Part shown: positions 1 to 64,000 of the stretch, one piece after another
How the letters are laid out: the number at the start of each line of letters is the position of its first letter
Position numbering within the stretch: position 1 is the stretch's first letter
Origin: Geodermatophilus poikilotrophus
GTDB lineage: Bacteria > Actinomycetota > Actinomycetes > Mycobacteriales > Geodermatophilaceae
Length of the DNA stretch: 64,000 bases
Direction: 5' to 3'
Assembly: GCF_900111455.1 (NCBI RefSeq)
Contig: NZ_FOIE01000002.1
Span: forward strand, 527,663-591,662
Program-made: the position numbers and the translations under genes
The notes under the pieces: model-generated
Seen by the model: only the letters and a program-made list of their open reading frames with translations
What the model was told of the DNA's origin: nothing
The model's database searches: none

Positions 1-102
1 AGCAGCACACCCTCCGCCGGCACCACCCCGGACAGCACGGTCCCGTCCGCCAGCAGCACACCCTCCGCCGGGACCACCCCGGACAGCACGGTCCCCGACA
101 CG
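1..102. repeat. Two tandem 51-bp direct repeats
   Basis: Positions 1-51 and 52-102 are tandem copies. They differ at one base in the first 44 and diverge at the end of the second copy. The period is a multiple of three and keeps the frame of the partial gene, so this is an expandable coding repeat. More copies may lie to the left. Confidence 0.85.
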
Positions 103-120
103 TCGGCGCTCCCCCGCTAG
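1..120 (+). CDS. C-terminal tail of a Ser/Thr/Pro-rich repeat protein (partial)
   Basis: An open frame enters from the left edge and ends at TAG 118-120, giving 39 residues. They consist of two near-identical 17-residue units (SSTPSAGTTPDSTVPSA-type) followed by a short end. Such low-complexity Ser/Thr/Pro tails are usually extracytoplasmic stalks or linkers. The tail of the PASTA kinase at 46015-47853 has a similar composition, so this could be another kinase or a secreted protein. The catalytic part lies outside the window, so no function is assigned. Confidence 0.6.
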   Translation, partial: SSTPSAGTTPDSTVPSASSTPSAGTTPDSTVPDTSALPR

Positions 121-436
121 CCCCGGAGACCGAGGCGTCGCAGGGCCGGCCGGTGCGCCGCGGTGGAGCGGAGCCCGGCCACCCCCTCGCCGGTGAGCTG
201 GTGCAGCGCCGCGGTTCGGCCGGCCGGGGTGCTGAGCAACGCGGGGGCGGGTCCGGACCTCGGGGCCCTGCAGCACCCCCAGCAGCCGCGTTGCGCCCGG
301 CCCGGACCGCGTCGACGACGTCCCTCTGCTCAGCCACGGTGGTCCCCTCGGCCCGTGCTCAGCCGGGCAGTGGGCCGGGGAGAGCCGCCGGCTCTACGGC
401 CGGGCGGTGCAGCCGAGTCGGCGTAGCGTCGGTCAC
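121..436. other. Intergenic stretch, no confident gene
   Basis: This 316-base stretch separates the repeat protein from the acyl-CoA dehydrogenase. On the minus strand a peptide-like run of about 40 residues (ending at TAG 117-119) can be joined to an upstream GTG near 340 only by changing frame. It may be a decayed small gene, but no family was recognised. The acyl-CoA dehydrogenase promoter must lie here; no clear -35/-10 pair was found. Confidence 0.3.
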
Positions 437-1624
437 ATGAGCGAGCCGAGCCCCGACTTCTACGACCTGGAGGAGCTCCTCGAGCCGGAGGAGGTCGAGA
501 TCCGCGACAGGGTGCGCGCCTTCTGCGAGAAGGAGGTCACCCCGCGCATCAACGAGTACTGGGAGCGTGCCGAGTTCCCCTTCGAGCTGGTGCCCAAGCT
601 CGCCGAGCTGGGGATCGCCGGCGGCACCATCGAGGGCTACGGCTGCCCGGGGATGAGCAACGTGTCGGCCGGTCTGGTCGCCGCGGAGCTGGCCCGCGCC
701 GACGGCAGCGTGGGCACCTTCAACGGCGTGCACAGCTTCCTGGCGATGCAGTCCATCGCGATGCTGGGCGACGAGGAGCAGCGGGAGCGCTTCCTGCCGG
801 CGATGGCCAGGCTGGAGAAGGTCGGCGCCTTCGGTCTCACCGAGCCCGCGCACGGCTCGGACGCCGTCGGCCTGGAGACCTCCGTGCGCCGCGACGGCGA
901 CTCCTACGTGCTCAACGGCCAGAAGAAGTGGATCGGCAACGGCACCATCGCCGACCACGTGCTCATCTGGGCCCGCGGGGAGGACGGCGCCGTCGGCGGC
1001 TACGTCGTCGACAAGGGCACGCCGGGCTACGAGGCCCGGGTGATGACCGGCAAGACGGCGCTGCGTGCGGTGTGGCAGGCCGAGATCACGCTCTCCGACG
1101 TCCGGGTGCCGGCGGAGAACCGGCTGGCCAACTGCCACTCCTTCAAGGACGTCTCCCAGGTCCTCGACCGCACCCGGTACACCGTCGCCTGGCGGGCGCT
1201 CGGGCTGGCCACCGCCTCCTACGAGCTGGCGCTCGCGCACGCGCTGCGCCGGGAGCAGTTCGGCCAGCCGATCGCCGGCTACCAGCTGGTCCAGGACAAG
1301 CTGGCGCGGATGCTCGCCGAGATCACGGCGATGCAGCTGATGTGCTGGCGGCTGTCCAAGCTCGCCGACGCCGGCCGGATGACCGCCGCGATGGCCTCGC
1401 TGGCCAAGATGAACCACGCCGCCAAGGCCCGGGCCATCGTCGCCGACGCCCGCGACATCCTCGGCGGCGACGGCATCCTCATCGACCACCACGTGGCCCG
1501 CCACCACGCCGACATGGAGGCCGTCTTCACGTTCGAGGGCACCGATTCGGTGCAGGCGCTGATCGTGGGCCGGGAGATCACCGGGCTGTCGGCGATCAGC
1601 GGGCGGCGGCCCGAGCGCCGCTGA
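437..1624 (+). CDS. Acyl-CoA dehydrogenase, glutaryl-CoA dehydrogenase-like
   Basis: A 395-residue FAD flavoenzyme that would oxidise the alpha-beta bond of an acyl-CoA and pass electrons to ETF. The three acyl-CoA dehydrogenase segments are present in order: helical N-terminus, beta domain with FGLTEPAHGSD (typical T-E-P-x-x-G-S-D) and a KKWIGNGT stretch, and a C-terminal helical domain ending in FTFEGTDSVQ, with the probable catalytic base Glu367 in the F-x-F/Y-E-G-T context used by glutaryl-CoA dehydrogenases. Length matches the family. ATG 437 was chosen because the protein then begins just ahead of the conserved helix; an in-frame ATG at 407 is possible. No good ribosome binding site precedes either. 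The substrate cannot be read from the sequence; the gene stands alone. Confidence 0.88.
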   Translation: MSEPSPDFYDLEELLEPEEVEIRDRVRAFCEKEVTPRINEYWERAEFPFELVPKLAELGIAGGTIEGYGCPGMSNVSAGLVAAELARADGSVGTFNGVHSFLAMQSIAMLGDEEQRERFLPAMARLEKVGAFGLTEPAHGSDAVGLETSVRRDGDSYVLNGQKKWIGNGTIADHVLIWARGEDGAVGGYVVDKGTPGYEARVMTGKTALRAVWQAEITLSDVRVPAENRLANCHSFKDVSQVLDRTRYTVAWRALGLATASYELALAHALRREQFGQPIAGYQLVQDKLARMLAEITAMQLMCWRLSKLADAGRMTAAMASLAKMNHAAKARAIVADARDILGGDGILIDHHVARHHADMEAVFTFEGTDSVQALIVGREITGLSAISGRRPERR

Positions 1625-1649
1625 CGGGTCGGGCGGGTGGCGCGGCCGC

Positions 1650-1910
1650 TCAGCCGGCCCGGCTGAGCGGCCGGGCCGCCGACGTCAGCTCACGGCACTC
1701 CGGGCACGCGGTCCGGCCGACGCCGACCCGCCGCCAGTCCTGCGACCCCCACACCTGCACGATCGCCCCGCAGACGGCGAGCTCCACCTCGCCGTCCAGC
1801 TCGCTCGGCGGCCGGTGCGCCTCGACGGCGTGCCACGGTCTGCTCTGCTCGGTCGGCCTCCCCGGGGACCAGCGGTCCGGGCGGGCGAACCCCACTGCAT
1901 AGGACTGCAC
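1650..1910 (-). CDS. Small conserved-looking protein with a CPEC motif
   Basis: An 86-residue protein if the GTG at 1910 is used. An ATG at 1973 would add a Cys-rich leader that looks like shadow sequence. The C-terminal half contains a CG...CPEC spacing that could bind a metal. The coherent acidic middle followed by CGAIVQVWG and VGVGRTACPEC looks like real protein rather than GC-rich noise. No function is known to me. It is convergent with the acyl-CoA dehydrogenase and divergent from the hemerythrin gene. Confidence 0.5.
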   Translation of the reverse strand: MQSYAVGFARPDRWSPGRPTEQSRPWHAVEAHRPPSELDGEVELAVCGAIVQVWGSQDWRRVGVGRTACPECRELTSAARPLSRAG

Positions 1911-2039
1911 GATCAGGTTGTGCCCTGCCTCACACCGGCGAAAACAACACGAACAGGTCACGACTGGCGGCATGGGCGGGTGTGTGCTTCACCCGGTCGG
2001 GGAACCCTGCGGGCGTCCCCCGACCGACAGGAGCCAGCC

Positions 2040-2624
2040 GTGACCCAGACCGACAGCCAGCGTGACGTGGTCGACCTGCTCAGCGCCGACCACCGGGAGT
2101 TCGACCGCATCTTCACCGAGCTCGAGGGCCTGTTCGGGCAGACCGGCCCGGACGTCCTGCGGCGCAAGCGGGAGCTGGTCGACGAGGTGACCATCGGCCT
2201 CGTCAAGCACTCCGTGGCCGAGGAGACCCGGGTCTACCCGCGTGTCGAGGAGCAGGTGGACCGCGAGGAGGCCGAGCACTCCAAGCACGAGCACGCCGAG
2301 GCCGAGGAGACCATGAAGCGGCTCGAGCGCATGGAGCCCGACGACCTGCAGTTCGACACCGAGGTGGCGACGCTCATCCGGGAGATCCGGCACCACGTCG
2401 AGCACGAGGAGAGCCGGATGTTCACCGAGCTGCGGGCGTCGTTCTCCCGCGAGCAGCTGGTGGAGATGGCCCAGGACGTCGAGCGGGTCAAGGCGATGGC
2501 GCCGACCCGCCCGCACCCGTTGACGCCGAACGAGGGCGCCGTCCGCGCGGTCGCCGGGCCGGTCGCCAGCCTCATCGACCACCTCCGGGACGCGGTCAGC
2601 GGCAGGGGCAAGCAGCAGGGCTGA
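2040..2624 (+). CDS. Hemerythrin HHE cation-binding domain protein
   Basis: A 194-residue cytoplasmic protein with a hemerythrin-type four-helix bundle in residues about 10-150. His and Glu residues spaced for a di-iron site are visible: DHREFDR near the N-terminus, KHSVAEETRVYP, and HHVEHEESRMF. Members of this family sense or buffer O2, NO or iron, or protect iron enzymes; which applies here cannot be told. GTG 2040 is chosen because GACAGGAG (2027-2034) sits at proper spacing; the frame is open further upstream without a binding site. The C-terminal 45 residues are Pro- and basic-rich and probably flexible. Confidence 0.85.
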   Translation: MTQTDSQRDVVDLLSADHREFDRIFTELEGLFGQTGPDVLRRKRELVDEVTIGLVKHSVAEETRVYPRVEEQVDREEAEHSKHEHAEAEETMKRLERMEPDDLQFDTEVATLIREIRHHVEHEESRMFTELRASFSREQLVEMAQDVERVKAMAPTRPHPLTPNEGAVRAVAGPVASLIDHLRDAVSGRGKQQG

Positions 2625-2702
2625 CCACGGGCAGCACATCGGCCGACCTCCGCGCTCCCGCGCGCTACCGTCGTGGGTGCCGCGAACGGGAGGAGCACGC
2701 CG

Positions 2703-3011
2703 GTGGAACCTGTCACCCTGCTGGTCGGTGCGGCGCTGCTCGCGGCCGGTTTCCTCGGCGGGCGGCTGAGCCGCCGACGGCCCGCCCCCCCGCCGGCGCC
2801 CCCGGCGCCGCTGTGCGGGTGCGGCCACACGCTGAGCCAGCACGACACCGAGACCAACACCTGCTACGCCGAGCTGCGGCGCGACGTGCACGACAAGCGG
2901 GGCCGCTGGACGGGGCACCAGTGGGTGCCGTGCACCTGCCGGCAGTACGTCGGCCCGCGTCCGATCGACGAGGTGTTCATGCCGCGGCTGCTGCCGCCGG
3001 CCACCGACTAG
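2703..3011 (+). CDS. Small membrane-anchored protein with a Cys/His cluster
   Basis: A 102-residue protein starting at GTG 2703, eight bases after GGGAGGAG (2688-2695). Residues about 4-22 form one hydrophobic helix, followed by an Arg/Pro-rich hinge. A compact cytoplasmic-looking domain follows with CGCGHTLSQHD, a Cys in NTCYAEL and CTCRQY, a spacing that could bind zinc. Related small proteins occur in actinobacteria, but I know of no assigned role. A strong hairpin follows directly. Confidence 0.65.
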   Translation: MEPVTLLVGAALLAAGFLGGRLSRRRPAPPPAPPAPLCGCGHTLSQHDTETNTCYAELRRDVHDKRGRWTGHQWVPCTCRQYVGPRPIDEVFMPRLLPPATD

Positions 3012-3022
3012 AGCGGGCCCGG

Positions 3023-3060
3023 CGAGAGCCTCCCCGCCCGACCGGGCGGGGAGGCTCTCG
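3023..3060. terminator. Perfect 18-bp hairpin terminator
   Basis: Arms 3023-3040 and 3043-3060 are perfectly complementary with a 2-base gap. It starts 12 bases after the stop of the preceding gene. No T-run follows, as is common in high-GC actinobacterial terminators. Confidence 0.8.
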
Positions 3061-3484
3061 TCCGTCAGGCCGGCCGGAAGGCCACGTGCGGGTGGTCCGT
3101 GCGGTTGGCCGTCGGGGATCCACGGTCCCCCATCGCCCGCCACGAGCCGGCGGGGACGAGGTGAATGCGCGCTGTTGCGCCCTCGGGTGACCGACGCGCC
3201 GGCACCCGCCCACCGCGGGGCGGAGGCGCTGCCCGTCCGCTGGGCCAGCGCCGGTGCACACGGGGACGGCCGTACGACGGTGCGCCCAGCGGGCAGTCGC
3301 ACCGACACGCCGCGGCCCGACTGCCCTGCTGCCGGTGAGGGGTCGACCGCACGCGGCACCACCGCTTTGCCGAGACGGGACTGTTCCGTATAGGCTGACC
3401 GCGGGTTCAGACGCCGGCCCTCCGCTCGACCCGCAGCACGGCCGCCGGCCCCCACGCCTCGTGCTCGCCCCCCGAGGTGATCGC
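3061..3484. other. 424-base spacer before the STAS gene
   Basis: No confident gene. On the minus strand about 35 residues read protein-like and stop at 3065, but no start with a binding site was found. On the plus strand the frame is open into the STAS gene from 3254, but its composition is unlike protein before about 3461. Confidence 0.3.
3367..3394 (+). promoter_or_regulatory. Candidate promoter for the STAS gene
   Basis: TTGCCG (3367-3372) and TATAGG (3389-3394) are separated by 16 bases. TATAGG matches four of six bases of the -10 consensus, rare in this GC-rich DNA. The start codon lies about 90 bases downstream. Confidence 0.35.
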
Positions 3485-3853
3485 TTGTCCCTCCCGCCGC
3501 CCTCCCCGGTCGGTGAGCTCCTCCGCCCGCCCCTCCTCGCCGAGGTCGACGTCGCCGGCGGTCACCTGCGGCTGATCGGCCGGCTGGACTCCCGCACGGC
3601 CCGGATCCTGCACTCCGCGGTGTCCGGCCTGCTGCTCACCGAGCAGCGGCGCTGGATGCTCGACGTCACCGCGCTCACCGTGACCGACCACACCGGCCTG
3701 CGGGCGATCGGCGCGGCTTACCGCCGCCTCCTGCGGCACGACCGGCGGATGACGCTGAGCGGCGCCTCCCCCGACCTGCAGCAGGTGCTGACCCGGCTGC
3801 GCCTGGGCCCGCACCTCCTGGACGACGACCACGCCGAGCCCGTGCCCGCCTGA
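3485..3853 (+). CDS. STAS-domain protein, anti-sigma-factor-antagonist-like
   Basis: A 122-residue protein, almost all of it one STAS domain: a strand pattern with GGHLRLIGRLDSRTARILHSAV, then LDVTALTVTDHTGLRAI. That second segment aligns with the loop that carries the phosphorylated Ser in SpoIIAA/RsbV; here the loop reads D-H-T-G, so a Thr would be the acceptor. The likely role is in partner switching controlling a sigma factor or another output. TTG 3485 is preferred because GAGGTGA (3474-3480) precedes it; GTG 3461 is in frame but lacks a binding site. No anti-sigma kinase lies adjacent, so it is an orphan component. Confidence 0.7.
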   Translation: MSLPPPSPVGELLRPPLLAEVDVAGGHLRLIGRLDSRTARILHSAVSGLLLTEQRRWMLDVTALTVTDHTGLRAIGAAYRRLLRHDRRMTLSGASPDLQQVLTRLRLGPHLLDDDHAEPVPA

Positions 3854-3858
3854 CCCCC

Positions 3859-4238
3859 TCAGGCGCTCGACCCCGCGGTGGCGTGGGTGCGGGCCCCACC
3901 GCGTGCAGGGTCGGCGACCACGGCCGGGTCGCGGCGGACGTGCTCCACAGACAGGTGCAGCTCGGTGAGGCCGCAGCGCCGAGCCCACCCGGCCATCCGG
4001 CGGGGGTCCTGCCACGGTTGGAGGATCACCGCGCCGCCGACGGTGCCGTGCCCGGCGAGGGTCCGGGCACTGACCGTGTCGAAGGAGGACGTGACGACCC
4101 GGTCGGCCCCCGGCCGCGGTGGCCCGCACGTCGACCTCCACCCCGTCGGCGCCGGCCTCGAGGGCGGCGACCACGGCCGGGAGGGTGTTCTCGGTGAGCA
4201 GGGGGCCGGTGGGTGCCGCGATGGCCGATGACGCGCAC
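3859..4238 (-). pseudogene. Decayed glycerophosphodiester phosphodiesterase
   Basis: Three frames hold successive pieces of one glycerophosphodiesterase. The first begins at GTG 4238 with VIGHRGT. A one-base insertion near 4218 then shifts to ENTLPAVVAALEAGADG and VEVDV (the E-x-D metal motif). A jump near 4115 leads to RVVTSSFD and a C-terminal part. About 100 residues expected between the E-x-D motif and the S-S-F-D strand are missing. An intact paralogue lies at 29256-30152. The remnant follows the NhaA fusion operon on the same strand. Confidence 0.75.
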
Positions 4239-4322
4239 GGCGCGGACGCTGGCCGTTCCCCGCGACCGGCGGACGACGGCCGCCTGCCGTGTCGGTGACG
4301 CACCCGTGGAACCTCCGAGGGG

Positions 4323-6953
4323 TCAGTCCAGGGCCTCGACGGCCGCCAGCACCTCGTCGTCGGTCGGGTTGCGCAGCACTCCGCCGCGCCGCCACACCAC
4401 GACGGGCAGGTCGTCCTCGGTGACCCCCAGCTCGGTGAGCACCGCGGCGCCGTCACCGCCGGCGTCCAGGTCGACGAAGCCGGCCGACAGCCGGCGGCTG
4501 CGCGCCAGCTCCTGCAGGCGCCGGCTGTCCGGCGAGCCGCCCCGGCCGACGATGCGCAGGTCGGCCGCGAGCTCGAGCAGCATCGAGCGGCGCAGCAGGA
4601 AGGCCCGCAGCACCAGCTCCTTGAGCGCCGGGTCGGCGGTGAAGACGGCCCGCAGCTGCTCGCGCTCGACACGCAGCACCTCGGCCGGCTGCAGCACCAG
4701 CGCGGTCAGCGACACCGGCTGGCCGCTGAACAGGTCGAGCTCCCCGAGGAAGCGGTGCCGCCCGTGCACCGAGATGACCCGCTGGCCGGTCCGGCCGTGG
4801 TCCTCCACGACCGCGACGGTCCCGGAGACGACGACGTGGAAGGCGTACCCGGCGTCGCCCTCGCGGAAGAGGGTGTCCCCCGGCGCGCAGCGCAGCCGGG
4901 TGGCGGAGCGCTCGACCAGGGCGACCTGCTCGTCGGTCAGCCGCGGGAAGGCGCCGTCCCGGTCGGGGGTCTCGGGCAGGTCGGCCGGCACGTCCGCGGG
5001 GACGTCGTCCGCCTCCGGGCGGGGCTCACCGCGCCGTTGTCCGAGCGCCGGCAGCACCAGCCCGGTCAGGCCGTCGTCGCCGGACGGCGGCAGCCCGTCC
5101 TCCGCTCCGTCGGCGAGCAGCGCCGCGGCGAGGCTGTCGGCGTCGAACGGGCCGGTGTGCCGCCGGCCGTTGACGAAGAAGGTCGGGGTCCCGGTGACGC
5201 CGCTGACCTCGGCCGACTCGACGTCCTCCTCGACCCGGCGGGCGAACCGGCTCGACCCCAGGTCCCGGGCGAAGCGGGACACGTCGAGCCCGGCTGCCGC
5301 GGCGTGCTCCAGCAGGTCGGTCGGCATCAGCCGGTCCTGACCGGCGAACAGCCGGTCGTGCATCTCCCAGAACCGGCCCTGCGCGTCGGCCGCCTCGGCG
5401 GCCTCGGCGGCCAGCCGCGCGTGCGGGTGGACGTCGACCAGCGGCACGTGCCGGAAGACGTAGCGCAGCCGGTCCCCGAACCGCTCGCGCAGCTCCTCGA
5501 CCGTCCCAGTGGCCCGGCCGCAGAACGGGCACTCGAAGTCGCCGTACTCGACGAGGGTCAGCGGCGCGTCGGCCGGCCCCCGGACGTGGTCGCGGTCGAC
5601 GTCGACCGGCGGGTCGAGCAGCACCGGGCGCCCCCCGGCGCCGGGTGGACGACGACGGTCGGCCAGCCGGAACAGCGCCCAGCCCAGCAGCGCCGCTAGC
5701 ACCGACGCGACCAGGACGCCGACCCGCGCCTGGTCGGCCCGTGCCTCGTCGTCGAAGGCCAGGTCGACGATGAACAGCGAGATGGTGAACCCGATCCCCG
5801 ACAGCGCCGCGCCGCCGCCGAGCTGCAGCCAGGTCAGTCCCGGGGCCAGCTCGCCGAGGCGCAGCCGGACCGCGAGGCCGGTGCCGAGCAGGATGCCGAG
5901 GAGCTTGCCGAGCACCAGGCCGGCGACGACCCCGAGGGTGACCGGCGAGGTGGCCGCAGCGCGCAGCGTCTCGCCGGTGAGCGGGACGCCGGCGTTGGCG
6001 AGGGCGAACACCGGGACGATCACGAAGCTGGTCCACGGCTGCCAGAGCTGCTGCAGCCGCTCGCTGGCCGACACCGACCGGTCGATCGACAGCCGCGCGG
6101 CACGGGCGAACTCTGGGTTGGGCGACTGCTGGTAGGCCCGGGTCAGCCGGGCGGCGTCCGCCACCTCGTCCCGGCGGGCCGGATAGGCCGGGGTGAACAG
6201 CGCGATCACCACCCCGGCGAGGGTGGGGTGGACGCCGGAGAGGTACATCGCCACCCACACCGCGAGGCCCAGGACCAGGTAGGCCGGTCCGCGCCACACG
6301 TTGAGGTAGCGCAGGCCGATCATGAACGCCAGCCCCAGCACCGCCAGCACCAGCGGGCCCACGGCGAGGTCCTCGGTGTAGAAGAGCGCGATCACGGTCA
6401 GCGCCCCGACGTCGTCGGCGATGGCCAGGGTGAGCAGGAACAGCCGCAGCTGCGCCGGGCAGGCCGGCCCGACGAGCGCGAGCACGCCGAGCAGGAACGC
6501 GGTGTCGGTGGAGATCACCACGCCCCACGCCGAGGCCGCCTCGTCGCCGAGGGTGAACGCGACGTAGACCAGCGCCGGCACCGCCAGGCCGGTGACGGCG
6601 GCCAGCGCGGGCACCGCGGCCCGCCGCCGGTCGGTGAGCTCGCCCATCACCAGCTCGCGCTTAATCTCCAGCCCGACGACGAAGAAGAAGAACACCATCA
6701 GGCCGTCGTTGACCCAGTGCTGCAGGTCCAGGGCGAGCTCGGCGCCGGCGAAGCGGACGGCGAACTCGGTGTGCCAGAAGGTCTCGTAGCTGCCGCCCCA
6801 CGGCGAGTTGACCCACAGCAGCGCGATGACGGTGGCGGCGAGCAGCAGCCCGGCACCCCCGGCCTCGGTGCGCAGCCGCTGCCGCAGCGGGGCCACCCGG
6901 GCGAGCAGACCCCACCCGCCCGGCGTGGACTGCCGGCTGACGCTGGTGCTCAT
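4323..6953 (-). CDS. NhaA Na+/H+ antiporter fused to thioredoxin-like, cNMP-binding and redox-like domains
   Basis: An 876-residue fusion. Residues about 15-415 are an NhaA-type Na+/H+ antiporter with about 12 membrane helices and the ion-binding pair D180-D181 in the A-D-D context. Residues about 430-620 are a DsbA-like thioredoxin fold with C475-P-F-C478 and a TGTPTFFVNG cis-Pro loop. Residues about 650-780 form a cyclic-nucleotide/CRP-type beta-roll (FREGDAGYAFHVVVSG, LGELDLFSG). The last 90 residues resemble the glutaredoxin-like module found next to cNMP domains in some thioredoxin-reductase-like proteins. NhaA-thioredoxin fusions are known in actinobacteria; the added cNMP and C-terminal modules are unusual. 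It probably links ion exchange to redox state or a ligand (inference). ATG 6953 overlaps the MFS stop by four bases (ATGA), so translation is coupled. Confidence 0.85.
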   Translation of the reverse strand: MSTSVSRQSTPGGWGLLARVAPLRQRLRTEAGGAGLLLAATVIALLWVNSPWGGSYETFWHTEFAVRFAGAELALDLQHWVNDGLMVFFFFVVGLEIKRELVMGELTDRRRAAVPALAAVTGLAVPALVYVAFTLGDEAASAWGVVISTDTAFLLGVLALVGPACPAQLRLFLLTLAIADDVGALTVIALFYTEDLAVGPLVLAVLGLAFMIGLRYLNVWRGPAYLVLGLAVWVAMYLSGVHPTLAGVVIALFTPAYPARRDEVADAARLTRAYQQSPNPEFARAARLSIDRSVSASERLQQLWQPWTSFVIVPVFALANAGVPLTGETLRAAATSPVTLGVVAGLVLGKLLGILLGTGLAVRLRLGELAPGLTWLQLGGGAALSGIGFTISLFIVDLAFDDEARADQARVGVLVASVLAALLGWALFRLADRRRPPGAGGRPVLLDPPVDVDRDHVRGPADAPLTLVEYGDFECPFCGRATGTVEELRERFGDRLRYVFRHVPLVDVHPHARLAAEAAEAADAQGRFWEMHDRLFAGQDRLMPTDLLEHAAAAGLDVSRFARDLGSSRFARRVEEDVESAEVSGVTGTPTFFVNGRRHTGPFDADSLAAALLADGAEDGLPPSGDDGLTGLVLPALGQRRGEPRPEADDVPADVPADLPETPDRDGAFPRLTDEQVALVERSATRLRCAPGDTLFREGDAGYAFHVVVSGTVAVVEDHGRTGQRVISVHGRHRFLGELDLFSGQPVSLTALVLQPAEVLRVEREQLRAVFTADPALKELVLRAFLLRRSMLLELAADLRIVGRGGSPDSRRLQELARSRRLSAGFVDLDAGGDGAAVLTELGVTEDDLPVVVWRRGGVLRNPTDDEVLAAVEALD

Positions 6954-8458
6954 CGCGTCCCCTCCCCCATCGCGGCCGGGTGCACCTGCGGCCCGGTGAC
7001 GCCGCAGTGCAGACACTCCTCGATCGGCAGCCGCCGCTGCGGCTCCCGCGTCCCCAGCGGCCGGCGCACCAGCGCCGCGGCGACGAGCGCGCCGGCGAGC
7101 AGCAGGCCGGCGCAGGCGAGCATCGCCGTGCGGAAGCCGGCGCCGAACGCGGCCGGGTCGCCGACCCCGACCCCGCCGAGCCCCACCGCGGCCGGCACGA
7201 CCGCGACGGCCAGCAGGCCGGCGGCGCGGGCCACGGCGTTGTTCACCCCGGAGGCGACGCCGGCCAGCCGGTCGGGCGCGGAGTCCAGGACCGTCGCGGT
7301 CAGCGGCGCGACCAGCAGCGTGAGCCCCACGCCGAACACCGCCGTCGCGGGGAGCACGTCGGTGAGGTAGCCGGCGTCCGGGCCGATCCGCGCCATCAGC
7401 AGCACCCCCGCGGCGGCGACCAGCGGGCCACCGGTCAGCAGCGGCCGGGGGCCGACCCGCTGGGCCAGCGCGCCGACGCGCGCGGAGAACAGCAGCATCA
7501 GCGCGGTCACCGGGAGCACGGCGGTGCCGGCCGGCAGCGGGGCGAACCCGGCGACCACCTGCAGGTGCAGCACCAGCAGCACGAAGACCACCCCGAGTGG
7601 GGCGTAGACGAGCAGCGTGACGGCGTTCGCGGCGGTGAACTGCCGGGAGGCGAACAGCGCCGGGGGCACCAGCGGCGCCGGGGAGCGCCGCTGGACGACG
7701 GTGAAGGCGGCCAGCGCGACCAGCCCCGCGGCGACCCAGCCCCAGACGCCGGGGCCGCGCCCGGGCTCGCCCGCCGCGGTGAGGCCGTACGTGAGTGCAC
7801 CCAGGCCGGCGACGACGAGCGCCGTCCCCCGCCAGTCCAGTGAGCGCGCCGCCTCCGGGTCGCGCGACTCCGGCACGTGACGCACCGCCACGGCCACGAC
7901 GACCGCGGCCAGCGGGAGGTTGAGCAGGAAGACCAGGCGCCACTCGACGCCGACCAGCCAGCCCCCGACGAACGGCCCGACCGCACCGGCCACCCCGCCC
8001 AGCCCGGACCAGGCGCCGACGGCCGCGGCCCGGTCGGCGCCGGAGAAGGACGCCGAGATCAGCGCCAGGCTGCCCGGGGTCAGCAGGGCGCCCCCGACGC
8101 CCTGCAGCGCCCGCGCGGCGACCAGCGTCCCCACGTCGGGCGCCAGGCCGCACAGCAGGGACGCCGCCGCGAACCAGACCGTGCCGACGACGAACACCCG
8201 CCGCCGGCCGAAGCGGTCGCCGAGCGAACCGCCCATCAGGATCAGCGAGGCGAGGGTGAGCGTGTAGGCGTTGACGGTCCACTGCAGGCCGGTGAAGCCG
8301 GCGTCGAACTCCGTGCCGATCCGCTCCAGCGCCACGTTGACGACGGTGGCGTCCAGCATCGCCAGGCTCGACCCGAGCACGGTCGCCAGCAGCACCCAGC
8401 GGCCCTGCGGGGTCCCCATCCGCAGGCCGCCGTCCGGCAGGACCGGTCCCCGGGCCAC
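6950..8458 (-). CDS. MFS drug exporter, DHA2 type
   Basis: A 502-residue integral membrane protein of the major facilitator superfamily. It has motif A-like GSLGDRFGRRRVF after helix 2, a proline/glycine-rich helix 5 segment and length for 14 helices, typical of DHA2 proton-driven exporters. GTG 8458 lies five bases after the amidotransferase stop and suggests coupled translation; an internal ATG at 8419 is an alternative. The soluble C-terminal tail has a CLHCG pair not usual in this family, worth noting beside a thioredoxin-bearing neighbour. The gene overlaps the NhaA fusion by four bases. The substrate is unknown. Confidence 0.87.
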   Translation of the reverse strand: MARGPVLPDGGLRMGTPQGRWVLLATVLGSSLAMLDATVVNVALERIGTEFDAGFTGLQWTVNAYTLTLASLILMGGSLGDRFGRRRVFVVGTVWFAAASLLCGLAPDVGTLVAARALQGVGGALLTPGSLALISASFSGADRAAAVGAWSGLGGVAGAVGPFVGGWLVGVEWRLVFLLNLPLAAVVVAVAVRHVPESRDPEAARSLDWRGTALVVAGLGALTYGLTAAGEPGRGPGVWGWVAAGLVALAAFTVVQRRSPAPLVPPALFASRQFTAANAVTLLVYAPLGVVFVLLVLHLQVVAGFAPLPAGTAVLPVTALMLLFSARVGALAQRVGPRPLLTGGPLVAAAGVLLMARIGPDAGYLTDVLPATAVFGVGLTLLVAPLTATVLDSAPDRLAGVASGVNNAVARAAGLLAVAVVPAAVGLGGVGVGDPAAFGAGFRTAMLACAGLLLAGALVAAALVRRPLGTREPQRRLPIEECLHCGVTGPQVHPAAMGEGTR

Positions 8459-8462
8459 CGGC

Positions 8463-9191
8463 TCAGCCGTACCGGGCGACGAAGTTGGCGAGGACCCGGC
8501 TGGGCTCGGTGACCACCGCCTGGCTGACCCGGGCGATGAGGTCCTCCATCTCCGCGGGCGGGAAGTAGCCGGCGTGCTGGTAGACCCGGACCCGGGTGAC
8601 GACGCCGGCGACGTCGAGCTCGGGGTGGAACTGGGTGGCGTAGACGTTGCGCCCGACCCGGAACATCTGCACGGGGCAGCCGGCCGACGTCGCCAGCAGC
8701 GCCGCCGAGGGTGGCAGCACCCGGCAGGCCTCCTTGTGACCGACCAGCGCGTCGAACACCTCCGGCATGCCCGCGAGGAGCGGGTCGGCCCGGCCGGCGT
8801 CGGTCAGCGACACCGGCACGCAGGAGACCGGCTCGCCGTGGGTGCGGTCGACCACCCCGCCCTGGTGCACGCCGAGGGTGCCGATGCCGTAGCAGGCGCC
8901 GAGGAAGGGCAGGTCCCGGGCGACGACCTCGTCCAGCAGGGCCGACAGCTCCGCCTCGACCCGCCGCTGGACGGCGGACTTGCCCTCGGCCGGGTCGCTG
9001 GAGTTGAACGGCCCCCCGCCGAGGAGCACCCCGGCGTAGTCGTCGAGGTCCAGCCGCGGCAGCGGCCCGGCCTCCAGCCGGATGCGCCGCAGCCCGGACT
9101 CGTCGAGACCGGTGGCGCGGAGGAAGGCGGCGTACTCGTCGTCCGCGGCCTCGTCCTCGGGCCGCGAGGCCAGCAGGAGGAAGGGCCGCAC
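8463..9191 (-). CDS. Class I glutamine amidotransferase (GMP-synthase-like)
   Basis: A 242-residue stand-alone amidotransferase domain. The nucleophile Cys100 sits in FLGACYGIG and the catalytic His in TQFHPELD, followed by an acidic residue as expected for the triad. No synthetase domain is fused, so it belongs to the group of free GATase-like proteins, some of which act as gamma-glutamyl hydrolases of amines. It is the first gene of a minus-strand operon with the exporter and NhaA fusion. A nitrogen-containing exported substrate is possible but only inferred. Confidence 0.82.
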   Translation of the reverse strand: MRPFLLLASRPEDEAADDEYAAFLRATGLDESGLRRIRLEAGPLPRLDLDDYAGVLLGGGPFNSSDPAEGKSAVQRRVEAELSALLDEVVARDLPFLGACYGIGTLGVHQGGVVDRTHGEPVSCVPVSLTDAGRADPLLAGMPEVFDALVGHKEACRVLPPSAALLATSAGCPVQMFRVGRNVYATQFHPELDVAGVVTRVRVYQHAGYFPPAEMEDLIARVSQAVVTEPSRVLANFVARYG

Positions 9192-9367
9192 GGGCGCCGA
9201 TGCTAGGCGTGTCCGACCGACCCGTGCCGACGAGCGCGCCGCCCGGGCGGTCCGGGCCCCGCCGTGCCGCCGCCCACCGCTGCGGAAGTGCTTCCGCGGG
9301 CCGGGGCTCCCGTGGTCGACTGCGCGAACCGCCTCGGCGGCGGTGGAACCGGCACCTGGAGGCAGCG

Positions 9368-9625
9368 ATGTCCCTGGAGCAGGACGTGGCGGCGGCCCGC
9401 CGGGCCGTCGACGCGCTGGAGAACGCGTGCACCCCGCTCGCCCGGCACTTCGGGGACACCGTGGACGCGCGCCGGCTCAGGATCGACGTCGCCCGGCTGC
9501 GCGACGACCTCGCCCTGCTGTGCGGCGGGGCGCGCACGGCCCTCGACGTCCCGAGCCCGTCGGCCGTCGTGTGGGACGACGGCTACGACCCGGGACCCGG
9601 CGGGTCGAGCCGCACCTTCCGGTGA
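9368..9625 (+). CDS. Small unknown protein leading the sdh operon
   Basis: An 85-residue protein starting at ATG 9368, six bases after GGAGG (9357-9361). It has a charged, helix-prone N-terminal half (residues 1-55, coiled-coil-like heptads) and a Gly/Pro/Asp tail. No transmembrane segment and no family recognised. The stop TGA (9623-9625) overlaps the GTG start of the sdh anchor gene, so the two are translationally coupled. This suggests a regulator or assembly partner of the succinate dehydrogenase (inference from position). Confidence 0.65.
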   Translation: MSLEQDVAAARRAVDALENACTPLARHFGDTVDARRLRIDVARLRDDLALLCGGARTALDVPSPSAVVWDDGYDPGPGGSSRTFR

Positions 9626-10452
9626 CGACGACCGCGCCGCGCGGGACCGGGGCGGCCTCCCCGCGACGCGGCGGCGGAGGGCCGGCCTCGGGGCGTGCGG
9701 CCATCGCGGCCCGGACGCTGCGGACGGACCGGTGGTGGGTGCAGCCGCTGGTCACCGTCGTCGTCCTGCTGCTGTTCATCGCGTACTCGACGTTCCGGGC
9801 GTTCCAGAACGCGCACTACTACGCCTCGCCCTACATCTCGCCGTTCTACTCGCCGTGCATCACGACGCGGTGCGAGGGCGACAGCTTCCCCGAGTTCTTC
9901 ACCGGCCCGGCCTGGATCTCCCCGGCCATCTACATCCTCGTGCTGCCGCTGGGCATCCGGCTGACCTGCTACTACTACCGCAAGGCCTACTACCGGTCGT
10001 TCTGGCTGGCCCCGCCGGCGTGCGCGGTCGCCGAGCCGCACCGCCGCTACACCGGTGAGACCCGGTTCCCCCTCGTCGGGCAGAACGTCCACCGGTACTT
10101 CCTGTACGCCGCCCTGCTGTTCAACGTGATCCTCTTCTACGAGGCCTTCCGCGGGTTCCGCGACGAGACCGGCGAGTGGGGCCACATGGGTCTGGGCACG
10201 GTGATCCTGCTGGTCAACGCGGTGATGCTGTTCCTGTACTCGATCTCCTGCCACTCCTGCCGCCACATCGTCGGCGGCCGGTTGAACACCTTCTCGAAGC
10301 ACCCCCTGCGCTACAAGGCGTGGACGGCGGTGTCGAAGCTGAACGCCCGGCACATGCAGTACGCCTGGATCTCGCTGTTCACCGTCGCGTTCGCCGACTT
10401 CTACGTCTTCCTGCTCGCCACCGGCACGATCAGCGACCTGAGGTTCTTCTGA
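9622..10452 (+). CDS. Succinate dehydrogenase membrane anchor, five-helix actinobacterial type
   Basis: A 276-residue membrane protein with about five hydrophobic helices, beginning at residues about 40-60. It carries His-rich positions (QNVHRYF, SCHSCRHI, ARHMQYAW) that could ligate heme b. It directly precedes the flavoprotein and iron-sulfur genes, the arrangement of the actinobacterial Sdh1-type enzymes with a single fused anchor. It would hold the complex in the cytoplasmic membrane and form the quinone site. GTG 9622 overlaps the preceding stop by four bases. Its TGA shares one base with the next ATG. The N-terminal 35 residues are Gly/Arg-rich and probably cytoplasmic. Confidence 0.85.
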   Translation: MTTTAPRGTGAASPRRGGGGPASGRAAIAARTLRTDRWWVQPLVTVVVLLLFIAYSTFRAFQNAHYYASPYISPFYSPCITTRCEGDSFPEFFTGPAWISPAIYILVLPLGIRLTCYYYRKAYYRSFWLAPPACAVAEPHRRYTGETRFPLVGQNVHRYFLYAALLFNVILFYEAFRGFRDETGEWGHMGLGTVILLVNAVMLFLYSISCHSCRHIVGGRLNTFSKHPLRYKAWTAVSKLNARHMQYAWISLFTVAFADFYVFLLATGTISDLRFF

Positions 10453-12248
10453 TGGACTTCGAGAGGCACAGCTACGACGTCGTCGTCGTCGGAGCCGGCG
10501 GCGCGGGCCTGCGGGCCGCGATCGCCGCGCACGAGGCCGGGGCGCGCACGGCCGTCGTCTGCAAGTCCCTGCTCGGCAAGGCGCACACCGTCATGGCCGA
10601 GGGCGGCATCGCCGCGGCGATGGGCAACGCCTACCCCGAGGACGACTGGCGGGTGCACTTCCGGGACACCATGCGCGGCGGGAAGATGCTCAACCACTGG
10701 CGGATGGCCCAGCTCCACGCTCAGGAGGCGCCCGACCGCGTGCGCGAGCTCGAGGACTGGGGCGCGCTGTTCGACCGCACCCCCGACGGGCTGATCAGCC
10801 AGCGCGACTTCGGCGGCCACCGCTACGCCCGGCTGGCCCACGTCGGCGACCGCACGGGGCTGGAGCTGATCCGCACCCTGCAGCAGCGCACGGTCGCCCT
10901 CGGGGTGGACGTCTACATGGAGTGCACGGTCACCCGGCTGCTCACCGACGCCGAGGGCATCACCGGCGCGTTCGGCTACTGGCGCGAGTCGGGGCGGTTC
11001 GTCGCGTGGGAGGCGCCGTCGGTCGTGCTGGCCACCGGTGGGATCGGCAAGGCCTACAAGGTCACCTCGAACTCGTGGGAGTACACCGGCGACGGGCACT
11101 CCCTGGCGCTCCAGGCCGGCGCCGGCCTGGTGAACATGGAGTTCGTCCAGTTCCACCCCACCGGGATGGTGTGGCCCCCGTCGGTGCGCGGGATCCTCGT
11201 GACCGAGAGCGTCCGGGGCGACGGCGGCGTCCTGCGGAACTCGGCCGGCAACCGGTTCATGTTCGACTACATCCCCGACTTCTTCCGCAAGGAGACGGCG
11301 GAGACCGAGGACGAGGCCGACCGCTGGTACGACGACAAGAAGAACAACCGGCGCCCGCCCGAGCTGCTGCCCCGTGACGAGGTCGCCCGGGCGATCAACA
11401 GCGAGGTCAAGGCCGGGCGCGGCTCCCCGCACGGCGGGGTGTTCCTCGACATCGCCAGCCGGCGCCCCGCCGATTACGTCCGCCGGCGGCTGCCGTCGAT
11501 GTACCACCAGTTCAAGGAACTGGCCGACGTCGACATCACGGCCGAGCCCATGGAGGTCGGCCCCACCTGCCACTACGTGATGGGCGGTGTCCAGGTCGAC
11601 CCGGACACCGCCGAGGCGTCGGTCGCCGGGCTGTTCGCGGCGGGCGAGGTCGCCGGCGGCATGCACGGGTCCAACCGGCTGGGCGGCAACTCGTTGTCGG
11701 ACCTGCTGGTCTTCGGCCGGCGCGCCGGTGCCGCCGCCGCCGAGCACGCGGGGAAACGGGCCGGCCTGGTCGCCCTCCGCGAGGAGGCGCTGGCCGAGGC
11801 GGCGCGTGCGGCCCTCGAGCCGTTCGAGCGGGAGGGGGGCGAGAACCCCTACGCGGTGCAGTCCGAACTGCAGCAGACGATGCACGACCTCGTCGGGATC
11901 ATCCGCACCGCCCCGGAGATGGAACGCGCGCTGGAGCGGATCGCCGCGCTGCGGGAACGCGTGGCGGCGCTGTCCGTGGAGGGGCACCGGCAGTACAACC
12001 CCGGCTGGCACCTGGCGCTCGACCTCCCGCACCTCCTGGCGGTCAGCGAGTGCATCGCCCGGGCCGCGCTCGCCCGCCAGGAGAGCCGTGGCGGGCACAC
12101 CCGCGACGACTTCCCCGCCACCGACCAGGCGTGGGGGCGCCTCAACCTGGTCTGCACCCGGACGCCGGACGGCGGGGTCACCGTGGCCCGGCAGCCGCTG
12201 CCGGAGATGCCACCGGAGCTGGCCGAGGTCTTCGAGGAGCAGCCGTGA
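10452..12248 (+). CDS. sdhA: Succinate dehydrogenase / fumarate reductase flavoprotein subunit
   Basis: A 598-residue flavoprotein. The FAD dinucleotide-binding motif GAGGAGLRAAIAAHEAGA is at residues about 14-31. The segment KAHTVMAEGG carries the His expected to bind FAD covalently, followed by a QFHPTG active-site loop and the SNRLGGNSLSD segment of the FAD domain. A C-terminal helical domain completes the subunit. It oxidises succinate to fumarate and passes electrons to SdhB. ATG 10452 shares one base with the previous TGA. Length and order fit Sdh1-type enzymes. Confidence 0.92.
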   Translation: MDFERHSYDVVVVGAGGAGLRAAIAAHEAGARTAVVCKSLLGKAHTVMAEGGIAAAMGNAYPEDDWRVHFRDTMRGGKMLNHWRMAQLHAQEAPDRVRELEDWGALFDRTPDGLISQRDFGGHRYARLAHVGDRTGLELIRTLQQRTVALGVDVYMECTVTRLLTDAEGITGAFGYWRESGRFVAWEAPSVVLATGGIGKAYKVTSNSWEYTGDGHSLALQAGAGLVNMEFVQFHPTGMVWPPSVRGILVTESVRGDGGVLRNSAGNRFMFDYIPDFFRKETAETEDEADRWYDDKKNNRRPPELLPRDEVARAINSEVKAGRGSPHGGVFLDIASRRPADYVRRRLPSMYHQFKELADVDITAEPMEVGPTCHYVMGGVQVDPDTAEASVAGLFAAGEVAGGMHGSNRLGGNSLSDLLVFGRRAGAAAAEHAGKRAGLVALREEALAEAARAALEPFEREGGENPYAVQSELQQTMHDLVGIIRTAPEMERALERIAALRERVAALSVEGHRQYNPGWHLALDLPHLLAVSECIARAALARQESRGGHTRDDFPATDQAWGRLNLVCTRTPDGGVTVARQPLPEMPPELAEVFEEQP

Positions 12249-13060
12249 CCGAGCCGGGGGAACCGAGCACCCGCGCGGTCGACGAGGGTCCGGGAGGGAG
12301 CCGCGGCGGCTACGACGCCACCTTCCGCGTCTGGCGCGGCGACGCCTCCGGCGGGGAGTTGCAGACCTTCACCGTCCCGGTGAACGAGGGCGAGGTCGTC
12401 CTCGACGTCATCCACCGCCTGCAGGCCACCCAGGCCGGCGACCTGGCCGTCCGGTGGAACTGCAAGGCCGGCAAGTGCGGGTCCTGCAGCGCGGAGGTCA
12501 ACGGGCGGCCGCGCCTGATGTGCCTGACCCGGATGAACACGTTCGCCGAGGACGAGACGGTGACGGTCACCCCGCTGCGGACCTTCCCGGTCATCCGCGA
12601 CCTGGTCACCGACGTCTCGTACAACTACGAGAAGGCCGCCCAGGTCCCGGCGTTCACCCCCCGCCCCCGGGACCCCGACGGCAACCACCGGATGCAGCAG
12701 GTGGACGTCGACCGGCCGCAGGAGTTCCGGAAGTGCATCGAGTGCTGGCTGTGCCAGGACACCTGCCACGTCATCCGGGACCACGAGGAGAACAAGGCCG
12801 TCTTCGCCGGGCCGCGCTTCCTCATCCGGCTCGCGGAGCTCGACATGCACCCGCTCGACGTCGTCGACCGGCGGGACGCCGCTCAGCGGGAGTTCGGCCT
12901 CGGCTACTGCAACATCACCAAGTGCTGCTCCGAGGTGTGCCCCGAGGGAATCCACCTCACCGACAACGGGATCATCCCGCTCAAGGAGCGGGTCGTGGAC
13001 CGCAGGTACGACCCGCTCACCTGGCTCGGGTCGAAGATCCGGCGGCGCCGTCAGGACTGA
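12245..13060 (+). CDS. sdhB: Succinate dehydrogenase iron-sulfur subunit
   Basis: A 271-residue protein with an N-terminal ferredoxin domain whose [2Fe-2S] cysteines lie in CKAGKCGSC and a Cys in RLMCLTR. The C-terminal domain carries CIECWLCQDTC and CNITKCCSEVCPEG for the other two clusters. It relays electrons from SdhA to the membrane anchor. GTG 12245 overlaps the SdhA stop by four bases (GTGA). The Gly/Glu-rich first 25 residues are an unstructured extension. It is the last gene of the operon. Confidence 0.92.
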   Translation: MTEPGEPSTRAVDEGPGGSRGGYDATFRVWRGDASGGELQTFTVPVNEGEVVLDVIHRLQATQAGDLAVRWNCKAGKCGSCSAEVNGRPRLMCLTRMNTFAEDETVTVTPLRTFPVIRDLVTDVSYNYEKAAQVPAFTPRPRDPDGNHRMQQVDVDRPQEFRKCIECWLCQDTCHVIRDHEENKAVFAGPRFLIRLAELDMHPLDVVDRRDAAQREFGLGYCNITKCCSEVCPEGIHLTDNGIIPLKERVVDRRYDPLTWLGSKIRRRRQD

Positions 13061-13334
13061 GGGAGGACCCCGTCCTCACCGTGGAAGGACCCGTCCTCCC
13101 CACCCGTCGCGAGCTCAGGGCGGGGCCCGGGACGAGGCCTCGCGGCGAGCCTCTGGACGCGGCCAGCCCGGGGGAGGGGCTGCTGGGGGCCTGTCCTACG
13201 GATCACGCGCGCCGCCACCCATGTCCCTGGAGGCGGCTGCAGGGCCTGGCGGGACGAAGGGCTCTGGGGGCGGCCGAGGCTCGGCTGCCAGGGTCCTCCG
13301 AGGGGCTGCGAGGTCGCGTCGCGCAGGAGGAGTT
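13061..13334. other. Spacer holding a dispersed repeat copy
   Basis: No gene is supported. Positions 13091-13133 match 18162-18203 (see repeat entries). Small complementary runs (GAGGA / TCCTC around 13063-13077) may help end sdh transcription. An AGGAGG for the next gene lies at 13325-13330. Confidence 0.5.
13091..13133. repeat. Dispersed intergenic repeat B, copy 1
   Basis: This 43-base segment begins CCGTCCTCCCCACCC and ends GGGCCCGGGAC. It aligns along its length with 18162-18203, downstream of the GH13 gene, with a few substitutions. Both copies lie just after the stop of a plus-strand gene, suggesting a terminator-like or REP-like element. Confidence 0.6.
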
Positions 13335-13769
13335 GTGACCACTCCCGCCGAACGGGTCGAACAGGTCGAACGGGCACGGCAGCGGTGGAACGCCGGGGAC
13401 CTGCCCGGCTACCTCGAGCTGTACGCCGAGGACCTGCAGTTCCACGGTGTGGAGCCGAATCCGATGGACAAGACGTCCGTGGCTGGCTTCTACCAGCAGT
13501 TCTGGTCGGCCATGGGGGCACCGGGGCGCCCCGACCCGCAGCTGGACTTCTACGAGCATCTCGTCGACGGCGACCTGTACAGCTGCCGGTTCGCCGTGTC
13601 GGGTCAGCACCGCGGCGACTTCATGGGCGTGCCCGCCACGGGCCGGCTCTACGTCTTCCAGGGCATCACGATCATGCGGTTTCGTGGCGACCAGGTGGTC
13701 GAGCGTTGGACGACCGCAGATTTCCTGGGTCTGATGGTGCAGCTGGGCGCCGTCCCGGCTCCAGCCTGA
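13335..13769 (+). CDS. SnoaL-like / NTF2-fold protein 1
   Basis: A 144-residue protein of the NTF2/SnoaL fold: an N-terminal helix with WNAGDLPGYLELYAEDLQFHG, a central helix and strands with VSGQHRGDFMGVPATGR, and a closing FRGDQVVERW strand. Members are small cyclases, isomerases or ligand binders; no specific reaction can be assigned. GTG 13335 has AGGAGG at 13325-13330. It resembles the minus-strand gene at 14239-14661 in motif order (GxxPTGR ... GDxVVE), so the two may be paralogues flanking an IS110 remnant. Confidence 0.72.
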   Translation: MTTPAERVEQVERARQRWNAGDLPGYLELYAEDLQFHGVEPNPMDKTSVAGFYQQFWSAMGAPGRPDPQLDFYEHLVDGDLYSCRFAVSGQHRGDFMGVPATGRLYVFQGITIMRFRGDQVVERWTTADFLGLMVQLGAVPAPA

Positions 13770-13949
13770 GACGCGGCTCCTGCCCCGCTTCCGGTACAGG
13801 GATACGGGGAACGACCGCCCGCCGCGGAGGTGGCTCACCTGGCTCCTACCGCCACCTCGGCTGACCCCCAGTGGGCCGCCATGGGACCGAGAGCGGCTCG
13901 GGGACGGCCTCGGCAGCACACCTGGGTGAGGTCCTGTGGCCGATGGGTG

Positions 13950-14100
13950 GAGGGGCTGACGGGCTGGCGGCGCTGCACGCTCCGATCACCGAGCATCTGG
14001 CCGAGGACGCCGGGCCGTCGCAGGTGGTCGTCGGCATCGAGACCGACCGCCGGCTGTGGGTACCGGCGCTGATCGCCGCCGGCTACACCCTCACCCGCTA
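13950..14100 (+). pseudogene. Remnant of an IS110-family transposase
   Basis: About 50 residues read as the N-terminal RuvC-like domain of an IS110 transposase: DGLAALHAPITEHLAED, then VVVGIETDRRLWVPAL and IAAGY. In IS110 enzymes the I-E-T-D-R segment carries an acidic active-site residue. The frame before and after is unrelated, so only a scrap remains. It marks an old insertion between two SnoaL-like genes. Confidence 0.6.
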
Positions 14101-14238
14101 CGACGAGCACGACACCGTCTTCGGCGGCGTACTCGTCCTCGATCGTGATCTGGCTACGGGATCAGGAGACGAGCCCTGGCCCGAACGGCGCGTGCCGACC
14201 TGGTCCGCGATGTGCCGGTGCGACAGGCAGGCAGTGCA

Positions 14239-14661
14239 CTACCGCGCGGCTGGGATGGCGCCGAGCTGTTGCAGGAGTCCGAGCGCATCGGTCCTCCAGG
14301 TGCACTCGACCACCCGATCCCCGGACACGCGGTAGATCGTGATCCCGCTCCAGGTTATGCGCTTGCCGGTCGGGGCGATGCCCAGGAACTCGCCCTGGTG
14401 GGTGGCTTCGAAGCTCCACAGCTTGGCGACCTTCTCGCCCTCAGCGATCAGGTCGTCGATGGTGACGTGCAGATCCGGGAAGGCGGCCCGGGCCGCGGCT
14501 GCCCAGCGCTTGTAGCTGGCGAAGTCGGTCACCTCGGGGTTGTTGGGATCGCGGTTGACGTACGTAGAGGGGTCCAGGTGTTCGTCGAGGGCGTCCAGAT
14601 CTGCCTTGTTCCAGTCGTCGACGACCTGGCGGACGAGGGCCGTGGCGGATTCGGTGCTCAT
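14239..14661 (-). CDS. SnoaL-like polyketide-cyclase / ester-cyclase family protein 2
   Basis: A 140-residue SnoaL-fold protein with the segment order of the ester cyclase subgroup: VRQVVDDWNKADLDALDEHLDPSTYVNRDP, FPDLHVTIDDLIAEGEKVAKLW, THQGEFLGIAPTGKRI and VSGDRVVECTWRTDALGLLQQLG. The role is unknown; many homologues are annotated only by fold. ATG 14661 follows an AGGGAGG on the minus strand. The first gene-sized unit left of the IS5-ended element. Confidence 0.75.
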   Translation of the reverse strand: MSTESATALVRQVVDDWNKADLDALDEHLDPSTYVNRDPNNPEVTDFASYKRWAAAARAAFPDLHVTIDDLIAEGEKVAKLWSFEATHQGEFLGIAPTGKRITWSGITIYRVSGDRVVECTWRTDALGLLQQLGAIPAAR

Positions 14662-14912
14662 CTGCGCCCTCCCTGAGCCGGTTGTTCCCGACTCCCCGCC
14701 AGGCGCCGACGGCGGGGACTCGACCGACGAGCCTATTCGTCCCGAACGACGCATGTCGACCGCAGGGAGCGGGCCCGCTCGCGGACCGTGCCGCCTCGAC
14801 GGACTGACCCAGCAAGAGCTCTGTCGAGCCACGCGCGAGCGGTGTCCCCAGGTGGGCCGCTCAGCGGCACCGGCAGCAGTCACGGGTGCTCATGATCCGA
14901 AGGACGGGCCCC

Positions 14913-14962
14913 AGGCCGTGTTGATCGAGTCTGATTCGATCCAGATCAAGGTGGCGGCGAGG
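14913..14962. repeat. Left terminal inverted repeat
   Basis: Begins AGGCCGTGTTGATCGAG. It pairs with 16032-16080 over 50 bases with one substitution and one gap. Weaker identity continues inward to about 15025. Confidence 0.85.
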
Positions 14963-15205
14963 CTGACGGCGGCCCGGTAGCTGCGGAGGAGCTTGTCGGA
15001 GCGCATCGCGATTTCGCGCCACTGCTTGAGCCGGTTGAAGCAGCGCTCGACGACATTGCGGCCCTTGTAGCGTTCCTGCTGCTGGTCGCCGAAGTCGATC
15101 GGCCTGCCCGGCTCTTTGCGGCGGTGCGCCTTCTGGTCGTCCCGCTCAGGGATCGTCGCCGCGATGCCTCGTGCGCGAAGCCAGGCTCGGTTCGCGCGGA
15201 AACGA
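14913..15205 (-). pseudogene. 3' fragment of an IS5-family transposase (left copy)
   Basis: Reading leftward, about 95 residues match the C-terminal third of IS5/IS427-type DDE transposases: NRAWLRARGIAATIPERDDQ, RPIDFGDQ, YKGRNVVERCFNRLKQWR (with the final catalytic Glu) and SLAATLIWI. The N-terminal two thirds with both catalytic Asp residues are absent, so it is inactive. The frame runs on to a stop at 14890 in flanking DNA. Confidence 0.8.
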
Positions 15206-15249
15206 AAGCTCTCGATGAACACGGCCCAACGTGAGTGCGCGGCCGGGAC

Positions 15250-15278
15250 TTGACGTCGCACTTGCATTTTGCAAGTGT
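15250..15278 (+). promoter_or_regulatory. Promoter of the glyoxalase-HxlR operon, probably leaderless
   Basis: TTGACG (15250-15255) is a near-consensus -35. A 17-base spacer leads to a weak -10 (AAGTGT, 15273-15278) that ends 6 bases before the ATG at 15285. No ribosome binding site precedes that ATG, which fits a leaderless transcript starting at or next to the start codon. Confidence 0.5.
15259..15277. promoter_or_regulatory. Palindromic operator, probable HxlR site
   Basis: A perfect inverted repeat CACTTGCA-TTT-TGCAAGTG covers the spacer and -10 of the operon promoter. Winged-helix HxlR dimers typically bind such sites, and the regulator is the second gene of this operon, so autoregulation is likely. 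Confidence 0.7.
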
Positions 15279-15284
15279 GACCGC

Positions 15285-15689
15285 ATGAGCCTCTTCATCA
15301 CCTGCCCGGTCGAGAGCGTCGAGCGCGCGACCGCCTTCTACACCGCCCTCGGCTGGACCCTCAACGCCGAGATGTCCGATCACAACGTGTCGTGCTTCGC
15401 GATCGCGCCCGAGCAGTACGTCATGCTCGGCAGCCGCGAGATGTACGCGAGCGTCGGCGGCGTCGAGGAGCTGGTCGGCGGACCCCACACGCCCTCGAAG
15501 GTCACGGTCTCGTTCGACCTCGGCAGCCGCGAGGCGGTCGACGAGCTCACCGAGCGCGCCGGCGCCGCCGGCGGGCGGATCGGTGACACCGACGACTACC
15601 CCTTCATGTACCAGCGCCAGTTCGACGACCCCGACGGTTACCACTACTCGCCGTTCTGGATGAAGCCGGACGCCGATCCGACCGCGTGA
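15285..15689 (+). CDS. VOC / glyoxalase-superfamily protein
   Basis: A 134-residue protein of the vicinal-oxygen-chelate fold: two beta-alpha-beta-beta-beta modules, opening with LFITCPVESVERATAFYTALG and closing with YQRQFDDPDGYHYSPFWM. Members act as lyases, resistance proteins or dioxygenases on small electrophiles; the substrate is unknown. Its stop overlaps the HxlR start by four bases. A VOC gene paired with an HxlR regulator is a recurring arrangement in which the regulator senses the toxic compound. It is cargo of the IS5-ended element. Residues MYASVGG suggest the YkgJ/YaeR-like extradiol subgroup only weakly. Confidence 0.82.
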   Translation: MSLFITCPVESVERATAFYTALGWTLNAEMSDHNVSCFAIAPEQYVMLGSREMYASVGGVEELVGGPHTPSKVTVSFDLGSREAVDELTERAGAAGGRIGDTDDYPFMYQRQFDDPDGYHYSPFWMKPDADPTA

Positions 15690-15967
15690 GCGACCTCGCC
15701 GCGGCCCTCGACATCGTCGGAGCACGGTGGGCCCTGCTGGTCGTGGAGCGGCTGCTCGACGGGCCGCAGCGCTACGGCGATCTGCAGCGCGACCTCGGAG
15801 TGCCGACGAACATGCTCGCGACCCGCCTGCGCGAGCTCGAAGCGGCCGGCGTACTGACCCGTCTGCCGCTCCGGCACAACACCCGGGCCTACGCGCTGAC
15901 CGATCGCGGGCTTGCCTTGCGCGAGGCGATCGTCGCGCTCGGACGCTGGGGCGCCGAGCAGGCCTAG
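15686..15967 (+). CDS. HxlR-family winged-helix regulator
   Basis: A 93-residue DNA-binding protein. ALDIVGARWALLVVERLLDGPQRYGDLQRDLG matches the N-terminal HxlR signature, followed by a recognition helix region (VPTNMLATRLRELEAAGVL) and a wing with Tyr (TRAYALTDRG). It is slightly shorter than usual at the N-terminus, where the typical Cys of redox-sensing members is lacking. GTG 15686 overlaps the glyoxalase stop by four bases. It probably represses its own operon through 15259-15277. Its stop codon lies two bases from the right transposase fragment. Confidence 0.85.
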   Translation: MSDLAAALDIVGARWALLVVERLLDGPQRYGDLQRDLGVPTNMLATRLRELEAAGVLTRLPLRHNTRAYALTDRGLALREAIVALGRWGAEQA

Positions 15968-15968
15968 G

Positions 15969-16080
15969 TGTGGCAACGGGATCGCGACGCGCTCCGACGA
16001 ACTCTTCCGCAGCTACTGCGCCGCCCCTCTGCCTCGCCGCCACCCTGATCTGGATCAATCAGACTCGATCAACACGGCCT
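15969..16080 (+). pseudogene. 3' end of an IS5-family transposase (right copy)
   Basis: About 112 bases correspond to the end of the left copy, in the opposite orientation. Translated, they give IATRSDELFRSYCAA, a one-base shift, then LAATLIWI, and a second shift from a missing base near 16056. Only the extreme 3' end is present. Confidence 0.75.
16032..16080. repeat. Right terminal inverted repeat
   Basis: Reverse complement of 14913-14962 with one substitution and one gap. The last bases (CT at 16079-16080) form part of the stop codon of the neighbouring minus-strand gene. Confidence 0.85.
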
Positions 16081-16300
16081 AGTCGTCCTGCTGGGCGGCG
16101 GCCCGGCGCTCGGCTCCCGTCTCCTCCGCGTAGCCGACGTCCTGACCGGCCACCCGCCCGACGAACCCAGCGGACTCGCCGGTGCCCGTGGTGCTCGACG
16201 CGTCGGGCTCGTCGCTCCCGCCCCCGCCGGTCGCCCGGGTCAGCGCCTGCGCGTCGTCGCGGTCGACGTCGTCCTCACCGGGCCGGGGATCAGGCTCCAC
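16079..16300 (-). CDS. Small acidic protein, C-terminus set by the element junction
   Basis: A 73-residue very acidic, Gly/Ser-rich protein from GTG 16300, preceded by GGAGGGAGG. It appears to be a lineage-specific cytoplasmic protein with no known function; a conserved-looking middle (FVGRVAGQDVGYAEETGAERRAAA) supports it as real. Its TAG stop uses two bases of the inverted repeat of the adjacent element and one base of old DNA, so the insertion may have replaced the original stop. It is divergent from the GH13 gene. Confidence 0.6.
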   Translation of the reverse strand: MEPDPRPGEDDVDRDDAQALTRATGGGGSDEPDASSTTGTGESAGFVGRVAGQDVGYAEETGAERRAAAQQDD

Positions 16301-16442
16301 GGTGTCCTCCCTCCAACGGTGCGTCGGTCCGTACCCGGCCGGTGGCCCGCGCACGCGACCCGGACCGACCCGCCCGCGCGTCCCGTGGCGCCCGTCCCGG
16401 CACATCCGCACCGGGCGTCACAGGCGAACTGGCCCGTTGGCG

Positions 16443-16490
16443 GGTTGTGCCAGCGCCGCCTCCCCAGTTCGTGGGATCTGCTGCACAACC
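16443..16490. promoter_or_regulatory. Spaced inverted repeat upstream of the GH13 gene
   Basis: GGTTGTGC (16443-16450) and GCACAACC (16483-16490) are perfect inverse copies separated by 32 bases, ending 29 bases before the start codon. They could be half-sites of a sugar-responsive repressor or coincidence. Confidence 0.25.
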
Positions 16491-16519
16491 TCGGCTCCGG
16501 ATCAGCCGATGGTGGCGGC

Positions 16520-18151
16520 ATGGCACGCCGCCTCTCCCTCGCGAGGACCCAGCCCCGGCGCCGGGTCGTTCCGGCAGCCGCGCCCGCCCCCTGGTGGCGG
16601 GACGCGGTCGTCTACCAGGTGTACCTGCGCTCCTTCGCCGACAGCGACGGCGACGGCATCGGTGACCTGCGCGGGCTGCGGCAGCGGCTGCCGTACCTCT
16701 CCTGGCTCGGCGTCGACGCGGTGTGGATCAACCCGCACTACCCCTCGGGCGGCGCGGACGGCGGCTACGACGTCGTCGACTACCGGGCGGTCGACCCCGA
16801 CTACGGCGACGTGTCCGACCTCGAGGCGCTGGTGGACGACGCCCGCCGGCTCGGCCTGAAGGTCGTGCTGGACGTCGTCCCCAACCACACCTCGGACCAG
16901 CACCCCTGGTTCCGGGCGGCGCTGGCCGACCCGGACTCCCCCGAGGCCTCGCGGTACCACTTCGCGCCGGCGTCGGAGGAGCCGCCGAACAACTGGCAGT
17001 CGCTGTTCGGCGGGCCGGCCTGGTCGCGCACCCCGGACGGGCGCTGGTACCTGCACCTGTTCGCCCCGGAGCAGCCCGACCTCAACTGGCGCGACCCCGT
17101 CGTGGCCGAGGACTTCGAGCGGACCCTGCGCTTCTGGCTGGACCGCGGCGTCAGCGGCTTCCGCGTCGACGTCGCCTACGGGCTCTACAAGGACGCCGGC
17201 CTGCGGGACAACCCGGGCGCCTACGCCCCCACGCTGTTCGGCCACGGCCCCGAGCAGGCGATGACCTGGAACCAGCCCGAGGTGCACGACGTGTGGCGCC
17301 GCTGGCGGTCGATCTGCGACGAGTACCCCGACACGATGCTGGTCGGCGAGGTCTGCCTGGCCGACCTCGAGCAGGTCGCGCTGTACTCCCGGCCCGACGA
17401 GCTGCACCAGTCGCTGTCGTTCCGGCTGCTGAAGTCGCCATGGGCGGTCGCGCCGTTCGCCGAGGCGATCGCCGGCGCGCTGGACGCCTACGGCCGGGTG
17501 GGCGCGCCGGTGTCGTGGGTGCTGGGCAACCACGACAAGGAGCGGCAGGTCACCCGCTTCGGCGGCGGCGAGGTCGGCGCCGCCCGGGCCCGCGCCGCGG
17601 CGCTGCTGACCCTGGCGCTGCCCGGCTCGGCCTACCTGTACGCGGGCGACGAGCTGGGCCTGCCGCAGGCGCAGGTGCCCGACGAGGCCAAGCAGGACCC
17701 GATCTTCCACCGCAGCGGCGGCGCCCGCGCCGGCCGCGACGGCTGCCGCGTGCCGATGCCGTGGAACCCCACCGAGGGCGTCGGCTTCTCCCCCGAGGGT
17801 GCGGCCGAGCCGTGGCTGCCCATCCCCGCCGACTGGGGCCGCTACGCGGTCTCGGTGCAGACCGGGCAGGGCGGCTCGACGCTGACCCTGCACCGCCGTG
17901 CGCTGGCGCTGCGCAAGGCGCACCCGGCCTTCTCCTCCGGCTCGGCGACGGTGACCACCCGCGGCGACGTGCTGACCATCCGCTCGGTCGGCGGCGGTGA
18001 GGCGGTGCGCTGCGTGGTCAACATGGGCAGCGAGACGGTGCTCGCCGGCTGCCCCGGCCAGGTGCTGATCGCCTCGACCGCAGCCGTCCGCCGCTCCGGC
18101 GGCACCGTGGCGCTCCCGCCGGACAGCGCCGTCTGGGTGCTCGAGGACTGA
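16520..18151 (+). CDS. GH13 alpha-glucosidase / oligo-1,6-glucosidase
   Basis: A 543-residue cytoplasmic glycoside hydrolase of family 13. The conserved regions are in order: DVVPNHT (region I), QPDLNW (region V, typical of the oligo-1,6-glucosidase subfamily), GFRVDVAYG with nucleophile D217, VGEV with acid/base E277, and GNHDKER with D339. A C-terminal beta domain ends in DSAVWVLED. It would release glucose from short alpha-glucosides such as maltose, isomaltose or trehalose-like substrates. ATG 16520 was chosen at the start of the basic leader, with GGTGG upstream. No transporter or LacI regulator lies nearby. A fragment resembling its last 17 codons recurs at 18735-18788. Confidence 0.9.
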   Translation: MARRLSLARTQPRRRVVPAAAPAPWWRDAVVYQVYLRSFADSDGDGIGDLRGLRQRLPYLSWLGVDAVWINPHYPSGGADGGYDVVDYRAVDPDYGDVSDLEALVDDARRLGLKVVLDVVPNHTSDQHPWFRAALADPDSPEASRYHFAPASEEPPNNWQSLFGGPAWSRTPDGRWYLHLFAPEQPDLNWRDPVVAEDFERTLRFWLDRGVSGFRVDVAYGLYKDAGLRDNPGAYAPTLFGHGPEQAMTWNQPEVHDVWRRWRSICDEYPDTMLVGEVCLADLEQVALYSRPDELHQSLSFRLLKSPWAVAPFAEAIAGALDAYGRVGAPVSWVLGNHDKERQVTRFGGGEVGAARARAAALLTLALPGSAYLYAGDELGLPQAQVPDEAKQDPIFHRSGGARAGRDGCRVPMPWNPTEGVGFSPEGAAEPWLPIPADWGRYAVSVQTGQGGSTLTLHRRALALRKAHPAFSSGSATVTTRGDVLTIRSVGGGEAVRCVVNMGSETVLAGCPGQVLIASTAAVRRSGGTVALPPDSAVWVLED

Positions 18152-18215
18152 GGAACGGCCCCCGTCCTCCCCACCCTTCGCACGCTCGAGGTGGGCCCTG
18201 GACAGGGGCCGTTCC
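18152..18215. terminator. 64-base hairpin after the GH13 gene (contains repeat B)
   Basis: GGAACGGCCCC (18152-18162) pairs with GGGGCCGTTCC (18205-18215). It begins directly after the TGA of the glucosidase and encloses the second repeat B copy (18162-18203). It probably acts as a terminator or a REP-like element. Confidence 0.65.
18162..18203. repeat. Dispersed intergenic repeat B, copy 2
   Basis: Shares CCGTCCTCCCCACCC, then TCGC, GCTC, GGGCCC and GGAC in register with 13091-13133. Both copies follow a plus-strand gene. Confidence 0.6.
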
Positions 18216-18291
18216 AGCACGTCACCGGGCGGGCGGGAGCGGCCCACGGCCGCTCCCTCCGGCCCGGTCGTCCGACGTCCCGGCGGACGGC

Positions 18292-18576
18292 TCAGGCCGC
18301 CAGCCGGTCGACCGCCCCCGCGCTGATCACCAGGCCGGCCGTGGTGAGCGCGCTCAGCAGCCGGTCGGCCCGCTCGCGGAGCAGTCCGGCGGTCGCCGCG
18401 TCGAGGGACGCCGACCCGTCGTCGAAGCACTGCGCGAGCAGCGCCAGGACCTCGGGCGGGGGCCCGGCAGCGGGCCGCCCGGGGGCGGGGATGCGGGTGA
18501 CCATCCCGCAGGGGCAGGACCCGCCGGCCTTCGGGGCCGGGTGGTTGCCTCCGGAGCACTGACCAGGTTCGAACAT
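18292..18576 (-). CDS. Small hypothetical protein with a Cys cluster
   Basis: A 94-residue protein from ATG 18576, 12 bases after GAGGAG. The N-terminus holds CSGGNHPAPK and CPCGMV, which could bind zinc. The rest is a helical segment (LALLAQCFDDG, LLRERADRLLSALTTAG). No family recognised. It lies alone on the minus strand between the GH13 gene and the scrap of a second GH13 gene. Confidence 0.5.
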   Translation of the reverse strand: MFEPGQCSGGNHPAPKAGGSCPCGMVTRIPAPGRPAAGPPPEVLALLAQCFDDGSASLDAATAGLLRERADRLLSALTTAGLVISAGAVDRLAA

Positions 18577-18734
18577 CGCCGAACTCAACTCCTCGCTCAG
18601 CTTGGCCCCTACGCCGTCCGTGGTGGGCCGCAGCACGAGAGTCCCGCCAGTCACTCCCGTCACACGGCGCGCCACACCTGTGCGTGTCCAGATCGTGACG
18701 CGGGACACAGCTCGGCCGGAGTCGCCCCGGGTCT

Positions 18735-18788
18735 GGAGGCACGGTCGCCGTCCCGCGGGACAGCGCCGCATGGGTGCTCGAGGACTAG
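18735..18788 (+). pseudogene. 3' scrap of a second GH13 glucosidase gene
   Basis: Seventeen codons plus TAG read GGTVAVPRDSAAWVLED and match the last 17 residues of the glucosidase at 16520-18151 at all but two or three positions. Nothing upstream extends the similarity, so it is the last trace of a deleted or duplicated gene. The stop codon differs (TAG versus TGA), pointing to a separate paralogue rather than a recent copy. Confidence 0.6.
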
Positions 18789-19273
18789 TCGGGCGCCACC
18801 TCGGGTGCCGCGACCCGCTTCACGTGGCCCAACCCCACCGGGCGCTGGCCGGCCAGCTCCAGCGCCTCGACCGCGCCGACGTCGTCCAGCCCGTCCCGTC
18901 CGGTGAGGTCGAAGAGCTCGACCTGCTCCTCGATCCACCGCTGGTGGCCGTTCCAGGCGGTGAGGGCCGTGGTGCCGAGCACGCCCCCGATCTGCTCCCA
19001 CGACGCGCCGGCGCGGCGCGCGGCGTGGATGCCCCGGTGCTGCGCGTCGTAGGCCCGCCGGGCGACGCCGACGCCGAGGTGCAGCAGCTCCAGGGACTCC
19101 TCGAGGTCCAGCGGTTCGACCTGCCCGCGCAGGTGGTCGGTCCAGGAGTACGAGGGCCCGGCATCCGGACGCTGCACCGCCGCCGCACTGTCCCGCCGGC
19201 TCAGGAAGTCCAGCCGGGTCACGGCCGTGACGATCGGGATCTCGGCTCCGAGGAGTGCGTGCCAGCCCGTCAT
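18785..19273 (-). CDS. Hypothetical protein with a helix-turn-helix-like segment
   Basis: A 162-residue soluble protein. Residues about 85-105 (HAARRAGASWEQIGGVLGTT) look like a helix-turn-helix of the kind seen in small actinobacterial proteins that ask whether a gene is A-S-W-x-x-I-G. No other domain was recognised. ATG 19273 lacks a strong ribosome binding site, so the start is uncertain. The stop overlaps the GH13 scrap by four bases on the other strand. Confidence 0.6.
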   Translation of the reverse strand: MTGWHALLGAEIPIVTAVTRLDFLSRRDSAAAVQRPDAGPSYSWTDHLRGQVEPLDLEESLELLHLGVGVARRAYDAQHRGIHAARRAGASWEQIGGVLGTTALTAWNGHQRWIEEQVELFDLTGRDGLDDVGAVEALELAGQRPVGLGHVKRVAAPEVAPD

Positions 19274-19572
19274 GGCGACCGAGGATCGACGACCCGGGCG
19301 CCGGGACCCCGCGCGGACCCGCGTGTCACCCGCGGCGGTGCGGACACGCGGCTCGGCATCACCCTGCCGACCGGGGTGGTCACGGAGCAGAGGCAGCGGC
19401 GTCCCGGACCGGGCCCCGGCACCTCGTGTCCGGTGACGGGGGGACGACGTCGCCGCGACAGCCGTGCAGCGCCGTCCGGGTGCCCGAGGCCCGAGGCGCC
19501 GGCGGAGGTGACGCGGCGTTGACGGCGGTCGGTGACCGTGTCCCCCTGGGTTCGCACCACCCGGGAGGAGCC
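19274..19572. other. Divergent spacer of 299 bases
   Basis: No gene supported. It must hold promoters for the minus-strand hypothetical gene and the plus-strand NmrA-like gene. GGGAGGAG at 19563-19570 serves the latter. Confidence 0.4.
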
Positions 19573-20481
19573 GTGAGCGAGATCGTCCTCTGTGGCGGGA
19601 CCGGCGACCTGGGCGGCCGGATCGCCGCCCGGCTGACCGAGCGGCGGATCCCGTTCCGGGCGCTGGTCCGGCCGCACAGCGACACCACCGCCCTGCGGGC
19701 CCTGGGTGTCGAGCTCAGCGTCGGGGACCTCACCGACCCGGCCGGTCTCGACCGGGCGCTGGCCGGCGCGCGGACGGTCGTCACCACCGCCAACGGCCTC
19801 GGACGCAGCACGGCCGGGGCGAGGGACGTCTCCATCGAGCGGGTCGACCGCGACGGGAACGCGGCGCTGGTCCGGGCGGCCGAGGCGGCCGGCGTCGAGC
19901 GGTTCGTGTTCGTCTCCTCGCAGGGCATGACCGACGCGATGGTGGACCTGGTGCCCCTCTTCGCCGCCAAGCGGGCCACCGAACGGTTGCTGCAGGCCTC
20001 GACCATGCGGTCGGTGCTCGTCCGGCCGGCTGCGTTCCAGGAGACCTGGCTCGGCCCGGAGTCCGGCATCCGGCCGGAGAAGCGGCTGGCCGTCGTCCAC
20101 GGTCGCGGCCGCACGCCGGTGCCGTACGTCGCCGCGGACGACGTCGCCGAGGCCTGCGTACGGCTGGCGACGATGGAGGACCCGCCCGAGGCGCTGGACC
20201 TCGGCGGACCGGAGGCGCTGACCCGGCACGAGGTCGTCGACGCCTTCGAGCGCGCGCTGGGCGTGCGCATGCGCCGGATCGTCGTCCCCCGCCGGGCGCT
20301 CGCGTTCGGCGCCCGGGCTCTGCGCCGGCGTCGGCCGGAGCTCGCCTCGGTCCTGGGCATCGCGCTGTACCGGGACGTGGGCGAGGAGGTCGGCGCCGAC
20401 GGGCTGCGGGCCCTCGGCATCGAGCCGCGGCCTGCATCGGCGCACATCGCCGCCCTGGCACGAGCGGTCGCCCGGACCTGA
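19573..20481 (+). CDS. NmrA-like NAD(P)-binding atypical short-chain dehydrogenase
   Basis: A 302-residue protein with an N-terminal Rossmann motif GGTGDLGGRIAARL at residues 7-20, an Arg after strand 2 (ALVRPHS) that suggests NADP(H), VGDLTDP after strand 3, and FVFVSSQG. A C-terminal substrate or sensor part follows. NmrA-like proteins are redox sensors or reductases such as quinone or isoflavone reductases; the substrate is not determinable. GTG 19573 is preceded by GGGAGGAG. It is convergent with pyrophosphatase, with six bases between the stops. Confidence 0.8.
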   Translation: MSEIVLCGGTGDLGGRIAARLTERRIPFRALVRPHSDTTALRALGVELSVGDLTDPAGLDRALAGARTVVTTANGLGRSTAGARDVSIERVDRDGNAALVRAAEAAGVERFVFVSSQGMTDAMVDLVPLFAAKRATERLLQASTMRSVLVRPAAFQETWLGPESGIRPEKRLAVVHGRGRTPVPYVAADDVAEACVRLATMEDPPEALDLGGPEALTRHEVVDAFERALGVRMRRIVVPRRALAFGARALRRRRPELASVLGIALYRDVGEEVGADGLRALGIEPRPASAHIAALARAVART

Positions 20482-20487
20482 GTCCGC

Positions 20488-20997
20488 TCAGCCCTCGGTG
20501 CCGGTCGCTGTGGAGCGCTGGTCGGCGTACCTGCGGCGGGCGTCCTCCAGCGCCTCGATCGCCTTCCGGCGGCCCTCCCAGCCGCGGGTCTCCGCCGACT
20601 TGTCCGGTGCCAGGGCCTCGTAGATCTCGAAGAAGTGCCAGATCTCGGCGATCTGGTGCATCGCCACGTCCTCCAGCTCCTGCAGGTGCAGCTGCCGCGG
20701 GTCGGTCGCGGGGACGCACAGCAGCTTGGCGTCCGGGCCGCGCTTGTCGTGCACCCAGAACACGGCGATGACCCGGGCGCGGACGAGGCAGCCGGGGAAG
20801 GTGGGCTCGGCGAGGAGCAGGAGGGCGTCGATGGGGTCGCCGTCCTCGGCCAGCGTCCCGGGTACGAACCCGTAGTCACCCGGATAACCCGTCGCGGTGA
20901 AGAGCATCCGGTCGAGCCGGATCCGGCCGAGCCGCTGGTCGTACTCGTACTTGTTCCGCGATCCCTTGGGGACCTCGACGATCACGTCGACCTCCAC
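20488..20997 (-). CDS. ppa: Inorganic pyrophosphatase, family I
   Basis: A 169-residue soluble pyrophosphatase that hydrolyses PPi to drive biosynthesis. Diagnostic residues are the N-terminal IVEVPKGSRNKYEYD, the metal signature DGDPIDALLL (D-x-D-P-x-D) and the second metal site region DPRQLHLQELEDV. Length is standard for bacterial family I hexamers. GTG 20997 follows GGAGGGGG on the minus strand. The last 10 residues are a variable tail. Confidence 0.93.
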   Translation of the reverse strand: MEVDVIVEVPKGSRNKYEYDQRLGRIRLDRMLFTATGYPGDYGFVPGTLAEDGDPIDALLLLAEPTFPGCLVRARVIAVFWVHDKRGPDAKLLCVPATDPRQLHLQELEDVAMHQIAEIWHFFEIYEALAPDKSAETRGWEGRRKAIEALEDARRRYADQRSTATGTEG

Positions 20998-21149
20998 GGA
21001 CTCCCCCTCCTCGGTGGGACCCCAGAGCCCGGTGTGGCCGCGCAGCGGCGGTGGTCGTCGCCGGCTGGGTCCGTCGTCGCCAGGCGACCCTGGCCCGGTG
21101 CCCGTCGTGCGTCAAGCCGGACGCGGGCGGCTCGGGGACACCGGCCGGC

Positions 21150-21599
21150 TCAGTCGCCGGTCACCGCGTCGGCGGGGGTGCGCAGCCGGACGGCGTCCAG
21201 GCCGACGAGGACCCCGAGCTCGTCGGCCACCATGACGATCTCGGCGATCCGGCCGTCGACGACCGTGAGCACGTCGATCACCCGCAGCCAGAGCTCCCGC
21301 CCGGTGGCCGGGACCGGCCCGGCGGACGTCGTCCACGTGCCGACCTGCCGGCCGCCCATGCGGAACGCGACGGCCACCCGGTCCCCCTCCTCAACGACGG
21401 ACAGCACCTCGCGTCGTACCGGGGAGAAGGTGTGCTGCACCGCCCGCGCCCGGTCGACGAAGTCCGACGGCGACATCGGCGTGCCGTTGACGGTCACCGG
21501 GTCGGCGTACAGCTCGCGGAAGGCGTCGGCCGCAGCACCGTCGTCCGCGGGCAGGGGGTCCGACCACAGCTGCAGCAGCCGCTCGACGTCGAAGGCCAC
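21150..21599 (-). CDS. SnoaL-like / NTF2-fold protein 3
   Basis: A 149-residue NTF2-fold protein: LLQLWSDPLPADDGAAADAFRELY, VDRARAVQHTF, then strands with RVAVAFRMGGRQVG, and VVDGRIAEIVMVADELG. No catalytic residues are evident. GTG 21599 starts it. A fragment of an ArsR-type regulator lies just upstream on the same strand (21672-21768), so it may once have been the second gene of a regulator-SnoaL pair. Confidence 0.7.
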   Translation of the reverse strand: MAFDVERLLQLWSDPLPADDGAAADAFRELYADPVTVNGTPMSPSDFVDRARAVQHTFSPVRREVLSVVEEGDRVAVAFRMGGRQVGTWTTSAGPVPATGRELWLRVIDVLTVVDGRIAEIVMVADELGVLVGLDAVRLRTPADAVTGD

Positions 21600-21671
21600 C
21601 CGTCCAGGCTGGTGGCCGGCGGCCGACCGGGCCAGGGGCCGACGTCCCGACAGGAGGCGCCGAACTCGCGC

Positions 21672-21768
21672 TCACGACGGCGGCGATCCCCCTGGCCGAC
21701 CGCTCGCCGTCCGCGAGCAGCTCGAGGGTCCGCCGTCGTACCGGGTCCAGGACGTCGGACGGGTGCAC
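21672..21768 (-). pseudogene. N-terminal remnant of an ArsR-family regulator
   Basis: From GTG 21768 about 32 codons read VHPSDVLDPVRRRTLELLADG and ERSARGIAAVV, matching the first helices of ArsR-type winged-helix regulators (D-P-x-R-R-x-I-L-x-L-L-x-x-G-E-x-S). The DNA-recognition helix and the rest are lost; the frame runs on into unrelated sequence. Confidence 0.55.
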
Positions 21769-21859
21769 GTCGGCAGCGGGGTGTAGAAGGGAGGACGGCG
21801 CACCGGCTCCTGCGGGAACGGCGCGGCGATCCAGCACCGACGCCGACGAGGGAACGCTG

Positions 21860-24691
21860 ATGACGCTGGCACCGGACGTGGCGACCGACCTGACGGCGGC
21901 GCTGCGCCGCGCAGGGGTCGGCGACGTCGACGACTCCGGCCTGGCCCGGGCGCTGTACTCCTCCGACGGCTCGCTGTACCGGGTGCTCCCCCGCGCCGTG
22001 GTGCGCCCGCGGCACCCCGACGAGATCGAGGCCACCCTCGCCGTCTGCCGGGAGCTCGGTGTGCCGTTCACCGCCCGGGGCGCGGGCACCTCGATCGCCG
22101 GCAACGCGGTCGGCCCCGGGGTCGTCCTCGACACCAGCCGGTACCTGTCCCGGGTGCACGCGGTCGACGCCGGATCGCGGACGGCGACCGTCGACCCCGG
22201 CGTCGTGCAGGCGGCGCTGCAGACCGCGGCCCGGCCGCACGGGCTGCGCTTCGGCCCCGACCCGAGCACGCACAACCGCTGCACGATCGGCGGGATGATC
22301 GGCAACAACGCCTGCGGGTCGCGCGCTCTGGGCTACGGCCGGACGTCGGACAACGTGGTCGGCCTCGACGTCGTCACCGGCGCCGGCGAGCGACTGCGGC
22401 TCGGGCCGGACGGCGCCTCCTCCGGCGGGGTGCTCGACCGGCTGCGGGACCTGGTGGACGGCGAGCTGGCGGCCATCCGCACCGAGCTCGGCCGCTTCGG
22501 CCGGCAGGTGTCGGGCTACTCGCTGGAGCACCTGCTGCCCGAGCGCGGCTTCGACGTCGCTCGGGCGCTCGTGGGCAGCGAGGGCACGCTCGCGGTGGTG
22601 CTGAGCGCGACCGTCCGGCTGGTCACCGACGCGCCGTACCGCGGCCTCGTGGTGCTCGGCTACCGGTCGATGGCCGAGGCCGCCGACGCCACCCCCGGGT
22701 TGCTGCCGCACGAGCCGACCGCCGTCGAGGGGCTCGACCAGCGGATCGTGCAGCGGCTGCGCGACGTCCCCGCGGCGGTGGTGCCCGACCTGCCCCGCGG
22801 CGACGGGTGGCTGATCGTCGAGCTGACCGGCGACAGCGTCGCCGAGGTCGAGGCCAAGGCGAAGGGCGTGCTCGCCGACGCCGGCGCGCTGGACTCCCTG
22901 GTCGTCACCGACGTGGCGGAGGCCGCGGCGATCTGGCGGATCCGCGAGGACGGCGCGGGCCTGGCCGCCCGCACCTCCGACGGGCGCCCCGCGCACGCCG
23001 GCTGGGAGGACGCCGCGGTGCCGGTCGAGCAGCTCGGCGCCTACCTGCGCGAGTTCGAGGCGCTGCTGGACCAGCACGGGCTGCAGGGGGTGCCATACGG
23101 CCACTTCGGCGACGGCTGCGTGCACGTGCGGATCGACTTCCCGCTCGGACGCGGCGAGGACCGGGGCCGCGAGGCCTACCGGGCCTTCGTGACGGACGCC
23201 GCCGCGCTGGTCGCCCGCTACGGCGGCTCGGTCTCCGGCGAGCACGGCGACGGCCGGGCGCGCAGCGAGCTGCTGTCGTCCATGTACTCCCCGCACGTGC
23301 TGGGCCTGTTCGAGCGGGTCAAGGGCCTGTTCGACCCGGCCGACGTGCTCAACCCCGGCGTCCTGGTGCGCCCGGCGCGGGTTGAGGACGACATCCGGGT
23401 GGCCGCGGCACCGCGGAGGACGACGGATCTCGCGCTGGCCTACCGGCACGACGGCGGCGACTTCTCCGCCGCGGTGCACCGCTGCACCGGGGTCGGCAAG
23501 TGCCGGGCCGACCTGCAGGCAGGCGGTGGGGTGATGTGCCCGTCCTGGCCCGCGACGCGCGAGGAGAAGGACACCACCCGCGGCCGGGCGCGCGTGCTGC
23601 AGGAGATGCTCGCCCCGGGCGGGCCGGTGCGGGACTGGCGCTCGCCGGAGGTGCACGAGGCCCTCGACCTGTGCCTGTCCTGCAAGGGCTGCTCGCGCGA
23701 CTGCCCGACCGGCGTGGACATGGCCTCCTACAAGGCCGAGGTGCTGCACCAGAGCTACCGCCGCCGGCTGCGCCCGCGCTCCCACTACACGCTGGGCTGG
23801 CTGCCGCGCTGGGCCGACGTGGCCGCCCGCGTGCCCCGGCTGGCCAACGCGGTCACGCGGTCGCGCCTGGGCGGCCGGCTGGCCAAGTGGGGCGCCGGCG
23901 TGGACCAGCGCCGCTCGCTGCCCGCCTTCGCCGACCGCACCTTCCGGGAGACGTGGGCGGAGCGGCCCACGCCGGCCGGGGACGGGCCGCCGGTCGCGCT
24001 CTGGGTGGACTCGTTCACCGACCACTTCGATCCCGAGGTCGCCCTCGCCACGGCAGCTGTGCTGGAGGACGCCGGCTACCGGGTGCAGGTGCCCCCGGCC
24101 GAGGCGTGCTGCGGGCTGACCTGGATCACCACCGGCCAGCTGGATGCCGCCCGCCGCACCCTGGGCCGCACCGTCGAGCTGCTCGCCCCGCTGGTGGACG
24201 ACGGCATCCCGGTGGTCGGCGTGGAGCCCTCCTGCACCGCGGTGCTGCGGCACGAGGCCTTGGAGCTGGTGGGCGGGCCGGCCGCGGAACGGGTCGCCGC
24301 GGGCACCCGCACGCTGGCCGAGCTGCTGCGCGAGACGCCTGGCTGGGCGCCGCCGTCCCTGGCCGGGGTGGAGGTCGTCGCCCAGCCGCACTGCCACCAC
24401 CACGCCGTCCTGGGCTGGGCGACCGACGAGCGGCTGCTGCGCGAGGCCGGCGCCACGGTCACCCGGGTCGGCGGCTGCTGCGGGCTGGCCGGCAACTGGG
24501 GCGTCGAGCGCGGGCACCACGAGGTGTCGGTGGCGATCGCCGAGCACCAGCTGCTGCCCGCCGTCCGGGCCGCGGGGCCGGACGCCGTCGTCCTCGCGGA
24601 CGGGTTCTCCTGCCGCACCCAGCTCGACCAGCTCGCCGGCCGCGACGGGCTGCACCTGGCCCAGCTGCTCGCCCGGGCCCCCCGTGCCTGA
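21860..24691 (+). CDS. FAD-binding and Fe-S dehydrogenase, YdiJ / D-2-hydroxyacid type
   Basis: A 943-residue fusion of a VAO/PCMH flavoprotein and a GlpC-like Fe-S protein. Residues about 30-210 bind FAD (RGAGTSIAGNAVG, GPDPSTHNRCTIGGMIGNNACGS). Residues about 220-510 form the FAD-oxidase C-terminal domain with YGHFGDGCVH and SGEHGDGRARS. Fe-S cysteines follow in CTGVGKCRADL and CLSCKGCSRDCPTGV. Two CCG-type domains (EACCGL, GGCCGLAGNWG) end the protein. This is the layout of E. coli YdiJ, a D-2-hydroxyglutarate dehydrogenase, and of related D-lactate dehydrogenases; electrons likely reach the quinone pool. ATG 21860 follows GAGGGAACGCTG. The stop overlaps the aminotransferase start by eight bases. 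Confidence 0.87.
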   Translation: MTLAPDVATDLTAALRRAGVGDVDDSGLARALYSSDGSLYRVLPRAVVRPRHPDEIEATLAVCRELGVPFTARGAGTSIAGNAVGPGVVLDTSRYLSRVHAVDAGSRTATVDPGVVQAALQTAARPHGLRFGPDPSTHNRCTIGGMIGNNACGSRALGYGRTSDNVVGLDVVTGAGERLRLGPDGASSGGVLDRLRDLVDGELAAIRTELGRFGRQVSGYSLEHLLPERGFDVARALVGSEGTLAVVLSATVRLVTDAPYRGLVVLGYRSMAEAADATPGLLPHEPTAVEGLDQRIVQRLRDVPAAVVPDLPRGDGWLIVELTGDSVAEVEAKAKGVLADAGALDSLVVTDVAEAAAIWRIREDGAGLAARTSDGRPAHAGWEDAAVPVEQLGAYLREFEALLDQHGLQGVPYGHFGDGCVHVRIDFPLGRGEDRGREAYRAFVTDAAALVARYGGSVSGEHGDGRARSELLSSMYSPHVLGLFERVKGLFDPADVLNPGVLVRPARVEDDIRVAAAPRRTTDLALAYRHDGGDFSAAVHRCTGVGKCRADLQAGGGVMCPSWPATREEKDTTRGRARVLQEMLAPGGPVRDWRSPEVHEALDLCLSCKGCSRDCPTGVDMASYKAEVLHQSYRRRLRPRSHYTLGWLPRWADVAARVPRLANAVTRSRLGGRLAKWGAGVDQRRSLPAFADRTFRETWAERPTPAGDGPPVALWVDSFTDHFDPEVALATAAVLEDAGYRVQVPPAEACCGLTWITTGQLDAARRTLGRTVELLAPLVDDGIPVVGVEPSCTAVLRHEALELVGGPAAERVAAGTRTLAELLRETPGWAPPSLAGVEVVAQPHCHHHAVLGWATDERLLREAGATVTRVGGCCGLAGNWGVERGHHEVSVAIAEHQLLPAVRAAGPDAVVLADGFSCRTQLDQLAGRDGLHLAQLLARAPRA

Positions 24692-25844
24692 CCCCGTGTT
24701 CGACGACCTGTCCGTCGCGGAGCTGCGGCGCCGCGGCAGCCTCAAGTGGTCGCTGTACCCCGAGGCGATCGGCTCCTTCGTCGCGGAGATGGACTTCGGC
24801 ACCGCCCCGGCCGTCACCGAGGCGCTGCACGCGGCGGTGGACGCCGCGGCCTTCGGCTACCTGCCGCCGGCGCTGATGCAGGGCGTGTCGGAGGCGTACG
24901 CGGCGTGGTCGGCCCACCGGTACGGCTGGGCGGTGCCACCGGAGCGGGTGCGCCCCGTGGCCGACGTCCTCGCCGGGCTGGCCGCGGCGATCGAGCACTT
25001 CTCCCGGCCGGGCAGCCCGGTCATCCTGCCGACGCCGGCGTACATGCCCTTCCTCACGCTGCCGCCGGCGCTGGGCCGCGAGGTCGTCCAGGTGCCGATG
25101 GCGCTGGACGGCGACCGGTACGTCTACGACCTCGACGCGCTGGACGCCGCGTTCCGGGCCGGCGGGCACCTGCTCGTGCTCTGCAACCCGCACAACCCGA
25201 TCGGGCGGGTGCTGGAGCCCGCGGAGATGACGGCGGTCGCCGAGGTGGTGGACCGGCACGGCGGGCGGGTGTTCTCCGACGAGATCCACGCGCCGCTGGT
25301 GTACGAGGGACACCGGCACGTGCCCTACGCCTCCCTGGGCGAGGTCCCGGCCGGGCACGCGGTCAGCGCGACCTCGGCGTCCAAGGCGTGGAACCTGCCG
25401 GGGCTCAAGTGCGCGCAGCTGGTCCTGTCGAACTCCGCCGATGCCGACCTCTGGGCCCGGGTGGGGCTGCACGCCGAGCACGGCGCCTCGACCCTCGGCG
25501 TCGTGGCGAACACCGCCGCCTACACCGCGGGCGCCGGCTGGCTGGACGACGTCCTGGCCTACCTGGACGGCAACCGCCGGCTGCTGGCCGGGCTGGTCGC
25601 CGAGCACCTGCCCGGCGTCCGGTACACCCCGCCCGAGGGCACCTACCTGGCCTGGCTGGACTGCCGGGAGCTGGGCCTGGCCCGGCCCGGCGCGTTCTTC
25701 CTCGAGCGGGCCGGGGTGGCCCTGACCGACGGGATGCTGTGCGGCGCCGCGGGCGAGGGCGCCGTCCGGCTGAACGTCGCGACACCCCGGCCGGTGCTGA
25801 CCGAGGTCGTCGAGCGGATGGGCGCCGCGCTCGCCGCCCGCTGA
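24684..25844 (+). CDS. PLP-dependent aminotransferase / C-S lyase, MalY-PatB family
   Basis: A 386-residue fold-type I PLP enzyme. The Schiff-base lysine is K234 in SATSASKAWNLPGLKCAQ, the S-x-x-K-x-W-N-x-x-G pattern of MalY/PatB cystathionine beta-lyases. Supporting motifs are CNPHNPIGRV, FSDEIHAPLVY and a C-terminal Arg in VRLNVATPR. It would cleave cystathionine or cysteine conjugates, or transaminate. GTG 24684 overlaps the preceding stop by eight bases, so it forms an operon with the D-2-hydroxyacid dehydrogenase; the metabolic link is unclear. Confidence 0.87.
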   Translation: MPDPVFDDLSVAELRRRGSLKWSLYPEAIGSFVAEMDFGTAPAVTEALHAAVDAAAFGYLPPALMQGVSEAYAAWSAHRYGWAVPPERVRPVADVLAGLAAAIEHFSRPGSPVILPTPAYMPFLTLPPALGREVVQVPMALDGDRYVYDLDALDAAFRAGGHLLVLCNPHNPIGRVLEPAEMTAVAEVVDRHGGRVFSDEIHAPLVYEGHRHVPYASLGEVPAGHAVSATSASKAWNLPGLKCAQLVLSNSADADLWARVGLHAEHGASTLGVVANTAAYTAGAGWLDDVLAYLDGNRRLLAGLVAEHLPGVRYTPPEGTYLAWLDCRELGLARPGAFFLERAGVALTDGMLCGAAGEGAVRLNVATPRPVLTEVVERMGAALAAR

Positions 25845-25925
25845 GCACGGCCGACGGACCCCGGCGCCGTCCGACTCCGACCAGACGCTCGTGCGCGAGC
25901 AGAGGGCCACGCTCCTGCCGCGGTG

Positions 25926-26339
25926 TCAGCGGCCGCTCGATGCTGCTGCTGGCCCGACCGCAGCCGCCTGCTCCGGTTCCAGGTTCGCGAACGGGTGGTC
26001 GAAGACCAGGAGCCAGCCGCCGTCGGGCTGGCGCCGGGCGACCTCGGCGGACACGGCCGACATCGTCTGGTCGCCGGCCGTGAGCGTCCACTCGCAGCTG
26101 AGCGCGGCCAGATCGCCTGCCTCGTACACGTACCGGGTGCGCAGGCGCATCTGACCGTTCGTCCCGAGGACGTCCGACAACTCCTGCCGGACGGCGTCGA
26201 GGCCGGTGGCCACCGAGCCGTCTGCTCGGGGCATGGCGGCGTCCGGCGCGTACAGGGCCATGAGGCCGTCGAGGTCCCGACGGTTGAAGGCGGCCTCGAA
26301 GGCTGGGTGCATCTCCCTGGGCATGGGACCGGTGGGCAT
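25926..26339 (-). CDS. SnoaL-like / NTF2-fold protein 4
   Basis: A 137-residue NTF2-fold protein of the DUF4440/SnoaL kind: FEAAFNRRDLDGLMALYAPDA, a loop with AMPRADGSVATGLDAVRQEL, strands with YVYEAGDLAALSCEWTLTAG, and PDGGWLLVFDHPF. ATG 26339 follows AGGGAGG. Function unknown; such proteins are often ketosteroid-isomerase-like stress or secondary-metabolism proteins. It is convergent with the aminotransferase. Confidence 0.75.
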   Translation of the reverse strand: MPTGPMPREMHPAFEAAFNRRDLDGLMALYAPDAAMPRADGSVATGLDAVRQELSDVLGTNGQMRLRTRYVYEAGDLAALSCEWTLTAGDQTMSAVSAEVARRQPDGGWLLVFDHPFANLEPEQAAAVGPAAASSGR

Positions 26340-26739
26340 GAGATCGCCTCCCTGACGCCGGAGGACCGGCGGGCTGAAACGCAGTGGCGAGGAGGACCTT
26401 CGGTGAGCTGCGGCCCGGGCCGTGTGGTCCGGCACACTAGGCGGAGGACGTCACGGGAGCATCACCACGGCGTCACCACGGTCCGACCGGGACGACCCAG
26501 CCACCGCCCTGACGGAACGCGGTCGGCGATCGGGCCGCGCCGGCTGGACGTCGCCACCCGGGGTCACAGAGCCCGGTCGACCCGGGCGGACTGGGCCCGA
26601 GCGCGACCGCCCGTGGCCATCGAGCTGCAGCCGGATCGCCTCGTCGAGGACATCGCCGACGAGGGCTCTCCGGGACCTCGTCAGCGGCGGGCAGATGGGC
26701 GTCGGCGGACTCGTGCGGCCGTCCCCACGGTGGCCTGGA
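26340..26739. other. 400-base spacer, nothing confident
   Basis: No RNA or site recognised. On the plus strand a run of about 30 protein-like residues (around 26612-26700) is open but lacks a start with a binding site and runs into sequence antisense to the patatin gene. Confidence 0.4.
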
Positions 26740-27675
26740 TCAGCCGGGGAGCCCGGCCAGGAAGGCGTCCGCCTGCTCCCGCCCCGCGTCGAACAGCCGG
26801 CGGAGGAAGGCGGGGCTGCGGTCGAGCTTGCTGGGCAGGTCGAGGTCGAGGTCCAGGGTGATCTCCCGGACCTCGATGCGCCGGTACGGGGGGCCGAGCC
26901 GGTCGACCCAGTCGTTGACCTTGCGGATGCCGTACAGCTCCTGCCCGAGCGACAGGTTGCCGGCCAGCTCGTTGCGCCGGTCCGCGATGTCGCCGACCGA
27001 CCTCGGCTCGGTGGCCCGCGCGCGCGGGTTGATCCGGACCACCCAGATCTCCTCCGGGCCGGCGTCGGGCAGCTCGCGCACCGGCGGGTTCTGGCTGAAC
27101 AGCCCGTCCCAGTAGAGGCGGCCCCGCTCCTCGACGGCGCGGAAGAGCAGCGGGACGGCGGCCGAGGCCAGCACGGCGTTGACGGTGATCTCGCCCCGCC
27201 GGCTGGAGAAGGCCCGGAAGTCGCCGCTGAGGACGTCGACCGCGCCGACGAGCAGCAGCGGCTGGTCCTCCGGCGGGGACTCCTGCAGCCGGGCCAGCCG
27301 GTCGACGTCCACGTGGTCGGTCAGCAGGTCGGTGAAGGCGGGACCGGCGACGTCCGGGTAGAGGTAGGGGCTCACCGTCGGCAGGGACACCCGCCCCTCC
27401 AGCCGGGCCAGACCGACCAGCCAGGCGTTGGCCAGCTTCCCGCTCAGCGTGGTGGCCGCGTTGGCCTCCCAGAAGCGCTCCAGCAGCCGGCCGGCCTCGA
27501 CCGCGCCGCCGGTCAGCAGGCCGTACCAGGCCAGCAGTGCGCAGACCGCGCCACCGGAGGTGCCGGACAGCGCCACGACCCGGTGGTCGTCGTCGGCCAG
27601 CAGGCGCTGCAGCACGCCGCCGGTGAACGCCGTGTGGCTGCCGCCGCCCTGGCAGGCGATCGCGACCGTCCTCAT
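26740..27675 (-). CDS. Patatin-like phospholipase / acyl hydrolase
   Basis: A 311-residue patatin-family serine hydrolase. The oxyanion glycines QGGGSHTAFTGG are at residues 9-20, the nucleophile S40 sits in SGTSGG (G-x-S-x-G), and the catalytic Asp is in YWDGLFSQNPP (D-G dyad). It would release acyl chains from lipids. No signal peptide or membrane helix, so cytoplasmic or peripheral. ATG 27675 follows a GGGGGAGGGG stretch. The same-strand gene upstream is separate by about 100 bases. Confidence 0.86.
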   Translation of the reverse strand: MRTVAIACQGGGSHTAFTGGVLQRLLADDDHRVVALSGTSGGAVCALLAWYGLLTGGAVEAGRLLERFWEANAATTLSGKLANAWLVGLARLEGRVSLPTVSPYLYPDVAGPAFTDLLTDHVDVDRLARLQESPPEDQPLLLVGAVDVLSGDFRAFSSRRGEITVNAVLASAAVPLLFRAVEERGRLYWDGLFSQNPPVRELPDAGPEEIWVVRINPRARATEPRSVGDIADRRNELAGNLSLGQELYGIRKVNDWVDRLGPPYRRIEVREITLDLDLDLPSKLDRSPAFLRRLFDAGREQADAFLAGLPG

Positions 27676-27779
27676 CCGTGCCCCTCCCCCTCAGCCCGCG
27701 GTGTCCACCCTCTCCCAGCCGGACGGTCGCCGCCGCATCGGCACGTACCCGCCGGAGGTGCGCTCGCTCGTCCGCCGGG

Positions 27780-28067
27780 TCACCTGCCCAAGTGCAGGAT
27801 CACCCTCCCCTCGATGACCTCGGGCGGGCTCACCGTCAAGTCGGGCAGGTTCTGCCTGACCCAGTCCCCCGCCACGCGCGTGGACTCGGCCGCCCCGGAC
27901 TCGTCCTCGAAGACGCCGACGCTGAAGCCGCCGTCCGCTGTCCTCACCAGGTGGTAGCTGGTGAACCCGGGAACACCCCGGATCACCCGCTCGACGTCAT
28001 CGGTCCGCCGCTCCAGCTCGTCGAAGAGCTGCGACTCGCCCCTGTAGTGCCGGATGACCGCGTGCAC
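27780..28067 (-). CDS. Small ABM-like alpha/beta barrel protein
   Basis: A 95-residue protein with the ferredoxin-like alpha/beta fold of antibiotic-biosynthesis-monooxygenase-like proteins: VIRHYRGESQLFDELERR, VERVIRGVPGFTSYHLVRT, GGFSVGVFEDESGAAEST and VAGDWVRQNLPDL. Such proteins occur widely as unassigned stress-related proteins in actinobacteria. GTG 28067 follows GGAGGAGGG. No partner gene nearby. Confidence 0.72.
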   Translation of the reverse strand: MHAVIRHYRGESQLFDELERRTDDVERVIRGVPGFTSYHLVRTADGGFSVGVFEDESGAAESTRVAGDWVRQNLPDLTVSPPEVIEGRVILHLGR

Positions 28068-28341
28068 CTCGCCCTCCTCCACAGCTCGACGGTCGTCTGC
28101 AGCCCGAGGTCTCACCAGCCGGTGGCCCGCTGCGAAGACCCCGGGCGCCCACCGGGCCGTTCCTACGTCGTCCAGCGACGCCCGGTCACGGTGCCTGTCC
28201 CGCGGGTGCGCACATCGTCCAGCTCGGGTCGCAACGCCGAGGTGGTCATGGCGCCCCCTCGTCCGGTCAGGTCGTCCGCTGGCCATGGTCCGCCGGGCGC
28301 CGATGGCCCTCCAGGGACGAAAGGACCCCGCCGTCACGGAC
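28068..28341. other. 274-base spacer
   Basis: Lies between the ABM-like gene and the frameshifted dioxygenase, both on the minus strand. No gene or strong hairpin seen; it must contain the ABM-like gene's promoter. Confidence 0.35.
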
Positions 28342-29085
28342 TCAGCAGGACGGCGGAGCCGGGGGCGCACCGGTCGACGGGGTGCCCGCAGGGCCGCTCC
28401 CGGTCGGCGGGCCACCGGGGGCGCCGGAGGGCGCGCCGTCACCGCCCGAGCCGCCGCCGGTCGGGGTCGTGGAGGTGTCGACGCCGACCGCGAGGCGCAC
28501 GGTGTACCCGCTGCTGACGTCGCCGGTGACGGTGGCCAGCTGGCCGGCGCCGCCGTCGTCCCCGAAGACGTTGTCGCCGGTGAGGCTGACCCGCGACAGG
28601 TTGCCCACCGGCGCCTCGTAGCCGGGGTCGCGTAGACCGCCTCGCAGACGTCCTGGGGCAGCGCGACCTGGGAGGTGGCGAGGGCGTTCGTGGCATCGGT
28701 GATGCCGGCCTGGTCCGGGTAGACCTCGAGGTGGACGTGCGGCCAGCGCCCGTCGTAGCAGGCCGGGAACACGCTGGTGTAGCGGACGACACCACCGGCG
28801 TCGGCGACCTGCACGCCGCGCAGGTGGTTCTGGTCCTCGATGCCGGCGTAGTACAGCGAGTAGCCGCCCTCACGGGTGCAGTGCCAGACGTAGACCGCGA
28901 CGCCCTCGAAGGGGACCCCACCGTTCGCCAGGTCGCGGACGGTCAGCTCCAGGGTCATCGGCACGCCCTCGGCGGGGGCCGCTGTACTCCCCGGAGCTGG
29001 GGCGGATGTCGCTGCGGACGATGCCGCCCCCGTCCCGCAGCTGGACGCCACCTGAGAGGTCGCTGGTTGCAGCGCCCGTGCAGCT
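28342..29085 (-). pseudogene. Intradiol ring-cleavage dioxygenase-like gene with two frameshifts
   Basis: Three frames hold one continuous dioxygenase. The first has VRSDIRPSSGEYSG, the second AEGVPMTLELTVRDLANGG, VAVYVWHC, LRGVQVADAGGVVRY, FPACYDGRWPHVHLEVYP (Tyr and two His of the iron site) and DVCEAVYATP, and the third NLSRVSLTGDNVF with a Gly/Pro/Ser-rich tail. The shifts fall in G/C homopolymers: one extra base in the run at 28974-28978 and one missing in the run at 28624-28627. Together they restore the frame, so they may be sequencing errors or genuine decay. The N-terminus, expected to be a secretion signal, could not be defined. Homologues are secreted, of uncertain substrate. Confidence 0.72.
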
Positions 29086-29255
29086 CGAGGGGCCCACGCC
29101 ACCGAGTGCCGACGTCGCTGGGCAGCGACGTGCCCCGGGGCACGGGCACGGAGTCGGCCGGGAGCCGGTTCCCCCGATCCGGCACCACGAGCGGGATGGC
29201 AGGCAGTGGTCGCCCAGGTCAGCACGGAGCGCACGACCGCCGCGCACGTTCGGCG

Positions 29256-30152
29256 CTACGCGTCCCCGCTGGACCGCCCGACGTCGACCGTTCGCGGCAC
29301 CCGTGTCCGGGCGTCCTGGGGCCCGAGGAGCTCGAGGACGGTCGGGACCCCGTCCACCACCACGGCGTCGGCGCCCGCCTCGAGCAGCGCGCCCGCCAGG
29401 TGCGCGTCCGGGCACCAGACCATGAGGCGGCGCCCGGCGCCGTGGACGAACGGCAGCGTGCCGGCCACGGTGGCCGGGCCGACCGTCCCGCGACCGCGGT
29501 CGGCGAGTGACCCGACGTGCAGCCCGAGCACGTCGACGTCCATGTGCGCGCAGGCGGCCACCGCGGCGTCCAGGGGGAAGTGGTGCCAGGTGAGCCAGCC
29601 CAACGGCAGCGAGGGCGCCTGGGCGCGCAGCGTGCCCAGCGCCGGAGGGTCGAAGGAGGTGACGAGCAACGGGCGGCGGCCCGCCTCGGCCGCGACGACG
29701 GGACCGAGCAGGGCCGCGGTCGTGCGCGACGGCGGGCGCAGGCTGTCGTCGATCGCGGACTTGAGGTCCACGTCCAGCCCCACGTCGGGTGGCAGCTGCT
29801 CCAAGAGGGTGTGCAGCCGGAGCACACCGCGCCGGTCGGCCTCCACCGCGCTGACGTCGGACACGCGGACGCCGTCGGGGAACGTCTGGTCGTGGGCCAC
29901 CACCAGGACGTCGTCCGCCGTCCGCCGGACGTCGGCCTCCAGCCAGGTCATCCCCAGCGCGGCCGCCGCAGTGAAGGACCCGAGGGTGTTCTCACGGTGG
30001 CCGCGGACGACCCCGCAGCCCAGGCCGCGGTGCCCGATGACCGCCGGGCCGGCGCCGAACACGTGGGCGGCCGCGCGCGGGGACGCGGTCAGGGCGGCCT
30101 GGTGCCCACCTGTGGGCCCATCGCGTGGACGGGGCACCCCGACGTGCGTCAT
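29256..30152 (-). CDS. Glycerophosphodiester phosphodiesterase family protein
   Basis: A 298-residue GDPD-family enzyme that would hydrolyse glycerophosphodiesters to glycerol-3-phosphate and an alcohol. Motifs are VIGHRGLG (H-R-G), ENTLGSF, WLEADVRRTADDVLVVAHD (E-x-D metal site and second His), a central LDVDLKS and VTSFDPPAL, and DAVVVDGVP near the end. ATG 30152 follows GGGGGGA; no signal peptide is clear. The relic at 3859-4238 is a decayed relative. Residues 1-35 are an extension ahead of the barrel. Confidence 0.85.
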   Translation of the reverse strand: MTHVGVPRPRDGPTGGHQAALTASPRAAAHVFGAGPAVIGHRGLGCGVVRGHRENTLGSFTAAAALGMTWLEADVRRTADDVLVVAHDQTFPDGVRVSDVSAVEADRRGVLRLHTLLEQLPPDVGLDVDLKSAIDDSLRPPSRTTAALLGPVVAAEAGRRPLLVTSFDPPALGTLRAQAPSLPLGWLTWHHFPLDAAVAACAHMDVDVLGLHVGSLADRGRGTVGPATVAGTLPFVHGAGRRLMVWCPDAHLAGALLEAGADAVVVDGVPTVLELLGPQDARTRVPRTVDVGRSSGDA

Positions 30153-30269
30153 GAGCGGCGTCCCCCCGGTCCGGGACGGTGTCGAGCGAGCCGTGCTCCC
30201 CCATTCCACCCCCGTGGCCGGGGCGCGTCGATGGGGAGCGGCACCGGTCCGTCCGCGGGCGGCCAGGGA

Positions 30270-30851
30270 TCAGCCGCGCAGGGCCCGCACCAGCCGGCGG
30301 ACGCCGGTCCAGGTCGCGGCCGCAACGGCCACCCACGGCCCGGCGACGATGACCGGGTCGAGGAGCTGGTGCCGGACGTCGCTGCGCCCGCGCCGCGACC
30401 GCAGCCCGCCGCGGGTGAACTCCGTCCTCAGGCCGGTGGCCGGCATGTCGGGGCGCAGCGAGACGAACGACCGCAGGTGGCTGCCCCAGGCGTCGACCCG
30501 GTCACCGACGATCAGCAGCATCCAGTGCGCCAGCCGGCCCTCGCTGAAGCGGGTGTAGGCGAACCGCCGGATCGCCCCGGACAGACCGCTGAGCGGCTGG
30601 GCGGTGCCGAACACCGGCGTGACGAAGGCGTGCTCGACCGAGTGCTCGCGACCCTCGCCGCCGGGCTGCCGCTCCGGGAAGTCCCAGTGGGCGCCGGTGT
30701 CGGCCGGGTACTGCAGCTTCGGGTGCGACGGCCGGTCGGCGGGGTCGAGGTCGGCCCCCCAGCCGGGGATGCGGGCGCGCAGCTCCTCCCGGCTCGGGGG
30801 CGGGGTGCGCTTGTCCCGGAGGTAGGCGCTGGGGACGTCGGGGTGGGTCAC
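30270..30851 (-). CDS. Conserved protein co-transcribed with the zinc alcohol dehydrogenase
   Basis: A 193-residue protein from GTG 30851, twelve bases past the dehydrogenase stop, with GAGGAGG in the gap. Early residues are polar (KRTPPPSREELRARIPGWGADLDPADRP); a middle part has QPGGEGREHSVEHAFVTPVFG; the last 40 residues include a weak hydrophobic stretch (LLDPVIVAGPWVAVAAATW), possibly a membrane anchor. No family recognised. The spacing implies an operon and a possible electron-transfer or scaffold role for the dehydrogenase (inference). Confidence 0.68.
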   Translation of the reverse strand: MTHPDVPSAYLRDKRTPPPSREELRARIPGWGADLDPADRPSHPKLQYPADTGAHWDFPERQPGGEGREHSVEHAFVTPVFGTAQPLSGLSGAIRRFAYTRFSEGRLAHWMLLIVGDRVDAWGSHLRSFVSLRPDMPATGLRTEFTRGGLRSRRGRSDVRHQLLDPVIVAGPWVAVAAATWTGVRRLVRALRG

Positions 30852-30862
30852 GGTCGTCCTCC

Positions 30863-32011
30863 TCAGGCCGCGTCGGGCAGGATGAGCGGCTTGATGCAGC
30901 CGTCGAGCTTGCTGGAGAACACGTGGTAGGCCTCCGCGATGTGCTCCAGCGGGAAGCGGTGCGTCACCACCTCGCGCGGCGTCAGGTGGCCGTTGCGGAC
31001 GTGCTCGAACATCCGCGGCCACTGGCGCTTCACCGGCGTCTGGTTCATCCGCAGGGTGAGCCCCTTGTTGAGCGCGTCGCCGAACTTCACCGCGTTGGGG
31101 ATCGGCCCGTAGGCGCCGACGACCGAGATCGTGCCGCCCTTGCGGACGCCGTCGATGGCCCAGTTGAGCGCGACCGGTGACCCGCCCTGCACCTTCAGCT
31201 TGGTGCCGGTGACCTGCTGCAGGAAGTTGCCGTCGGCCTCCGCGCCCACCGCCTCGATGACGACGTCGGCGCCCAGATAGTCGGTCTGCTTCTTCATCTC
31301 GACCACGACGTCGTCGTACTCGTCGTAGTCCAGCGTCTCGGCGTGGGCCATCGTCCGGGCCTTCTCCAGCCGCTCCTGCAGGTGGTCGACGACGATCACC
31401 CGCCCGGCGCCCATCAGCCACGCCGACTGCGCGGCCACCAGGCCGACGGGCCCGGCCCCGAGCACGACGACGGTGTCCCCCTCGGCGATCTCGCCGAGCT
31501 GGGCGCCGAAGTAGCCGGTCGCCGCGGCGTCGGTGAGGACGACGGCGTCCTCGTCGTGCATCCAGTCGGGGATCTTCGCGGGGCCGACGTCGGCGAAGGG
31601 CACGCGGACGTACTGCGACTGCCCGCCGTCGTAGCCCCCGGTGGTGTGGGAGTAGCCGTAGATGCCGCCGACCGCCGTCGCGTTGGGGTTGACGTTGTGG
31701 CAGTTGGAGTACAGGCCGCGGGCGCAGAACCAGCACGACCCGCAGAAGACGTTGAACGGCACCATCACCCGGTCGCCGACCTGCAGGTTCTGGACCGAGG
31801 ACCCGACCTGCTCGACGACGCCGATGAACTCGTGGCCGAAGGTGTGCCCGATCCGGGTGTCCGGCATGAGGCCGTGGTAGAGGTGCAGGTCCGAGCCGCA
31901 GATGGCGGCCAGCGTGACCCGCACGATCGCGTCGTTGGGGTGCTCGATGGCGGGGACGTCCTTGTCCTCGACCCGCACCTTGTAGGGACCCCGGTAGACC
32001 ATGGCCCGCAT
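30863..32011 (-). CDS. Zinc-dependent alcohol dehydrogenase, formaldehyde-dehydrogenase-like
   Basis: A 382-residue medium-chain dehydrogenase. The catalytic zinc ligands are in ICGSDLHLYHG and GHTFGHEFIG, the structural zinc Cys cluster in CGSCWFCARGLYSNCHN, and the nucleotide site in VVVLGAGPVGLVAAQSAW. The extended segment after the cofactor site (ADVVIEAVGAEADGNFL) is typical of the glutathione-independent FdhA-like subgroup. It would oxidise an alcohol or aldehyde with NAD+. ATG 32011 is preceded by GCGAGGAGGTCCTGCG. It leads a two-gene operon with the unknown gene at 30270-30851. Confidence 0.87.
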   Translation of the reverse strand: MRAMVYRGPYKVRVEDKDVPAIEHPNDAIVRVTLAAICGSDLHLYHGLMPDTRIGHTFGHEFIGVVEQVGSSVQNLQVGDRVMVPFNVFCGSCWFCARGLYSNCHNVNPNATAVGGIYGYSHTTGGYDGGQSQYVRVPFADVGPAKIPDWMHDEDAVVLTDAAATGYFGAQLGEIAEGDTVVVLGAGPVGLVAAQSAWLMGAGRVIVVDHLQERLEKARTMAHAETLDYDEYDDVVVEMKKQTDYLGADVVIEAVGAEADGNFLQQVTGTKLKVQGGSPVALNWAIDGVRKGGTISVVGAYGPIPNAVKFGDALNKGLTLRMNQTPVKRQWPRMFEHVRNGHLTPREVVTHRFPLEHIAEAYHVFSSKLDGCIKPLILPDAA

Positions 32012-32251
32012 CGCAGGACCTCCTCGCGCTCGCGGGTGGCGGGGCGACCGCCGTCCGTCCACCGGATCGGCTCCCCGGCGTCCCCCGACCCTGACCGACC
32101 CGCCGTCCGGCGGCCAGTCGGGACGCCCGGGCACCGGTCCCCCGGGGGATGAGCCCGGCCGCGCCGCGGGGCCGGCCGCGGGCAGCGGTCGGCGGCGACC
32201 TGCTCGGCGCACGGAGACCACGCTCGCCGCCCCGGCCGTGAGCGGCCCCGG

Positions 32252-33073
32252 TCAGGACGGCCGGTCCCCCACGGCCACCGGCCGGTCCGGGTCGGCGCTG
32301 TACTGGGACCACGACCCGGCGTAGAGCCGTCCCTGCGGCAGCCCGGCGAGCTCCAGGGCGAGCAGGTCGTGGCAGGCCGTGACGCCGGAGCCGCAGTAGG
32401 ACACGACGTCGCTGTCGGCGGTCACCCCGGCCGCGGCGAACGTCCGGCGCAGCTCCTCGACCGGGCGGAAGCGGCCGCTGCCGTCCAGGGTGGCCCGGGT
32501 TGGCACGTTGACCGCCCCGGGCACGTGCCCGGCCCGCGGGTCGACCGGCTCCCGGTCGCCGCGGTACCGGTCGGGATCGCGGGCGTCGATCACCACCGCC
32601 GCCGGGTCGAGGACGTCCTCGACCCCCGCCAGCCGCGCGGCCGGCCACGGGCGGGGGGTGAACACCGCCGGCGCCGGTTCGGGCGCGGCCTGCTCCAGCG
32701 GTCCGTCCCAGGCGGCCACCCCGCCGTCGAGCAGGGCCGCCTCGTGCCCGGTCACGCGCAGCATCCAGACGAGGCGGGCCGCGACGACCCCGCCGGCGTC
32801 GTCGTAGGCCACCACGGGATCGGCGTCGCCGATGCCCAGCCTGGCCATGCCCTCGGCGAAGACCTCCGGCTCGGGTAGCGGGTGACGTCCGGCGCCGGGG
32901 GCGGCGGGCGCGGCCAGCCACCGGTCGAGGTCGACGAAGACCGCGCCCGGCAGGTGCCCGGCGTCGTAGGCGGCGCGACCGGACCGGCCGTCGAGGTACC
33001 AGCGCACGTCGGCCAGCACGACCTCGCGGCGGTGCGCGCGCAGCCAGGACGGGGCGACGACGGGAGGAACCAC
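32252..33073 (-). CDS. Sulfurtransferase with tandem rhodanese domains
   Basis: A 273-residue thiosulfate/3-mercaptopyruvate sulfurtransferase type protein. The N-terminal rhodanese domain (VVLADVRWYLDGRSGRAAYDAGHLPGA) is inactive by design. The C-terminal domain carries the catalytic C227 in SYCGSGVTA, after VIDARDPDRYRG and GHVPGAVN. The C-G-S-G-V-T loop is closer to thiosulfate:cyanide sulfurtransferases such as SseA. It would transfer sulfane sulfur to cyanide or thiols. GTG 33073 starts it. Downstream 32012-32251 holds no gene. Confidence 0.87.
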   Translation of the reverse strand: MVPPVVAPSWLRAHRREVVLADVRWYLDGRSGRAAYDAGHLPGAVFVDLDRWLAAPAAPGAGRHPLPEPEVFAEGMARLGIGDADPVVAYDDAGGVVAARLVWMLRVTGHEAALLDGGVAAWDGPLEQAAPEPAPAVFTPRPWPAARLAGVEDVLDPAAVVIDARDPDRYRGDREPVDPRAGHVPGAVNVPTRATLDGSGRFRPVEELRRTFAAAGVTADSDVVSYCGSGVTACHDLLALELAGLPQGRLYAGSWSQYSADPDRPVAVGDRPS

Positions 33074-33314
33074 GGCGGCGACCCTACGACCGCCCCTCCC
33101 TCGGGCCCGGCCGGACGCGCCTCCTCCCCGGCGGCAGGGTCGCTGCCGGCGGTGAGCAGGAACCGGTCCATCGGGGCGACCAGGCTGTCGCGTCCGGCCG
33201 GGTCACCCGCGCCAGCCCGCCGTCGGGCCGCTGCTCGGCCGGGACCCGGGCGACGTCGTCGGCGCCTCCGCCGGGGGCGTCGTCGACCCGGGCGATCGCG
33301 CCGACGAGAGGACC

Positions 33315-33545
33315 TCAACCGCGAGGGAGCAGGCTCAGGACGTCGTCCCGGGCGCCGACCTCGCCACTGCACAGCCCCTCGGCCTCCTCGAGGCGGCGAA
33401 CGGTCTGCCAGTACCCGGGGGCCCAGGCGCGCAGCACCAGCCCCTCCTCCGAGAACGCGATGAGCGCTCCCGCATCGGTGGCCATCATCCCGGCCTCCAC
33501 CCGCTCGTCCGTGTCCTCCCTGATCTGCACCGTCCACGCCGGCAT
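33315..33545 (-). CDS. Small hypothetical protein
   Basis: A 76-residue protein from ATG 33545, nine bases after GGGGGAG. An N-terminal WTVQIREDTDERVEAG strand is followed by ALIAFSEEGLVLRAWAPGYWQTVRRLEE. The composition looks like a real soluble protein, with no known family. Another ATG (33593) lies upstream in frame without a binding site. The stretch 33074-33314 beside it holds nothing I can name. Confidence 0.55.
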   Translation of the reverse strand: MPAWTVQIREDTDERVEAGMMATDAGALIAFSEEGLVLRAWAPGYWQTVRRLEEAEGLCSGEVGARDDVLSLLPRG

Positions 33546-33681
33546 ACCGCGCTCCCCCTGGCCCGGGGCATCTCCGTCCGACACCCGGTTCAAGAAACCA
33601 ACCGGGCGCGGTCCCCGGCCGTCAACGCCCCCAGGCGCGCCCTCGCCGTGAGTAGCGGAACAGCAGCGGGCGGATCCGGGC

Positions 33682-34014
33682 TCAGGCCCGCCAGGCCGGT
33701 CGGAGCAGCCGGCGCAGGTCCGGCGCCCGGGCCGAGCGGTCCGGCCGCATCGAGACCCAGGTCCGTCCGCCGGTGCGCAGGCCGAACCCGATCAGCCGGC
33801 GGAGCACGACGATCGACGCGGCGGTGGCGAGCGCCTGCCAGCTCGGTTCGCCGACCAGCCGCAGCAGGCCGGCCGCGACGAGCAGGTCCAGGAACACCGG
33901 CAGCGCCGCGGCCGGACGGCGGGTCGCGACCAACCCCACCAGGCCGGCCAGCAGCGCAGCCGCGGTCACGAGCAGCGCCAGCGTCCCGGCGACCTCCTGC
34001 AGCACGGCGGTCAC
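33682..34014 (-). CDS. Small membrane protein coupled to the DUF1622 gene
   Basis: A 110-residue protein with three predicted hydrophobic helices in residues 8-70 (LALLVTAAALLAGLVGLVA; AALPVFLDLLVAAGLLRLVG; a third containing ATAASIVVLRRLIGFGL) and a basic cytoplasmic tail. GTG 34014 overlaps the DUF1622 stop by four bases (GTGA). The pair probably forms a membrane complex; no function is known. Confidence 0.65.
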   Translation of the reverse strand: MTAVLQEVAGTLALLVTAAALLAGLVGLVATRRPAAALPVFLDLLVAAGLLRLVGEPSWQALATAASIVVLRRLIGFGLRTGGRTWVSMRPDRSARAPDLRRLLRPAWRA

Positions 34015-34397
34015 GTGTCCCGCGCCTGCCGTGTCCCGGTGCCCTCCTCGGCCCGCTCCTCGGCCAGCTGGCGACGCTCCTCGGCGATCTCCTTGGCGAG
34101 GAAGTAGTTCAGCGCCGTCCGGATGGCCGCCACCGCGGCGAGCTGGCCGAGCTCGCGGAAGCTGGGCGCCACCGCCGTCCGCAGCACGTCGCTGGCCAGC
34201 TGGAACTCCAGACCCAGCGCCAGGAAGCGGCCCAGGCTGAGCCGGACGGGGACGAAGGCGCGGGCGTCGCGCTCGCGCAGGCCGACGACGACGAACCGCA
34301 CGAAGGCCCACAGCGCCCCGACGACGATCACCGCGGCGCCGCACGCCTCCACGATGGGGACGAGGACGCCGAGCGCCTCCACGAGCAGGTCTTCCAC
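34011..34397 (-). CDS. DUF1622 family membrane protein
   Basis: A 128-residue protein matching the DUF1622 pattern: an N-terminal helix VEACGAAVIVVGALWAFVRFVV, a charged loop RLSLGRFLALGLEFQLASDVLRTAVAPS, and a second hydrophobic helix IRTALNYFLAKEI, then a Glu/Arg-rich coil. The family is a two- to three-helix membrane protein of unknown role. GTG 34397 was chosen at the start of the hydrophobic region. It is coupled to the downstream membrane protein gene. Confidence 0.75.
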   Translation of the reverse strand: MEDLLVEALGVLVPIVEACGAAVIVVGALWAFVRFVVVGLRERDARAFVPVRLSLGRFLALGLEFQLASDVLRTAVAPSFRELGQLAAVAAIRTALNYFLAKEIAEERRQLAEERAEEGTGTRQARDT

Positions 34398-34602
34398 GGC
34401 CGCGCCCCTACCCACCGCCTCCCGGCACCACCCGGCCCGTCGGGTGGTTGCGCCCGACCCGCTCGGGTACGGGCCGGTCCGGCTCGGCGGCCGGCCCCGG
34501 GACGTCGGACGGCCGCCGCACCAGGACCCGCGGCGTCCGCCTCCCCCGCGGAACGCGCACCGAACGCGCGGTGCCGCGGTCCACCGACCCCTGGAGGGAC
34601 CA

Positions 34603-35574
34603 GTGACGCTGCTCGACGCGGGAGCGCGGTCGGCGACGCCGTTCGCCGCCCCGGCCCGGGCCGCGACGGCGGTCTCGGGCGCGGCGGTGGTCGCCGTCCT
34701 CCTGGTCGAGCTCGCCGTCCCCGGCGGGTGGGGCGACATCGCGTGGGTCGTGCTCGTCGCCGGACTGCTGCTCGGCCTGCCGCACGGCGCGGTCGACCAC
34801 CTGGTACCCGCCACGCGGCTGCGTTGGTCGCTCCCCCGGGTGGCCGTCTTCGCCGCCGGCTACGCCGCGCTGGCCGGCGGGGCGTGGCTGGCCTTCCGCG
34901 CGTGGCCGGGCCCGGCGCTGCTGCTGTTCGTCGTCGTCTCCGCCTGGCACTTCGGCACCGGGGAGACCGCCTTCGCCGACCTGCGCGCCGGTCGCCCGGT
35001 GCGGCGCCGGGCGACCGCGGCCCTCGTGGTCGGAGCCGTCGTGCTGCTCGTGCCCCTGACCCGTGGAACGGCGGGGACGGAGGCGGTCGTCGCGGCCGTC
35101 GTCCCCGGCTCCGACGGGACCCTCCCGCCGGGCGTGCGGACGGCGGTGCTCGCGGTCGTGCTACCGGCCGCGGCGCTCCTGGCGGCGGAGCTGGTGCGGC
35201 GGCGGCACCGGCTGGAGGCGGCCGAACTGTCCGCTCTGGTCGTCCTGGTGCTCGTCGTCCCGCCGCTGGCCGCCTTCGGCGTCTACTTCGGCTGCTGGCA
35301 CTCCGTGCGGCACGTGGCCCGCGTGGTCGCCGAGGACCCCGGCAGCACCGCCGACCTGGCGGCCGGCCGGATCGGCCGGCCGCTGCGCCGCTTCGCGGTC
35401 CGGGCCGCACTGCCGACGGCCGCCGTTCTCGGCGTGCTGGGGCTGCTGTGGTCGGCCGCCGGTGGGTGGCCTGCCTTCGTGGCCACCGACCTGCCGCTGC
35501 TGGCCGCGCTGACGCTGCCGCACGTCCTCGTCGTCGGCTGGCTGGACGCCGCTCCCCCGTCGCCGGGACGGTGA
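34603..35574 (+). CDS. blh: Brp/Blh-family beta-carotene 15,15'-dioxygenase
   Basis: A 323-residue integral membrane protein with seven to nine helices. The iron-binding His pattern of Brp/Blh proteins is visible: GLPHGAVDHLV, SAWHFGTGE, FGCWHSVRHVAR and LPHVLVVGWLD. These enzymes cleave beta-carotene to two retinals, the chromophore of microbial rhodopsins. GTG 34603 follows GGAGGGA (34593-34599). No rhodopsin or carotenoid gene lies in the window, so the partner must be elsewhere or absent. It is convergent with a small kinase-like gene, stops five bases apart. Confidence 0.85.
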   Translation: MTLLDAGARSATPFAAPARAATAVSGAAVVAVLLVELAVPGGWGDIAWVVLVAGLLLGLPHGAVDHLVPATRLRWSLPRVAVFAAGYAALAGGAWLAFRAWPGPALLLFVVVSAWHFGTGETAFADLRAGRPVRRRATAALVVGAVVLLVPLTRGTAGTEAVVAAVVPGSDGTLPPGVRTAVLAVVLPAAALLAAELVRRRHRLEAAELSALVVLVLVVPPLAAFGVYFGCWHSVRHVARVVAEDPGSTADLAAGRIGRPLRRFAVRAALPTAAVLGVLGLLWSAAGGWPAFVATDLPLLAALTLPHVLVVGWLDAAPPSPGR

Positions 35575-35578
35575 GGCC

Positions 35579-36181
35579 TCAGGCCTCAGGCCCGCCGAGG
35601 ACGTCGGCGAGGGTGAGGCGGTCGGCCCGCGGCCGGTCCACGACGGTCACCGGATCCATCCCGGCTCCTCCGGCCGGCCCCGCGACGGTCTGCAGCAGGG
35701 AACCCCAGCGGGTGGCGTGCCGGCGCATCGACCGCGCCGGGACGGACCGCCCGCGGGCGACCTGCCCGCTCTCGGCGAGCTCCCGTGAGGCGTCCAGCAG
35801 CACCAGCCGCACCGAGCGCCCGGCACGCCGCGCGGCGTGCAGCACGGCGGACCGCCACCACGGCCGGGTCCAGGGGTCGGTGAGGACGACGACCGGCGCG
35901 GACCCGGAGACGACGCGGAGCACCCGGACCCGGTGCCAGGCGTGCACCAGCGGCCGGACCAGGCGGTACGGGAGGCGCACGCCCGCCGCCTCCACCCGCG
36001 CGGCGACGTCCTCGGAGTCCAGGCCGACGACCTCGGGCGCCCGCTCGGCCACCAGCCGGCGCAGCAGCGTCGTCTTGCCGCTGCCCGGGAGCCCGCCGAC
36101 GACCACCAGGACGCCGTGCGGTGCCGCACCCCCGGGAACCCGTCCGGCCCCGGTGGCGGCCGCGCCGGTGTGCACCACCAC
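35579..36181 (-). CDS. P-loop ATPase / kinase-like protein
   Basis: A 200-residue protein of the AAA/gluconate-kinase-like P-loop group. Walker A is [14 protein letters not shown] at residues about 30-43, a lid or Walker B area is [12 protein letters not shown], and [25 protein letters not shown] fits a nucleotide-kinase LID with Arg residues. It probably phosphorylates a small molecule or acts as a zeta-toxin-like kinase; substrate unknown. GTG 36181 (or the next GTG) starts it. Confidence 0.7.
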
Positions 36182-36312
36182 GTGCGGTCACCTCCTCCGT
36201 GTCTGCGCTCCCCATGGTCCCCGCGACGGCTCGGAGACGGCGGTGGACCGGCTGTGGGATCGCTGTGGGATGCGCCCGTTCGAGTTCCGCTCACAGGCCC
36301 CTGACCTGGGCG

Positions 36313-36331
36313 TTAGGCGAGCCTCAGCTTG
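36313..36331. promoter_or_regulatory. Candidate IdeR/DtxR iron box upstream of the DUF1540 gene
   Basis: TTAGGCGAGCCTCAGCTTG agrees with the DtxR/IdeR 19-base consensus at about 12 positions, including both TTAGG and the AGCCT half. It lies 36 bases before the ATG at 36367, where it could block transcription when iron is high. Confidence 0.4.
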
Positions 36332-36366
36332 CTGGCGGGGTACCCGGGGATCTGCCAACCTGGGGC

Positions 36367-36657
36367 ATGACCTCTCTGCAGGACATGCCCCAGGTTCAGG
36401 ACTGCGCCGTCAGCAGCTGCTCGTACAACGCCGAGCACAACTGTCACGCGGGCGCGATCACGGTGGGCGGCGACCACGCCCACTGCGGCACCTTCGTGGA
36501 GATCAGCTTCCGCGGCGGTCTCGACCGCAACGGGATGGTCGGCGCCTGCCACCGCGCCGACTGCGTGCACAACGACAAGCTGGAGTGCCACGCCCCGGGC
36601 GTGCGCGTCGGGCCGGGCACCGACGCCGCCGACTGCCTCACCTACGAAGCCAGGTGA
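36367..36657 (+). CDS. DUF1540 Cys-rich small protein
   Basis: A 96-residue protein with two DUF1540 repeats. The first has CAVSSCSYNAEHNCHAGAI plus HCGTF, the second CHRADCVHNDKLECHAPGV plus DCLTY, eight or more Cys in all with the C-x(3-4)-C-x-x-N spacing. The fold likely binds metal, but the metal and role are unknown. A good iron-box match upstream suggests iron-dependent expression. ATG 36367 has no classic binding site; GGGGC precedes it. Confidence 0.8.
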   Translation: MTSLQDMPQVQDCAVSSCSYNAEHNCHAGAITVGGDHAHCGTFVEISFRGGLDRNGMVGACHRADCVHNDKLECHAPGVRVGPGTDAADCLTYEAR

Positions 36658-36714
36658 CCTGAGGGAACGGCCCGGCTGCGGGGGCCCGCTGCGAGCCCCC
36701 GATCGGCCCTCCTG

Positions 36715-36759
36715 CAGGGGCCCGCCGCGAGCCCGCGGGTGCCGGGGGCGGGAGGGTCC
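36715..36759. repeat. Dispersed intergenic repeat A, copy 1
   Basis: A 45-base segment starting CAGGGGCCCGCCGCG and ending GGGTCC. It matches 48134-48178 at 37 of 45 positions without gaps. Here it lies between convergent genes; a related GGGGCCCGCTGCGAGC run lies just before it at 36680-36695. Confidence 0.65.
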
Positions 36760-36784
36760 TCACGGGGGCAGCGGGGTCCTCCGG

Positions 36785-37225
36785 CTACGAGGCCAGGTAG
36801 TCCAGGTCCCCCACCGACTCGGCCGTCAGCCCGCCGGCCGGGTCGGCGCGCAGCGCACCGTCGGCCACGGCCAGCGCCGCGACCGGGTCGTCGTCGTCCA
36901 CCAGGACGGCGCGGCCACCGGTGGCCACCGGGCGCAGTGCCGCGAGGACAGCGCGACGGTCGGGTGCGGCCAGCCCCTCGGTGAGCCGGTCGACGAGCAC
37001 GATGGTGGCCCCCTGCGCGCGCACGGACTCAATCGCCTCGATGCGCCGGTCCACGTCGTCGTCCGCCGCTGCCGCGACGCGGTGCACCCGCACGGCGGCG
37101 TGGCCGGAGGCGCACCGACCGCTGTCGTCGTCCAGCGCCGCCATCACCCGGCGACGGGCCGCAGCCGGGCCCAGCAGCACGGTCACGTCCCCGACCGGCA
37201 GTCGCAGCCCCACCCGGACCTCCAT
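36785..37225 (-). CDS. Degenerate ABC ATPase-like protein behind an iron box
   Basis: A 146-residue protein that looks like an ABC nucleotide-binding domain in outline with every catalytic motif altered. The Walker A position reads VTVLLGPAAARRR without the G-K-S/T. The Walker B area is IVLVDRLTEGLAAPDRRAVLAAL, where the usual D-E-P-T is D-R-L-T. The H-loop region VLVDDDDPVAALAVADGAL lacks the His. It cannot bind ATP in the usual way, and the Gly-rich signature is absent. It may be a regulatory or structural subunit, or a gene in decay with an intact frame. A strong iron box lies 26 bases before ATG 37225. Confidence 0.6.
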   Translation of the reverse strand: MEVRVGLRLPVGDVTVLLGPAAARRRVMAALDDDSGRCASGHAAVRVHRVAAAADDDVDRRIEAIESVRAQGATIVLVDRLTEGLAAPDRRAVLAALRPVATGGRAVLVDDDDPVAALAVADGALRADPAGGLTAESVGDLDYLAS

Positions 37226-37250
37226 CGCCTCGTTCCCGCCGTCCGACGGG

Positions 37251-37269
37251 TAAGGCGAGGCTAACCTCC
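37251..37269. promoter_or_regulatory. IdeR/DtxR iron box upstream of the degenerate ABC ATPase
   Basis: TAAGGCGAGGCTAACCTCC matches the 19-base consensus TTAGGTTAGGCTAACCTAA at 14 positions, with an intact AGGCTAACCT core. It sits between the gene start and the terminator of the divergent-side neighbour, where it would cover the promoter. Confidence 0.6.
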
Positions 37270-37311
37270 GCCCGGCGGCGCCGTCCAGCCCGCCCGCCCC
37301 GGGGGACAGCA

Positions 37312-37346
37312 CAGCGGCGCCGCCCCGGCCGGGGACGGCGCCGCTG
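37312..37346 (-). terminator. Hairpin terminator of the secreted protein gene
   Basis: CAGCGGCGCC (37312-37321) pairs with GGCGCCGCTG (37337-37346); CCCCGG / CCGGGG extends the stem inside. It lies 13 bases after the stop at 37359 and isolates the iron box from read-through. Confidence 0.75.
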
Positions 37347-37358
37347 CTGCGCGAGGGG

Positions 37359-37919
37359 TCAGTCGTTGTCGGGGCCGCCCCACCACCCACCGTGGCCGCC
37401 CCACGGGCGGTCCTCGTGCGTCGAGTTGACCCACTCGGTGACCCGCTGCTCCACGTCGGCCAGCCGCTCGTCGGCCACGTCCTGGGGCATCCCGCTCTCG
37501 ACGGCCTTGGCGATGCCCTCGCGCTGGGCGGTGACCAGCGCGTCGACGACGGTGTCCACTGCGACGCCCTTCCCCTCGGCGACCTTCGCGAGCGTGGCCC
37601 CCTCGGCCTGCAGCGCGGTGCGCAGCTCGTCCTCGGTCATGCCCAGGGCCTCGGCGGCGGCCTCCACACCGTGCCAGCCGCCGTGACCCCAGTGGCCGCC
37701 GAAGCCGGAATCGCCGAGCGTGGTGGCCACTTCGTCGGCCTGCTCCTGGCTGATCGACCCGTCGTCGACCAGGCCGGAGAGCGCGTCCTTGATCCGGTCC
37801 ACGACGGACGTCGACGCGCCGTCCGTGTCCTCGGTCTGGGCGACAGCGGGGACGGCCACGGCCAGCCCGGTGAGCGTGAGAGCGCCGGCTGCGGCGGCGA
37901 CGACCAACTTCTTGCGCAC
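37359..37919 (-). CDS. Secreted helical protein of unknown function
   Basis: A 186-residue exported protein. Residues 1-27 are a Sec signal peptide (MRKK, hydrophobic VVAAAAGALTLTGLAVAV, then PAVAQ cleavage). The mature part has helix pairs such as DRIKDALSGLVDDGSISQEQADEVATTL and AEALGMTEDELRTALQAEG, typical of short tandem helical repeats in secreted actinobacterial proteins, and a Gly/His/Trp-rich linker and tail (GHWGHGGWHG; WGGHGGWWGG) that could bind metal or a surface. GTG 37919 follows GAGGAGA. Function unknown. Confidence 0.75.
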   Translation of the reverse strand: MRKKLVVAAAAGALTLTGLAVAVPAVAQTEDTDGASTSVVDRIKDALSGLVDDGSISQEQADEVATTLGDSGFGGHWGHGGWHGVEAAAEALGMTEDELRTALQAEGATLAKVAEGKGVAVDTVVDALVTAQREGIAKAVESGMPQDVADERLADVEQRVTEWVNSTHEDRPWGGHGGWWGGPDND

Positions 37920-38309
37920 GGTTGTCTCCTCGATCCGCGGCCGGGGTTTCCAGCCGTCGAGGAGATGCTCGACCCGGAACCTGTGACGGAGCTGTCAGTG
38001 CGCCGTGCCCTCCCTGGAGATCGCGGGCTCGTCGGCGGCCGGCGCCGCGACGCGCGCCCGGGGCCGCGTGGGAGCCGGCCGCGCGGCGGAGGGCCCCCAC
38101 CCGACGGACCTGCGGGTGCGCGTGCAGGCGGAAACCGCGCCACCCGGTGAGCCGCACGGGTGCCGCTCACGTCGCTGCGGTGCGCCGTGCGCGGCGGGGA
38201 GGGCAGGACGACCGGCGCGGCCGGGTGGCCTGGGCCGCCTCCCTCGACCCGGTCCTCGGCGAGCGGCTGCACACCCTGGCCGCACGCATGGACTGGAGCT
38301 GACCGCGGC
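37920..38309. other. 390-base spacer
   Basis: Contains the secreted protein's promoter. A plus-strand run of about 26 protein-like residues ending in a TGA at 38300-38302 (AWAASLDPVLGERLHTLAARMDW) may be the tail of a lost gene. No start or family is clear. Confidence 0.35.
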
Positions 38310-38795
38310 TCACAGGTCGACGGCCATGGTCCCGTCGGCGGCACCCGGCACCGGGGAGAACCCGGCCGAGCGGTAGAGGCGCACGGACGGGTTCCCGGCC
38401 TCGACGCTGAGGCCGACCCGTGTCAGCCCCCGCCGGCGGGCCTCCTCGAGCGCCTGGCTAAGCAGCCCGCCGCCGATCCCCCGCCCGCGGTGGCCGGACC
38501 ACACGGAGAGGCTGAGCTCCGGGACGCCGTCCGCCACGAACCCGTAGCCCGGGTCGTCGCCGGGGAGGAACAGCGCCCAGACCACGCCCACCGCCAGGCC
38601 CCGGGTCTCGGCCACGAACCCGAGGTCGCCGCGCTCCGGCCGGAACTCGCAGTAGTGGCGCAGCTCGGGGGTCCGCTCGACGTGGCGGGCGGTGAACCGC
38701 GGTTCCCCCGTCCAGTTCACGTTCGCCAGGGTCGCCGTCCGCAGCAGCTCGCCGTCGTCGGCGGTGAGCGGGCGGGTGGTCACCGCGGTCCCCAC
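38310..38795 (-). CDS. GNAT-family acetyltransferase
   Basis: A 161-residue acetyltransferase. The acetyl-CoA site is the Q/R-x-x-G-x-G/A type segment WSGHRGRGIGGGLLSQALEEAR at residues about 100-121, followed by LSVEAGNPSVRLYRSAGF, typical of motif B. The substrate is probably an N-terminal amine or small molecule. The start overlaps nothing: GTG 38795 lies six bases past the threonine deaminase stop, so the two may be co-transcribed. A second GTG at 38783 is an alternative. Confidence 0.84.
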   Translation of the reverse strand: MGTAVTTRPLTADDGELLRTATLANVNWTGEPRFTARHVERTPELRHYCEFRPERGDLGFVAETRGLAVGVVWALFLPGDDPGYGFVADGVPELSLSVWSGHRGRGIGGGLLSQALEEARRRGLTRVGLSVEAGNPSVRLYRSAGFSPVPGAADGTMAVDL

Positions 38796-38801
38796 GGGGC
38801 C

Positions 38802-40085
38802 TCAGACGAGGAAGCGGTAGGCCGTCGTCCCGGGGGCGACGTGCTGGATGCGCAGCGGGCTGGCCTCGATCCGCGCCAGCAGCGCCGGGAAGTCCGCCGC
38901 GCTGCCGAGCTCGATGCCGGTGAGCGCGGCCCCGGTCTCCCGGTTGTCGCGCTTGACGTACTCGAACAGCACGATGTCGTCGTCCGGGCCGAGGACCTCG
39001 TCGAGGAAGCGGCGCAGCGCACCGGGCTCCTGCGGGAACTCGATGAGGAAGTAGTGCTTGAGGCCGCGGTGCACCAGCGAGCGCTCGACCACCTCGCCGT
39101 AGCGGCTCACGTCGTTGTTGCCGCCCGACAGCAGGCAGACCACCGTCTGCCCCGGCCCGACGGGCACCAGCCCACCGGTGAGCGCGGCGGTCGCCAGCGC
39201 CCCCGCGGGCTCGGCGATCACGCCGTCCACCTGGTAGAGGTCGAGCATCTCGGTGCAGATCTGGCCCTCGGGCACCGCGACCAGCTCGGCACCCGCGTCG
39301 CGCACCAGCGGGAAGGTCACGTCGCCGACCCGGCGGACCGCGGCGCCGTCGACGAAGGTGTCCAGCTGCGGCAGCTCCACCGGCGTCCCGGCGGCCAGCG
39401 CCGCGGCCATGCTCGCCGCCCCGGCCGGCTCGACCCCGACGACGCGGGTCGCGGGGCTGTGCCGCCGCAGCCAGGTCGCGCAGCCGGCCAGCAGGCCACC
39501 GCCGCCGACGGGGAGGACGACGACGTCCGGCGGCGTGGGCAGCTGCTCGAGGAGCTCCAGGGCGACGGTCGCCTGGCCGACCACGGTGGGGACGGCGTCG
39601 AACGCGGGCACCAGGGTCGCCCCCGTGTCCCGCGCGAGGGTCAGCGCGGCGGCCGCGGCCTCGTCGTAGGAGTCGCCGGTGACGACCAGGTCGACCGTCT
39701 CCCCGCCGAGCGCGGCGATGCGGTCCCGCTTCTGGCGCGGCGTCGTCCCGGGGACGACGACCGAGCCGTGCACGCCCAGCGCCCGGCAGGCATAGGCGAC
39801 CCCCTGCCCGTGGTTGCCGGCGCTGGCGCACACCACGCCGGCGGCCTGCCGGGTGGCGTCGAGCTGGCTGATCGTGTTGTAGGCGCCGCGGATCTTGTAG
39901 GAGCGGCCGACCTGCAGGTCCTCCCGCTTGACCCAGACGTCGGCGCCGGTGGCGCCGGACAGCCGTGCGCTGCGCTGCAGCGGCGTCCGCTCGGCCACCC
40001 CGGCGAGCCTGCGGGCGGCCGCCTCGACCTCGGCGCCGAAGCGCTCCGCCGTCCCGGGGTCTGCGACGTCGACGCGGTTCTCCAC
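38802..40085 (-). CDS. ilvA: Threonine ammonia-lyase
   Basis: A 427-residue PLP enzyme converting threonine to 2-oxobutyrate, the first step of isoleucine synthesis. The Schiff-base lysine is K64 in GRSYKIRGAYN, the PLP phosphate loop is VLPVGGGGLLAG, and LLSGGNND lies near the end of the catalytic domain. The C-terminal ~90 residues (HYFLIEFPQEPGALRRFLDEVLG) form an ACT-like domain of the short IlvA type. It could be biosynthetic and isoleucine-sensitive. GTG 40085 follows GGAGGA. An acetyltransferase gene follows closely. Confidence 0.9.
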   Translation of the reverse strand: MENRVDVADPGTAERFGAEVEAAARRLAGVAERTPLQRSARLSGATGADVWVKREDLQVGRSYKIRGAYNTISQLDATRQAAGVVCASAGNHGQGVAYACRALGVHGSVVVPGTTPRQKRDRIAALGGETVDLVVTGDSYDEAAAAALTLARDTGATLVPAFDAVPTVVGQATVALELLEQLPTPPDVVVLPVGGGGLLAGCATWLRRHSPATRVVGVEPAGAASMAAALAAGTPVELPQLDTFVDGAAVRRVGDVTFPLVRDAGAELVAVPEGQICTEMLDLYQVDGVIAEPAGALATAALTGGLVPVGPGQTVVCLLSGGNNDVSRYGEVVERSLVHRGLKHYFLIEFPQEPGALRRFLDEVLGPDDDIVLFEYVKRDNRETGAALTGIELGSAADFPALLARIEASPLRIQHVAPGTTAYRFLV

Positions 40086-40170
40086 GCGTCCATCCTCCGC
40101 GACCGGCACCCGGGCGCCGGGGTCAGGCTGCGCGGTGCCGGGCCGGCCGGGTTCGCCGCACACTGGGGCG

Positions 40171-40494
40171 GTGAGCCCGCAGACCCCCGAGAGCCCGGCG
40201 ACCCGGCGCGGCGTCGTCCGGCTGCTCAACACCACCGGCGGTCGGCTGCTCTGCCTCGCCGGCGCGGTCGACGCCGCCGCCGTCGACGCGTTCTGGCGGT
40301 GCTACGGCCGCGAGCCCGCGCGGATCGACCGCATCGACGCCCGCTCGGTCACCGCGCTGTCCGAGCCCGGGTGCGAGCTGCTGCTCGACCACGTCGAGAC
40401 CGCCGAGCTCGCCGGCCGGCCGGTGGAGCTGCGCCCCTCCCCCGCGGTCACCCGCGTGCTGACCGGCCGGGACTCCGGCGCCGGCACCGACTGA
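40171..40494 (+). CDS. Orphan STAS-domain protein
   Basis: A 107-residue STAS-like protein of the MlaB/anti-anti-sigma kind: LLCLAGAVDAAAVDAFWRCYG, IDARSVTALSEPGCELLLDHVE and VELRPSPAVTRVL. The usual phospho-Ser loop (D-S-S-G) reads S-E-P-G, so the Ser is kept in a modified context. No kinase or phosphatase partner lies nearby. GTG 40171 follows TGGGGCG, a weak site. Confidence 0.65.
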   Translation: MSPQTPESPATRRGVVRLLNTTGGRLLCLAGAVDAAAVDAFWRCYGREPARIDRIDARSVTALSEPGCELLLDHVETAELAGRPVELRPSPAVTRVLTGRDSGAGTD

Positions 40495-40592
40495 CCGCGA
40501 GCCGGCGTCGCAGTGCCCCTCGCGACACCGTGCCCGGCCCCGACCGGCAGGTCCGCCGGTCGGGACCGGTCACGGCCGGCACCTCCGCCGGT

Positions 40593-41528
40593 TCAACCTC
40601 GGATGAGGTCCCCGAAGCGCGCGCAGCTCTCGTCGACGGCGGCCTGTGCGGCGGGCGAGACCGTCCCCATGTCGAAGAAGCCGTGGATCATGCCGTCGTA
40701 GCGCTGCACGTCGGCCCGGACGCCGGCGGCCTGCAGCGCTGCTCCGTAGGCCTCGCCCTCGTCGCGCAGCGGGTCGTACTCCGCCGTGACGATGACGGCC
40801 GGGGGCAGGACGGAGAGGTCGGCGCCGTGCAGCGGGGACAAGCGGGCGTCCCTCGCGTCCTCCCAGGCCCCGGCGTAGTGGCCGTAGAACCAGTCCATGG
40901 TGTCCTTCTCGAGGAAGTAGCCCTTGGCGTTCTCCACGCGGGAGGGGTACTCGCCCTCGGCGTCGACGGCGGGGTAGATGAGGAACTGGCCGACCAGCGG
41001 GGTGCCGTCAGCGGTCAGCTGCTGGGCCACCACGGCGGCGAGGTTGCCGCCGGCGCTGTCGCCGGCGACCGCGAGCCGGTCGTCCCCGCCGAGCTCAGCG
41101 CGGTGCTGGGCCACCCAGCGGGCCGCGGCCACCGCGTCCTCGGCCGCGGCGGGGAACGGGTGCTCGGGCGCCAGCCGGTAGTCGACCGCGACGACGACCG
41201 CCCGGGCACCGCGGCAGACGTTGCGGGCCATGTTGTCGTGGGTGTCCAGGTCGCCGATCACCCAGCCGCCACCGTGGAGGAAGACGACGGTCGGGAAGGG
41301 GCCCTCACCCTCGGGCCGGTACACCCGCGCCCGGAGCTCACCCTGGGCGCCGGGGACGGTGCGGTCCTCGGTGCCCGCCACGGGGACGAGCTGCTCCGGG
41401 GTGCGGGCACCGTGGGTGAGCTGCAGGTACAGGGCGCGCCCCGCCTCGGGGCTCCCCTCGTACATGGGCGGCAGGCCCGCCTGTTGCATCATGGTGAGCA
41501 TCGCTGCGATGTGCGGGTCGACCGGCAC
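40593..41528 (-). CDS. Alpha/beta hydrolase, HSL-type esterase
   Basis: A 311-residue hormone-sensitive-lipase-family esterase. The oxyanion motif H-G-G-G is at 85-88 (FLHGGGWV), the nucleophile S158 in GDSAGGN, the Asp in EYDPLRDEG and the His in MIHGFFDMG. It would hydrolyse short acyl esters. GTG 41528 is preferred because AGGAGA lies seven bases before it; an ATG at 41552 is in frame. It lies downstream of a dead flavin monooxygenase, and such esterases often follow Baeyer-Villiger enzymes to cleave the ester formed. Confidence 0.86.
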   Translation of the reverse strand: MPVDPHIAAMLTMMQQAGLPPMYEGSPEAGRALYLQLTHGARTPEQLVPVAGTEDRTVPGAQGELRARVYRPEGEGPFPTVVFLHGGGWVIGDLDTHDNMARNVCRGARAVVVAVDYRLAPEHPFPAAAEDAVAAARWVAQHRAELGGDDRLAVAGDSAGGNLAAVVAQQLTADGTPLVGQFLIYPAVDAEGEYPSRVENAKGYFLEKDTMDWFYGHYAGAWEDARDARLSPLHGADLSVLPPAVIVTAEYDPLRDEGEAYGAALQAAGVRADVQRYDGMIHGFFDMGTVSPAAQAAVDESCARFGDLIRG

Positions 41529-41562
41529 GGGGATCTCCTGACGTCTCGGCATGAGGGTGGAC

Positions 41563-41585
41563 GGCGGGACGCGAGGCGTCCCGCC
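41563..41585 (-). terminator. Small hairpin between the dead monooxygenase and the esterase
   Basis: GGCGGGACG (41563-41571) pairs with CGTCCCGCC (41577-41585) around a five-base loop, just after the monooxygenase stop at 41605. Confidence 0.5.
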
Positions 41586-41604
41586 GGTGGATCGCTGGCC
41601 CGGC

Positions 41605-42225
41605 TCAGTTGTAGAGCAAGGACTTGCCGTCGAGATCGACGGCGGGCAGCGTCGTCCGCTCCCGCGCGTACTCCAGCAGGTGGGTCCACGGCTCGCGGTC
41701 ATCCTGCTTGAACACGAGGTGCATCGAGCGCACGACTAGCCGGCGTTGACGTTCTGCTGGTCGGCCTACGGCCGCAACGGCATGTCCGCGTCCTCGGGGC
41801 GCAGGGTGGGGCGACCGTCGTGGCGCCCTGCTCCTCCATGTGCGCCAGCAGCCGGCACACGAACTCGCTGACCAGGTCGGCCCGCAGCGTCCAGCTGTTG
41901 CGGGAGTAGCCGAACACGTAGGCCATGTTCGGCACACCGCTGATCATGACGCCGCGCCAGGTGACGCGTCCGGGGAAGTCGACCGGCTCGCCGTCGACCG
42001 TGAACGCGACCCCGCCGGAGAGGCTCAGATCGAAGCCGGTGACGACGACGTCCGCCTCGAGCTCCTCCCCCGCGGTCAGCCGGATCCCGGTCTCGGAGAA
42101 CGTCTCGATGGTGTCGGTGACCACCGACGCCGTCCCCTCGCGCAGTGCCGTGAACAGGTCCCCGTCGGGGACGACGGCGAGCCGCTGCTGCCAGGGGCGG
42201 TAGCCCGTCCGCACCTGATCCGGGC
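41605..42225 (-). pseudogene. C-terminal half of a flavin-containing (Baeyer-Villiger type) monooxygenase
   Basis: The piece begins abruptly with YRPWQQRLAVVPDGDLF and goes on with ASVVTDTIETFSETG, LEADVVVTGFDLSLSGG, GVMISGVPNMAYVFGYSRNSW and LVSEFVCRLLAHM, the C-terminal half of FMO-type monooxygenases. The T-A-T-G of the family is shortened. Beyond 41830 the frame shifts, two TAG stops follow, and a third frame carries SMHLVFKQDDREPW and KSLLYN to the original stop. The N-terminal half with the FAD and NADPH sites is missing. The intact esterase downstream may be a leftover of the same pathway. Confidence 0.78.
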
Positions 42226-42302
42226 ACCCGCGGGTGTCCGCCGGCACCCACCGGTCCCGGCGGCGTGGGTGGACCGGCTGCACCGGGGGTACCCCGGCGC
42301 CC

Positions 42303-42872
42303 ATGAGCGGGAAGTCGGCGGAGGACTACGCGGACGACTACACGGACCCGGAGCTGCGCGAGCGGCTCAAGGAGGAGATCAAGGCGGGCGACCGCGGCGG
42401 GCGACCCGGGCAGTGGAGCGCCCGCAAGAGCCAGCTGCTCACCCGCGAGTACGAGGCGCACGGCGGCGGTTACCGGCACGAGGGCGAGCGCACGGCGTCG
42501 CAGGAGCACCTGCAGGAGTGGACCGAGCAGGAGTGGCACACCGCCGACGGCGGCGACCGCGCCCGTGGACCCGACGGCACGTCGCGCTACCTCCCCGACG
42601 CCGCCTGGCAGCTGCTGAGCGACCAGGAGAAGCGGGCCACCGACCGCCGGAAGAAGAGCGGCGAGGACCAGCACGTCGCCAACACCGACGCGGCTCGGGA
42701 GGCCCGCAAGGCCGCCGAACTGGTCGACGTCGACGCGGCCGAGGCGCGCAGGCGGGTCGGGCAGATGTCCGGGGACTCCCAGCTCGACCGCGCCGAGCGG
42801 GCCGAGCGCGACCTCGGCAAGGGGCGCAAGACGGTGCTCGAGGCGATCGAGCGCCGGCGCCACCGCGACTGA
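42303..42872 (+). CDS. DUF5872-like charged protein
   Basis: A 189-residue, strongly charged cytoplasmic protein with a conserved core (LKEEIKAGDRGGRPGQWSARK, QLLTREYEAHGGGY, EWTEQEWHTADG) of the type assigned to DUF5872, then RYLPDAAWQLLSDQEKRATDRRKK and a Glu/Arg-rich helical end. It is reminiscent of plasmid- or phage-borne and general-stress-associated small proteins; function unknown. ATG 42303 lacks a binding site; a CCGGGGGTACCCCGG near-palindrome at 42283-42297 lies immediately upstream and could be part of a stress-sigma promoter. Confidence 0.72.
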   Translation: MSGKSAEDYADDYTDPELRERLKEEIKAGDRGGRPGQWSARKSQLLTREYEAHGGGYRHEGERTASQEHLQEWTEQEWHTADGGDRARGPDGTSRYLPDAAWQLLSDQEKRATDRRKKSGEDQHVANTDAAREARKAAELVDVDAAEARRRVGQMSGDSQLDRAERAERDLGKGRKTVLEAIERRRHRD

Positions 42873-42902
42873 CCCGGCGAGGGCGCCCGCTGCAGACGAC
42901 GG

Positions 42903-42944
42903 CACGAGAGCGGGGTCCCGGTGCCCCCCGACCCCGCTCTCGTG
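42903..42944 (+). terminator. 15-bp perfect hairpin terminator
   Basis: CACGAGAGCGGGGTC (42903-42917) pairs perfectly with 42930-42944 around a 12-base loop. It follows the DUF5872-like gene by 30 bases and precedes lutA. Confidence 0.8.
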
Positions 42945-43070
42945 GGGTATGACGACATCGACGTCGCCGCCGCTGCCGGCCACGGCAGGACTCTGCGGGC
43001 AGGCGGCGGAGCGGCGGGACGAGTCGAGCACGGTGCGCCGCGACGTCGCGGCCGACCGGGAGGGAGCGGC

Positions 43071-43844
43071 ATGAGGGTGGCGCTGTTCGCCACGTGTCTG
43101 GTGGACACGGTGGCGCCGCAGGTCGCGATGGCCACGGCGAGGCTGCTCGAGCGGCTGGGCCACGAGGTCGTCGTCCCGGCGGGACAGGCCTGCTGCGGGC
43201 AGATGCACGTCAACACCGGCTACCGGCGCGAGGCGGTGCCGATCGTGGCCAACCACGTGCGGGCCTTCGCCGGCGCCGAGGCGGTCGTGTCGCCGTCCGG
43301 GTCGTGCGTGGCCTCGATCCACCACCAACAGGCCATGGTGCTGCGCCGGGCCGGCGAGGAGGAGCTCGCCGCCGAGGCCGAGGCGCTGGCCGGGCGGACC
43401 TACGAGCTCTCGCAGTTCCTCGTCGACGTCCTCGGGGTGACCGACGTCGGCGCCTACTACCCGCACCGGGTCACCTACCACCCGACCTGCCACTCGCTGC
43501 GGCTGCTCAGGGTGGGCGACCGGCCGCTGCAGCTGCTCCGGGCCGTCCGCGGGCTGACGCTCGTCGAGCTGCCGGCCGCCGAGCAGTGCTGCGGCTTCGG
43601 CGGCACCTTCTCGCTGAAGAACGCCGACACCTCGACGGCGATGCTGACCGACAAGATGGCCAACGTGCTGTCCACCCACGCGGAGGTGTGCACCGCCGGT
43701 GACGCCTCCTGCCTCATGCACATCGGCGGTGGGCTCTCCCGGCTGCGGTCGGGGACGCGCACCGTGCACCTGGCCGAGATCCTGGCCTCGACGGAGGACG
43801 CCGTGAGCCCGCAGCAGACCACCCGACCGGCGGTGTCGGCATGA
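43071..43844 (+). CDS. lutA: L-lactate utilisation protein A (Fe-S, CCG domains)
   Basis: A 257-residue protein with two CCG/cysteine-rich domains: FATCLVDTVAP and GQACCGQM, then YHPTCHSL and AAEQCCGFGGTFSLKN. It is the LutA/LldE subunit of the three-part L-lactate dehydrogenase that feeds electrons to the quinone pool. ATG 43071 follows GGGAGGGA. Its stop overlaps lutB by four bases (ATGA). No lactate permease or LutR-type regulator was seen in the window. Confidence 0.92.
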   Translation: MRVALFATCLVDTVAPQVAMATARLLERLGHEVVVPAGQACCGQMHVNTGYRREAVPIVANHVRAFAGAEAVVSPSGSCVASIHHQQAMVLRRAGEEELAAEAEALAGRTYELSQFLVDVLGVTDVGAYYPHRVTYHPTCHSLRLLRVGDRPLQLLRAVRGLTLVELPAAEQCCGFGGTFSLKNADTSTAMLTDKMANVLSTHAEVCTAGDASCLMHIGGGLSRLRSGTRTVHLAEILASTEDAVSPQQTTRPAVSA

Positions 43845-45385
43845 CCACCACCCCCCAGGACCTGCACACCGACCAGACCTCCCTGGCCCCGGGAGCGCCC
43901 CGGTCCGGGACGACGTTCCTCGGCCTGCCCACCGCACCCCGCGGGGTCGGCCACCTGCGCGGCGACCGTTCCTTCCCGGAGGCCGCCCGCGACGCGCTGC
44001 GCGACGGCCAGCTGCGGGCCAACCTCGGGCACGCGACGAGCACCATCCGCGCCAAGCGGGCCAAGGTCGTCGGCGAGGTGCCCGACTGGGAGCAGCTGCG
44101 CCAGGCCGGCAAGGCCCTGAAGACCGCCACCATGGCGCGGCTCGACGAGCTGCTGGTGCAGCTCGAGGAGCAGGTCACCGCCCGCGGCGGCACGGTGCAC
44201 TGGGCCCGTGACGCCGACGAGGCCAACGCGATCGTCACCCGGCTGGTGCAGGCCACCGGCGCCGACGAGGTGGTCAAGGTCAAGTCGATGGCCACCCAGG
44301 AGATCGGCCTCAACGAGGCGCTCGAGGACGCCGGCATCACGGCGCACGAGACCGACCTCGCCGAGCTGATCGTGCAGCTCGGGGACGACGCGCCCAGCCA
44401 CATCCTGGTGCCGGCGATCCACAAGAACCGCGCCGAGATCCGGGAGATCTTCCTGCGCACCATGCCGCAGTTCCAGGGCCCCGACGCCGACCGCGAGCTC
44501 CCCGACGAGCCGCGCCGGCTGGCCATGGCCGCCCGCACCCACCTGCGCGAGCGGTTCCTGCGCGCCCGGGTGGCCATCAGCGGCGCCAACTTCGCCGTCG
44601 CCGAGACCGGCACCCTCGCCGTCGTCGAGAGCGAGGGCAACGGCCGGATGTGCCTGACCCTGCCGCAGACGCTGATCACCGTCATGGGCATCGAGAAGCT
44701 GGTGCCGACCTGGCGCGACCTCGAGGTGTTCCTGCAGCTGCTGCCCCGTTCCTCCACCGGGGAGCGGATGAACCCGTACACGTCGATGTGGACCGGCGTC
44801 ACGCCCGGCGACGGCCCGCAGGAGTTCCACCTGGTGCTGCTCGACAACGGGCGGACGGCGGTGCTCGCCGACGAGGTGGGCCGCGAGGCGCTGCACTGCA
44901 TCCGCTGCTCGGCCTGCCTCAACGTCTGCCCGGTGTACGAGCGCACCGGCGGGCACTCCTACGGCTCGGTGTACCCGGGCCCGATCGGCGCCGTCCTCTC
45001 CCCGCAGCTGACCGGGGTCGAGGACAACGCCTCGCTGCCGTACGCCTCGTCGCTGTGCGGCGCCTGCTACGACGCGTGCCCGGTGGCGATCGACATCCCC
45101 TCGATCCTGGTGCACCTGCGCGCCGAGCACGTCGAGGCGCAGGAGAGGACGACCCCCGAGGCGGCCACATTCAGGGCGCTGGCCACGGCGATGTCGCACC
45201 CGTGGCTGTGGCGACTGACCCAGCGGGCCGCGGGCCTGGGCCGGTTCCTCGCCCGCGGGAAGCCGACGATGCCGCCGGTGCTGCCACCACCGGCCTCGAG
45301 CTGGACGCGGAGCCGCGACCTGCCCACCCCGCCACGGGAGACCTTCACCCAGGCCTGGGCGCGGGAGCACGGAGGCCGGTCGTGA
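43841..45385 (+). CDS. lutB: L-lactate utilisation protein B (Fe-S)
   Basis: A 514-residue protein with an N-terminal LUD domain (VKVKSMATQEIGLNEALE, AETGTLAVVESEGNGRM) and two [4Fe-4S] motifs, CIRCSACLNVCPVY and CGACYDACPVAIDIP, followed by a LutB C-terminal segment with LPTPPRETF. It receives electrons from LutA/C and passes them on. ATGA overlap with lutA and GTGA overlap with lutC make this a tightly coupled operon. Confidence 0.92.
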   Translation: MTTTPQDLHTDQTSLAPGAPRSGTTFLGLPTAPRGVGHLRGDRSFPEAARDALRDGQLRANLGHATSTIRAKRAKVVGEVPDWEQLRQAGKALKTATMARLDELLVQLEEQVTARGGTVHWARDADEANAIVTRLVQATGADEVVKVKSMATQEIGLNEALEDAGITAHETDLAELIVQLGDDAPSHILVPAIHKNRAEIREIFLRTMPQFQGPDADRELPDEPRRLAMAARTHLRERFLRARVAISGANFAVAETGTLAVVESEGNGRMCLTLPQTLITVMGIEKLVPTWRDLEVFLQLLPRSSTGERMNPYTSMWTGVTPGDGPQEFHLVLLDNGRTAVLADEVGREALHCIRCSACLNVCPVYERTGGHSYGSVYPGPIGAVLSPQLTGVEDNASLPYASSLCGACYDACPVAIDIPSILVHLRAEHVEAQERTTPEAATFRALATAMSHPWLWRLTQRAAGLGRFLARGKPTMPPVLPPPASSWTRSRDLPTPPRETFTQAWAREHGGRS

Positions 45386-46008
45386 CCACCGCCCGCGAGG
45401 AGGTGCTCGGCCGGATCCGCACCGCGCTGGGCGAGCACCGGCCGGAGGTGGTGGTCCCCCGCGACTACCGCACCACCGACGACCGCCCGGCCGAGCAGCT
45501 CCTCGACGTCCTCGTCGACCGGCTCGAGGACTACAAGGCCTCCGTGCTGCGCTGTGGACCGGAGCAGATCGGGGCCACCGTGGCCGCCGCCCTCGACACC
45601 GGGCTGGGCGCCGGCTGGGACCCCGGCTCCGTCGTCGTCGCCCCCGGGGTGCCGACCGGCTGGCGGCCGGACGGCGCCCGCGAGGACGACGGCCGCCCCG
45701 CTGTCGAGCTGGCCGCGTTCGCCGCGACGCTGACCGGGATCGCGGTGGCGATCGGGGAGACCGGCACGCTGGTCCTGGACGGCGGCCCGCTGTCCGGCCG
45801 GCGGGCGATCTCGCTGCTGCCCGACTGCCTGGTCTGCGTGGTCGAGGCCGGGCAGGTCGTCGGCGGCGTCCCGGAGGCGCTGCCGCGGCTGGACCCGAAC
45901 GCCCCGCTGACGATGGTCAGCGGCCCGTCCGCGACCAGCGACATCGAGCTGCAGCGGGTCGAGGGCGTGCACGGCCCGCGTACGCTGGTCGTGGTGCTGG
46001 TCGCCTGA
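45382..46008 (+). CDS. lutC: L-lactate utilisation protein C (LUD domain)
   Basis: A 208-residue LUD-domain protein: REEVLGRIRTALG, then ETGTLVLDGGPLSGRRAISLLPD and MVSGPSATSDIELQRVEGVHGP. It is the third subunit of the LutABC complex. GTG 45382 overlaps the lutB stop. The operon is convergent with the PASTA kinase, six bases between stops. Confidence 0.9.
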   Translation: MTTAREEVLGRIRTALGEHRPEVVVPRDYRTTDDRPAEQLLDVLVDRLEDYKASVLRCGPEQIGATVAAALDTGLGAGWDPGSVVVAPGVPTGWRPDGAREDDGRPAVELAAFAATLTGIAVAIGETGTLVLDGGPLSGRRAISLLPDCLVCVVEAGQVVGGVPEALPRLDPNAPLTMVSGPSATSDIELQRVEGVHGPRTLVVVLVA

Positions 46009-46014
46009 CGCCGG

Positions 46015-47853
46015 TCAGCTGGTCGGGCCGGCGCTCGACGAGCCGGCGCCGGTCGACTCCGGGACCGTGCTGTCGCCGGCGCCGTCCCCGGCCGCCGGAC
46101 CGTTCCCGGGCGAGCTGCTCGGCGTGCCGGTGTCCGCGCCCGGCTCGGTCTCCGACGAGGTGCTCGGCGTAGCGGTGTCCGTGCTGTCGTCGGTGGGCGC
46201 GGGCTCCTCCGGGGGCAGCGGTGCCTCGCTGCTGTCCGTCGGCGAGGTCGGCTCCGATGACGGCTCCGATGACGGCTCGGGCGCTGTCGTGGTGGTGTTC
46301 CCGGACGGCGGAGCCGGCGTCTCCGCCGACGTGGACCCCTCCGCCGGAGCAGGGTCCTCCGTCGAGGAGGACTCCCCCGCCGGGGCGGAGCTCTCCGCCG
46401 GAGCGGCGTCCTCGGCCGGGGCGGGGTCCTGGGCGGGAGGTGCGTCCTCAGGGGTCGTCACCGGTGCGTCCCCGGCGGGCGCGGGCTCCTCTTCGGGGGC
46501 GGTGGGCGGCGCCGCCACGAGGACCTCCACCCGGTCCCCCGGCCGGATCTCGGTGCCGGCCGGGTCGAGCGCGGTGACGGTGCCCGGCGTGGCGCCCGGG
46601 TCGACCTGCGCCTGCTGGCCCACGGTCAGCCCCAGCCCGGTCAGCTCGGCGGCGACCTCCTCGACCGGACGCCCCACGTACTCCGCGGCGGTCAGCACGA
46701 GACCCGGGTCCACCGACGACGGCGCGACGGCCGACGACGGCGCGACAGCCGACGGCGGCGCGACAGCCGTCGACGGCGCGACAGCCGTGCTGTCGTCGTC
46801 GCCGAGCCCACCGACCAGCGCGACCACGCCGCCGCCGAGCAGCAGGACCGCGAGCACGGCCAGCACCAGCAGCAGCGGCCGGCGGCGGGAGCCGCGGTCG
46901 TCGTCGTGGGGACGCGGCGGCGCGCCGGCCGCCACCCTGTGCGCCGCCGGTGGTGTGGCCGCGGCGACGGCGGCCGGGGCGATCGGCCGGGTCGGCGGCG
47001 CGGTGCCGGACGGGCCGTGGACGGTCTCCTCGATGGCGTGCAGGAACGCGTCGCCGTCGGGCAGGCGCTGCTGCGGGTCCTTGGCCAGCGCGGCGTCGAT
47101 GAGGTGCCGGACGTCGGATGGGACCTCGTCGGGCAGCGGGTCGGGGTCCTCGTACACGTGCTTGAGCGCCACGTTCACCGGGTTGGTGCCGGCGAAGGCG
47201 GCGTGTCCGGTCAGCGACTCGTAGCCGACCAGGCCGAGCGCGTAGACGTCGCTGGCCGGGCTGACCCGCTCCCCGGCGGCCTGCTCGGGCGACATGTACT
47301 GCGGGGTGCCGATGACCTGGCCGGTGCCGGTCAGCGGCACGCTCCCGGCCGAGCAGGCGATGCCGAAGTCGGTGAGCTTCACGCTGCCGTCGGAGCGGAC
47401 CAGGATGTTGCCGGGTTTGACGTCACGGTGGACGACGCCGGCGCGGTGCGCCTCCGCCAGCCCGGCGGCGGCCTGGGACAGCACCGAGAGGGCGGCATCG
47501 GGGTCCAGCGGCCCCTCCTCGGCGAGCAGCGTCGACAGCGGCGCGCCGTCGACCAGCTCCATCACGAGGAAGGCGACGTTCTCGCCGGTGTCCTCCGCCG
47601 TCGCCTCCCCGTAGTCGAGGACGGTGGCGATGTTCGGGTGGCTCAGGGCCGCGGTGTGCCGGGCCTCGGCGCGGAACCGGGCGAGGAAGGTCTGGTCGTC
47701 GGCGTACTCGCTGCGCAGCACCTTCACCGCGACCGGCCGGTTCAGCATCGTGTCCCGACCGCGCCAGACCTGCCCCATCCCGCCCGTGGCGATGAGCTGC
47801 TGCAGTTCGTAGCGGCCGCTCAGGGTCTGTCGTCCCCCGTCGGCCGTGGTCAC
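46015..47853 (-). CDS. Membrane Ser/Thr protein kinase with one PASTA domain
   Basis: A 612-residue PknB-like kinase. Residues about 14-275 hold the glycine loop IATGGMGQVWRG, catalytic K44 in VAVKVL, VVHRDVKPGNIL, TDFGIA and a GTPQYMSPEQ activation segment. One membrane helix (LLLVLAVLAVLLLGGGVVAL) sits near residue 360. Outside lie a TAVAPS-type hexapeptide repeat, a single PASTA domain (LTAAEYVGRPVEEVAAELTG) and about 150 residues of Ser/Thr/Pro/Glu-rich tail. PknB homologues sense muropeptides through three to four PASTA domains, so one plus a long tail is reduced. GTG 47853 is preceded by a purine-rich run. Confidence 0.87.
   Translation of the reverse strand: MTTADGGRQTLSGRYELQQLIATGGMGQVWRGRDTMLNRPVAVKVLRSEYADDQTFLARFRAEARHTAALSHPNIATVLDYGEATAEDTGENVAFLVMELVDGAPLSTLLAEEGPLDPDAALSVLSQAAAGLAEAHRAGVVHRDVKPGNILVRSDGSVKLTDFGIACSAGSVPLTGTGQVIGTPQYMSPEQAAGERVSPASDVYALGLVGYESLTGHAAFAGTNPVNVALKHVYEDPDPLPDEVPSDVRHLIDAALAKDPQQRLPDGDAFLHAIEETVHGPSGTAPPTRPIAPAAVAAATPPAAHRVAAGAPPRPHDDDRGSRRRPLLLVLAVLAVLLLGGGVVALVGGLGDDDSTAVAPSTAVAPPSAVAPSSAVAPSSVDPGLVLTAAEYVGRPVEEVAAELTGLGLTVGQQAQVDPGATPGTVTALDPAGTEIRPGDRVEVLVAAPPTAPEEEPAPAGDAPVTTPEDAPPAQDPAPAEDAAPAESSAPAGESSSTEDPAPAEGSTSAETPAPPSGNTTTTAPEPSSEPSSEPTSPTDSSEAPLPPEEPAPTDDSTDTATPSTSSETEPGADTGTPSSSPGNGPAAGDGAGDSTVPESTGAGSSSAGPTS
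46715..46786. repeat. Four tandem 18-bp coding repeats in the kinase gene
   Basis: Units 46715-46732, 46733-46750, 46751-46768 and 46769-46786 differ at few bases each. They encode TAVAPS-type hexapeptides between the membrane helix and the PASTA domain, likely a variable-length spacer. Confidence 0.85.
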
Positions 47854-48182
47854 ACCGCGCTCCGTCCCGTGCTGCTGCCTGGCTCCCGCCCCCTCCCGGC
47901 GGCCCCGGAGGGCCGGGCCGCGGCGGTCCACGCTGCGCGTGCGGACCGGTCGGGCGCGCACGGCTGCGCTCTGCCTGCCTGCCCAACCCCGGACCGAACT
48001 GAACGACCGGGTCCGCCCGGACCGCGACACCCGGGCCGGCACTCACACACCGTCGCGGCCGGGCGACGCGGCGCCGCGGTGGGCGTCCCGGTTCTCGGAG
48101 CCTGCGAGGGTGGGGAGGAGAGGCGGCCCCCGGCAGGGTCCCGCCGCGCGCCTGCGAGTAGCGGGGGCAGGGGGGTCCGCTT
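47854..48182. other. 329-base spacer between pyc and the kinase
   Basis: No gene seen. It must hold the kinase promoter and the end of the pyc transcript. The right part contains repeat A copy 2. Confidence 0.4.
48134..48178. repeat. Dispersed intergenic repeat A, copy 2
   Basis: Ungapped match to 36715-36759 at 37 of 45 bases. It ends five bases before the pyc stop codon at 48183, so it may act at the 3' end of the pyc transcript. Confidence 0.65.
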
Positions 48183-51100
48183 TCAGGACAGGACGACCAG
48201 CAGGTCACCGCCCTCCACCTGCTGGACGCCGCTGATGGCCAGCCGCTTGACCGTGCCGGCGACCGGCGCGGTGATCGAGGCCTCCATCTTCATCGCCTCG
48301 ATCGTGGCGATCGGCTGCCCGGCCTCGACGGTGTCGCCCTCGCCGACCTGCAGGGTGACCACGCCGGCGAACGGTGCGGCGACCTGGCCGGGGTCGCTGC
48401 GGTCGGCCTTCTCGGCGGCCTTGACCTGTGCGTCGACCGAGCGGTCGCGCACCGAGACCGGTCGCAGCTGGCCGTTGAGGGTGCACATGACCGTGCGCAT
48501 GCCGCGCTCGTCGGCGTCGGAGACGGCCTCCACCCCCACGAGCAGGGTGACCCCGGGCTCCAGGTCGACGGCGTGCTCGTCGCCGGGGCGCAGCCCGTAG
48601 AGGAACTCCTTGGTCGGCAGCACCGAGACGTCGCCGTAGGAGTCGACGTGCGCCTCGTACTCGCGCGTGGGTCCCGGGAAGAGCAACCGGTTGAGGGTCT
48701 GCCGGGGCTGCTCGGCCAGCCCGCGCTCGTCCTCCGCCGACAGCTCCGCCGGCGGCTCGGCCGGACGGCGGCCCTCCAGCGCACGGCTGCGGAACGGCTC
48801 GGGCCAGCCGCCGGGCGGGTCGCCCAGCTCGCCGCGCAGGAAGCCGATCACCGAGTCGGGCAGGTCGTACTTCCCGGGTTCGGCGGCGAAGTCCTCGACG
48901 GTGACGCCGGAACCGACGAGCTGCAGCGCCAGGTCCCCGACCACCTTGGACGACGGGGTGACCTTGACCAGCCGGCCCAGCAGCCGGTCGGCCGCCGCGT
49001 AGGCGTCCTCGACCTCCTCGAACCGCTGCCCCAGTCCCAGCGCGATTGCCTGCTGGCGCAGGTTGGACAGCTGCCCGCCGGGGATCTCGTGCCGGTAGAC
49101 CCGTCCCGTGGGCGCGGCCAGGCCGGACTCGAACGGCGCGTAGACCCGTCGGACGGCCTCCCAGTACGGCTCCAGGTCGTTGACCGCGCCGAGGTCCAGG
49201 CCGGTGGCCCGCTCGGTGGCATCGGTGGCCGCGACGATCGCCGACAGCGGCGGCTGGCTCGTGGTGCCGGCCATGGAGGCGACCGCGCCGTCCACGGCGT
49301 CGACCCCGGCGTTCCAGGCCGCCAGCAGCGTGGCGAGCTGGCCGCCTGCGGTGTCGTGGGTGTGCAGGTGCACCGGCAGGTCGAAGCGCTCGCGCAGGGC
49401 GGTCACCAGCGTCGCGGCCGCCGGTGGGCGCAGCAGGCCGGCCATGTCCTTGATCGCCAGCACGTGCGCGCCGGCGTCGACGATCTGCTCGGCCAGCCGC
49501 AGGTAGTAGTCCAGCGTGTAGAGGTCCTCGCCGGGGTCGGAGAGGTCGCCGGTGTAGCACAGCGCCACCTCGGCGACCGCCGTCCCGGTCTCCCGGACCG
49601 CGTCGATCGCCGGGCGCATCTGGGCGACGTCGTTGAGCGCGTCGAACACCCGGAAGACGTCGATGCCGGTGGCGGCGGCCTCGCGGACGAAGGCGTCGGT
49701 GACCGCCTCGGGGTAGGGCGTGTAGCCGACGGTGTTGCGGCCGCGCAGCAGCATCTGCAGGCAGAGGTTGGGCACGGCCTCGCGCAGCGCGGCCAGCCGG
49801 TCCCACGGGTCCTCGTGCAGGAAGCGCAGGGCGACGTCGTAGGTGGCCCCGCCCCAGGCCTCCAGGCTGAACAGCTGCGGGACGGTGCGCGCCACGTGCC
49901 CGGCGACGGCAAGCAGGTCCTTGGTGCGCACCCGGGTGGCCAGCAGCGACTGGTGGGCGTCGCGGAAGGTGGTGTCGGTGACCGCCAGCGCGGTCTGCGC
50001 GCGCAGCTCGGCGGCGAAGGCCTCCGGGCCGGTGGCGAGCAGCCGCTGGCGGGAGCCGTCGGGCGGCGGCGTGCGCAGGTCGAGGTGCGGCAGCTTCTGG
50101 ACCGGGTCGACCAGGTGCGGGCGCTCCCCGTGCGGCCGGTTCACCGTGACGTCGGCCAGGTAGGTGAGCAGTCGGGTGCCGCGGTCCGCGGAGCTCCGGG
50201 CGGTGAGCAACTGGGGACGCTGCTCGATGAAGGAGGTGGTGACCCGCCCGGCCTGGAAGTCCGGGTCGTCGAGCAGCGCCTGCAGGAACGGGATGTTCGT
50301 GGCCACGCCGCGGATGCGGAACTCGGCGACCGCCCGGCGCGCCCGGGCCACCGCGATGCCGAAGTCCCGGCCGCGGCAGGTCAGCTTCACCAGCATCGAG
50401 TCGAAGTGCGCGCCGACCTCCGCGCCCAGCGCCGAGCCGCCGTCCAGCCGGATGCCGGCGCCGCCCGGGGAGCGGTAGGCGGTGATCCGGCCGGTGTCCG
50501 GGCGGAAGCCGTTGGCCGGGTCCTCGGTGGTGATCCGGCACTGCAGCGCGGCACCCCGCAGCCGGATGGTGTCCTGCGACAGGCCCAGGTCGGCGAGGGT
50601 CTCCCCCGAGGCGATGCGCAGCTGGCTCTGCACCAGGTCGACGTCGGTGACCTCCTCGGTGACCGTGTGCTCGACCTGGATCCGCGGGTTCATCTCGATG
50701 AAGACGTGCCGGCCCTCCCGGTCGAGGAGGAACTCCACCGTGCCGGCGTTGACGTAGCCGATGGCCCGGGCGAAGGCGACGGCGTCGGCGCAGATCCGCT
50801 CGCGCAGCGCGGGGTCCAGGTTCGGCGCCGGGGCGAGCTCGACGACCTTCTGGTGCCGGCGCTGCACCGAGCAGTCCCGCTCGAACAGGTGCACCACGTT
50901 CCCCTGCCCGTCGGCCAGGATCTGCACCTCGATGTGCCGGGGCTCCACGACCGCCTGCTCGAGGAAGACCGTCGCGTCGCCGAACGCCGACTCCGCCTCC
51001 CGCATCGCCGCCTGCACCGCGCCGGCCAGCTCCGCCGGGTCCTCCACCCGGCGCATGCCGCGCCCGCCGCCGCCGGCCACCGCCTTGACGAACACCGGGA

Positions 51101-51557
51101 AGGGCAGCTGCTCGGCGGCGGCGAGCAGGGCGTCGAGGTCGGCGCTGGGCTCGGTCGAGGCGAGCACCGGCAGGCCGGCGTCGCGCGCCGCGGCGATCGC
51201 CCGCGCCTTGTTGCCGGTCAGCTCCAGCACCGACGCCGGTGGGCCGACGAAGGTGATCCCGGCCTGCGCGCAGGCCTCGGCCAGGTCCGGGTTCTCCGAC
51301 AGGAAGCCGTAGCCGGGGTAGACGGCGTCGGCCCCGGCCCGCTGCGCCGCGCCGACGACCTCGTCGACCGACAGGTAGGCGCGGACGGGGTGCCCCTCCT
51401 CGCCGATCTGGTAGCTCTCGTCGGCCTTGAGCCGGTGGACGGAGTTGCGGTCCTCCCAGGGGAAGACGGCGACCGTCTGCGCGCCCAGCTCGTAGGCCGC
51501 GCGGAAGGCCCGCACCGCGATCTCGCCTCGGTTGGCGACCAGCACCTTGGTGAACAC
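48183..51557 (-). CDS. pyc: Pyruvate carboxylase
   Basis: A 1124-residue biotin enzyme that carboxylates pyruvate to oxaloacetate. The N-terminal biotin carboxylase domain (about 1-450) has GGGGRGMRRV and VVHLFERDCSVQRRHQK. The carboxyltransferase domain (about 520-1000) opens with TDTTFRDAHQSLLATRVRT. The C-terminal biotinyl domain carries the biotin lysine K1090 in EAMKMEAS. Length and order match the single-chain enzyme of actinobacteria. GTG 51557 follows GAGGAG. It supplies the TCA cycle beside the sdh and lut genes. Confidence 0.95.
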   Translation of the reverse strand: MFTKVLVANRGEIAVRAFRAAYELGAQTVAVFPWEDRNSVHRLKADESYQIGEEGHPVRAYLSVDEVVGAAQRAGADAVYPGYGFLSENPDLAEACAQAGITFVGPPASVLELTGNKARAIAAARDAGLPVLASTEPSADLDALLAAAEQLPFPVFVKAVAGGGGRGMRRVEDPAELAGAVQAAMREAESAFGDATVFLEQAVVEPRHIEVQILADGQGNVVHLFERDCSVQRRHQKVVELAPAPNLDPALRERICADAVAFARAIGYVNAGTVEFLLDREGRHVFIEMNPRIQVEHTVTEEVTDVDLVQSQLRIASGETLADLGLSQDTIRLRGAALQCRITTEDPANGFRPDTGRITAYRSPGGAGIRLDGGSALGAEVGAHFDSMLVKLTCRGRDFGIAVARARRAVAEFRIRGVATNIPFLQALLDDPDFQAGRVTTSFIEQRPQLLTARSSADRGTRLLTYLADVTVNRPHGERPHLVDPVQKLPHLDLRTPPPDGSRQRLLATGPEAFAAELRAQTALAVTDTTFRDAHQSLLATRVRTKDLLAVAGHVARTVPQLFSLEAWGGATYDVALRFLHEDPWDRLAALREAVPNLCLQMLLRGRNTVGYTPYPEAVTDAFVREAAATGIDVFRVFDALNDVAQMRPAIDAVRETGTAVAEVALCYTGDLSDPGEDLYTLDYYLRLAEQIVDAGAHVLAIKDMAGLLRPPAAATLVTALRERFDLPVHLHTHDTAGGQLATLLAAWNAGVDAVDGAVASMAGTTSQPPLSAIVAATDATERATGLDLGAVNDLEPYWEAVRRVYAPFESGLAAPTGRVYRHEIPGGQLSNLRQQAIALGLGQRFEEVEDAYAAADRLLGRLVKVTPSSKVVGDLALQLVGSGVTVEDFAAEPGKYDLPDSVIGFLRGELGDPPGGWPEPFRSRALEGRRPAEPPAELSAEDERGLAEQPRQTLNRLLFPGPTREYEAHVDSYGDVSVLPTKEFLYGLRPGDEHAVDLEPGVTLLVGVEAVSDADERGMRTVMCTLNGQLRPVSVRDRSVDAQVKAAEKADRSDPGQVAAPFAGVVTLQVGEGDTVEAGQPIATIEAMKMEASITAPVAGTVKRLAISGVQQVEGGDLLVVLS

Positions 51558-51643
51558 AGCGCTCCTCAGGGGTCGGGACGGCTCGATGAGCCTCCCAGAC
51601 GGGACGGGCGCCGCGGGAGGGCCGACCGGGGTCCTGGCTGGAC

Positions 51644-51684
51644 AGGTGCGGAGCCCGGTCCGCGGGGGACCGGGCTCCGCACCT
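51644..51684 (-). terminator. Perfect 18-bp hairpin after the alcohol dehydrogenase
   Basis: AGGTGCGGAGCCCGGTCC (51644-51661) pairs perfectly with 51667-51684 around a five-base loop. It lies 35 bases past the dehydrogenase stop and separates its operon from pyc. Confidence 0.85.
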
Positions 51685-51718
51685 GGTCCTGCGCGCCGTG
51701 GGCGGCAGGGGTCCTTCG

Positions 51719-52744
51719 TCAGGGGACGAGGATCGCCCGGCCCCGGACCTTGCCGGCGTCGAGGTCGCGGAGCGCGTCCACGGCCCGGTCCAGCGGGTAC
51801 TGCTGGGTGTGCAGGGTGACCTTCCCGGCCTGCGCGAGCACCATCAGCTCGGCCAGGTCGGTGTAGGTGCCGACGATGTTGCCGACGATGTTCTTCTCAC
51901 CGGCGACGAAGTCCAGCGTCGGGATCCGGAGCTCGCCGCCGTACCCGATGACGTAGTACGAGCCGGCCGGGCCGGTCATGTGCCAGCCGTCCATCTCCGC
52001 GCCCTGCTCGGCGACGAAGTCGAAGACGACGTCCGCGCCCCCGCCGGTCAGGTCCTGGACCGCCTGCACCTGGTCGCCGTCGGCGACCACGGTCTCGTCC
52101 GCGCCGATCTGCCGGGCGAGCTCCAGCGCGTCGGGGTTGCGGTCGACGACGACGATCCGGGTGCCCGACAGCGCGGCCAGGCACTGGATGCCGATGTGGC
52201 CGAGACCGCCGGCGCCCTGCACGACCGCCGTCGTGCCCGGGTGCAGCAGCGGCAGGGCCTTGCGCACGGCGTGGTAGGCGGTGATGCCGGCGTCGGCGAG
52301 TGCGGCGACGTCGGCGGGGTTGGTCGACGGGTCGAGCTTCACGCAGGCACGGGCGGTGGTGCGCAGGTACTCGGCCATGCCGCCGTCGTCGTTCGACAGC
52401 CCGGGGAAGAAGGCGTTGTCGCACTGCATGTCCCGGCCGGCGCGACAGGCCGTGCACAGCCCGCAGCTGGGCTGCGGGTGCAGGATCACGGTGTCGCCGA
52501 CGGCGACGTTGGTGACCCCCTCCCCGACCTCGTGCACCCACCCGGCGTTCTCGTGCCCGATCACGTAGGGCAGGTCCGGGTTCTGCAGCTCGGCCCACTG
52601 GCCCTCGAGGATGTGCAGGTCGGTGCGGCAGACCCCGGCGCCGCCGATCCTGACCACGACGTCGAGCGGACCCTGGACCTGCGGTTCGGGGACGTCGTCG
52701 ATCGAGGGGTCGGCGTGGTACTCGTGCACGCGTACGGCCTTCAC
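51719..52744 (-). CDS. NAD-dependent alcohol dehydrogenase of the propane-oxidation type
   Basis: A 341-residue zinc alcohol dehydrogenase. Catalytic zinc residues are in GAGVCRTDLHILEGQW and YVIGHENAGWV; structural zinc cysteines in CGLCTACRAGRDMQC; the cofactor site in VVQGAGGLGHIGIQ. The sequence style (HILEGQW, LADAGITAYHA, DLDAGKVRGRAILVP) is that of the dehydrogenase in mim/prm propane-monooxygenase clusters, where it oxidises the alcohol made by the oxygenase. GTG 52744 overlaps the DUF59 gene by four bases. Its usual upstream oxygenase genes are absent here. Confidence 0.88.
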   Translation of the reverse strand: MKAVRVHEYHADPSIDDVPEPQVQGPLDVVVRIGGAGVCRTDLHILEGQWAELQNPDLPYVIGHENAGWVHEVGEGVTNVAVGDTVILHPQPSCGLCTACRAGRDMQCDNAFFPGLSNDDGGMAEYLRTTARACVKLDPSTNPADVAALADAGITAYHAVRKALPLLHPGTTAVVQGAGGLGHIGIQCLAALSGTRIVVVDRNPDALELARQIGADETVVADGDQVQAVQDLTGGGADVVFDFVAEQGAEMDGWHMTGPAGSYYVIGYGGELRIPTLDFVAGEKNIVGNIVGTYTDLAELMVLAQAGKVTLHTQQYPLDRAVDALRDLDAGKVRGRAILVP

Positions 52745-53508
52745 GGGTGGGTTCCCTTCGAGACGGTGAGCGGGAGCAGGGGGCGGTCCTCGGGTCGCGG
52801 GGCCTGGTCGGCCTCCGACCCGGGGTAGCGGGTGGTGAGCAGACCCCGGCAGAAGTGCGCGTTGCCGTCGACGGAGATGCGCACCGAGCGAGCCCGGCGC
52901 AGCACCAGCTCCGCCTGCGCAGGGGCGGGTCGGGTGCCGTCGTCGTGCACGAGCACCGGTGCGGCGTCGTGCACGGGCAGGCCGAGGGTCGCCCGCCGGC
53001 GCAGCAGCGCGTCGGTGGTGCGCTCCCCCGCCGGCAGGTCGCCGAGGGTGAGCGCCGCGACGTCCACCGCCGGGTCGGTGCGGAGCAGCGCCGTGACCGC
53101 CCGCTCCATCGCCGCGGTGTGCGCCTTGCGCTGGAAGGTCGCCCGCAGCTCGTCGAGGGAGTCCTCGGCCTCGTGCCCGAAGGTCCCCCGGTAGCCCAGC
53201 CCGGCTGCCATGCCGCGGTTGATCAGGTCGGAGTCGTGGTGGTCGTCGAGCTCGACCACCACGGACTCCACCCCGGGGACGGCGGACACCGCGCCGTGCG
53301 CGTCGGAGACCATCAGCCAGGCGAAGTTGGGCGCGCAGAACGAGGTGGGCAGCCGCAGGTGCACCTCGACGGCACGACCCTCGACCGACACCGAGCGGAC
53401 GAAGCCGACGTCGGTGATCGGCTCGTCCAGCTCGGGGTCGACGACGGTGCCCAGCGCTGCACGGACCTCGGCCTCGGTCACGGCCAGGTCGGGGAGGACG
53501 GCGGTCAT
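52741..53508 (-). CDS. MIP18/DUF59 iron-sulfur assembly-like protein
   Basis: A 255-residue protein. The first ~110 residues are a DUF59/MIP18 domain: AVTEAEVRAALGTVVDPELDEPITDVGFVRSV, PTSFCAPNFAWLMV with a Cys in the position used by Fe-S carriers, and VVVELDDHH. The C-terminal half is an uncharacterised extension (LGYRGTFGHEAEDSLDELRATFQRK). This architecture is found next to the amidohydrolase and dehydrogenase in propane/phenol-type binuclear monooxygenase clusters, where a role in metal-centre assembly is presumed. ATG 53508 starts it; the stop overlaps the dehydrogenase start (GTGA). Confidence 0.8.
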   Translation of the reverse strand: MTAVLPDLAVTEAEVRAALGTVVDPELDEPITDVGFVRSVSVEGRAVEVHLRLPTSFCAPNFAWLMVSDAHGAVSAVPGVESVVVELDDHHDSDLINRGMAAGLGYRGTFGHEAEDSLDELRATFQRKAHTAAMERAVTALLRTDPAVDVAALTLGDLPAGERTTDALLRRRATLGLPVHDAAPVLVHDDGTRPAPAQAELVLRRARSVRISVDGNAHFCRGLLTTRYPGSEADQAPRPEDRPLLPLTVSKGTHP

Positions 53509-53520
53509 CGGCGTCCCTCC

Positions 53521-54564
53521 TCAGACCGAGGCGAGGTCGGCCGCCGCGGGCTCGCGCGGGCCGGTCGCGGTCTCGTCGGCGTCGGGCAGCTGCAGCTCGG
53601 CCGGCACCGGCAGGTCGTAGAGCCGGGCGGCGTTGAGGCCGAGCACCTTCTTCTTCAGCGCGGTGGTGAGCGGGGCGTACTCGGTCATGTCCTCGGGGAT
53701 CTGGAAGTCCACGAAGCGCTCGACCAACCACTTCGGCGTCCACAGCGCGTAGTCGCTGGAGAAGAGGATGCGGTCCTCGCCGAGCCAGTAGGTGAGCTCG
53801 CCCATGATCTGCGCGAAGTAGCGGGGCCGGGTGTGGATGAACGGCATGGCCACCGCCAGGCCGGCGTACACGTTGGGCTCCTGGGTGGCGATCCAGCAGA
53901 AGTCCTCCAGGCGCGGCAGCCCGCAGTGCTCGACCACGAAGTTCAGGTCGGTGAAGTCGGTGGCCGCGTGGTCGACGTCGGCGACGTCGAAGGCGTCCCG
54001 GTCCAGCGGGCGGATCGTCGGGCCCTTGTGGACGTGGACGTTCCTGATGCCCAGCTCACGGCAGAGCTCGAAGTAGCGGTAGGCCATCGGGTCGGTGAGC
54101 TTCCACCCGCGGGACTCGCCGTGCCAGTCGGCGGTGTAGAGCTTCACGCCCTTGAGCTGCATCCGCTCGGCGTTGGCGCGGAGCTGGTCCAGGCCGTTCT
54201 CGCCGTCGCGCGGGTCCCAGTAGTGGTTGTAGGTGAGCTTGTCCGGGTGGGCCTGGGCGAGCGCGAACGCCTCCTCGGTCTGCCCGAAGCCCCGGTGGTA
54301 GAACTCCGCGAGCCGGGCCGGCTGGAAGATCGCGTGGTCGACGATCCCGTCGACGAACACGTCGCGCATCAGCCGCTCGCCGCCCTGGTACAGATACTCC
54401 TCGTAGCCCCAGGTCTCGGACTCCGGGCTGAGGTTGCGGTGGTAGTCGTAGAAGCAGTCGATGAACTGCTTGCCGTGGACGTTGCGCTGGTTCTCCGGGC
54501 GCGCGTCCCACAGGGCGATGTGGGAGTCCACGACGTAGTAGCTCTCGCCGTCCTTGCGGTACAT
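53521..54564 (-). CDS. Amidohydrolase-family protein of the mim/prm accessory type
   Basis: A 347-residue TIM-barrel metal hydrolase of the amidohydrolase-2 group: VVDSHIALWDARPENQRNVHGKQFIDCFYDYHR, LKGVKLYTADWHG, VHVHKGPTI, VVEHCGLPR and FSSDYALWTPKW. The N-terminal metal motif H-x-H is H-I-A-L here, so the first pair is incomplete. It is the usual neighbour of propane monooxygenase genes, where it is needed for full activity or maturation, though its reaction is not known. ATG 54564 follows GGAGG. It is divergent from the activator gene and starts an operon of three. Confidence 0.83.
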   Translation of the reverse strand: MYRKDGESYYVVDSHIALWDARPENQRNVHGKQFIDCFYDYHRNLSPESETWGYEEYLYQGGERLMRDVFVDGIVDHAIFQPARLAEFYHRGFGQTEEAFALAQAHPDKLTYNHYWDPRDGENGLDQLRANAERMQLKGVKLYTADWHGESRGWKLTDPMAYRYFELCRELGIRNVHVHKGPTIRPLDRDAFDVADVDHAATDFTDLNFVVEHCGLPRLEDFCWIATQEPNVYAGLAVAMPFIHTRPRYFAQIMGELTYWLGEDRILFSSDYALWTPKWLVERFVDFQIPEDMTEYAPLTTALKKKVLGLNAARLYDLPVPAELQLPDADETATGPREPAAADLASV

Positions 54565-54650
54565 GCCGGCCTCCGTCAGCTCGGTGTGAGGGCAGTCACC
54601 CTGCTCGGCCGACGCTAGGCAGCCCGACGGGTGGTGAGTAGGCGGTCGTT

Positions 54651-54665
54651 GTCTCACTTTGGGAC
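54651..54665. promoter_or_regulatory. Candidate operator in the divergent activator-amidohydrolase region
   Basis: GTCTC-ACTTT-GGGAC is an imperfect inverted repeat (four of five base pairs), preceded by TTGTCTC. It lies midway between the two divergent start codons at 54564 and 54731, where an activator would act on either gene. Confidence 0.35.
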
Positions 54666-54730
54666 GCCGACCCGCCCCGATCGGCGCGTACATTGCGTGT
54701 GGCGCAGGCCACAGAGGTCGGGAGGTCGTC

Positions 54731-56221
54731 GTGGACGGGCGCTCACTCGACTCCCCGGCGCCGCCGGCCGCGCTGACCGACCGGCCGGCCGGGCTGGCCG
54801 CGGCGCCGCGCGTGCGGGCGTCCTGGCACCGCAGTCAGCACTACGGCGTCCCCCCGGACGAGGTCATCCCCGTCTTCACCGGCTCGCTGGACACCGGGTC
54901 CCTGCTGTACGAGTGCGCGCACCGGGTCCTCACCGACCTGCAGGCGACGATCCCGAACGAACCGGTCAGCCTCATGGTGGCCGACTCCACGGGCCTCGTC
55001 CTGGCCCGGCTCGGCGACGACCCCGACATCCGGCGGTCGCTCGACCGCGTGCACCTGGCGCCGGGGTTCTCCTACAACGAGCGCAACGCCGGGACCAACG
55101 GGCTCGGGCTGTCCCTCGCCGACCGGGCGCCCACCCTGGTGCGCGCAGCGGAGCACTACTGCGCCGATCTGCGGGGCTACACGTGCGCGGCCGCGCCCGT
55201 GCTCGAGCCGGTGACCGGCGAGCTGGCCGGGAGCATCAACCTGACCACGTGGTCGGACTCCTCGTCGGAGCTCCTCCTGGGGCTGGCCCAGACGGCGGCG
55301 AGCGCCACCAGCGCGCTCATGCTCCTCCGCGCGGGCGGCCGGACGCTGCGGCCGGTACCCCGGGGCGACGTCTTCCACGTCACCGGTGGCCGGCTCGCCC
55401 CCGAGGACGGCGACCCGTGCGTCTCCACGAGCTGGCGTGCCGCCGTGGAGGAGGCGGCGACGGCCGTCGCCGCCGGGCGGGTGGCGGCCGTCGTGGGCGA
55501 GCCGGGATCGGGCAAGGCCACGCTCGCCGCGCTGGCCCGCCGCCGGCTCCCATCCCGGCAGCGGATCCTCCGCGCCCGCGCACCCGAGGCCGGCGACGTC
55601 ACGGCCTGGCTCGAGCTGTGGACCCCCGGCCTGCGCGACGCGGACACCTGCGTCATCGTGTCCGGGCTGCAGGACCTGCCGGCCTGGGCCGCCGGCGAGC
55701 TGGCCCAGATCCTGACCACCGCTCGCCGCGCCGGCCGGCCGCAGCCGTTCGTCCTGACGGCACCCGGCTTCTCCGCCATCCCCGACCAGCTGACCGGGCT
55801 GGCCGACACGGTCGTGGAGGCCCCGCCCCTCCGGCTCCGGACCGACGACGTCCTGCCGCTCGCGCAGCGGTTCGCGCGCGAGGAGCGCCACCGTGCGGTC
55901 GACTTCACCCCCCGTGCGGCGCGCGCGCTGGGCAGCTGCGGCTGGCCGGGCAACGCCACGCAGCTGCGCCGCGTCGTCCGGGACGCCGCGACGCGCGCCG
56001 ACGTCGTGGACCTGCACCACCTCGCCCCCGAGGTCCTCGACGGCGGCACGCGCCCCCTCGGCCGGCTGGAGCAGCTGGAGCGCAACGAGATCGTGCGCTG
56101 CCTCACCGAGCCCGGCACCACGGTCACCCGCGCCGCCGAGGAGCTCGGCATCGGCCGCGCCACGCTCTACCGGAAGATCGCCCAGTACAAGATCACGGTG
56201 CCGCCGCGCTCGACGGACTGA
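54731..56221 (+). CDS. GAF-AAA-Fis activator, MimR/AcoR-like
   Basis: A 496-residue regulator. Residues about 50-210 form a GAF sensor (FSYNERNAGTNGLGLSLA, YTCAAAPVLEPVTGELAGSINLTTW). Residues about 240-420 are a reduced AAA domain: Walker A is GEPGSGKATLAAL, but the G-A-F-T-G-A loop that contacts sigma-54 is absent. The C-terminal HTH_8 region (LEQLERNEIVRCL, VTRAAEELGIGRATLYRKI) binds DNA. MimR, which activates the propane monooxygenase operon, has this architecture. GTG 54731 follows GGGAGGT. It is divergent from the accessory operon it probably controls. Confidence 0.84.
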   Translation: MDGRSLDSPAPPAALTDRPAGLAAAPRVRASWHRSQHYGVPPDEVIPVFTGSLDTGSLLYECAHRVLTDLQATIPNEPVSLMVADSTGLVLARLGDDPDIRRSLDRVHLAPGFSYNERNAGTNGLGLSLADRAPTLVRAAEHYCADLRGYTCAAAPVLEPVTGELAGSINLTTWSDSSSELLLGLAQTAASATSALMLLRAGGRTLRPVPRGDVFHVTGGRLAPEDGDPCVSTSWRAAVEEAATAVAAGRVAAVVGEPGSGKATLAALARRRLPSRQRILRARAPEAGDVTAWLELWTPGLRDADTCVIVSGLQDLPAWAAGELAQILTTARRAGRPQPFVLTAPGFSAIPDQLTGLADTVVEAPPLRLRTDDVLPLAQRFAREERHRAVDFTPRAARALGSCGWPGNATQLRRVVRDAATRADVVDLHHLAPEVLDGGTRPLGRLEQLERNEIVRCLTEPGTTVTRAAEELGIGRATLYRKIAQYKITVPPRSTD

Positions 56222-56283
56222 CGGCACGACCGTCCCCGCCCGGCCGGAGCCGGGACGGCCGCGCCTGACGTGTGAGTGACGAC

Positions 56284-56323
56284 ACCGACCAGAACGGTCG
56301 GTCGGCCGACCGTTCTGGTCGGT
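56284..56323. promoter_or_regulatory. Long palindromic TetR operator
   Basis: Arms 56284-56301 and 56306-56323 are perfect inverse repeats of 18 bases (ACCGACCAGAACGGTCGG) around TCGG. It ends 20 bases before the TetR gene's ATG, so it covers the promoter. Two overlapping dimer sites may be present. Confidence 0.8.
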
Positions 56324-56343
56324 GAGCCCGTACCGTCTCCTGC

Positions 56344-56931
56344 ATGGCACGACCGTTCCGCCAGCAGGCCGACGAGGGCATCCTCGACCGGGCCGCTGCC
56401 CTCTTCGCCCGCCGCGGGTTCGCCAAGACGTCGGTGCAGGACATCGCGGACGCCGTGGGCCTGTCCAAGGCGGGCCTGCTGCACCACTTCCCGAGCAAGG
56501 ACGCGCTGCACGAGGCGGTGCTGGCCCAGGCCGAGACGCTGGGCCGGCGCGTGCTCGACCAGCTGGGCGACCTGCCCCCCGGTCCGGCCCGCGACCGGCA
56601 GGCGCTGGAGGTCCTGGTCGACGTCGCCCTGGCCCACCCCGGGCTGGTCGCGCTGCTCCTCGTGCCGGCGACCGACAGCGGTGCCGAGCCGAACCCGGCC
56701 GTGACCGACCTGGTCCTGCAGGCCTTCGGCGTCGACCCCGGGACCACGGAGCCGCCGCGCTCAGTCCGGGTGGTGGGCGCGCTGGCCGCACTCGCCGTCC
56801 TGACCCTCGCGGCGCACGCCCAGGACCAGACCACCGCATGGCGGCGGCACATCGTCGCCACCTGCTTCGACGCGCTCGGCCACCACGCTGCCGGCGCCAC
56901 CCCGTCCGACCCCGACCAGGTGGAGGCCTGA
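56344..56931 (+). CDS. TetR-family repressor of the MMPL transporter
   Basis: A 195-residue regulator. The N-terminal helix-turn-helix is typical of TetR: ILDRAAALFARRGFAKTSVQDIADAVGLSKAGLLHHFPSKDAL. The C-terminal ligand domain is helical with a Leu-rich end (VGALAALAVLTLAAHA). It probably represses itself and the transporter six bases downstream through the palindrome at 56284-56323, releasing on binding a small lipophilic ligand. Confidence 0.9.
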   Translation: MARPFRQQADEGILDRAAALFARRGFAKTSVQDIADAVGLSKAGLLHHFPSKDALHEAVLAQAETLGRRVLDQLGDLPPGPARDRQALEVLVDVALAHPGLVALLLVPATDSGAEPNPAVTDLVLQAFGVDPGTTEPPRSVRVVGALAALAVLTLAAHAQDQTTAWRRHIVATCFDALGHHAAGATPSDPDQVEA

Positions 56932-56937
56932 TCCCCC

Positions 56938-59118
56938 ATGGCTCTTCTGTTGTCCAGGCTCGGTGCGTTCTCGCACCGGCACCGCGCGGCCGTCGTCCTC
57001 GTCTGGCTCGTGCTGCTCGTCGGCGGTGGCGCAGGGGCGGCGACGCTGGCCGGCGAGACGTCGGACAGCTTCGCCATCCCCGGCCAGGAGTCGACCACCG
57101 CCCTGGAGCGGATCAGCGAGGAGTTCGGGGCCGCGGGCGGCGCGACGGCGCAGGTGGTGCTCGTCGCCCCGGACGGCCAGACCCTGGCCACGCCGGAGAG
57201 CGCCGCCGCCGTCGGCGCGCTGGTGGCCGAGCTGGGCGAGCTGCCCGGCGTCGCGTCGGCCAGCAACCCGCTGGACCCGGCCGCGCCGTCGGTCAACCAG
57301 CAGCTGACCACCGGCTACAGCACGGTCACCTACGAGGCGCCGGTCGGCGAGGTCACCCCCGCGCAGCAGGACGCGCTGACCGCCGCCGTCGAGGAGGCCG
57401 GGGACGGCGCACTGACCGTCGAGGTCACCGGCCAGGCGATCCAGGAGCCCCCGCACGTGGGCGGTCCCGCCGAGGCGATCGGTGTCGTCGTCGCGCTGGT
57501 GGTCCTCGCCGTCACCTACGGCTCGCTGGTCGTGGCCGGCATGAACCTGCTGACCGCGGTCGTCGGCGTCGGCATCGGCGTCCTGGGCATCACGGTCGCC
57601 ACCGGCTTCACCGACCTGTCGTCGACCACCCCGATCCTGGCCGCGATGCTCGGCCTGGCGGTCGGCATCGACTACGCGCTGTTCATCGTCAGCCGGTTCC
57701 GCCAGGAGCTGCGGCGGGGCGCCGACATCGGCACCGCGGTCGCCACGGCGGTCGGCACCGCCGGCTCCGCGGTCGTCACCGCGGGGCTCACCGTCGTCAT
57801 CGCGCTCACCGGCCTGTTCGTCGCCGGCATCCCGTTCCTGACCCAGATGGGTCTCGCCGCGGCCGGGACCATCGTCGTCGCCGTCCTGGTCGCCCTGACC
57901 CTGGTCCCGGCCGCGCTGGGCTTCCTCGGGATGCGCGCGCTGCCGAAGCGGCGGCGCACCACCGCGCCGACGCACCACGCGGCCGGTCGCGGCTTCCTGG
58001 GCGGCTGGGTCGCCACGGTCACCCGCCACCGCCTCGTGGCCGTGCTGCTGACGGTCGTGGCGCTGGGCACCGTCGCCGTCCCGTTCTTCTCGATGCAGAC
58101 CACGCTGGTGCAGACCCCGCCCGAGGACAGTACGCAGGCGCGAGCCGAGCAGCTGCTCGCCGCCGGCTTCGGCGAGGGCTTCAACGGCCCGCTCACCGTG
58201 CTGTTCGAGGGCGACGGCGCGGTGCCGGCCGCGGCGGCGGCTGCCGGCGAGATCCCCGGCCTGGACGACGTCGCACTCGTGACCCCGCCGGTGCCCAATG
58301 CCGACGGCACGGCCGCGCTGGTCAGCGTCATCCCGCAGTCGGGCCCGACCGACCCGGCCACCGAGCAGCTGGTCGCCGGCCTGCGCGACCTGCTCGCCGA
58401 CGTCGACGGCGCGCAGGCCTCGGTCACCGGCGCCACGGCGGTCAGCGTCGACGTCGCCACCAGCCTGGACGCCGCGCTGCCGGTCTACCTGGCACTGGTC
58501 GTGGGCCTGGCCCTGGTGCTGCTCGTGCTGGTCTTCCGCTCGCTGCTGGTGCCGCTGGTCGGCGTCCTCGGCTTCGTGCTCACCGTCGGGGCCGCGCTCG
58601 GCGCCACCGTCGCGGTGTTCCAGTGGGGCTGGCTGGCCGACCTGGTCAACCTCGACAGCACCGGCCCGCTGATCAGCCTCACGCCGATCCTGGTCATCGG
58701 CATCCTGTTCGGGCTGGCGATGGACTACCAGATCTTCCTGGTGTCCCGGATGCACGAGGCGCACAGCCACGGCGCCGCGCCGCTGGAGGCGATCCGCACC
58801 GGGTTCCGGCAGGCCGCCCCGGTCGTGGTGGCGGCCGCGCTGATCATGTTCTCGGTGTTCGCCGGCTTCGTGCCCTCCGGGGACGCGACCATCAAGTCGA
58901 TCGCCTTCGCGCTGGCCGCCGGCATCGCCTTCGACGCGTTCGTGGTCCGCATGGTGCTCGTCCCGGCGGCGCTGGCCCTGCTCGGCGACCGGGCCTGGTG
59001 GCTGCCGCGCTGGCTGCGCTGGCTGCCCGCCCTCGACGTCGAGGGTGCCGCGCTGGAGCGGTCCGCCACCCGGCCGCAGGTCCAGCAGCGCGAGGTGGTC
59101 GGCGCCGGCGAGCGCTGA
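56938..59118 (+). CDS. MMPL / RND-family exporter
   Basis: A 726-residue membrane protein with two repeats of one helix, a periplasmic loop and five helices. The proton-relay motifs are visible in each half: LGLAVGIDYALFIVSRFRQEL near residue 245 and LFGLAMDYQIFLVSRMHEA near residue 600 (G-x-D-Y-x-L/I-F-x-V-S-R). Such proteins export lipids, siderophores or drugs. No lipid-synthesis genes are adjacent, so the substrate is unknown; the TetR pairing favours a detoxification role. ATG 56938 lies six bases past the TetR stop. Confidence 0.9.
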   Translation: MALLLSRLGAFSHRHRAAVVLVWLVLLVGGGAGAATLAGETSDSFAIPGQESTTALERISEEFGAAGGATAQVVLVAPDGQTLATPESAAAVGALVAELGELPGVASASNPLDPAAPSVNQQLTTGYSTVTYEAPVGEVTPAQQDALTAAVEEAGDGALTVEVTGQAIQEPPHVGGPAEAIGVVVALVVLAVTYGSLVVAGMNLLTAVVGVGIGVLGITVATGFTDLSSTTPILAAMLGLAVGIDYALFIVSRFRQELRRGADIGTAVATAVGTAGSAVVTAGLTVVIALTGLFVAGIPFLTQMGLAAAGTIVVAVLVALTLVPAALGFLGMRALPKRRRTTAPTHHAAGRGFLGGWVATVTRHRLVAVLLTVVALGTVAVPFFSMQTTLVQTPPEDSTQARAEQLLAAGFGEGFNGPLTVLFEGDGAVPAAAAAAGEIPGLDDVALVTPPVPNADGTAALVSVIPQSGPTDPATEQLVAGLRDLLADVDGAQASVTGATAVSVDVATSLDAALPVYLALVVGLALVLLVLVFRSLLVPLVGVLGFVLTVGAALGATVAVFQWGWLADLVNLDSTGPLISLTPILVIGILFGLAMDYQIFLVSRMHEAHSHGAAPLEAIRTGFRQAAPVVVAAALIMFSVFAGFVPSGDATIKSIAFALAAGIAFDAFVVRMVLVPAALALLGDRAWWLPRWLRWLPALDVEGAALERSATRPQVQQREVVGAGER

Positions 59119-59134
59119 CCCTCCCGCACGAACG

Positions 59135-59170
59135 GCGCGGCCCGCCTCCCCTCGGGGAGGCGGGCCGCGC
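59135..59170. terminator. Perfect 17-bp bidirectional hairpin
   Basis: Arms 59135-59151 and 59154-59170 pair perfectly around a two-base loop. It lies between the convergent MMPL and APC permease genes and would serve both. Confidence 0.85.
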
Positions 59171-59192
59171 TGCTACTCGGGCCGGTCCGGCG

Positions 59193-60725
59193 TCACTCGT
59201 CGAGGACCAGCGACGGGGTGTCGACCCGCAGGGTCTGGCCGCGGAAGAACTCCGGGTGCCGCGCCCGCCAGACGAGCATCAGGACCGCGCCGAGGAGCAG
59301 CAGTCCGATCCCGACGACGAAGACGCTGCCGATGCCGAACACCGAGGAGCCGCTGCCGTAGGCGGGGTCGAGGGTGTCGACCGCCGTCTGGACGAACACC
59401 GCGGTCAGCATCAGGGCGCCCAGCAGCGGCAAGACGCCCTTGAACACCAGGTCCCGCGTGCTGCGCCGCAGCTCGTGCCGGAAGTACCAGACGCAGGCGT
59501 AGGCGGTCAGCCCGTAGTAGAAGCAGATCATCAGGCCCAGCGCGTAGATGGTGTCGATGAGCACGTTCTCGCTGATGATCGTCATGCCCACGTAGAACGC
59601 CGCCGTGGCGGCCCCGGCGACCAGGGTGGCGGTCGACGGCACGCGGAAGCGCGGGTGCACCTCCGCCAGCCGCTGGGGCAGTGCCCCGTAGGTGCCCATC
59701 GCCAGCATGGTCCGGGTGGTCGGCAGGAACGTCGTCTGCAGCGACGACGCCGAGCTGGCGACCACGGCGAGGAACAGCAGGAACGCCAGACCCGGGCCCA
59801 TGACCGGGCCGGCCAGGGCGGCGAAGACGTTGTCCCCGGTGTCGGGGTTGCCCAGGCCGGTGCCCTCGGTCCCGATGCCCGCGTACACCTGCACGACGAT
59901 CGCCACGCCGACGTAGGTCACGATGATGACGAGCATGGTCAGCAGGGCGGCCCGGCCCGGGGTGCGGGCGCTCCCGGCGGTCTCCTCGTTGACCGTCAGG
60001 CAGGTGTCCCAGCCCCAGTAGATGAACAGCGACAGGGACAGCCCGGCGGTGAAGGCGCTGAAGCTGGTGATGGCGGTCGGGTCCAACCAGGACAGCTCGA
60101 ACGGGATGGCACCCGGCGCGGAACCGGACTTGACCAGCGCCAGGACGGCGAACACCGCGAGCACGGCCATCTGGAAGCCGACCAGCACGTACTGCACCCG
60201 CTTGGTGGCCTCCACCCCGCGGTAGGTGATCCAGGTGGCGACGGCGACGAACGCCACGCAGGTGAGGGCGTTGACGACCGTGTTGTCGCCGAGCGTCGCC
60301 ACCGACTCCGAGCCGGTGAGCTCGCCGAGCAGCAGGTAGAAGAAGGACACCGCCACGCCGGCGAGGTTCGACAGCACGATGACGGTGGCCAGCAGCGCCC
60401 CCCATCCGCACAGCCAGCCGACGTAGGGGTTGAACGCCTTGGTCGTCCAGGTGAAGGACGTCCCGCAGTCCGGCGCCACCCGGTTGAGCTCCCGGTAGGC
60501 GTAGGCGACCAGCAGCATCGGCAGGAAGCCGGCCAGGAAGATGGCCGGCATCTGCAGGCCGACCTCGGTCACCGTGGGACCGAGGGTGGCCGTCAGCGCG
60601 TACACCGGCGCGATGCTCGAGACCCCGAGCACCACGCTGGCCAGCAGACCCACCGAGTTGGTGGACAACCCCTTCGTCCGCAGATCGGTCTGCTGCCCGG
60701 TCCCCCGGTCCTGTCCCACCGCCAT
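59193..60725 (-). CDS. APC-superfamily amino acid/polyamine permease
   Basis: A 510-residue membrane protein with 12-13 helices. It begins with the APC-type helix 1 (LLASVVLGVSSIAPVYALTATLG) and has the conserved Gly-rich helix 3 and FIYWGWDTCLTVNEETAG in the helix-6 area. Adjacent, divergent amine-catabolism genes suggest it imports agmatine, putrescine or a related amine. ATG 60725 follows AGGAGG. It shares a 405-base divergent region with the agmatinase gene. Confidence 0.87.
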   Translation of the reverse strand: MAVGQDRGTGQQTDLRTKGLSTNSVGLLASVVLGVSSIAPVYALTATLGPTVTEVGLQMPAIFLAGFLPMLLVAYAYRELNRVAPDCGTSFTWTTKAFNPYVGWLCGWGALLATVIVLSNLAGVAVSFFYLLLGELTGSESVATLGDNTVVNALTCVAFVAVATWITYRGVEATKRVQYVLVGFQMAVLAVFAVLALVKSGSAPGAIPFELSWLDPTAITSFSAFTAGLSLSLFIYWGWDTCLTVNEETAGSARTPGRAALLTMLVIIVTYVGVAIVVQVYAGIGTEGTGLGNPDTGDNVFAALAGPVMGPGLAFLLFLAVVASSASSLQTTFLPTTRTMLAMGTYGALPQRLAEVHPRFRVPSTATLVAGAATAAFYVGMTIISENVLIDTIYALGLMICFYYGLTAYACVWYFRHELRRSTRDLVFKGVLPLLGALMLTAVFVQTAVDTLDPAYGSGSSVFGIGSVFVVGIGLLLLGAVLMLVWRARHPEFFRGQTLRVDTPSLVLDE

Positions 60726-61012
60726 GCGGCCCTCCTGTCGTCGCACCGCTGTCAGCGGCCGGTCGGCGGCACGGCAGTGTGCCGCGCCTCACACGGGACA
60801 GCAGGCCAGTCCCCCGCCCCACGGGGAAGAGGCCACGCTGTACACCCGGCTCGAGCTCCGTCGACACTCCGGCACGACCGCGGCCGACGGATCCGAGCGC
60901 GAGGAGCATGCACCACGACCGTTTCGCGCGTGTGTCTTCGAGCACCGCGCTCATTCCGTCGTGTGATAGCGAACGGTGCAGACCCCTGGATCCGAACACG
61001 CCAGTCCGGGGC

Positions 61013-61041
61013 TTGGCATGCCGGAAACCGTCGTCTAGCGT
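61013..61041 (+). promoter_or_regulatory. Promoter of the agmatinase-amine oxidase operon
   Basis: TTGGCA (61013-61018), a 17-base spacer and TAGCGT (61036-61041). Both hexamers agree with actinobacterial housekeeping promoters (TTGnCA, TAnnnT). The start codon lies about 85 bases from the predicted transcript start. Confidence 0.6.
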
Positions 61042-61054
61042 GTCTCCGGACACG
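61039..61054. promoter_or_regulatory. Palindromic operator overlapping the -10 element
   Basis: CGTGTC-TCCG-GACACG is a perfect 6-bp inverted repeat that overlaps the last three bases of the -10 and the start of transcription, where a repressor would block the promoter. The regulator is not in the window. Confidence 0.5.
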
Positions 61055-61130
61055 GATTCCGTTGTCCAGGTGGGTTCTGATTACTCGTCCTCGCCTTCTC
61101 CTCCCGCACGACCGATCGGACCTCGACCCC

Positions 61131-62171
61131 ATGACGCGCTACGGCGCCCAGTTCGGGCCTGACATCACCTACCTCGGCGTCGACCGCTGCGACCTGTCCG
61201 ACCCGGCGTCGTACGCCGGCGCCGACGTCGTCGTCCTCGGCGCCCCCTTCGACGGCGGCACCTCGCACCGTCCGGGCACCCGCTTCGGCCCGCAGGCGAT
61301 CCGGATGACCGACTACCTGGCCCACGACGGGTCCCGGCCCAGCCTGGCGCTGCGCACCGACGGCCTGCGCGACCTGCGGGTGCTCGACGCCGGGGACGTG
61401 GAGATGTACTCCGGCGACATCGAGACGGCGCTGGGCGCACTCGAGGCCGCGGTGGAGACCGTGGCTCGCAGCGGCGCGATCCCCGTCGTCCTGGGCGGGG
61501 ACCACTCCATCGCCTTCGCCGACGCCAAGGGCGTGGCCAACGTGCTCGGTCACGGGCGCGTCTCGATGATCCACTTCGACGCGCACGCCGACACCGGCGA
61601 CATCGAGTTCGGCTCGCTGTGGGGCCACGGTCAGCCGATGCGGCGGCTCATCGAGTCCGGGGCGCTGCGCGGCGACCGGTTCCTGCAGGTCGGGCTGCGC
61701 GGCTACTGGCCGCCGCCGGAGACGCTGGACTGGATGGCCGCGCAGCGGATGCGGTCCTACGAGATGACCGAGATCGGCCACCGCGGCCTCGACGCCTGCC
61801 TCACCGAGGCGTCGGCCATCGCCACCGACGAGTGCGACGGCGTGTTCCTGTCCGTCGACATCGACGTCTGCGACCCCGGGCACGCGCCCGGCACCGGGAC
61901 GCCGGAGCCGGGCGGGCTCACCGCCCGCCAGCTGCTCGACGCCGTGCGCCGGCTCTGCCTGGAGCTGCCCGTGGTCGGCGTCGACGTCGTCGAGGTCAGC
62001 CCGCCCTACGACCACGCCGACATCACCGCGGCGCTGGCCAACCGGGTCGTGCTCGAGGCGCTCTCGGCCATCGCCCGCCGCCGTCGCGACGCCCGCGACG
62101 GCACCCGCTGGGACCCGTCGGTCCCCCTGCTCGCGAACCGCCCCGACACCACCCAGGAGAACCCGTCATGA
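61131..62171 (+). CDS. speB: Agmatinase / ureohydrolase family protein
   Basis: A 346-residue manganese ureohydrolase. The three metal motifs are GGDHSIAF, MIHFDAHADTGD and SVDIDVCDPGHAPGTGTPEPGG. It cleaves a guanidino compound, most often agmatine to putrescine and urea; guanidinobutyrate is an alternative. Neighbouring permease and amine oxidase genes fit an agmatine- or diamine-catabolic route. ATG 61131 opens it; the frame is open far upstream but its composition is not coding. The stop overlaps the amine oxidase start (ATGA). Confidence 0.87.
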   Translation: MTRYGAQFGPDITYLGVDRCDLSDPASYAGADVVVLGAPFDGGTSHRPGTRFGPQAIRMTDYLAHDGSRPSLALRTDGLRDLRVLDAGDVEMYSGDIETALGALEAAVETVARSGAIPVVLGGDHSIAFADAKGVANVLGHGRVSMIHFDAHADTGDIEFGSLWGHGQPMRRLIESGALRGDRFLQVGLRGYWPPPETLDWMAAQRMRSYEMTEIGHRGLDACLTEASAIATDECDGVFLSVDIDVCDPGHAPGTGTPEPGGLTARQLLDAVRRLCLELPVVGVDVVEVSPPYDHADITAALANRVVLEALSAIARRRRDARDGTRWDPSVPLLANRPDTTQENPS

Positions 62172-64000
62172 CCGAGCTCGCGACGTCCTGCCACGCCTCC
62201 GGCGCGGCCGGCGGGCCCGCGGCCACCGGCACCCCGCACCCGCTCGACCCGTTGACCGCCGACGAGTTCCGCGCCGCGGCGGCGATCCTGCGCCGGGACA
62301 GGGACGTCGACGAGCGCTGGCGGTTCGCGTCCATCGAGCTGCGCGAACCGGCCAAGGACGTCGTCCGCGCGTTCGCCCCCGGCGACCCGATCCGCCGCGA
62401 GGCCCGGGTGACCGTCTGGAGCCGCGACGAGGGGACGCCGTACAAGGCGGTCGTCTCGCTCACCGATGACGCCGTCGTCTCCTGGGAGGCGGTGCCCGGC
62501 GAGCAGGCCAACATGACCCTCGACGAGTGGCACGAGGCGCACGAGGTGCTCATCCAGCACCCGGCCGTCGTCGAGGCGCTGACCAAGCGCGGCATCACCG
62601 ACCTCGACCTCGTCCTCATCGACACCTGGGCCTACGGCCACTCGCTGATCCCCCAGGGCCTGCAGGACCGCCGGGTCGGCTGGACCGACGTCTGGCGCCG
62701 CTCGGTGCACGGCGGCAACCCCTACGCCAACCCCGTCATGGGCCTGCACTTCGTCGTCGACCTCAACACGATGGAGCTGCTCCAGGTCGAGGACAACCCG
62801 CCCCCGGCGCAGGCCCCGGTCATGGGCGAGTACGTGCCCTCCCTGGTGCCGGGCCTGCAGCCGCGCACCGACGTCAAGCCGCTGGAGATCACCCAGCCCG
62901 AGGGCGTCTCGTTCGCCCTCGACGGGCACGAGCTGCGGTGGCAGAACTGGACGATGCGGCTGGGCTTCAACCACCGCGAGGGCCTGGTCATCCACCGGGT
63001 CGCCTACGACGGGCGCCCGATCGCGCACCGGATGTCGTTCGCGGAGATGGTCGTGCCCTACCGCGACCCCAGCCCCGACCACCACCGCCGCACCGCGTTC
63101 GACGTCGGCGAGTGGGGTCTGGGCTTCATGACGACGTCGCTGAAGCTCGGCTGCGACTGCCTCGGCGAGATCACCTACGTCGACGCCGTCCTGCACGACA
63201 CCCGCGGCGAGCCCTACACGATCGAGAACGCCATCTGCCTGCACGAGGAGGACGACGGCGTGCTGTGGAAGCACGTCGACGAGCAGGCCGGCGCCGAGGT
63301 GCGCCGTTCGCGGCGGATGGTCGTCTCCTTCCACGCCACGGTGGCCAACTACGAGTACCTGACCTACTGGCGCTTCTACCAGGACGGCACGATCCAGTGC
63401 GAGGTCCGCGCCACCGGGATCATGGTGACCAGCGCCTACGAGGGCACCCCGCCCGCCTACGGCACCGTCGTCGACGAGCGCACCTACGCGCCGATCCACC
63501 AGCACTTCGTCGTCGCGCGGCTCGACATGGAGGTCGACGGCCCGGAGAATACCGTCGTCGTCACCGAGAGCGAGGCGCTGCCGGTGTCGGACGACAACCC
63601 GTACGGCCTCGCCGTCGTGACCCGCAGCCGCGCGGTGGAGACCGAGGCCGAGGGGCGGCTGGACGTCGACTTCGCCACCCAGCGCAGCTTCAAGGTGGTC
63701 AACCGGACCAAGCCGAACCGGCTGGGGACGGCGCCCGGCTACAAGCTGTACCCGAACTCGGCACTGCCCGCGATCGCCCACGCGGACGCTCCGTTCCGGC
63801 TGCGGGCGCAGGTCATCGACCACCCGGTGTGGGTGAGCCGGTTCGACGAGGAGGAGCGCTGGCCCTCCGGCGAGTTCTGCAACCAGAGCCGCCGCGACGC
63901 CGGCCTGCCGGAGTGGACGAAGGCCGACCGGCCGGTGGCCGACACCGACCTGGTGCTCTGGCACGTGTTCGGCATCCACCACGTGCCGCGCCCCGAGGAC
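62168..64000 (+). CDS. Copper amine oxidase (partial, 3' end outside)
   Basis: At least 611 residues of a primary-amine oxidase; the family is about 640-670 long, so a few dozen residues are missing beyond the edge. The catalytic base is D312 in TAFDVGEWGLGF, the tyrosine that becomes topaquinone is Y395 in VANYEYLTYW, and copper ligands are H444 and H446 (HQHF) with a third from H604 or H605 (IHHVPRP). It would oxidise a primary amine to an aldehyde, ammonia and H2O2. ATG 62168 overlaps the speB stop by four bases. It acts with the agmatinase and permease. Confidence 0.93.
   Translation, partial: MTELATSCHASGAAGGPAATGTPHPLDPLTADEFRAAAAILRRDRDVDERWRFASIELREPAKDVVRAFAPGDPIRREARVTVWSRDEGTPYKAVVSLTDDAVVSWEAVPGEQANMTLDEWHEAHEVLIQHPAVVEALTKRGITDLDLVLIDTWAYGHSLIPQGLQDRRVGWTDVWRRSVHGGNPYANPVMGLHFVVDLNTMELLQVEDNPPPAQAPVMGEYVPSLVPGLQPRTDVKPLEITQPEGVSFALDGHELRWQNWTMRLGFNHREGLVIHRVAYDGRPIAHRMSFAEMVVPYRDPSPDHHRRTAFDVGEWGLGFMTTSLKLGCDCLGEITYVDAVLHDTRGEPYTIENAICLHEEDDGVLWKHVDEQAGAEVRRSRRMVVSFHATVANYEYLTYWRFYQDGTIQCEVRATGIMVTSAYEGTPPAYGTVVDERTYAPIHQHFVVARLDMEVDGPENTVVVTESEALPVSDDNPYGLAVVTRSRAVETEAEGRLDVDFATQRSFKVVNRTKPNRLGTAPGYKLYPNSALPAIAHADAPFRLRAQVIDHPVWVSRFDEEERWPSGEFCNQSRRDAGLPEWTKADRPVADTDLVLWHVFGIHHVPRPED

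Follow-up and report, generated by a model that had tools for sequence, protein, structure and literature searches.

The closest described systems to the locus examined here are the prmABCD and mimABCD propane monooxygenase clusters (group 5 SDIMO), known from Gordonia TY-5, Rhodococcus, and Mycobacterium, in which genes for an amidohydrolase-related protein (AMH), a DUF59/MIP18 protein (DUF59), and an alcohol dehydrogenase (ADH) follow one another in the same order, a layout that the consulted part of PMC6849523 also gives for propane monooxygenase clusters. Their activator belongs to the same general type, and they share a putative operator sequence, which there lies upstream of the hydroxylase gene. 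According to the same part of that paper, GroEL is essential for heterologous expression of the clusters' monooxygenase, and in Mycobacterium sp. AT1 an amidohydrolase, a gene of unknown function, and an ADH sit at a chromosomal site apart from the propane monooxygenase. Strain AT1 differs from our genome in possessing such a monooxygenase and in being able to grow on propane (PMC6849523, same part). Genomes with the trio alone are not discussed in the consulted part of PMC6849523, and a literature search covering few subscription journals found no publication that describes the standalone unit or this operator.

We analyzed a 64-kb stretch of the Geodermatophilus poikilotrophus genome (the window), in which the unit comprises the following features.

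51643..51685, minus strand: perfect hairpin, between the ADH gene and the pyruvate carboxylase start
51719..52744, minus strand: ADH, zinc-dependent MDR alcohol dehydrogenase, 341 aa (Pfam ADH_N and ADH_zinc_N)
52741..53508, minus strand: DUF59/MIP18 protein, 255 aa (PF01883)
53521..54564, minus strand: AMH, amidohydrolase-related, 347 aa (PF04909; ACMSD-like TIM barrel predicted)
54651..54665, minus strand: putative operator GTCCCA-AAG-TGAGAC, roughly 100 bp ahead of the AMH start
54731..56221, plus strand: GAF-AAA-HTH_8 activator, AcoR/MimR-like, 496 aa (Pfam HTH_8 and AAA lid)

A sequence-only reading of this DNA had described three overlapping minus-strand genes, divergent from a GAF-AAA-HTH_8 activator and homologous to the prm/mim accessory set. 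The trio, its strand, and a 4-base overlap between the ADH and DUF59 genes stand, but the DUF59 and AMH genes are separated by 12 bases; gene coordinates and Pfam domains bear out the divergent activator, whose best start is the GTG at 54731 rather than the TTG at 54659, and sequence comparison upholds the homology. The place between activator and AMH, said to be empty of oxygenase subunits, is indeed a 166-bp gap that holds no gene but does hold the conserved operator. Nor does a GroEL follow: unlike the prm/mim clusters, the window has no profile match anywhere to propane-type hydroxylase subunits, a reductase, a coupling protein, or GroEL. The operon ends, as proposed, in a perfect hairpin (19-bp arms at 51643-51661 and 51667-51685, z of -5.55 versus shuffles), which is likely a terminator, though one without a T-run. 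The typed flanks (44.6-59.1 kb) hold LUD-domain, PASTA kinase, pyruvate carboxylase, TetR, and MMPL genes. A genome-wide hydroxylase search, which the sequence-only reading had proposed, found no PF02332 protein in this 99.9%-complete genome, and neither a prm-type alpha subunit nor DUF1097 was found there. ABM relatives in the same genome reach 36-37% at most.

In the ADH, whose best PDB sequence match is 1h2b, residues C39, H64, E65, C97, C100, and C108 are invariant across the family rows, and we take them to be the catalytic and structural zinc ligands. The DUF59 protein matches PF01883 at 57.8 bits (curated cut-off 23.5), with C58 of its N-terminal MIP18 domain invariant in 61 family rows; unlike MIP18/CIAO2B and bacterial DUF59 proteins, it continues into a mostly helical C-terminal extension of about 160 residues with an invariant C220, for which Foldseek and VIA-align gave no identification, a result that does not itself imply novelty. 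The AMH matches PF04909 (Amidohydro_2) at 169.8 bits (cut-off 26.4), and its predicted model matches the TIM-barrel fold; a PDB sequence search returned one weak match, 3irs, and a profile search against PDB sequences returned none. Entries for TruffO and DitZ among the model's fold matches hint at the existence of iron- or manganese-bound members. An HxH metal motif on strand 1 is a feature of Amidohydro_2/ACMSD-like enzymes. Compared with ACMSD/COG2159 (de)carboxylases and hydrolases (3irs, LigW, LigJ, and LigY), to which it is 11-19% identical in the fold comparison, our AMH lacks one histidine of this motif, having H-x-A, while H177, H179, H213, and D271 are retained. The substituted position is Ala in 47/48 and Gly in 1/48 standalone family loci, versus His in all 10 readable monooxygenase-linked family loci (two more are gapped). 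The change is not strictly diagnostic, as H-x-A also occurs in Rhodococcus JS3073 (inside the prm clade) and Peribacillus; other loci that lack a monooxygenase and fall outside the standalone clade show H-x-H or H-x-G. With the second histidine missing, the standalone AMH might be something other than an ordinary hydrolase. The activator lacks GAFTGA, the motif of sigma-54 enhancer-binding proteins, as does every other activator aligned. It is the standalone trio's own, only 28-33% identical to the activators of propane-type operons, although the HTH_8 helix is nearly identical.

Across relatives, this arrangement recurs widely. Close relatives of the window's DUF59 occur in 54 of 112 family genomes, and 53 of these 54 have no PF02332 match; the same search finds PF02332 in 12 of the 112, and the two sets share one genome (Fisher p 0.004, ignoring relatedness). 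The four-gene arrangement is complete in 46 of 48 standalone family loci examined, amid differing flanks, an agreement beyond what chance would give, and the AMH averages 87% identity across the 48. The sequence-only reading had raised the loss of a gene block at 54.56 kb; the oxygenase-free arrangement is instead the common family form, and its conservation within the family leads us to reject a local monooxygenase deletion at that point. Of the best 80 among 215 confirmed stretches from named actinobacteria (several on short contigs), 76 have no monooxygenase gene in the DNA examined; a further search listed 120 of its 4004 matches. Among 15 inspected of 17 plasmid matches, monooxygenase genes adjoin the AMH-DUF59 pair in 10 and are absent in 5. 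Several further branches also carry pairs that lack a monooxygenase (haloarchaea, Thermomicrobium, Peribacillus, and families f19 and f22). Some neighbors of monooxygenase-less loci would point toward small oxygenated compounds, namely a glycerol/1,2-propanediol-type dehydrogenase, lactoylglutathione lyase, DJ-1/PfpI, and a formate-dehydrogenase-like molybdoenzyme with FdhD. An annotated quinol-monooxygenase gene often follows the standalone trio and also follows a Rhodococcus propane-type cluster.

The association between trio and hydroxylase looks one-sided. Of 20 genomes that encode a propane-type hydroxylase, 18 also carry the trio's AMH or DUF59; both exceptions are incomplete assemblies, and one of them contains an AMH fragment. 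Within the family, the DUF59 set accompanies PF02332 in 11 of 12 genomes, and in the twelfth an AMH fragment lies where a contig ends. Among 394 class genomes, 8 have a prm-type hydroxylase (at least 60% identity), 7 of them with AMH, and 30 have AMH (E 1e-60), 7 of them with the hydroxylase. It looks as if the hydroxylase depends on the trio and not the converse, most trio genomes having no such hydroxylase.

The sequence-only reading had named a placement of these proteins outside the mim/prm families as grounds for refuting it, and in the trees they fall only partly outside. The standalone AMH and DUF59 proteins group in a clade of their own, which lies well apart from the monooxygenase-linked class of the family (identities of 54% for AMH, 47% for DUF59, and 71% for ADH, the family-level AMH tree being a quick one) and less strongly, at SH-aLRT 91, from Rhodococcus-type accessories. 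The sister group of the standalone clade is the Rhodococcus-type propane clade (SH-aLRT 99 jointly, 91 for standalone, and 94 for prm), in a tree of 51 of 113 AMH rows (113 of 139 once near-duplicate Geodermatophilaceae were dropped) with weak deep branches (60-89) and a very long Rhizobium branch (N324). Yet Mycobacterium mim-type and Modestobacter lapidis accessories nest inside the standalone clade, and in M. lapidis and two Mycobacterium loci these lie beside or inside monooxygenase clusters.

The two kinds of operon are further joined by a putative operator, which is new here: a conserved site, with family consensus GTCTCA-N3-TGAGAC, upstream of both standalone AMH and actinobacterial propane-type hydroxylase genes. 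Of 85 standalone loci that have the activator, 81 carry it ahead of AMH, and none of the shuffles does, the motif having been derived from those same loci and one genome being counted twice (L140/L251); by distinct AMH sequences the count is 80 of 84, and the misses are L113, L114, L116, and L148. Among 20 actinobacterial propane-type loci, 19 have it upstream of the hydroxylase gene (against 0.02 expected; hydroxylase starts approximate, from our own gene calls), or 16 of 17 without three loci (L302, L303, and L320) fetched for their operator match, with M. lapidis (L083) the single miss; none of 8 proteobacterial loci has it there. It is upstream of AMH specifically in 0 of 30 monooxygenase-linked loci and in 3 of 18 monooxygenase-less loci with no activator nearby; in the family scan, sites lie upstream of the hydroxylase gene or ADH. 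In GroEL-ADH-AMH-DUF59 clusters with a readable GroEL-ADH gap, a second operator lies just before ADH in 5 of 5 (one of them L302, fetched as above), which suggests that even in these clusters the trio is transcribed as a unit of its own. The operator has one convincing target in our own genome: beyond it are two sites at two mismatches (control 1) and one GTCCCA-type site inside an open reading frame (control 0). Exact sites in 18 class genomes number 22, of which 13 are at trio promoters, 7 lie in or beside monooxygenase loci, and 2 are elsewhere; two genomes that carry the unit (G384 and G447) have no exact site, and a few exact sites occur in family genomes that lack the trio (G002, G005, G065, and G109, for example). 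Because the operator is common to both kinds of promoter, propane operons and standalone units appear to be under one putative switch.

To our mind, the chances are about even that the trio is an autonomous inducible unit for small alcohols or ketones, to which propane monooxygenases have been attached repeatedly and which they sometimes use in trans. This reading draws on monooxygenase-less conservation, one-sided dependence, the operator counts, the second operator, the neighbors, and protein abundance. Several observations tell against it: the standalone AMH is short of the second HxH histidine, the sister position of the clades would allow a single early loss, the metabolic neighbors vary by lineage, most typed in one example each, the quinol-monooxygenase gene is shared with a Rhodococcus propane-type cluster, and no operator was found at L089, a trio of the monooxygenase-linked class with no monooxygenase in the stretch examined. 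The locus would be a complete operon and not a remnant, judging by its divergent activator, operator, compact trio, hairpin, conservation without monooxygenases, and shared operator. MimR is reportedly acetone-responsive. In our proposal, the activator would sense a small, acetone-like ketone or alcohol, bind GTCTCA-N3-TGAGAC, and turn on AMH-DUF59-ADH; the ADH would interconvert a small secondary alcohol or acetol-like compound, and the AMH, a metal enzyme that DUF59 would mature or assist, would act on the oxo-compound so formed. A monooxygenase attached upstream in some lineages, or using the unit in trans, would feed propane or acetone in. According to PMC7176365, the Mim cluster of A. chiangmaiensis is strongly induced on acetone as well, and in cells grown on 2-HIBA the cluster's AMH and Adh1 make up 3.2% and 6.1% of the proteome, amounts that are high for a catalytic maturase; the chaperonin MimG reaches 4.0% in the same table, and abundance therefore does not decide the question.

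Doubtful, though well worth weighing, is the possibility that AMH and DUF59 mature or repair metal sites, serving the di-iron hydroxylase in propane clusters and an unlinked iron enzyme or the ADH in standalone genomes. The sequence-only reading had offered recruitment to another metal enzyme as a possibility. The MIP18-like character of DUF59, with its conserved Cys, accords with such a role, as do the 18 of 20 hydroxylase genomes and the need for GroEL in heterologous expression (PMC6849523, consulted part). Yet the pair persists as a regulated operon in a genome with one convincing operator target and no detected PF02332, it is tied to an ADH, and a MimG-like chaperonin is rarely beside the monooxygenase-less trio (a GroEL match in 2 of 110 loci, one at a contig end in the monooxygenase-linked class, the other beside an unrelated strand).

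A single ancient monooxygenase loss is allowed by the sister position of the standalone and prm-linked clades. By this account, which we consider improbable, the standalone clade came from a propane-type operon and was retained for its ADH step, while AMH and DUF59 rode along as passengers; the shared operator fits it, as does a cluster (G479) in which the alpha subunit is reduced to residues 507-564 and the trio is still present. Passengers should decay, however, and the AMH has not, nor does one early loss sit easily with monooxygenase-less pairs on several other branches. The sequence-only reading had offered service to an unlinked oxygenase, an idea that suits other genomes: one (G336) has a propane-type operon without a trio and a distant standalone unit with the same operator, in M. 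lapidis a monooxygenase cluster adjoins a standalone-clade trio and no other trio was found, and strain AT1 is a published unlinked case (PMC6849523, consulted part). As a general account of the standalone trio, it is very improbable given the 53 of 54 genomes above, and it is unlikely in our own, where neither hydroxylase search gave a match and one operator target is convincing.

Returning to the autonomous unit, a more specific and still tentative proposal, which we hold rather unlikely as a whole, is that the AMH-DUF59 pair itself is the key enzyme of an unrecognized pathway acting on small ketones or hydroxyketones (acetone, acetol, or relatives): a metal-dependent, possibly iron-dependent, amidohydrolase-fold enzyme with a dedicated MIP18-type partner, present in many actinobacteria, some haloarchaea, Thermomicrobium, Bacillota, and rhizobia, with propane monooxygenases as optional upstream suppliers and the histidine loss in the standalone clade marking a changed metal site.

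Propane monooxygenase clusters of organisms ranging from actinobacteria to proteobacteria contain AMH and DUF59. Because many genomes have both, with the same operator and no detectable hydroxylase, the pair can be studied away from the monooxygenase, and the choice between maturation factor and catabolic enzyme becomes directly testable. The operator provides a genome-searchable mark for an actinobacterial propane/ketone regulon, and caution is due in reading the trio's presence as evidence of propane oxidation. Since the trio stands alone under its own switch here, as in many relatives, these "helper" genes probably have a metabolic job of their own.

Three minus-strand genes of Geodermatophilus poikilotrophus (genome 4.83 Mb, completeness 99.87%), encoding an amidohydrolase-related protein (AMH, PF04909), a DUF59/MIP18 protein (PF01883) and a zinc alcohol dehydrogenase (ADH), diverge from a GAF-AAA-HTH_8 activator gene. 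This gene set and its divergent layout agree with the sequence-only reading, as does the perfect hairpin (19 bp, without a T-run) 3' of ADH. A pyruvate carboxylase gene and a TetR-MMPL pair flank the locus.

51719-52744, minus: Zn-ADH gene
52741-53508, minus: DUF59/MIP18 gene
53521-54564, minus: AMH gene (Amidohydro_2 protein)
54651-54665: copy of the putative operator, GTCCCAAAGTGAGAC
54731-56221, plus: GAF-AAA-HTH_8 activator gene, divergent from the trio

That reading held that the monooxygenase is absent beside its accessory genes, and the 64-kb window, to which the reductase and coupling protein searches were directed, indeed gave no profile match to hydroxylase subunits, reductase, coupling protein or GroEL. 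The genome-wide search that it called for found neither the hydroxylase profile PF02332 nor, even at E 10, a prm-type (propane monooxygenase) alpha subunit. The identical PF02332 search was positive in 12 of 112 Geodermatophilaceae genomes.

The further suggestion of a gene block lost at this locus is not borne out. Among the 112 genomes, DUF59 falls into two classes: a close relative in 54 (71-100% identity) and a second class in 11 (46-54%), 10 of which have PF02332. The classes separate in the DUF59 tree (100/100) and in a quick AMH tree (100), with mean between-class identities of 47% for DUF59, 54% for AMH and 71% for ADH. Among 60 family loci and the window, the AMH-DUF59-ADH order was the same in all 48 loci of the close-relative class and the divergent activator was present in 46, while the genes around loci without monooxygenase ("standalone") differed between groups. 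The locus is a standing unit rather than the scar of a local oxygenase loss; its oxygenase-free arrangement is conserved within the family.

Dependence between the two gene sets looks one-sided: nearly all genomes with the hydroxylase carry trio members, and most trio genomes have no such hydroxylase. Eleven of the 12 family genomes with PF02332 have a DUF59 set, and the twelfth (G098, 80% complete) shows part of an AMH gene where a contig ends; conversely, PF02332 is missing from 54 of the 65 genomes with a DUF59 set. Across 394 genomes of the class, AMH (E 1e-60) occurs in 30 and the prm-type alpha subunit (at least 60% identity) in 8, 7 of which have AMH; the eighth, G481, is 63% complete. 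Individual genomes vary. In G336, a propane-type cluster lacking the trio and a distant standalone unit carry the same putative operator. In G199 (L239, L240), a complete propane-type cluster that includes a trio coexists with a truncated standalone AMH, which lies at a second site beside its activator, without DUF59 or ADH. G479 has both sets, with the alpha subunit reduced to residues 507-564; at its locus L228, the cluster with this remnant and its own trio faces a complete standalone unit.

A wider survey, of named genomes, yielded 215 confirmed stretches; the best 80 came from Geodermatophilaceae, Cryobacterium, Microbacterium, Herbiconiux, Nocardioides, Prauserella, Amycolatopsis, Humibacillus, Pseudonocardia, Streptomyces, Mycobacterium and others, with monooxygenase genes in 4 of the 80 (L131, L165, L175, L181) within the stretches covered. 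Of 17 plasmid AMH matches, 15 were examined: 10 lie within propane-type clusters of proteobacteria and Rhodococcus, and 5 (two haloarchaea, Thermomicrobium roseum, Peribacillus, Rhizobium N324) have no monooxygenase in the stretch covered. In three loci from 1.3-Mb genomes of another family of the class (f28; L243, L254, L256), AMH is retained at 41-42% identity, and a short ORF (~112 aa) that matches DUF59 weakly comes next; the L243 region also contains sugar-type ABC transporter genes.

In a 51-row AMH tree (SH-aLRT supports), the actinobacterial standalone clade (91) is sister to the Rhodococcus-type propane-cluster clade (94; joint 99). Nested inside the former are two Mycobacterium mim-type loci (99) and Modestobacter lapidis (95). 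Monooxygenase linkage requires 6 changes on this tree, at least 4 of them forced by well-supported branches, so that the monooxygenase probably became re-attached to the trio more than once.

The two locus types share a putative operator, GTCTCA-N3-TGAGAC, found with at most one mismatch upstream of 81 of 85 standalone loci with an activator (median 102 bp before AMH) and in none of the shuffled upstream sequences. Of 20 actinobacterial propane-type loci, 19 have the same site ahead of the hydroxylase gene versus 0.02 expected (16 of 17 when the 3 chosen through an operator match are excluded); none of 8 proteobacterial ones does. A second site precedes ADH in all 5 clusters ordered GroEL-ADH-AMH-DUF59 whose GroEL-ADH gap is covered. 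The standalone and propane-type activators are 28-33% identical overall and have most of the HTH_8 helix in common (typically SRATIYRK or GRATLYRK). In G. poikilotrophus, a genome scan found the trio promoter to be the only convincing site; 18 class genomes contain 22 exact sites, of which 13 belong to trio promoters and 7 fall within or next to monooxygenase loci. In L293 (G053:C15) and L294 (G052:C23), the operator's neighbors are a gene for a luciferase-like monooxygenase (PF00296) and another regulator gene of the HTH_8 type, possibly a paralogous regulon. L320 (G336:C66, 8637-9205) has a second operator before a 166-aa ORF adjoining the propane-type cluster without AMH, DUF59 and ADH.

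In 13 monooxygenase-free loci, the gene immediately after ADH is a small one of the ABM family (PF03992; two members typed), and a similarly annotated gene follows a Rhodococcus propane-type cluster; next genes elsewhere encode a glycerol/1,2-propanediol-type dehydrogenase (6 loci, one typed) or a DUF1097 membrane protein (4 loci, one typed). Family f22 has the order ADH-AMH-DUF59-IclR-FdhF/YdeP with FdhD divergent (typed in one genome). Lactoylglutathione lyase and DJ-1/PfpI genes adjoin the locus in Rhizobium N324 and Peribacillus, respectively. In G062, a locus syntenic with the window and located by operator scan (L292, G062:C8, ~5351-6004) has the same operator, followed by a DUF1097 membrane-protein gene, in place of the trio and activator, and the genome's trio sits on a different contig.

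The trio could be a set of maturation factors serving some other iron enzyme, which we regard as rather unlikely. Alternatively, it could be an autonomous small-alcohol/ketone unit, which we give about an even chance. PMC7176365 agrees with the latter, reporting AMH and Adh1 as highly abundant in A. chiangmaiensis grown on 2-HIBA and its Mim cluster as also induced on acetone, although MimG, the GroEL-like chaperonin, was similarly abundant. In Mycobacterium sp. AT1, the trio is unlinked from the monooxygenase, according to PMC6849523, and PMC9213486 labels genes for amidohydrolase and iron-sulfur assembly within propane-type operons in one of its figure legends. Any statement on the inducer, on what AMH catalyzes or on what DUF59 contributes is an inference. 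Because the trio persists without a hydroxylase, has what looks like its own switch, in common with propane operons, keeps a fixed link to ADH and has metabolic neighbors, we favor an autonomous alcohol/ketone unit over a maturation set.
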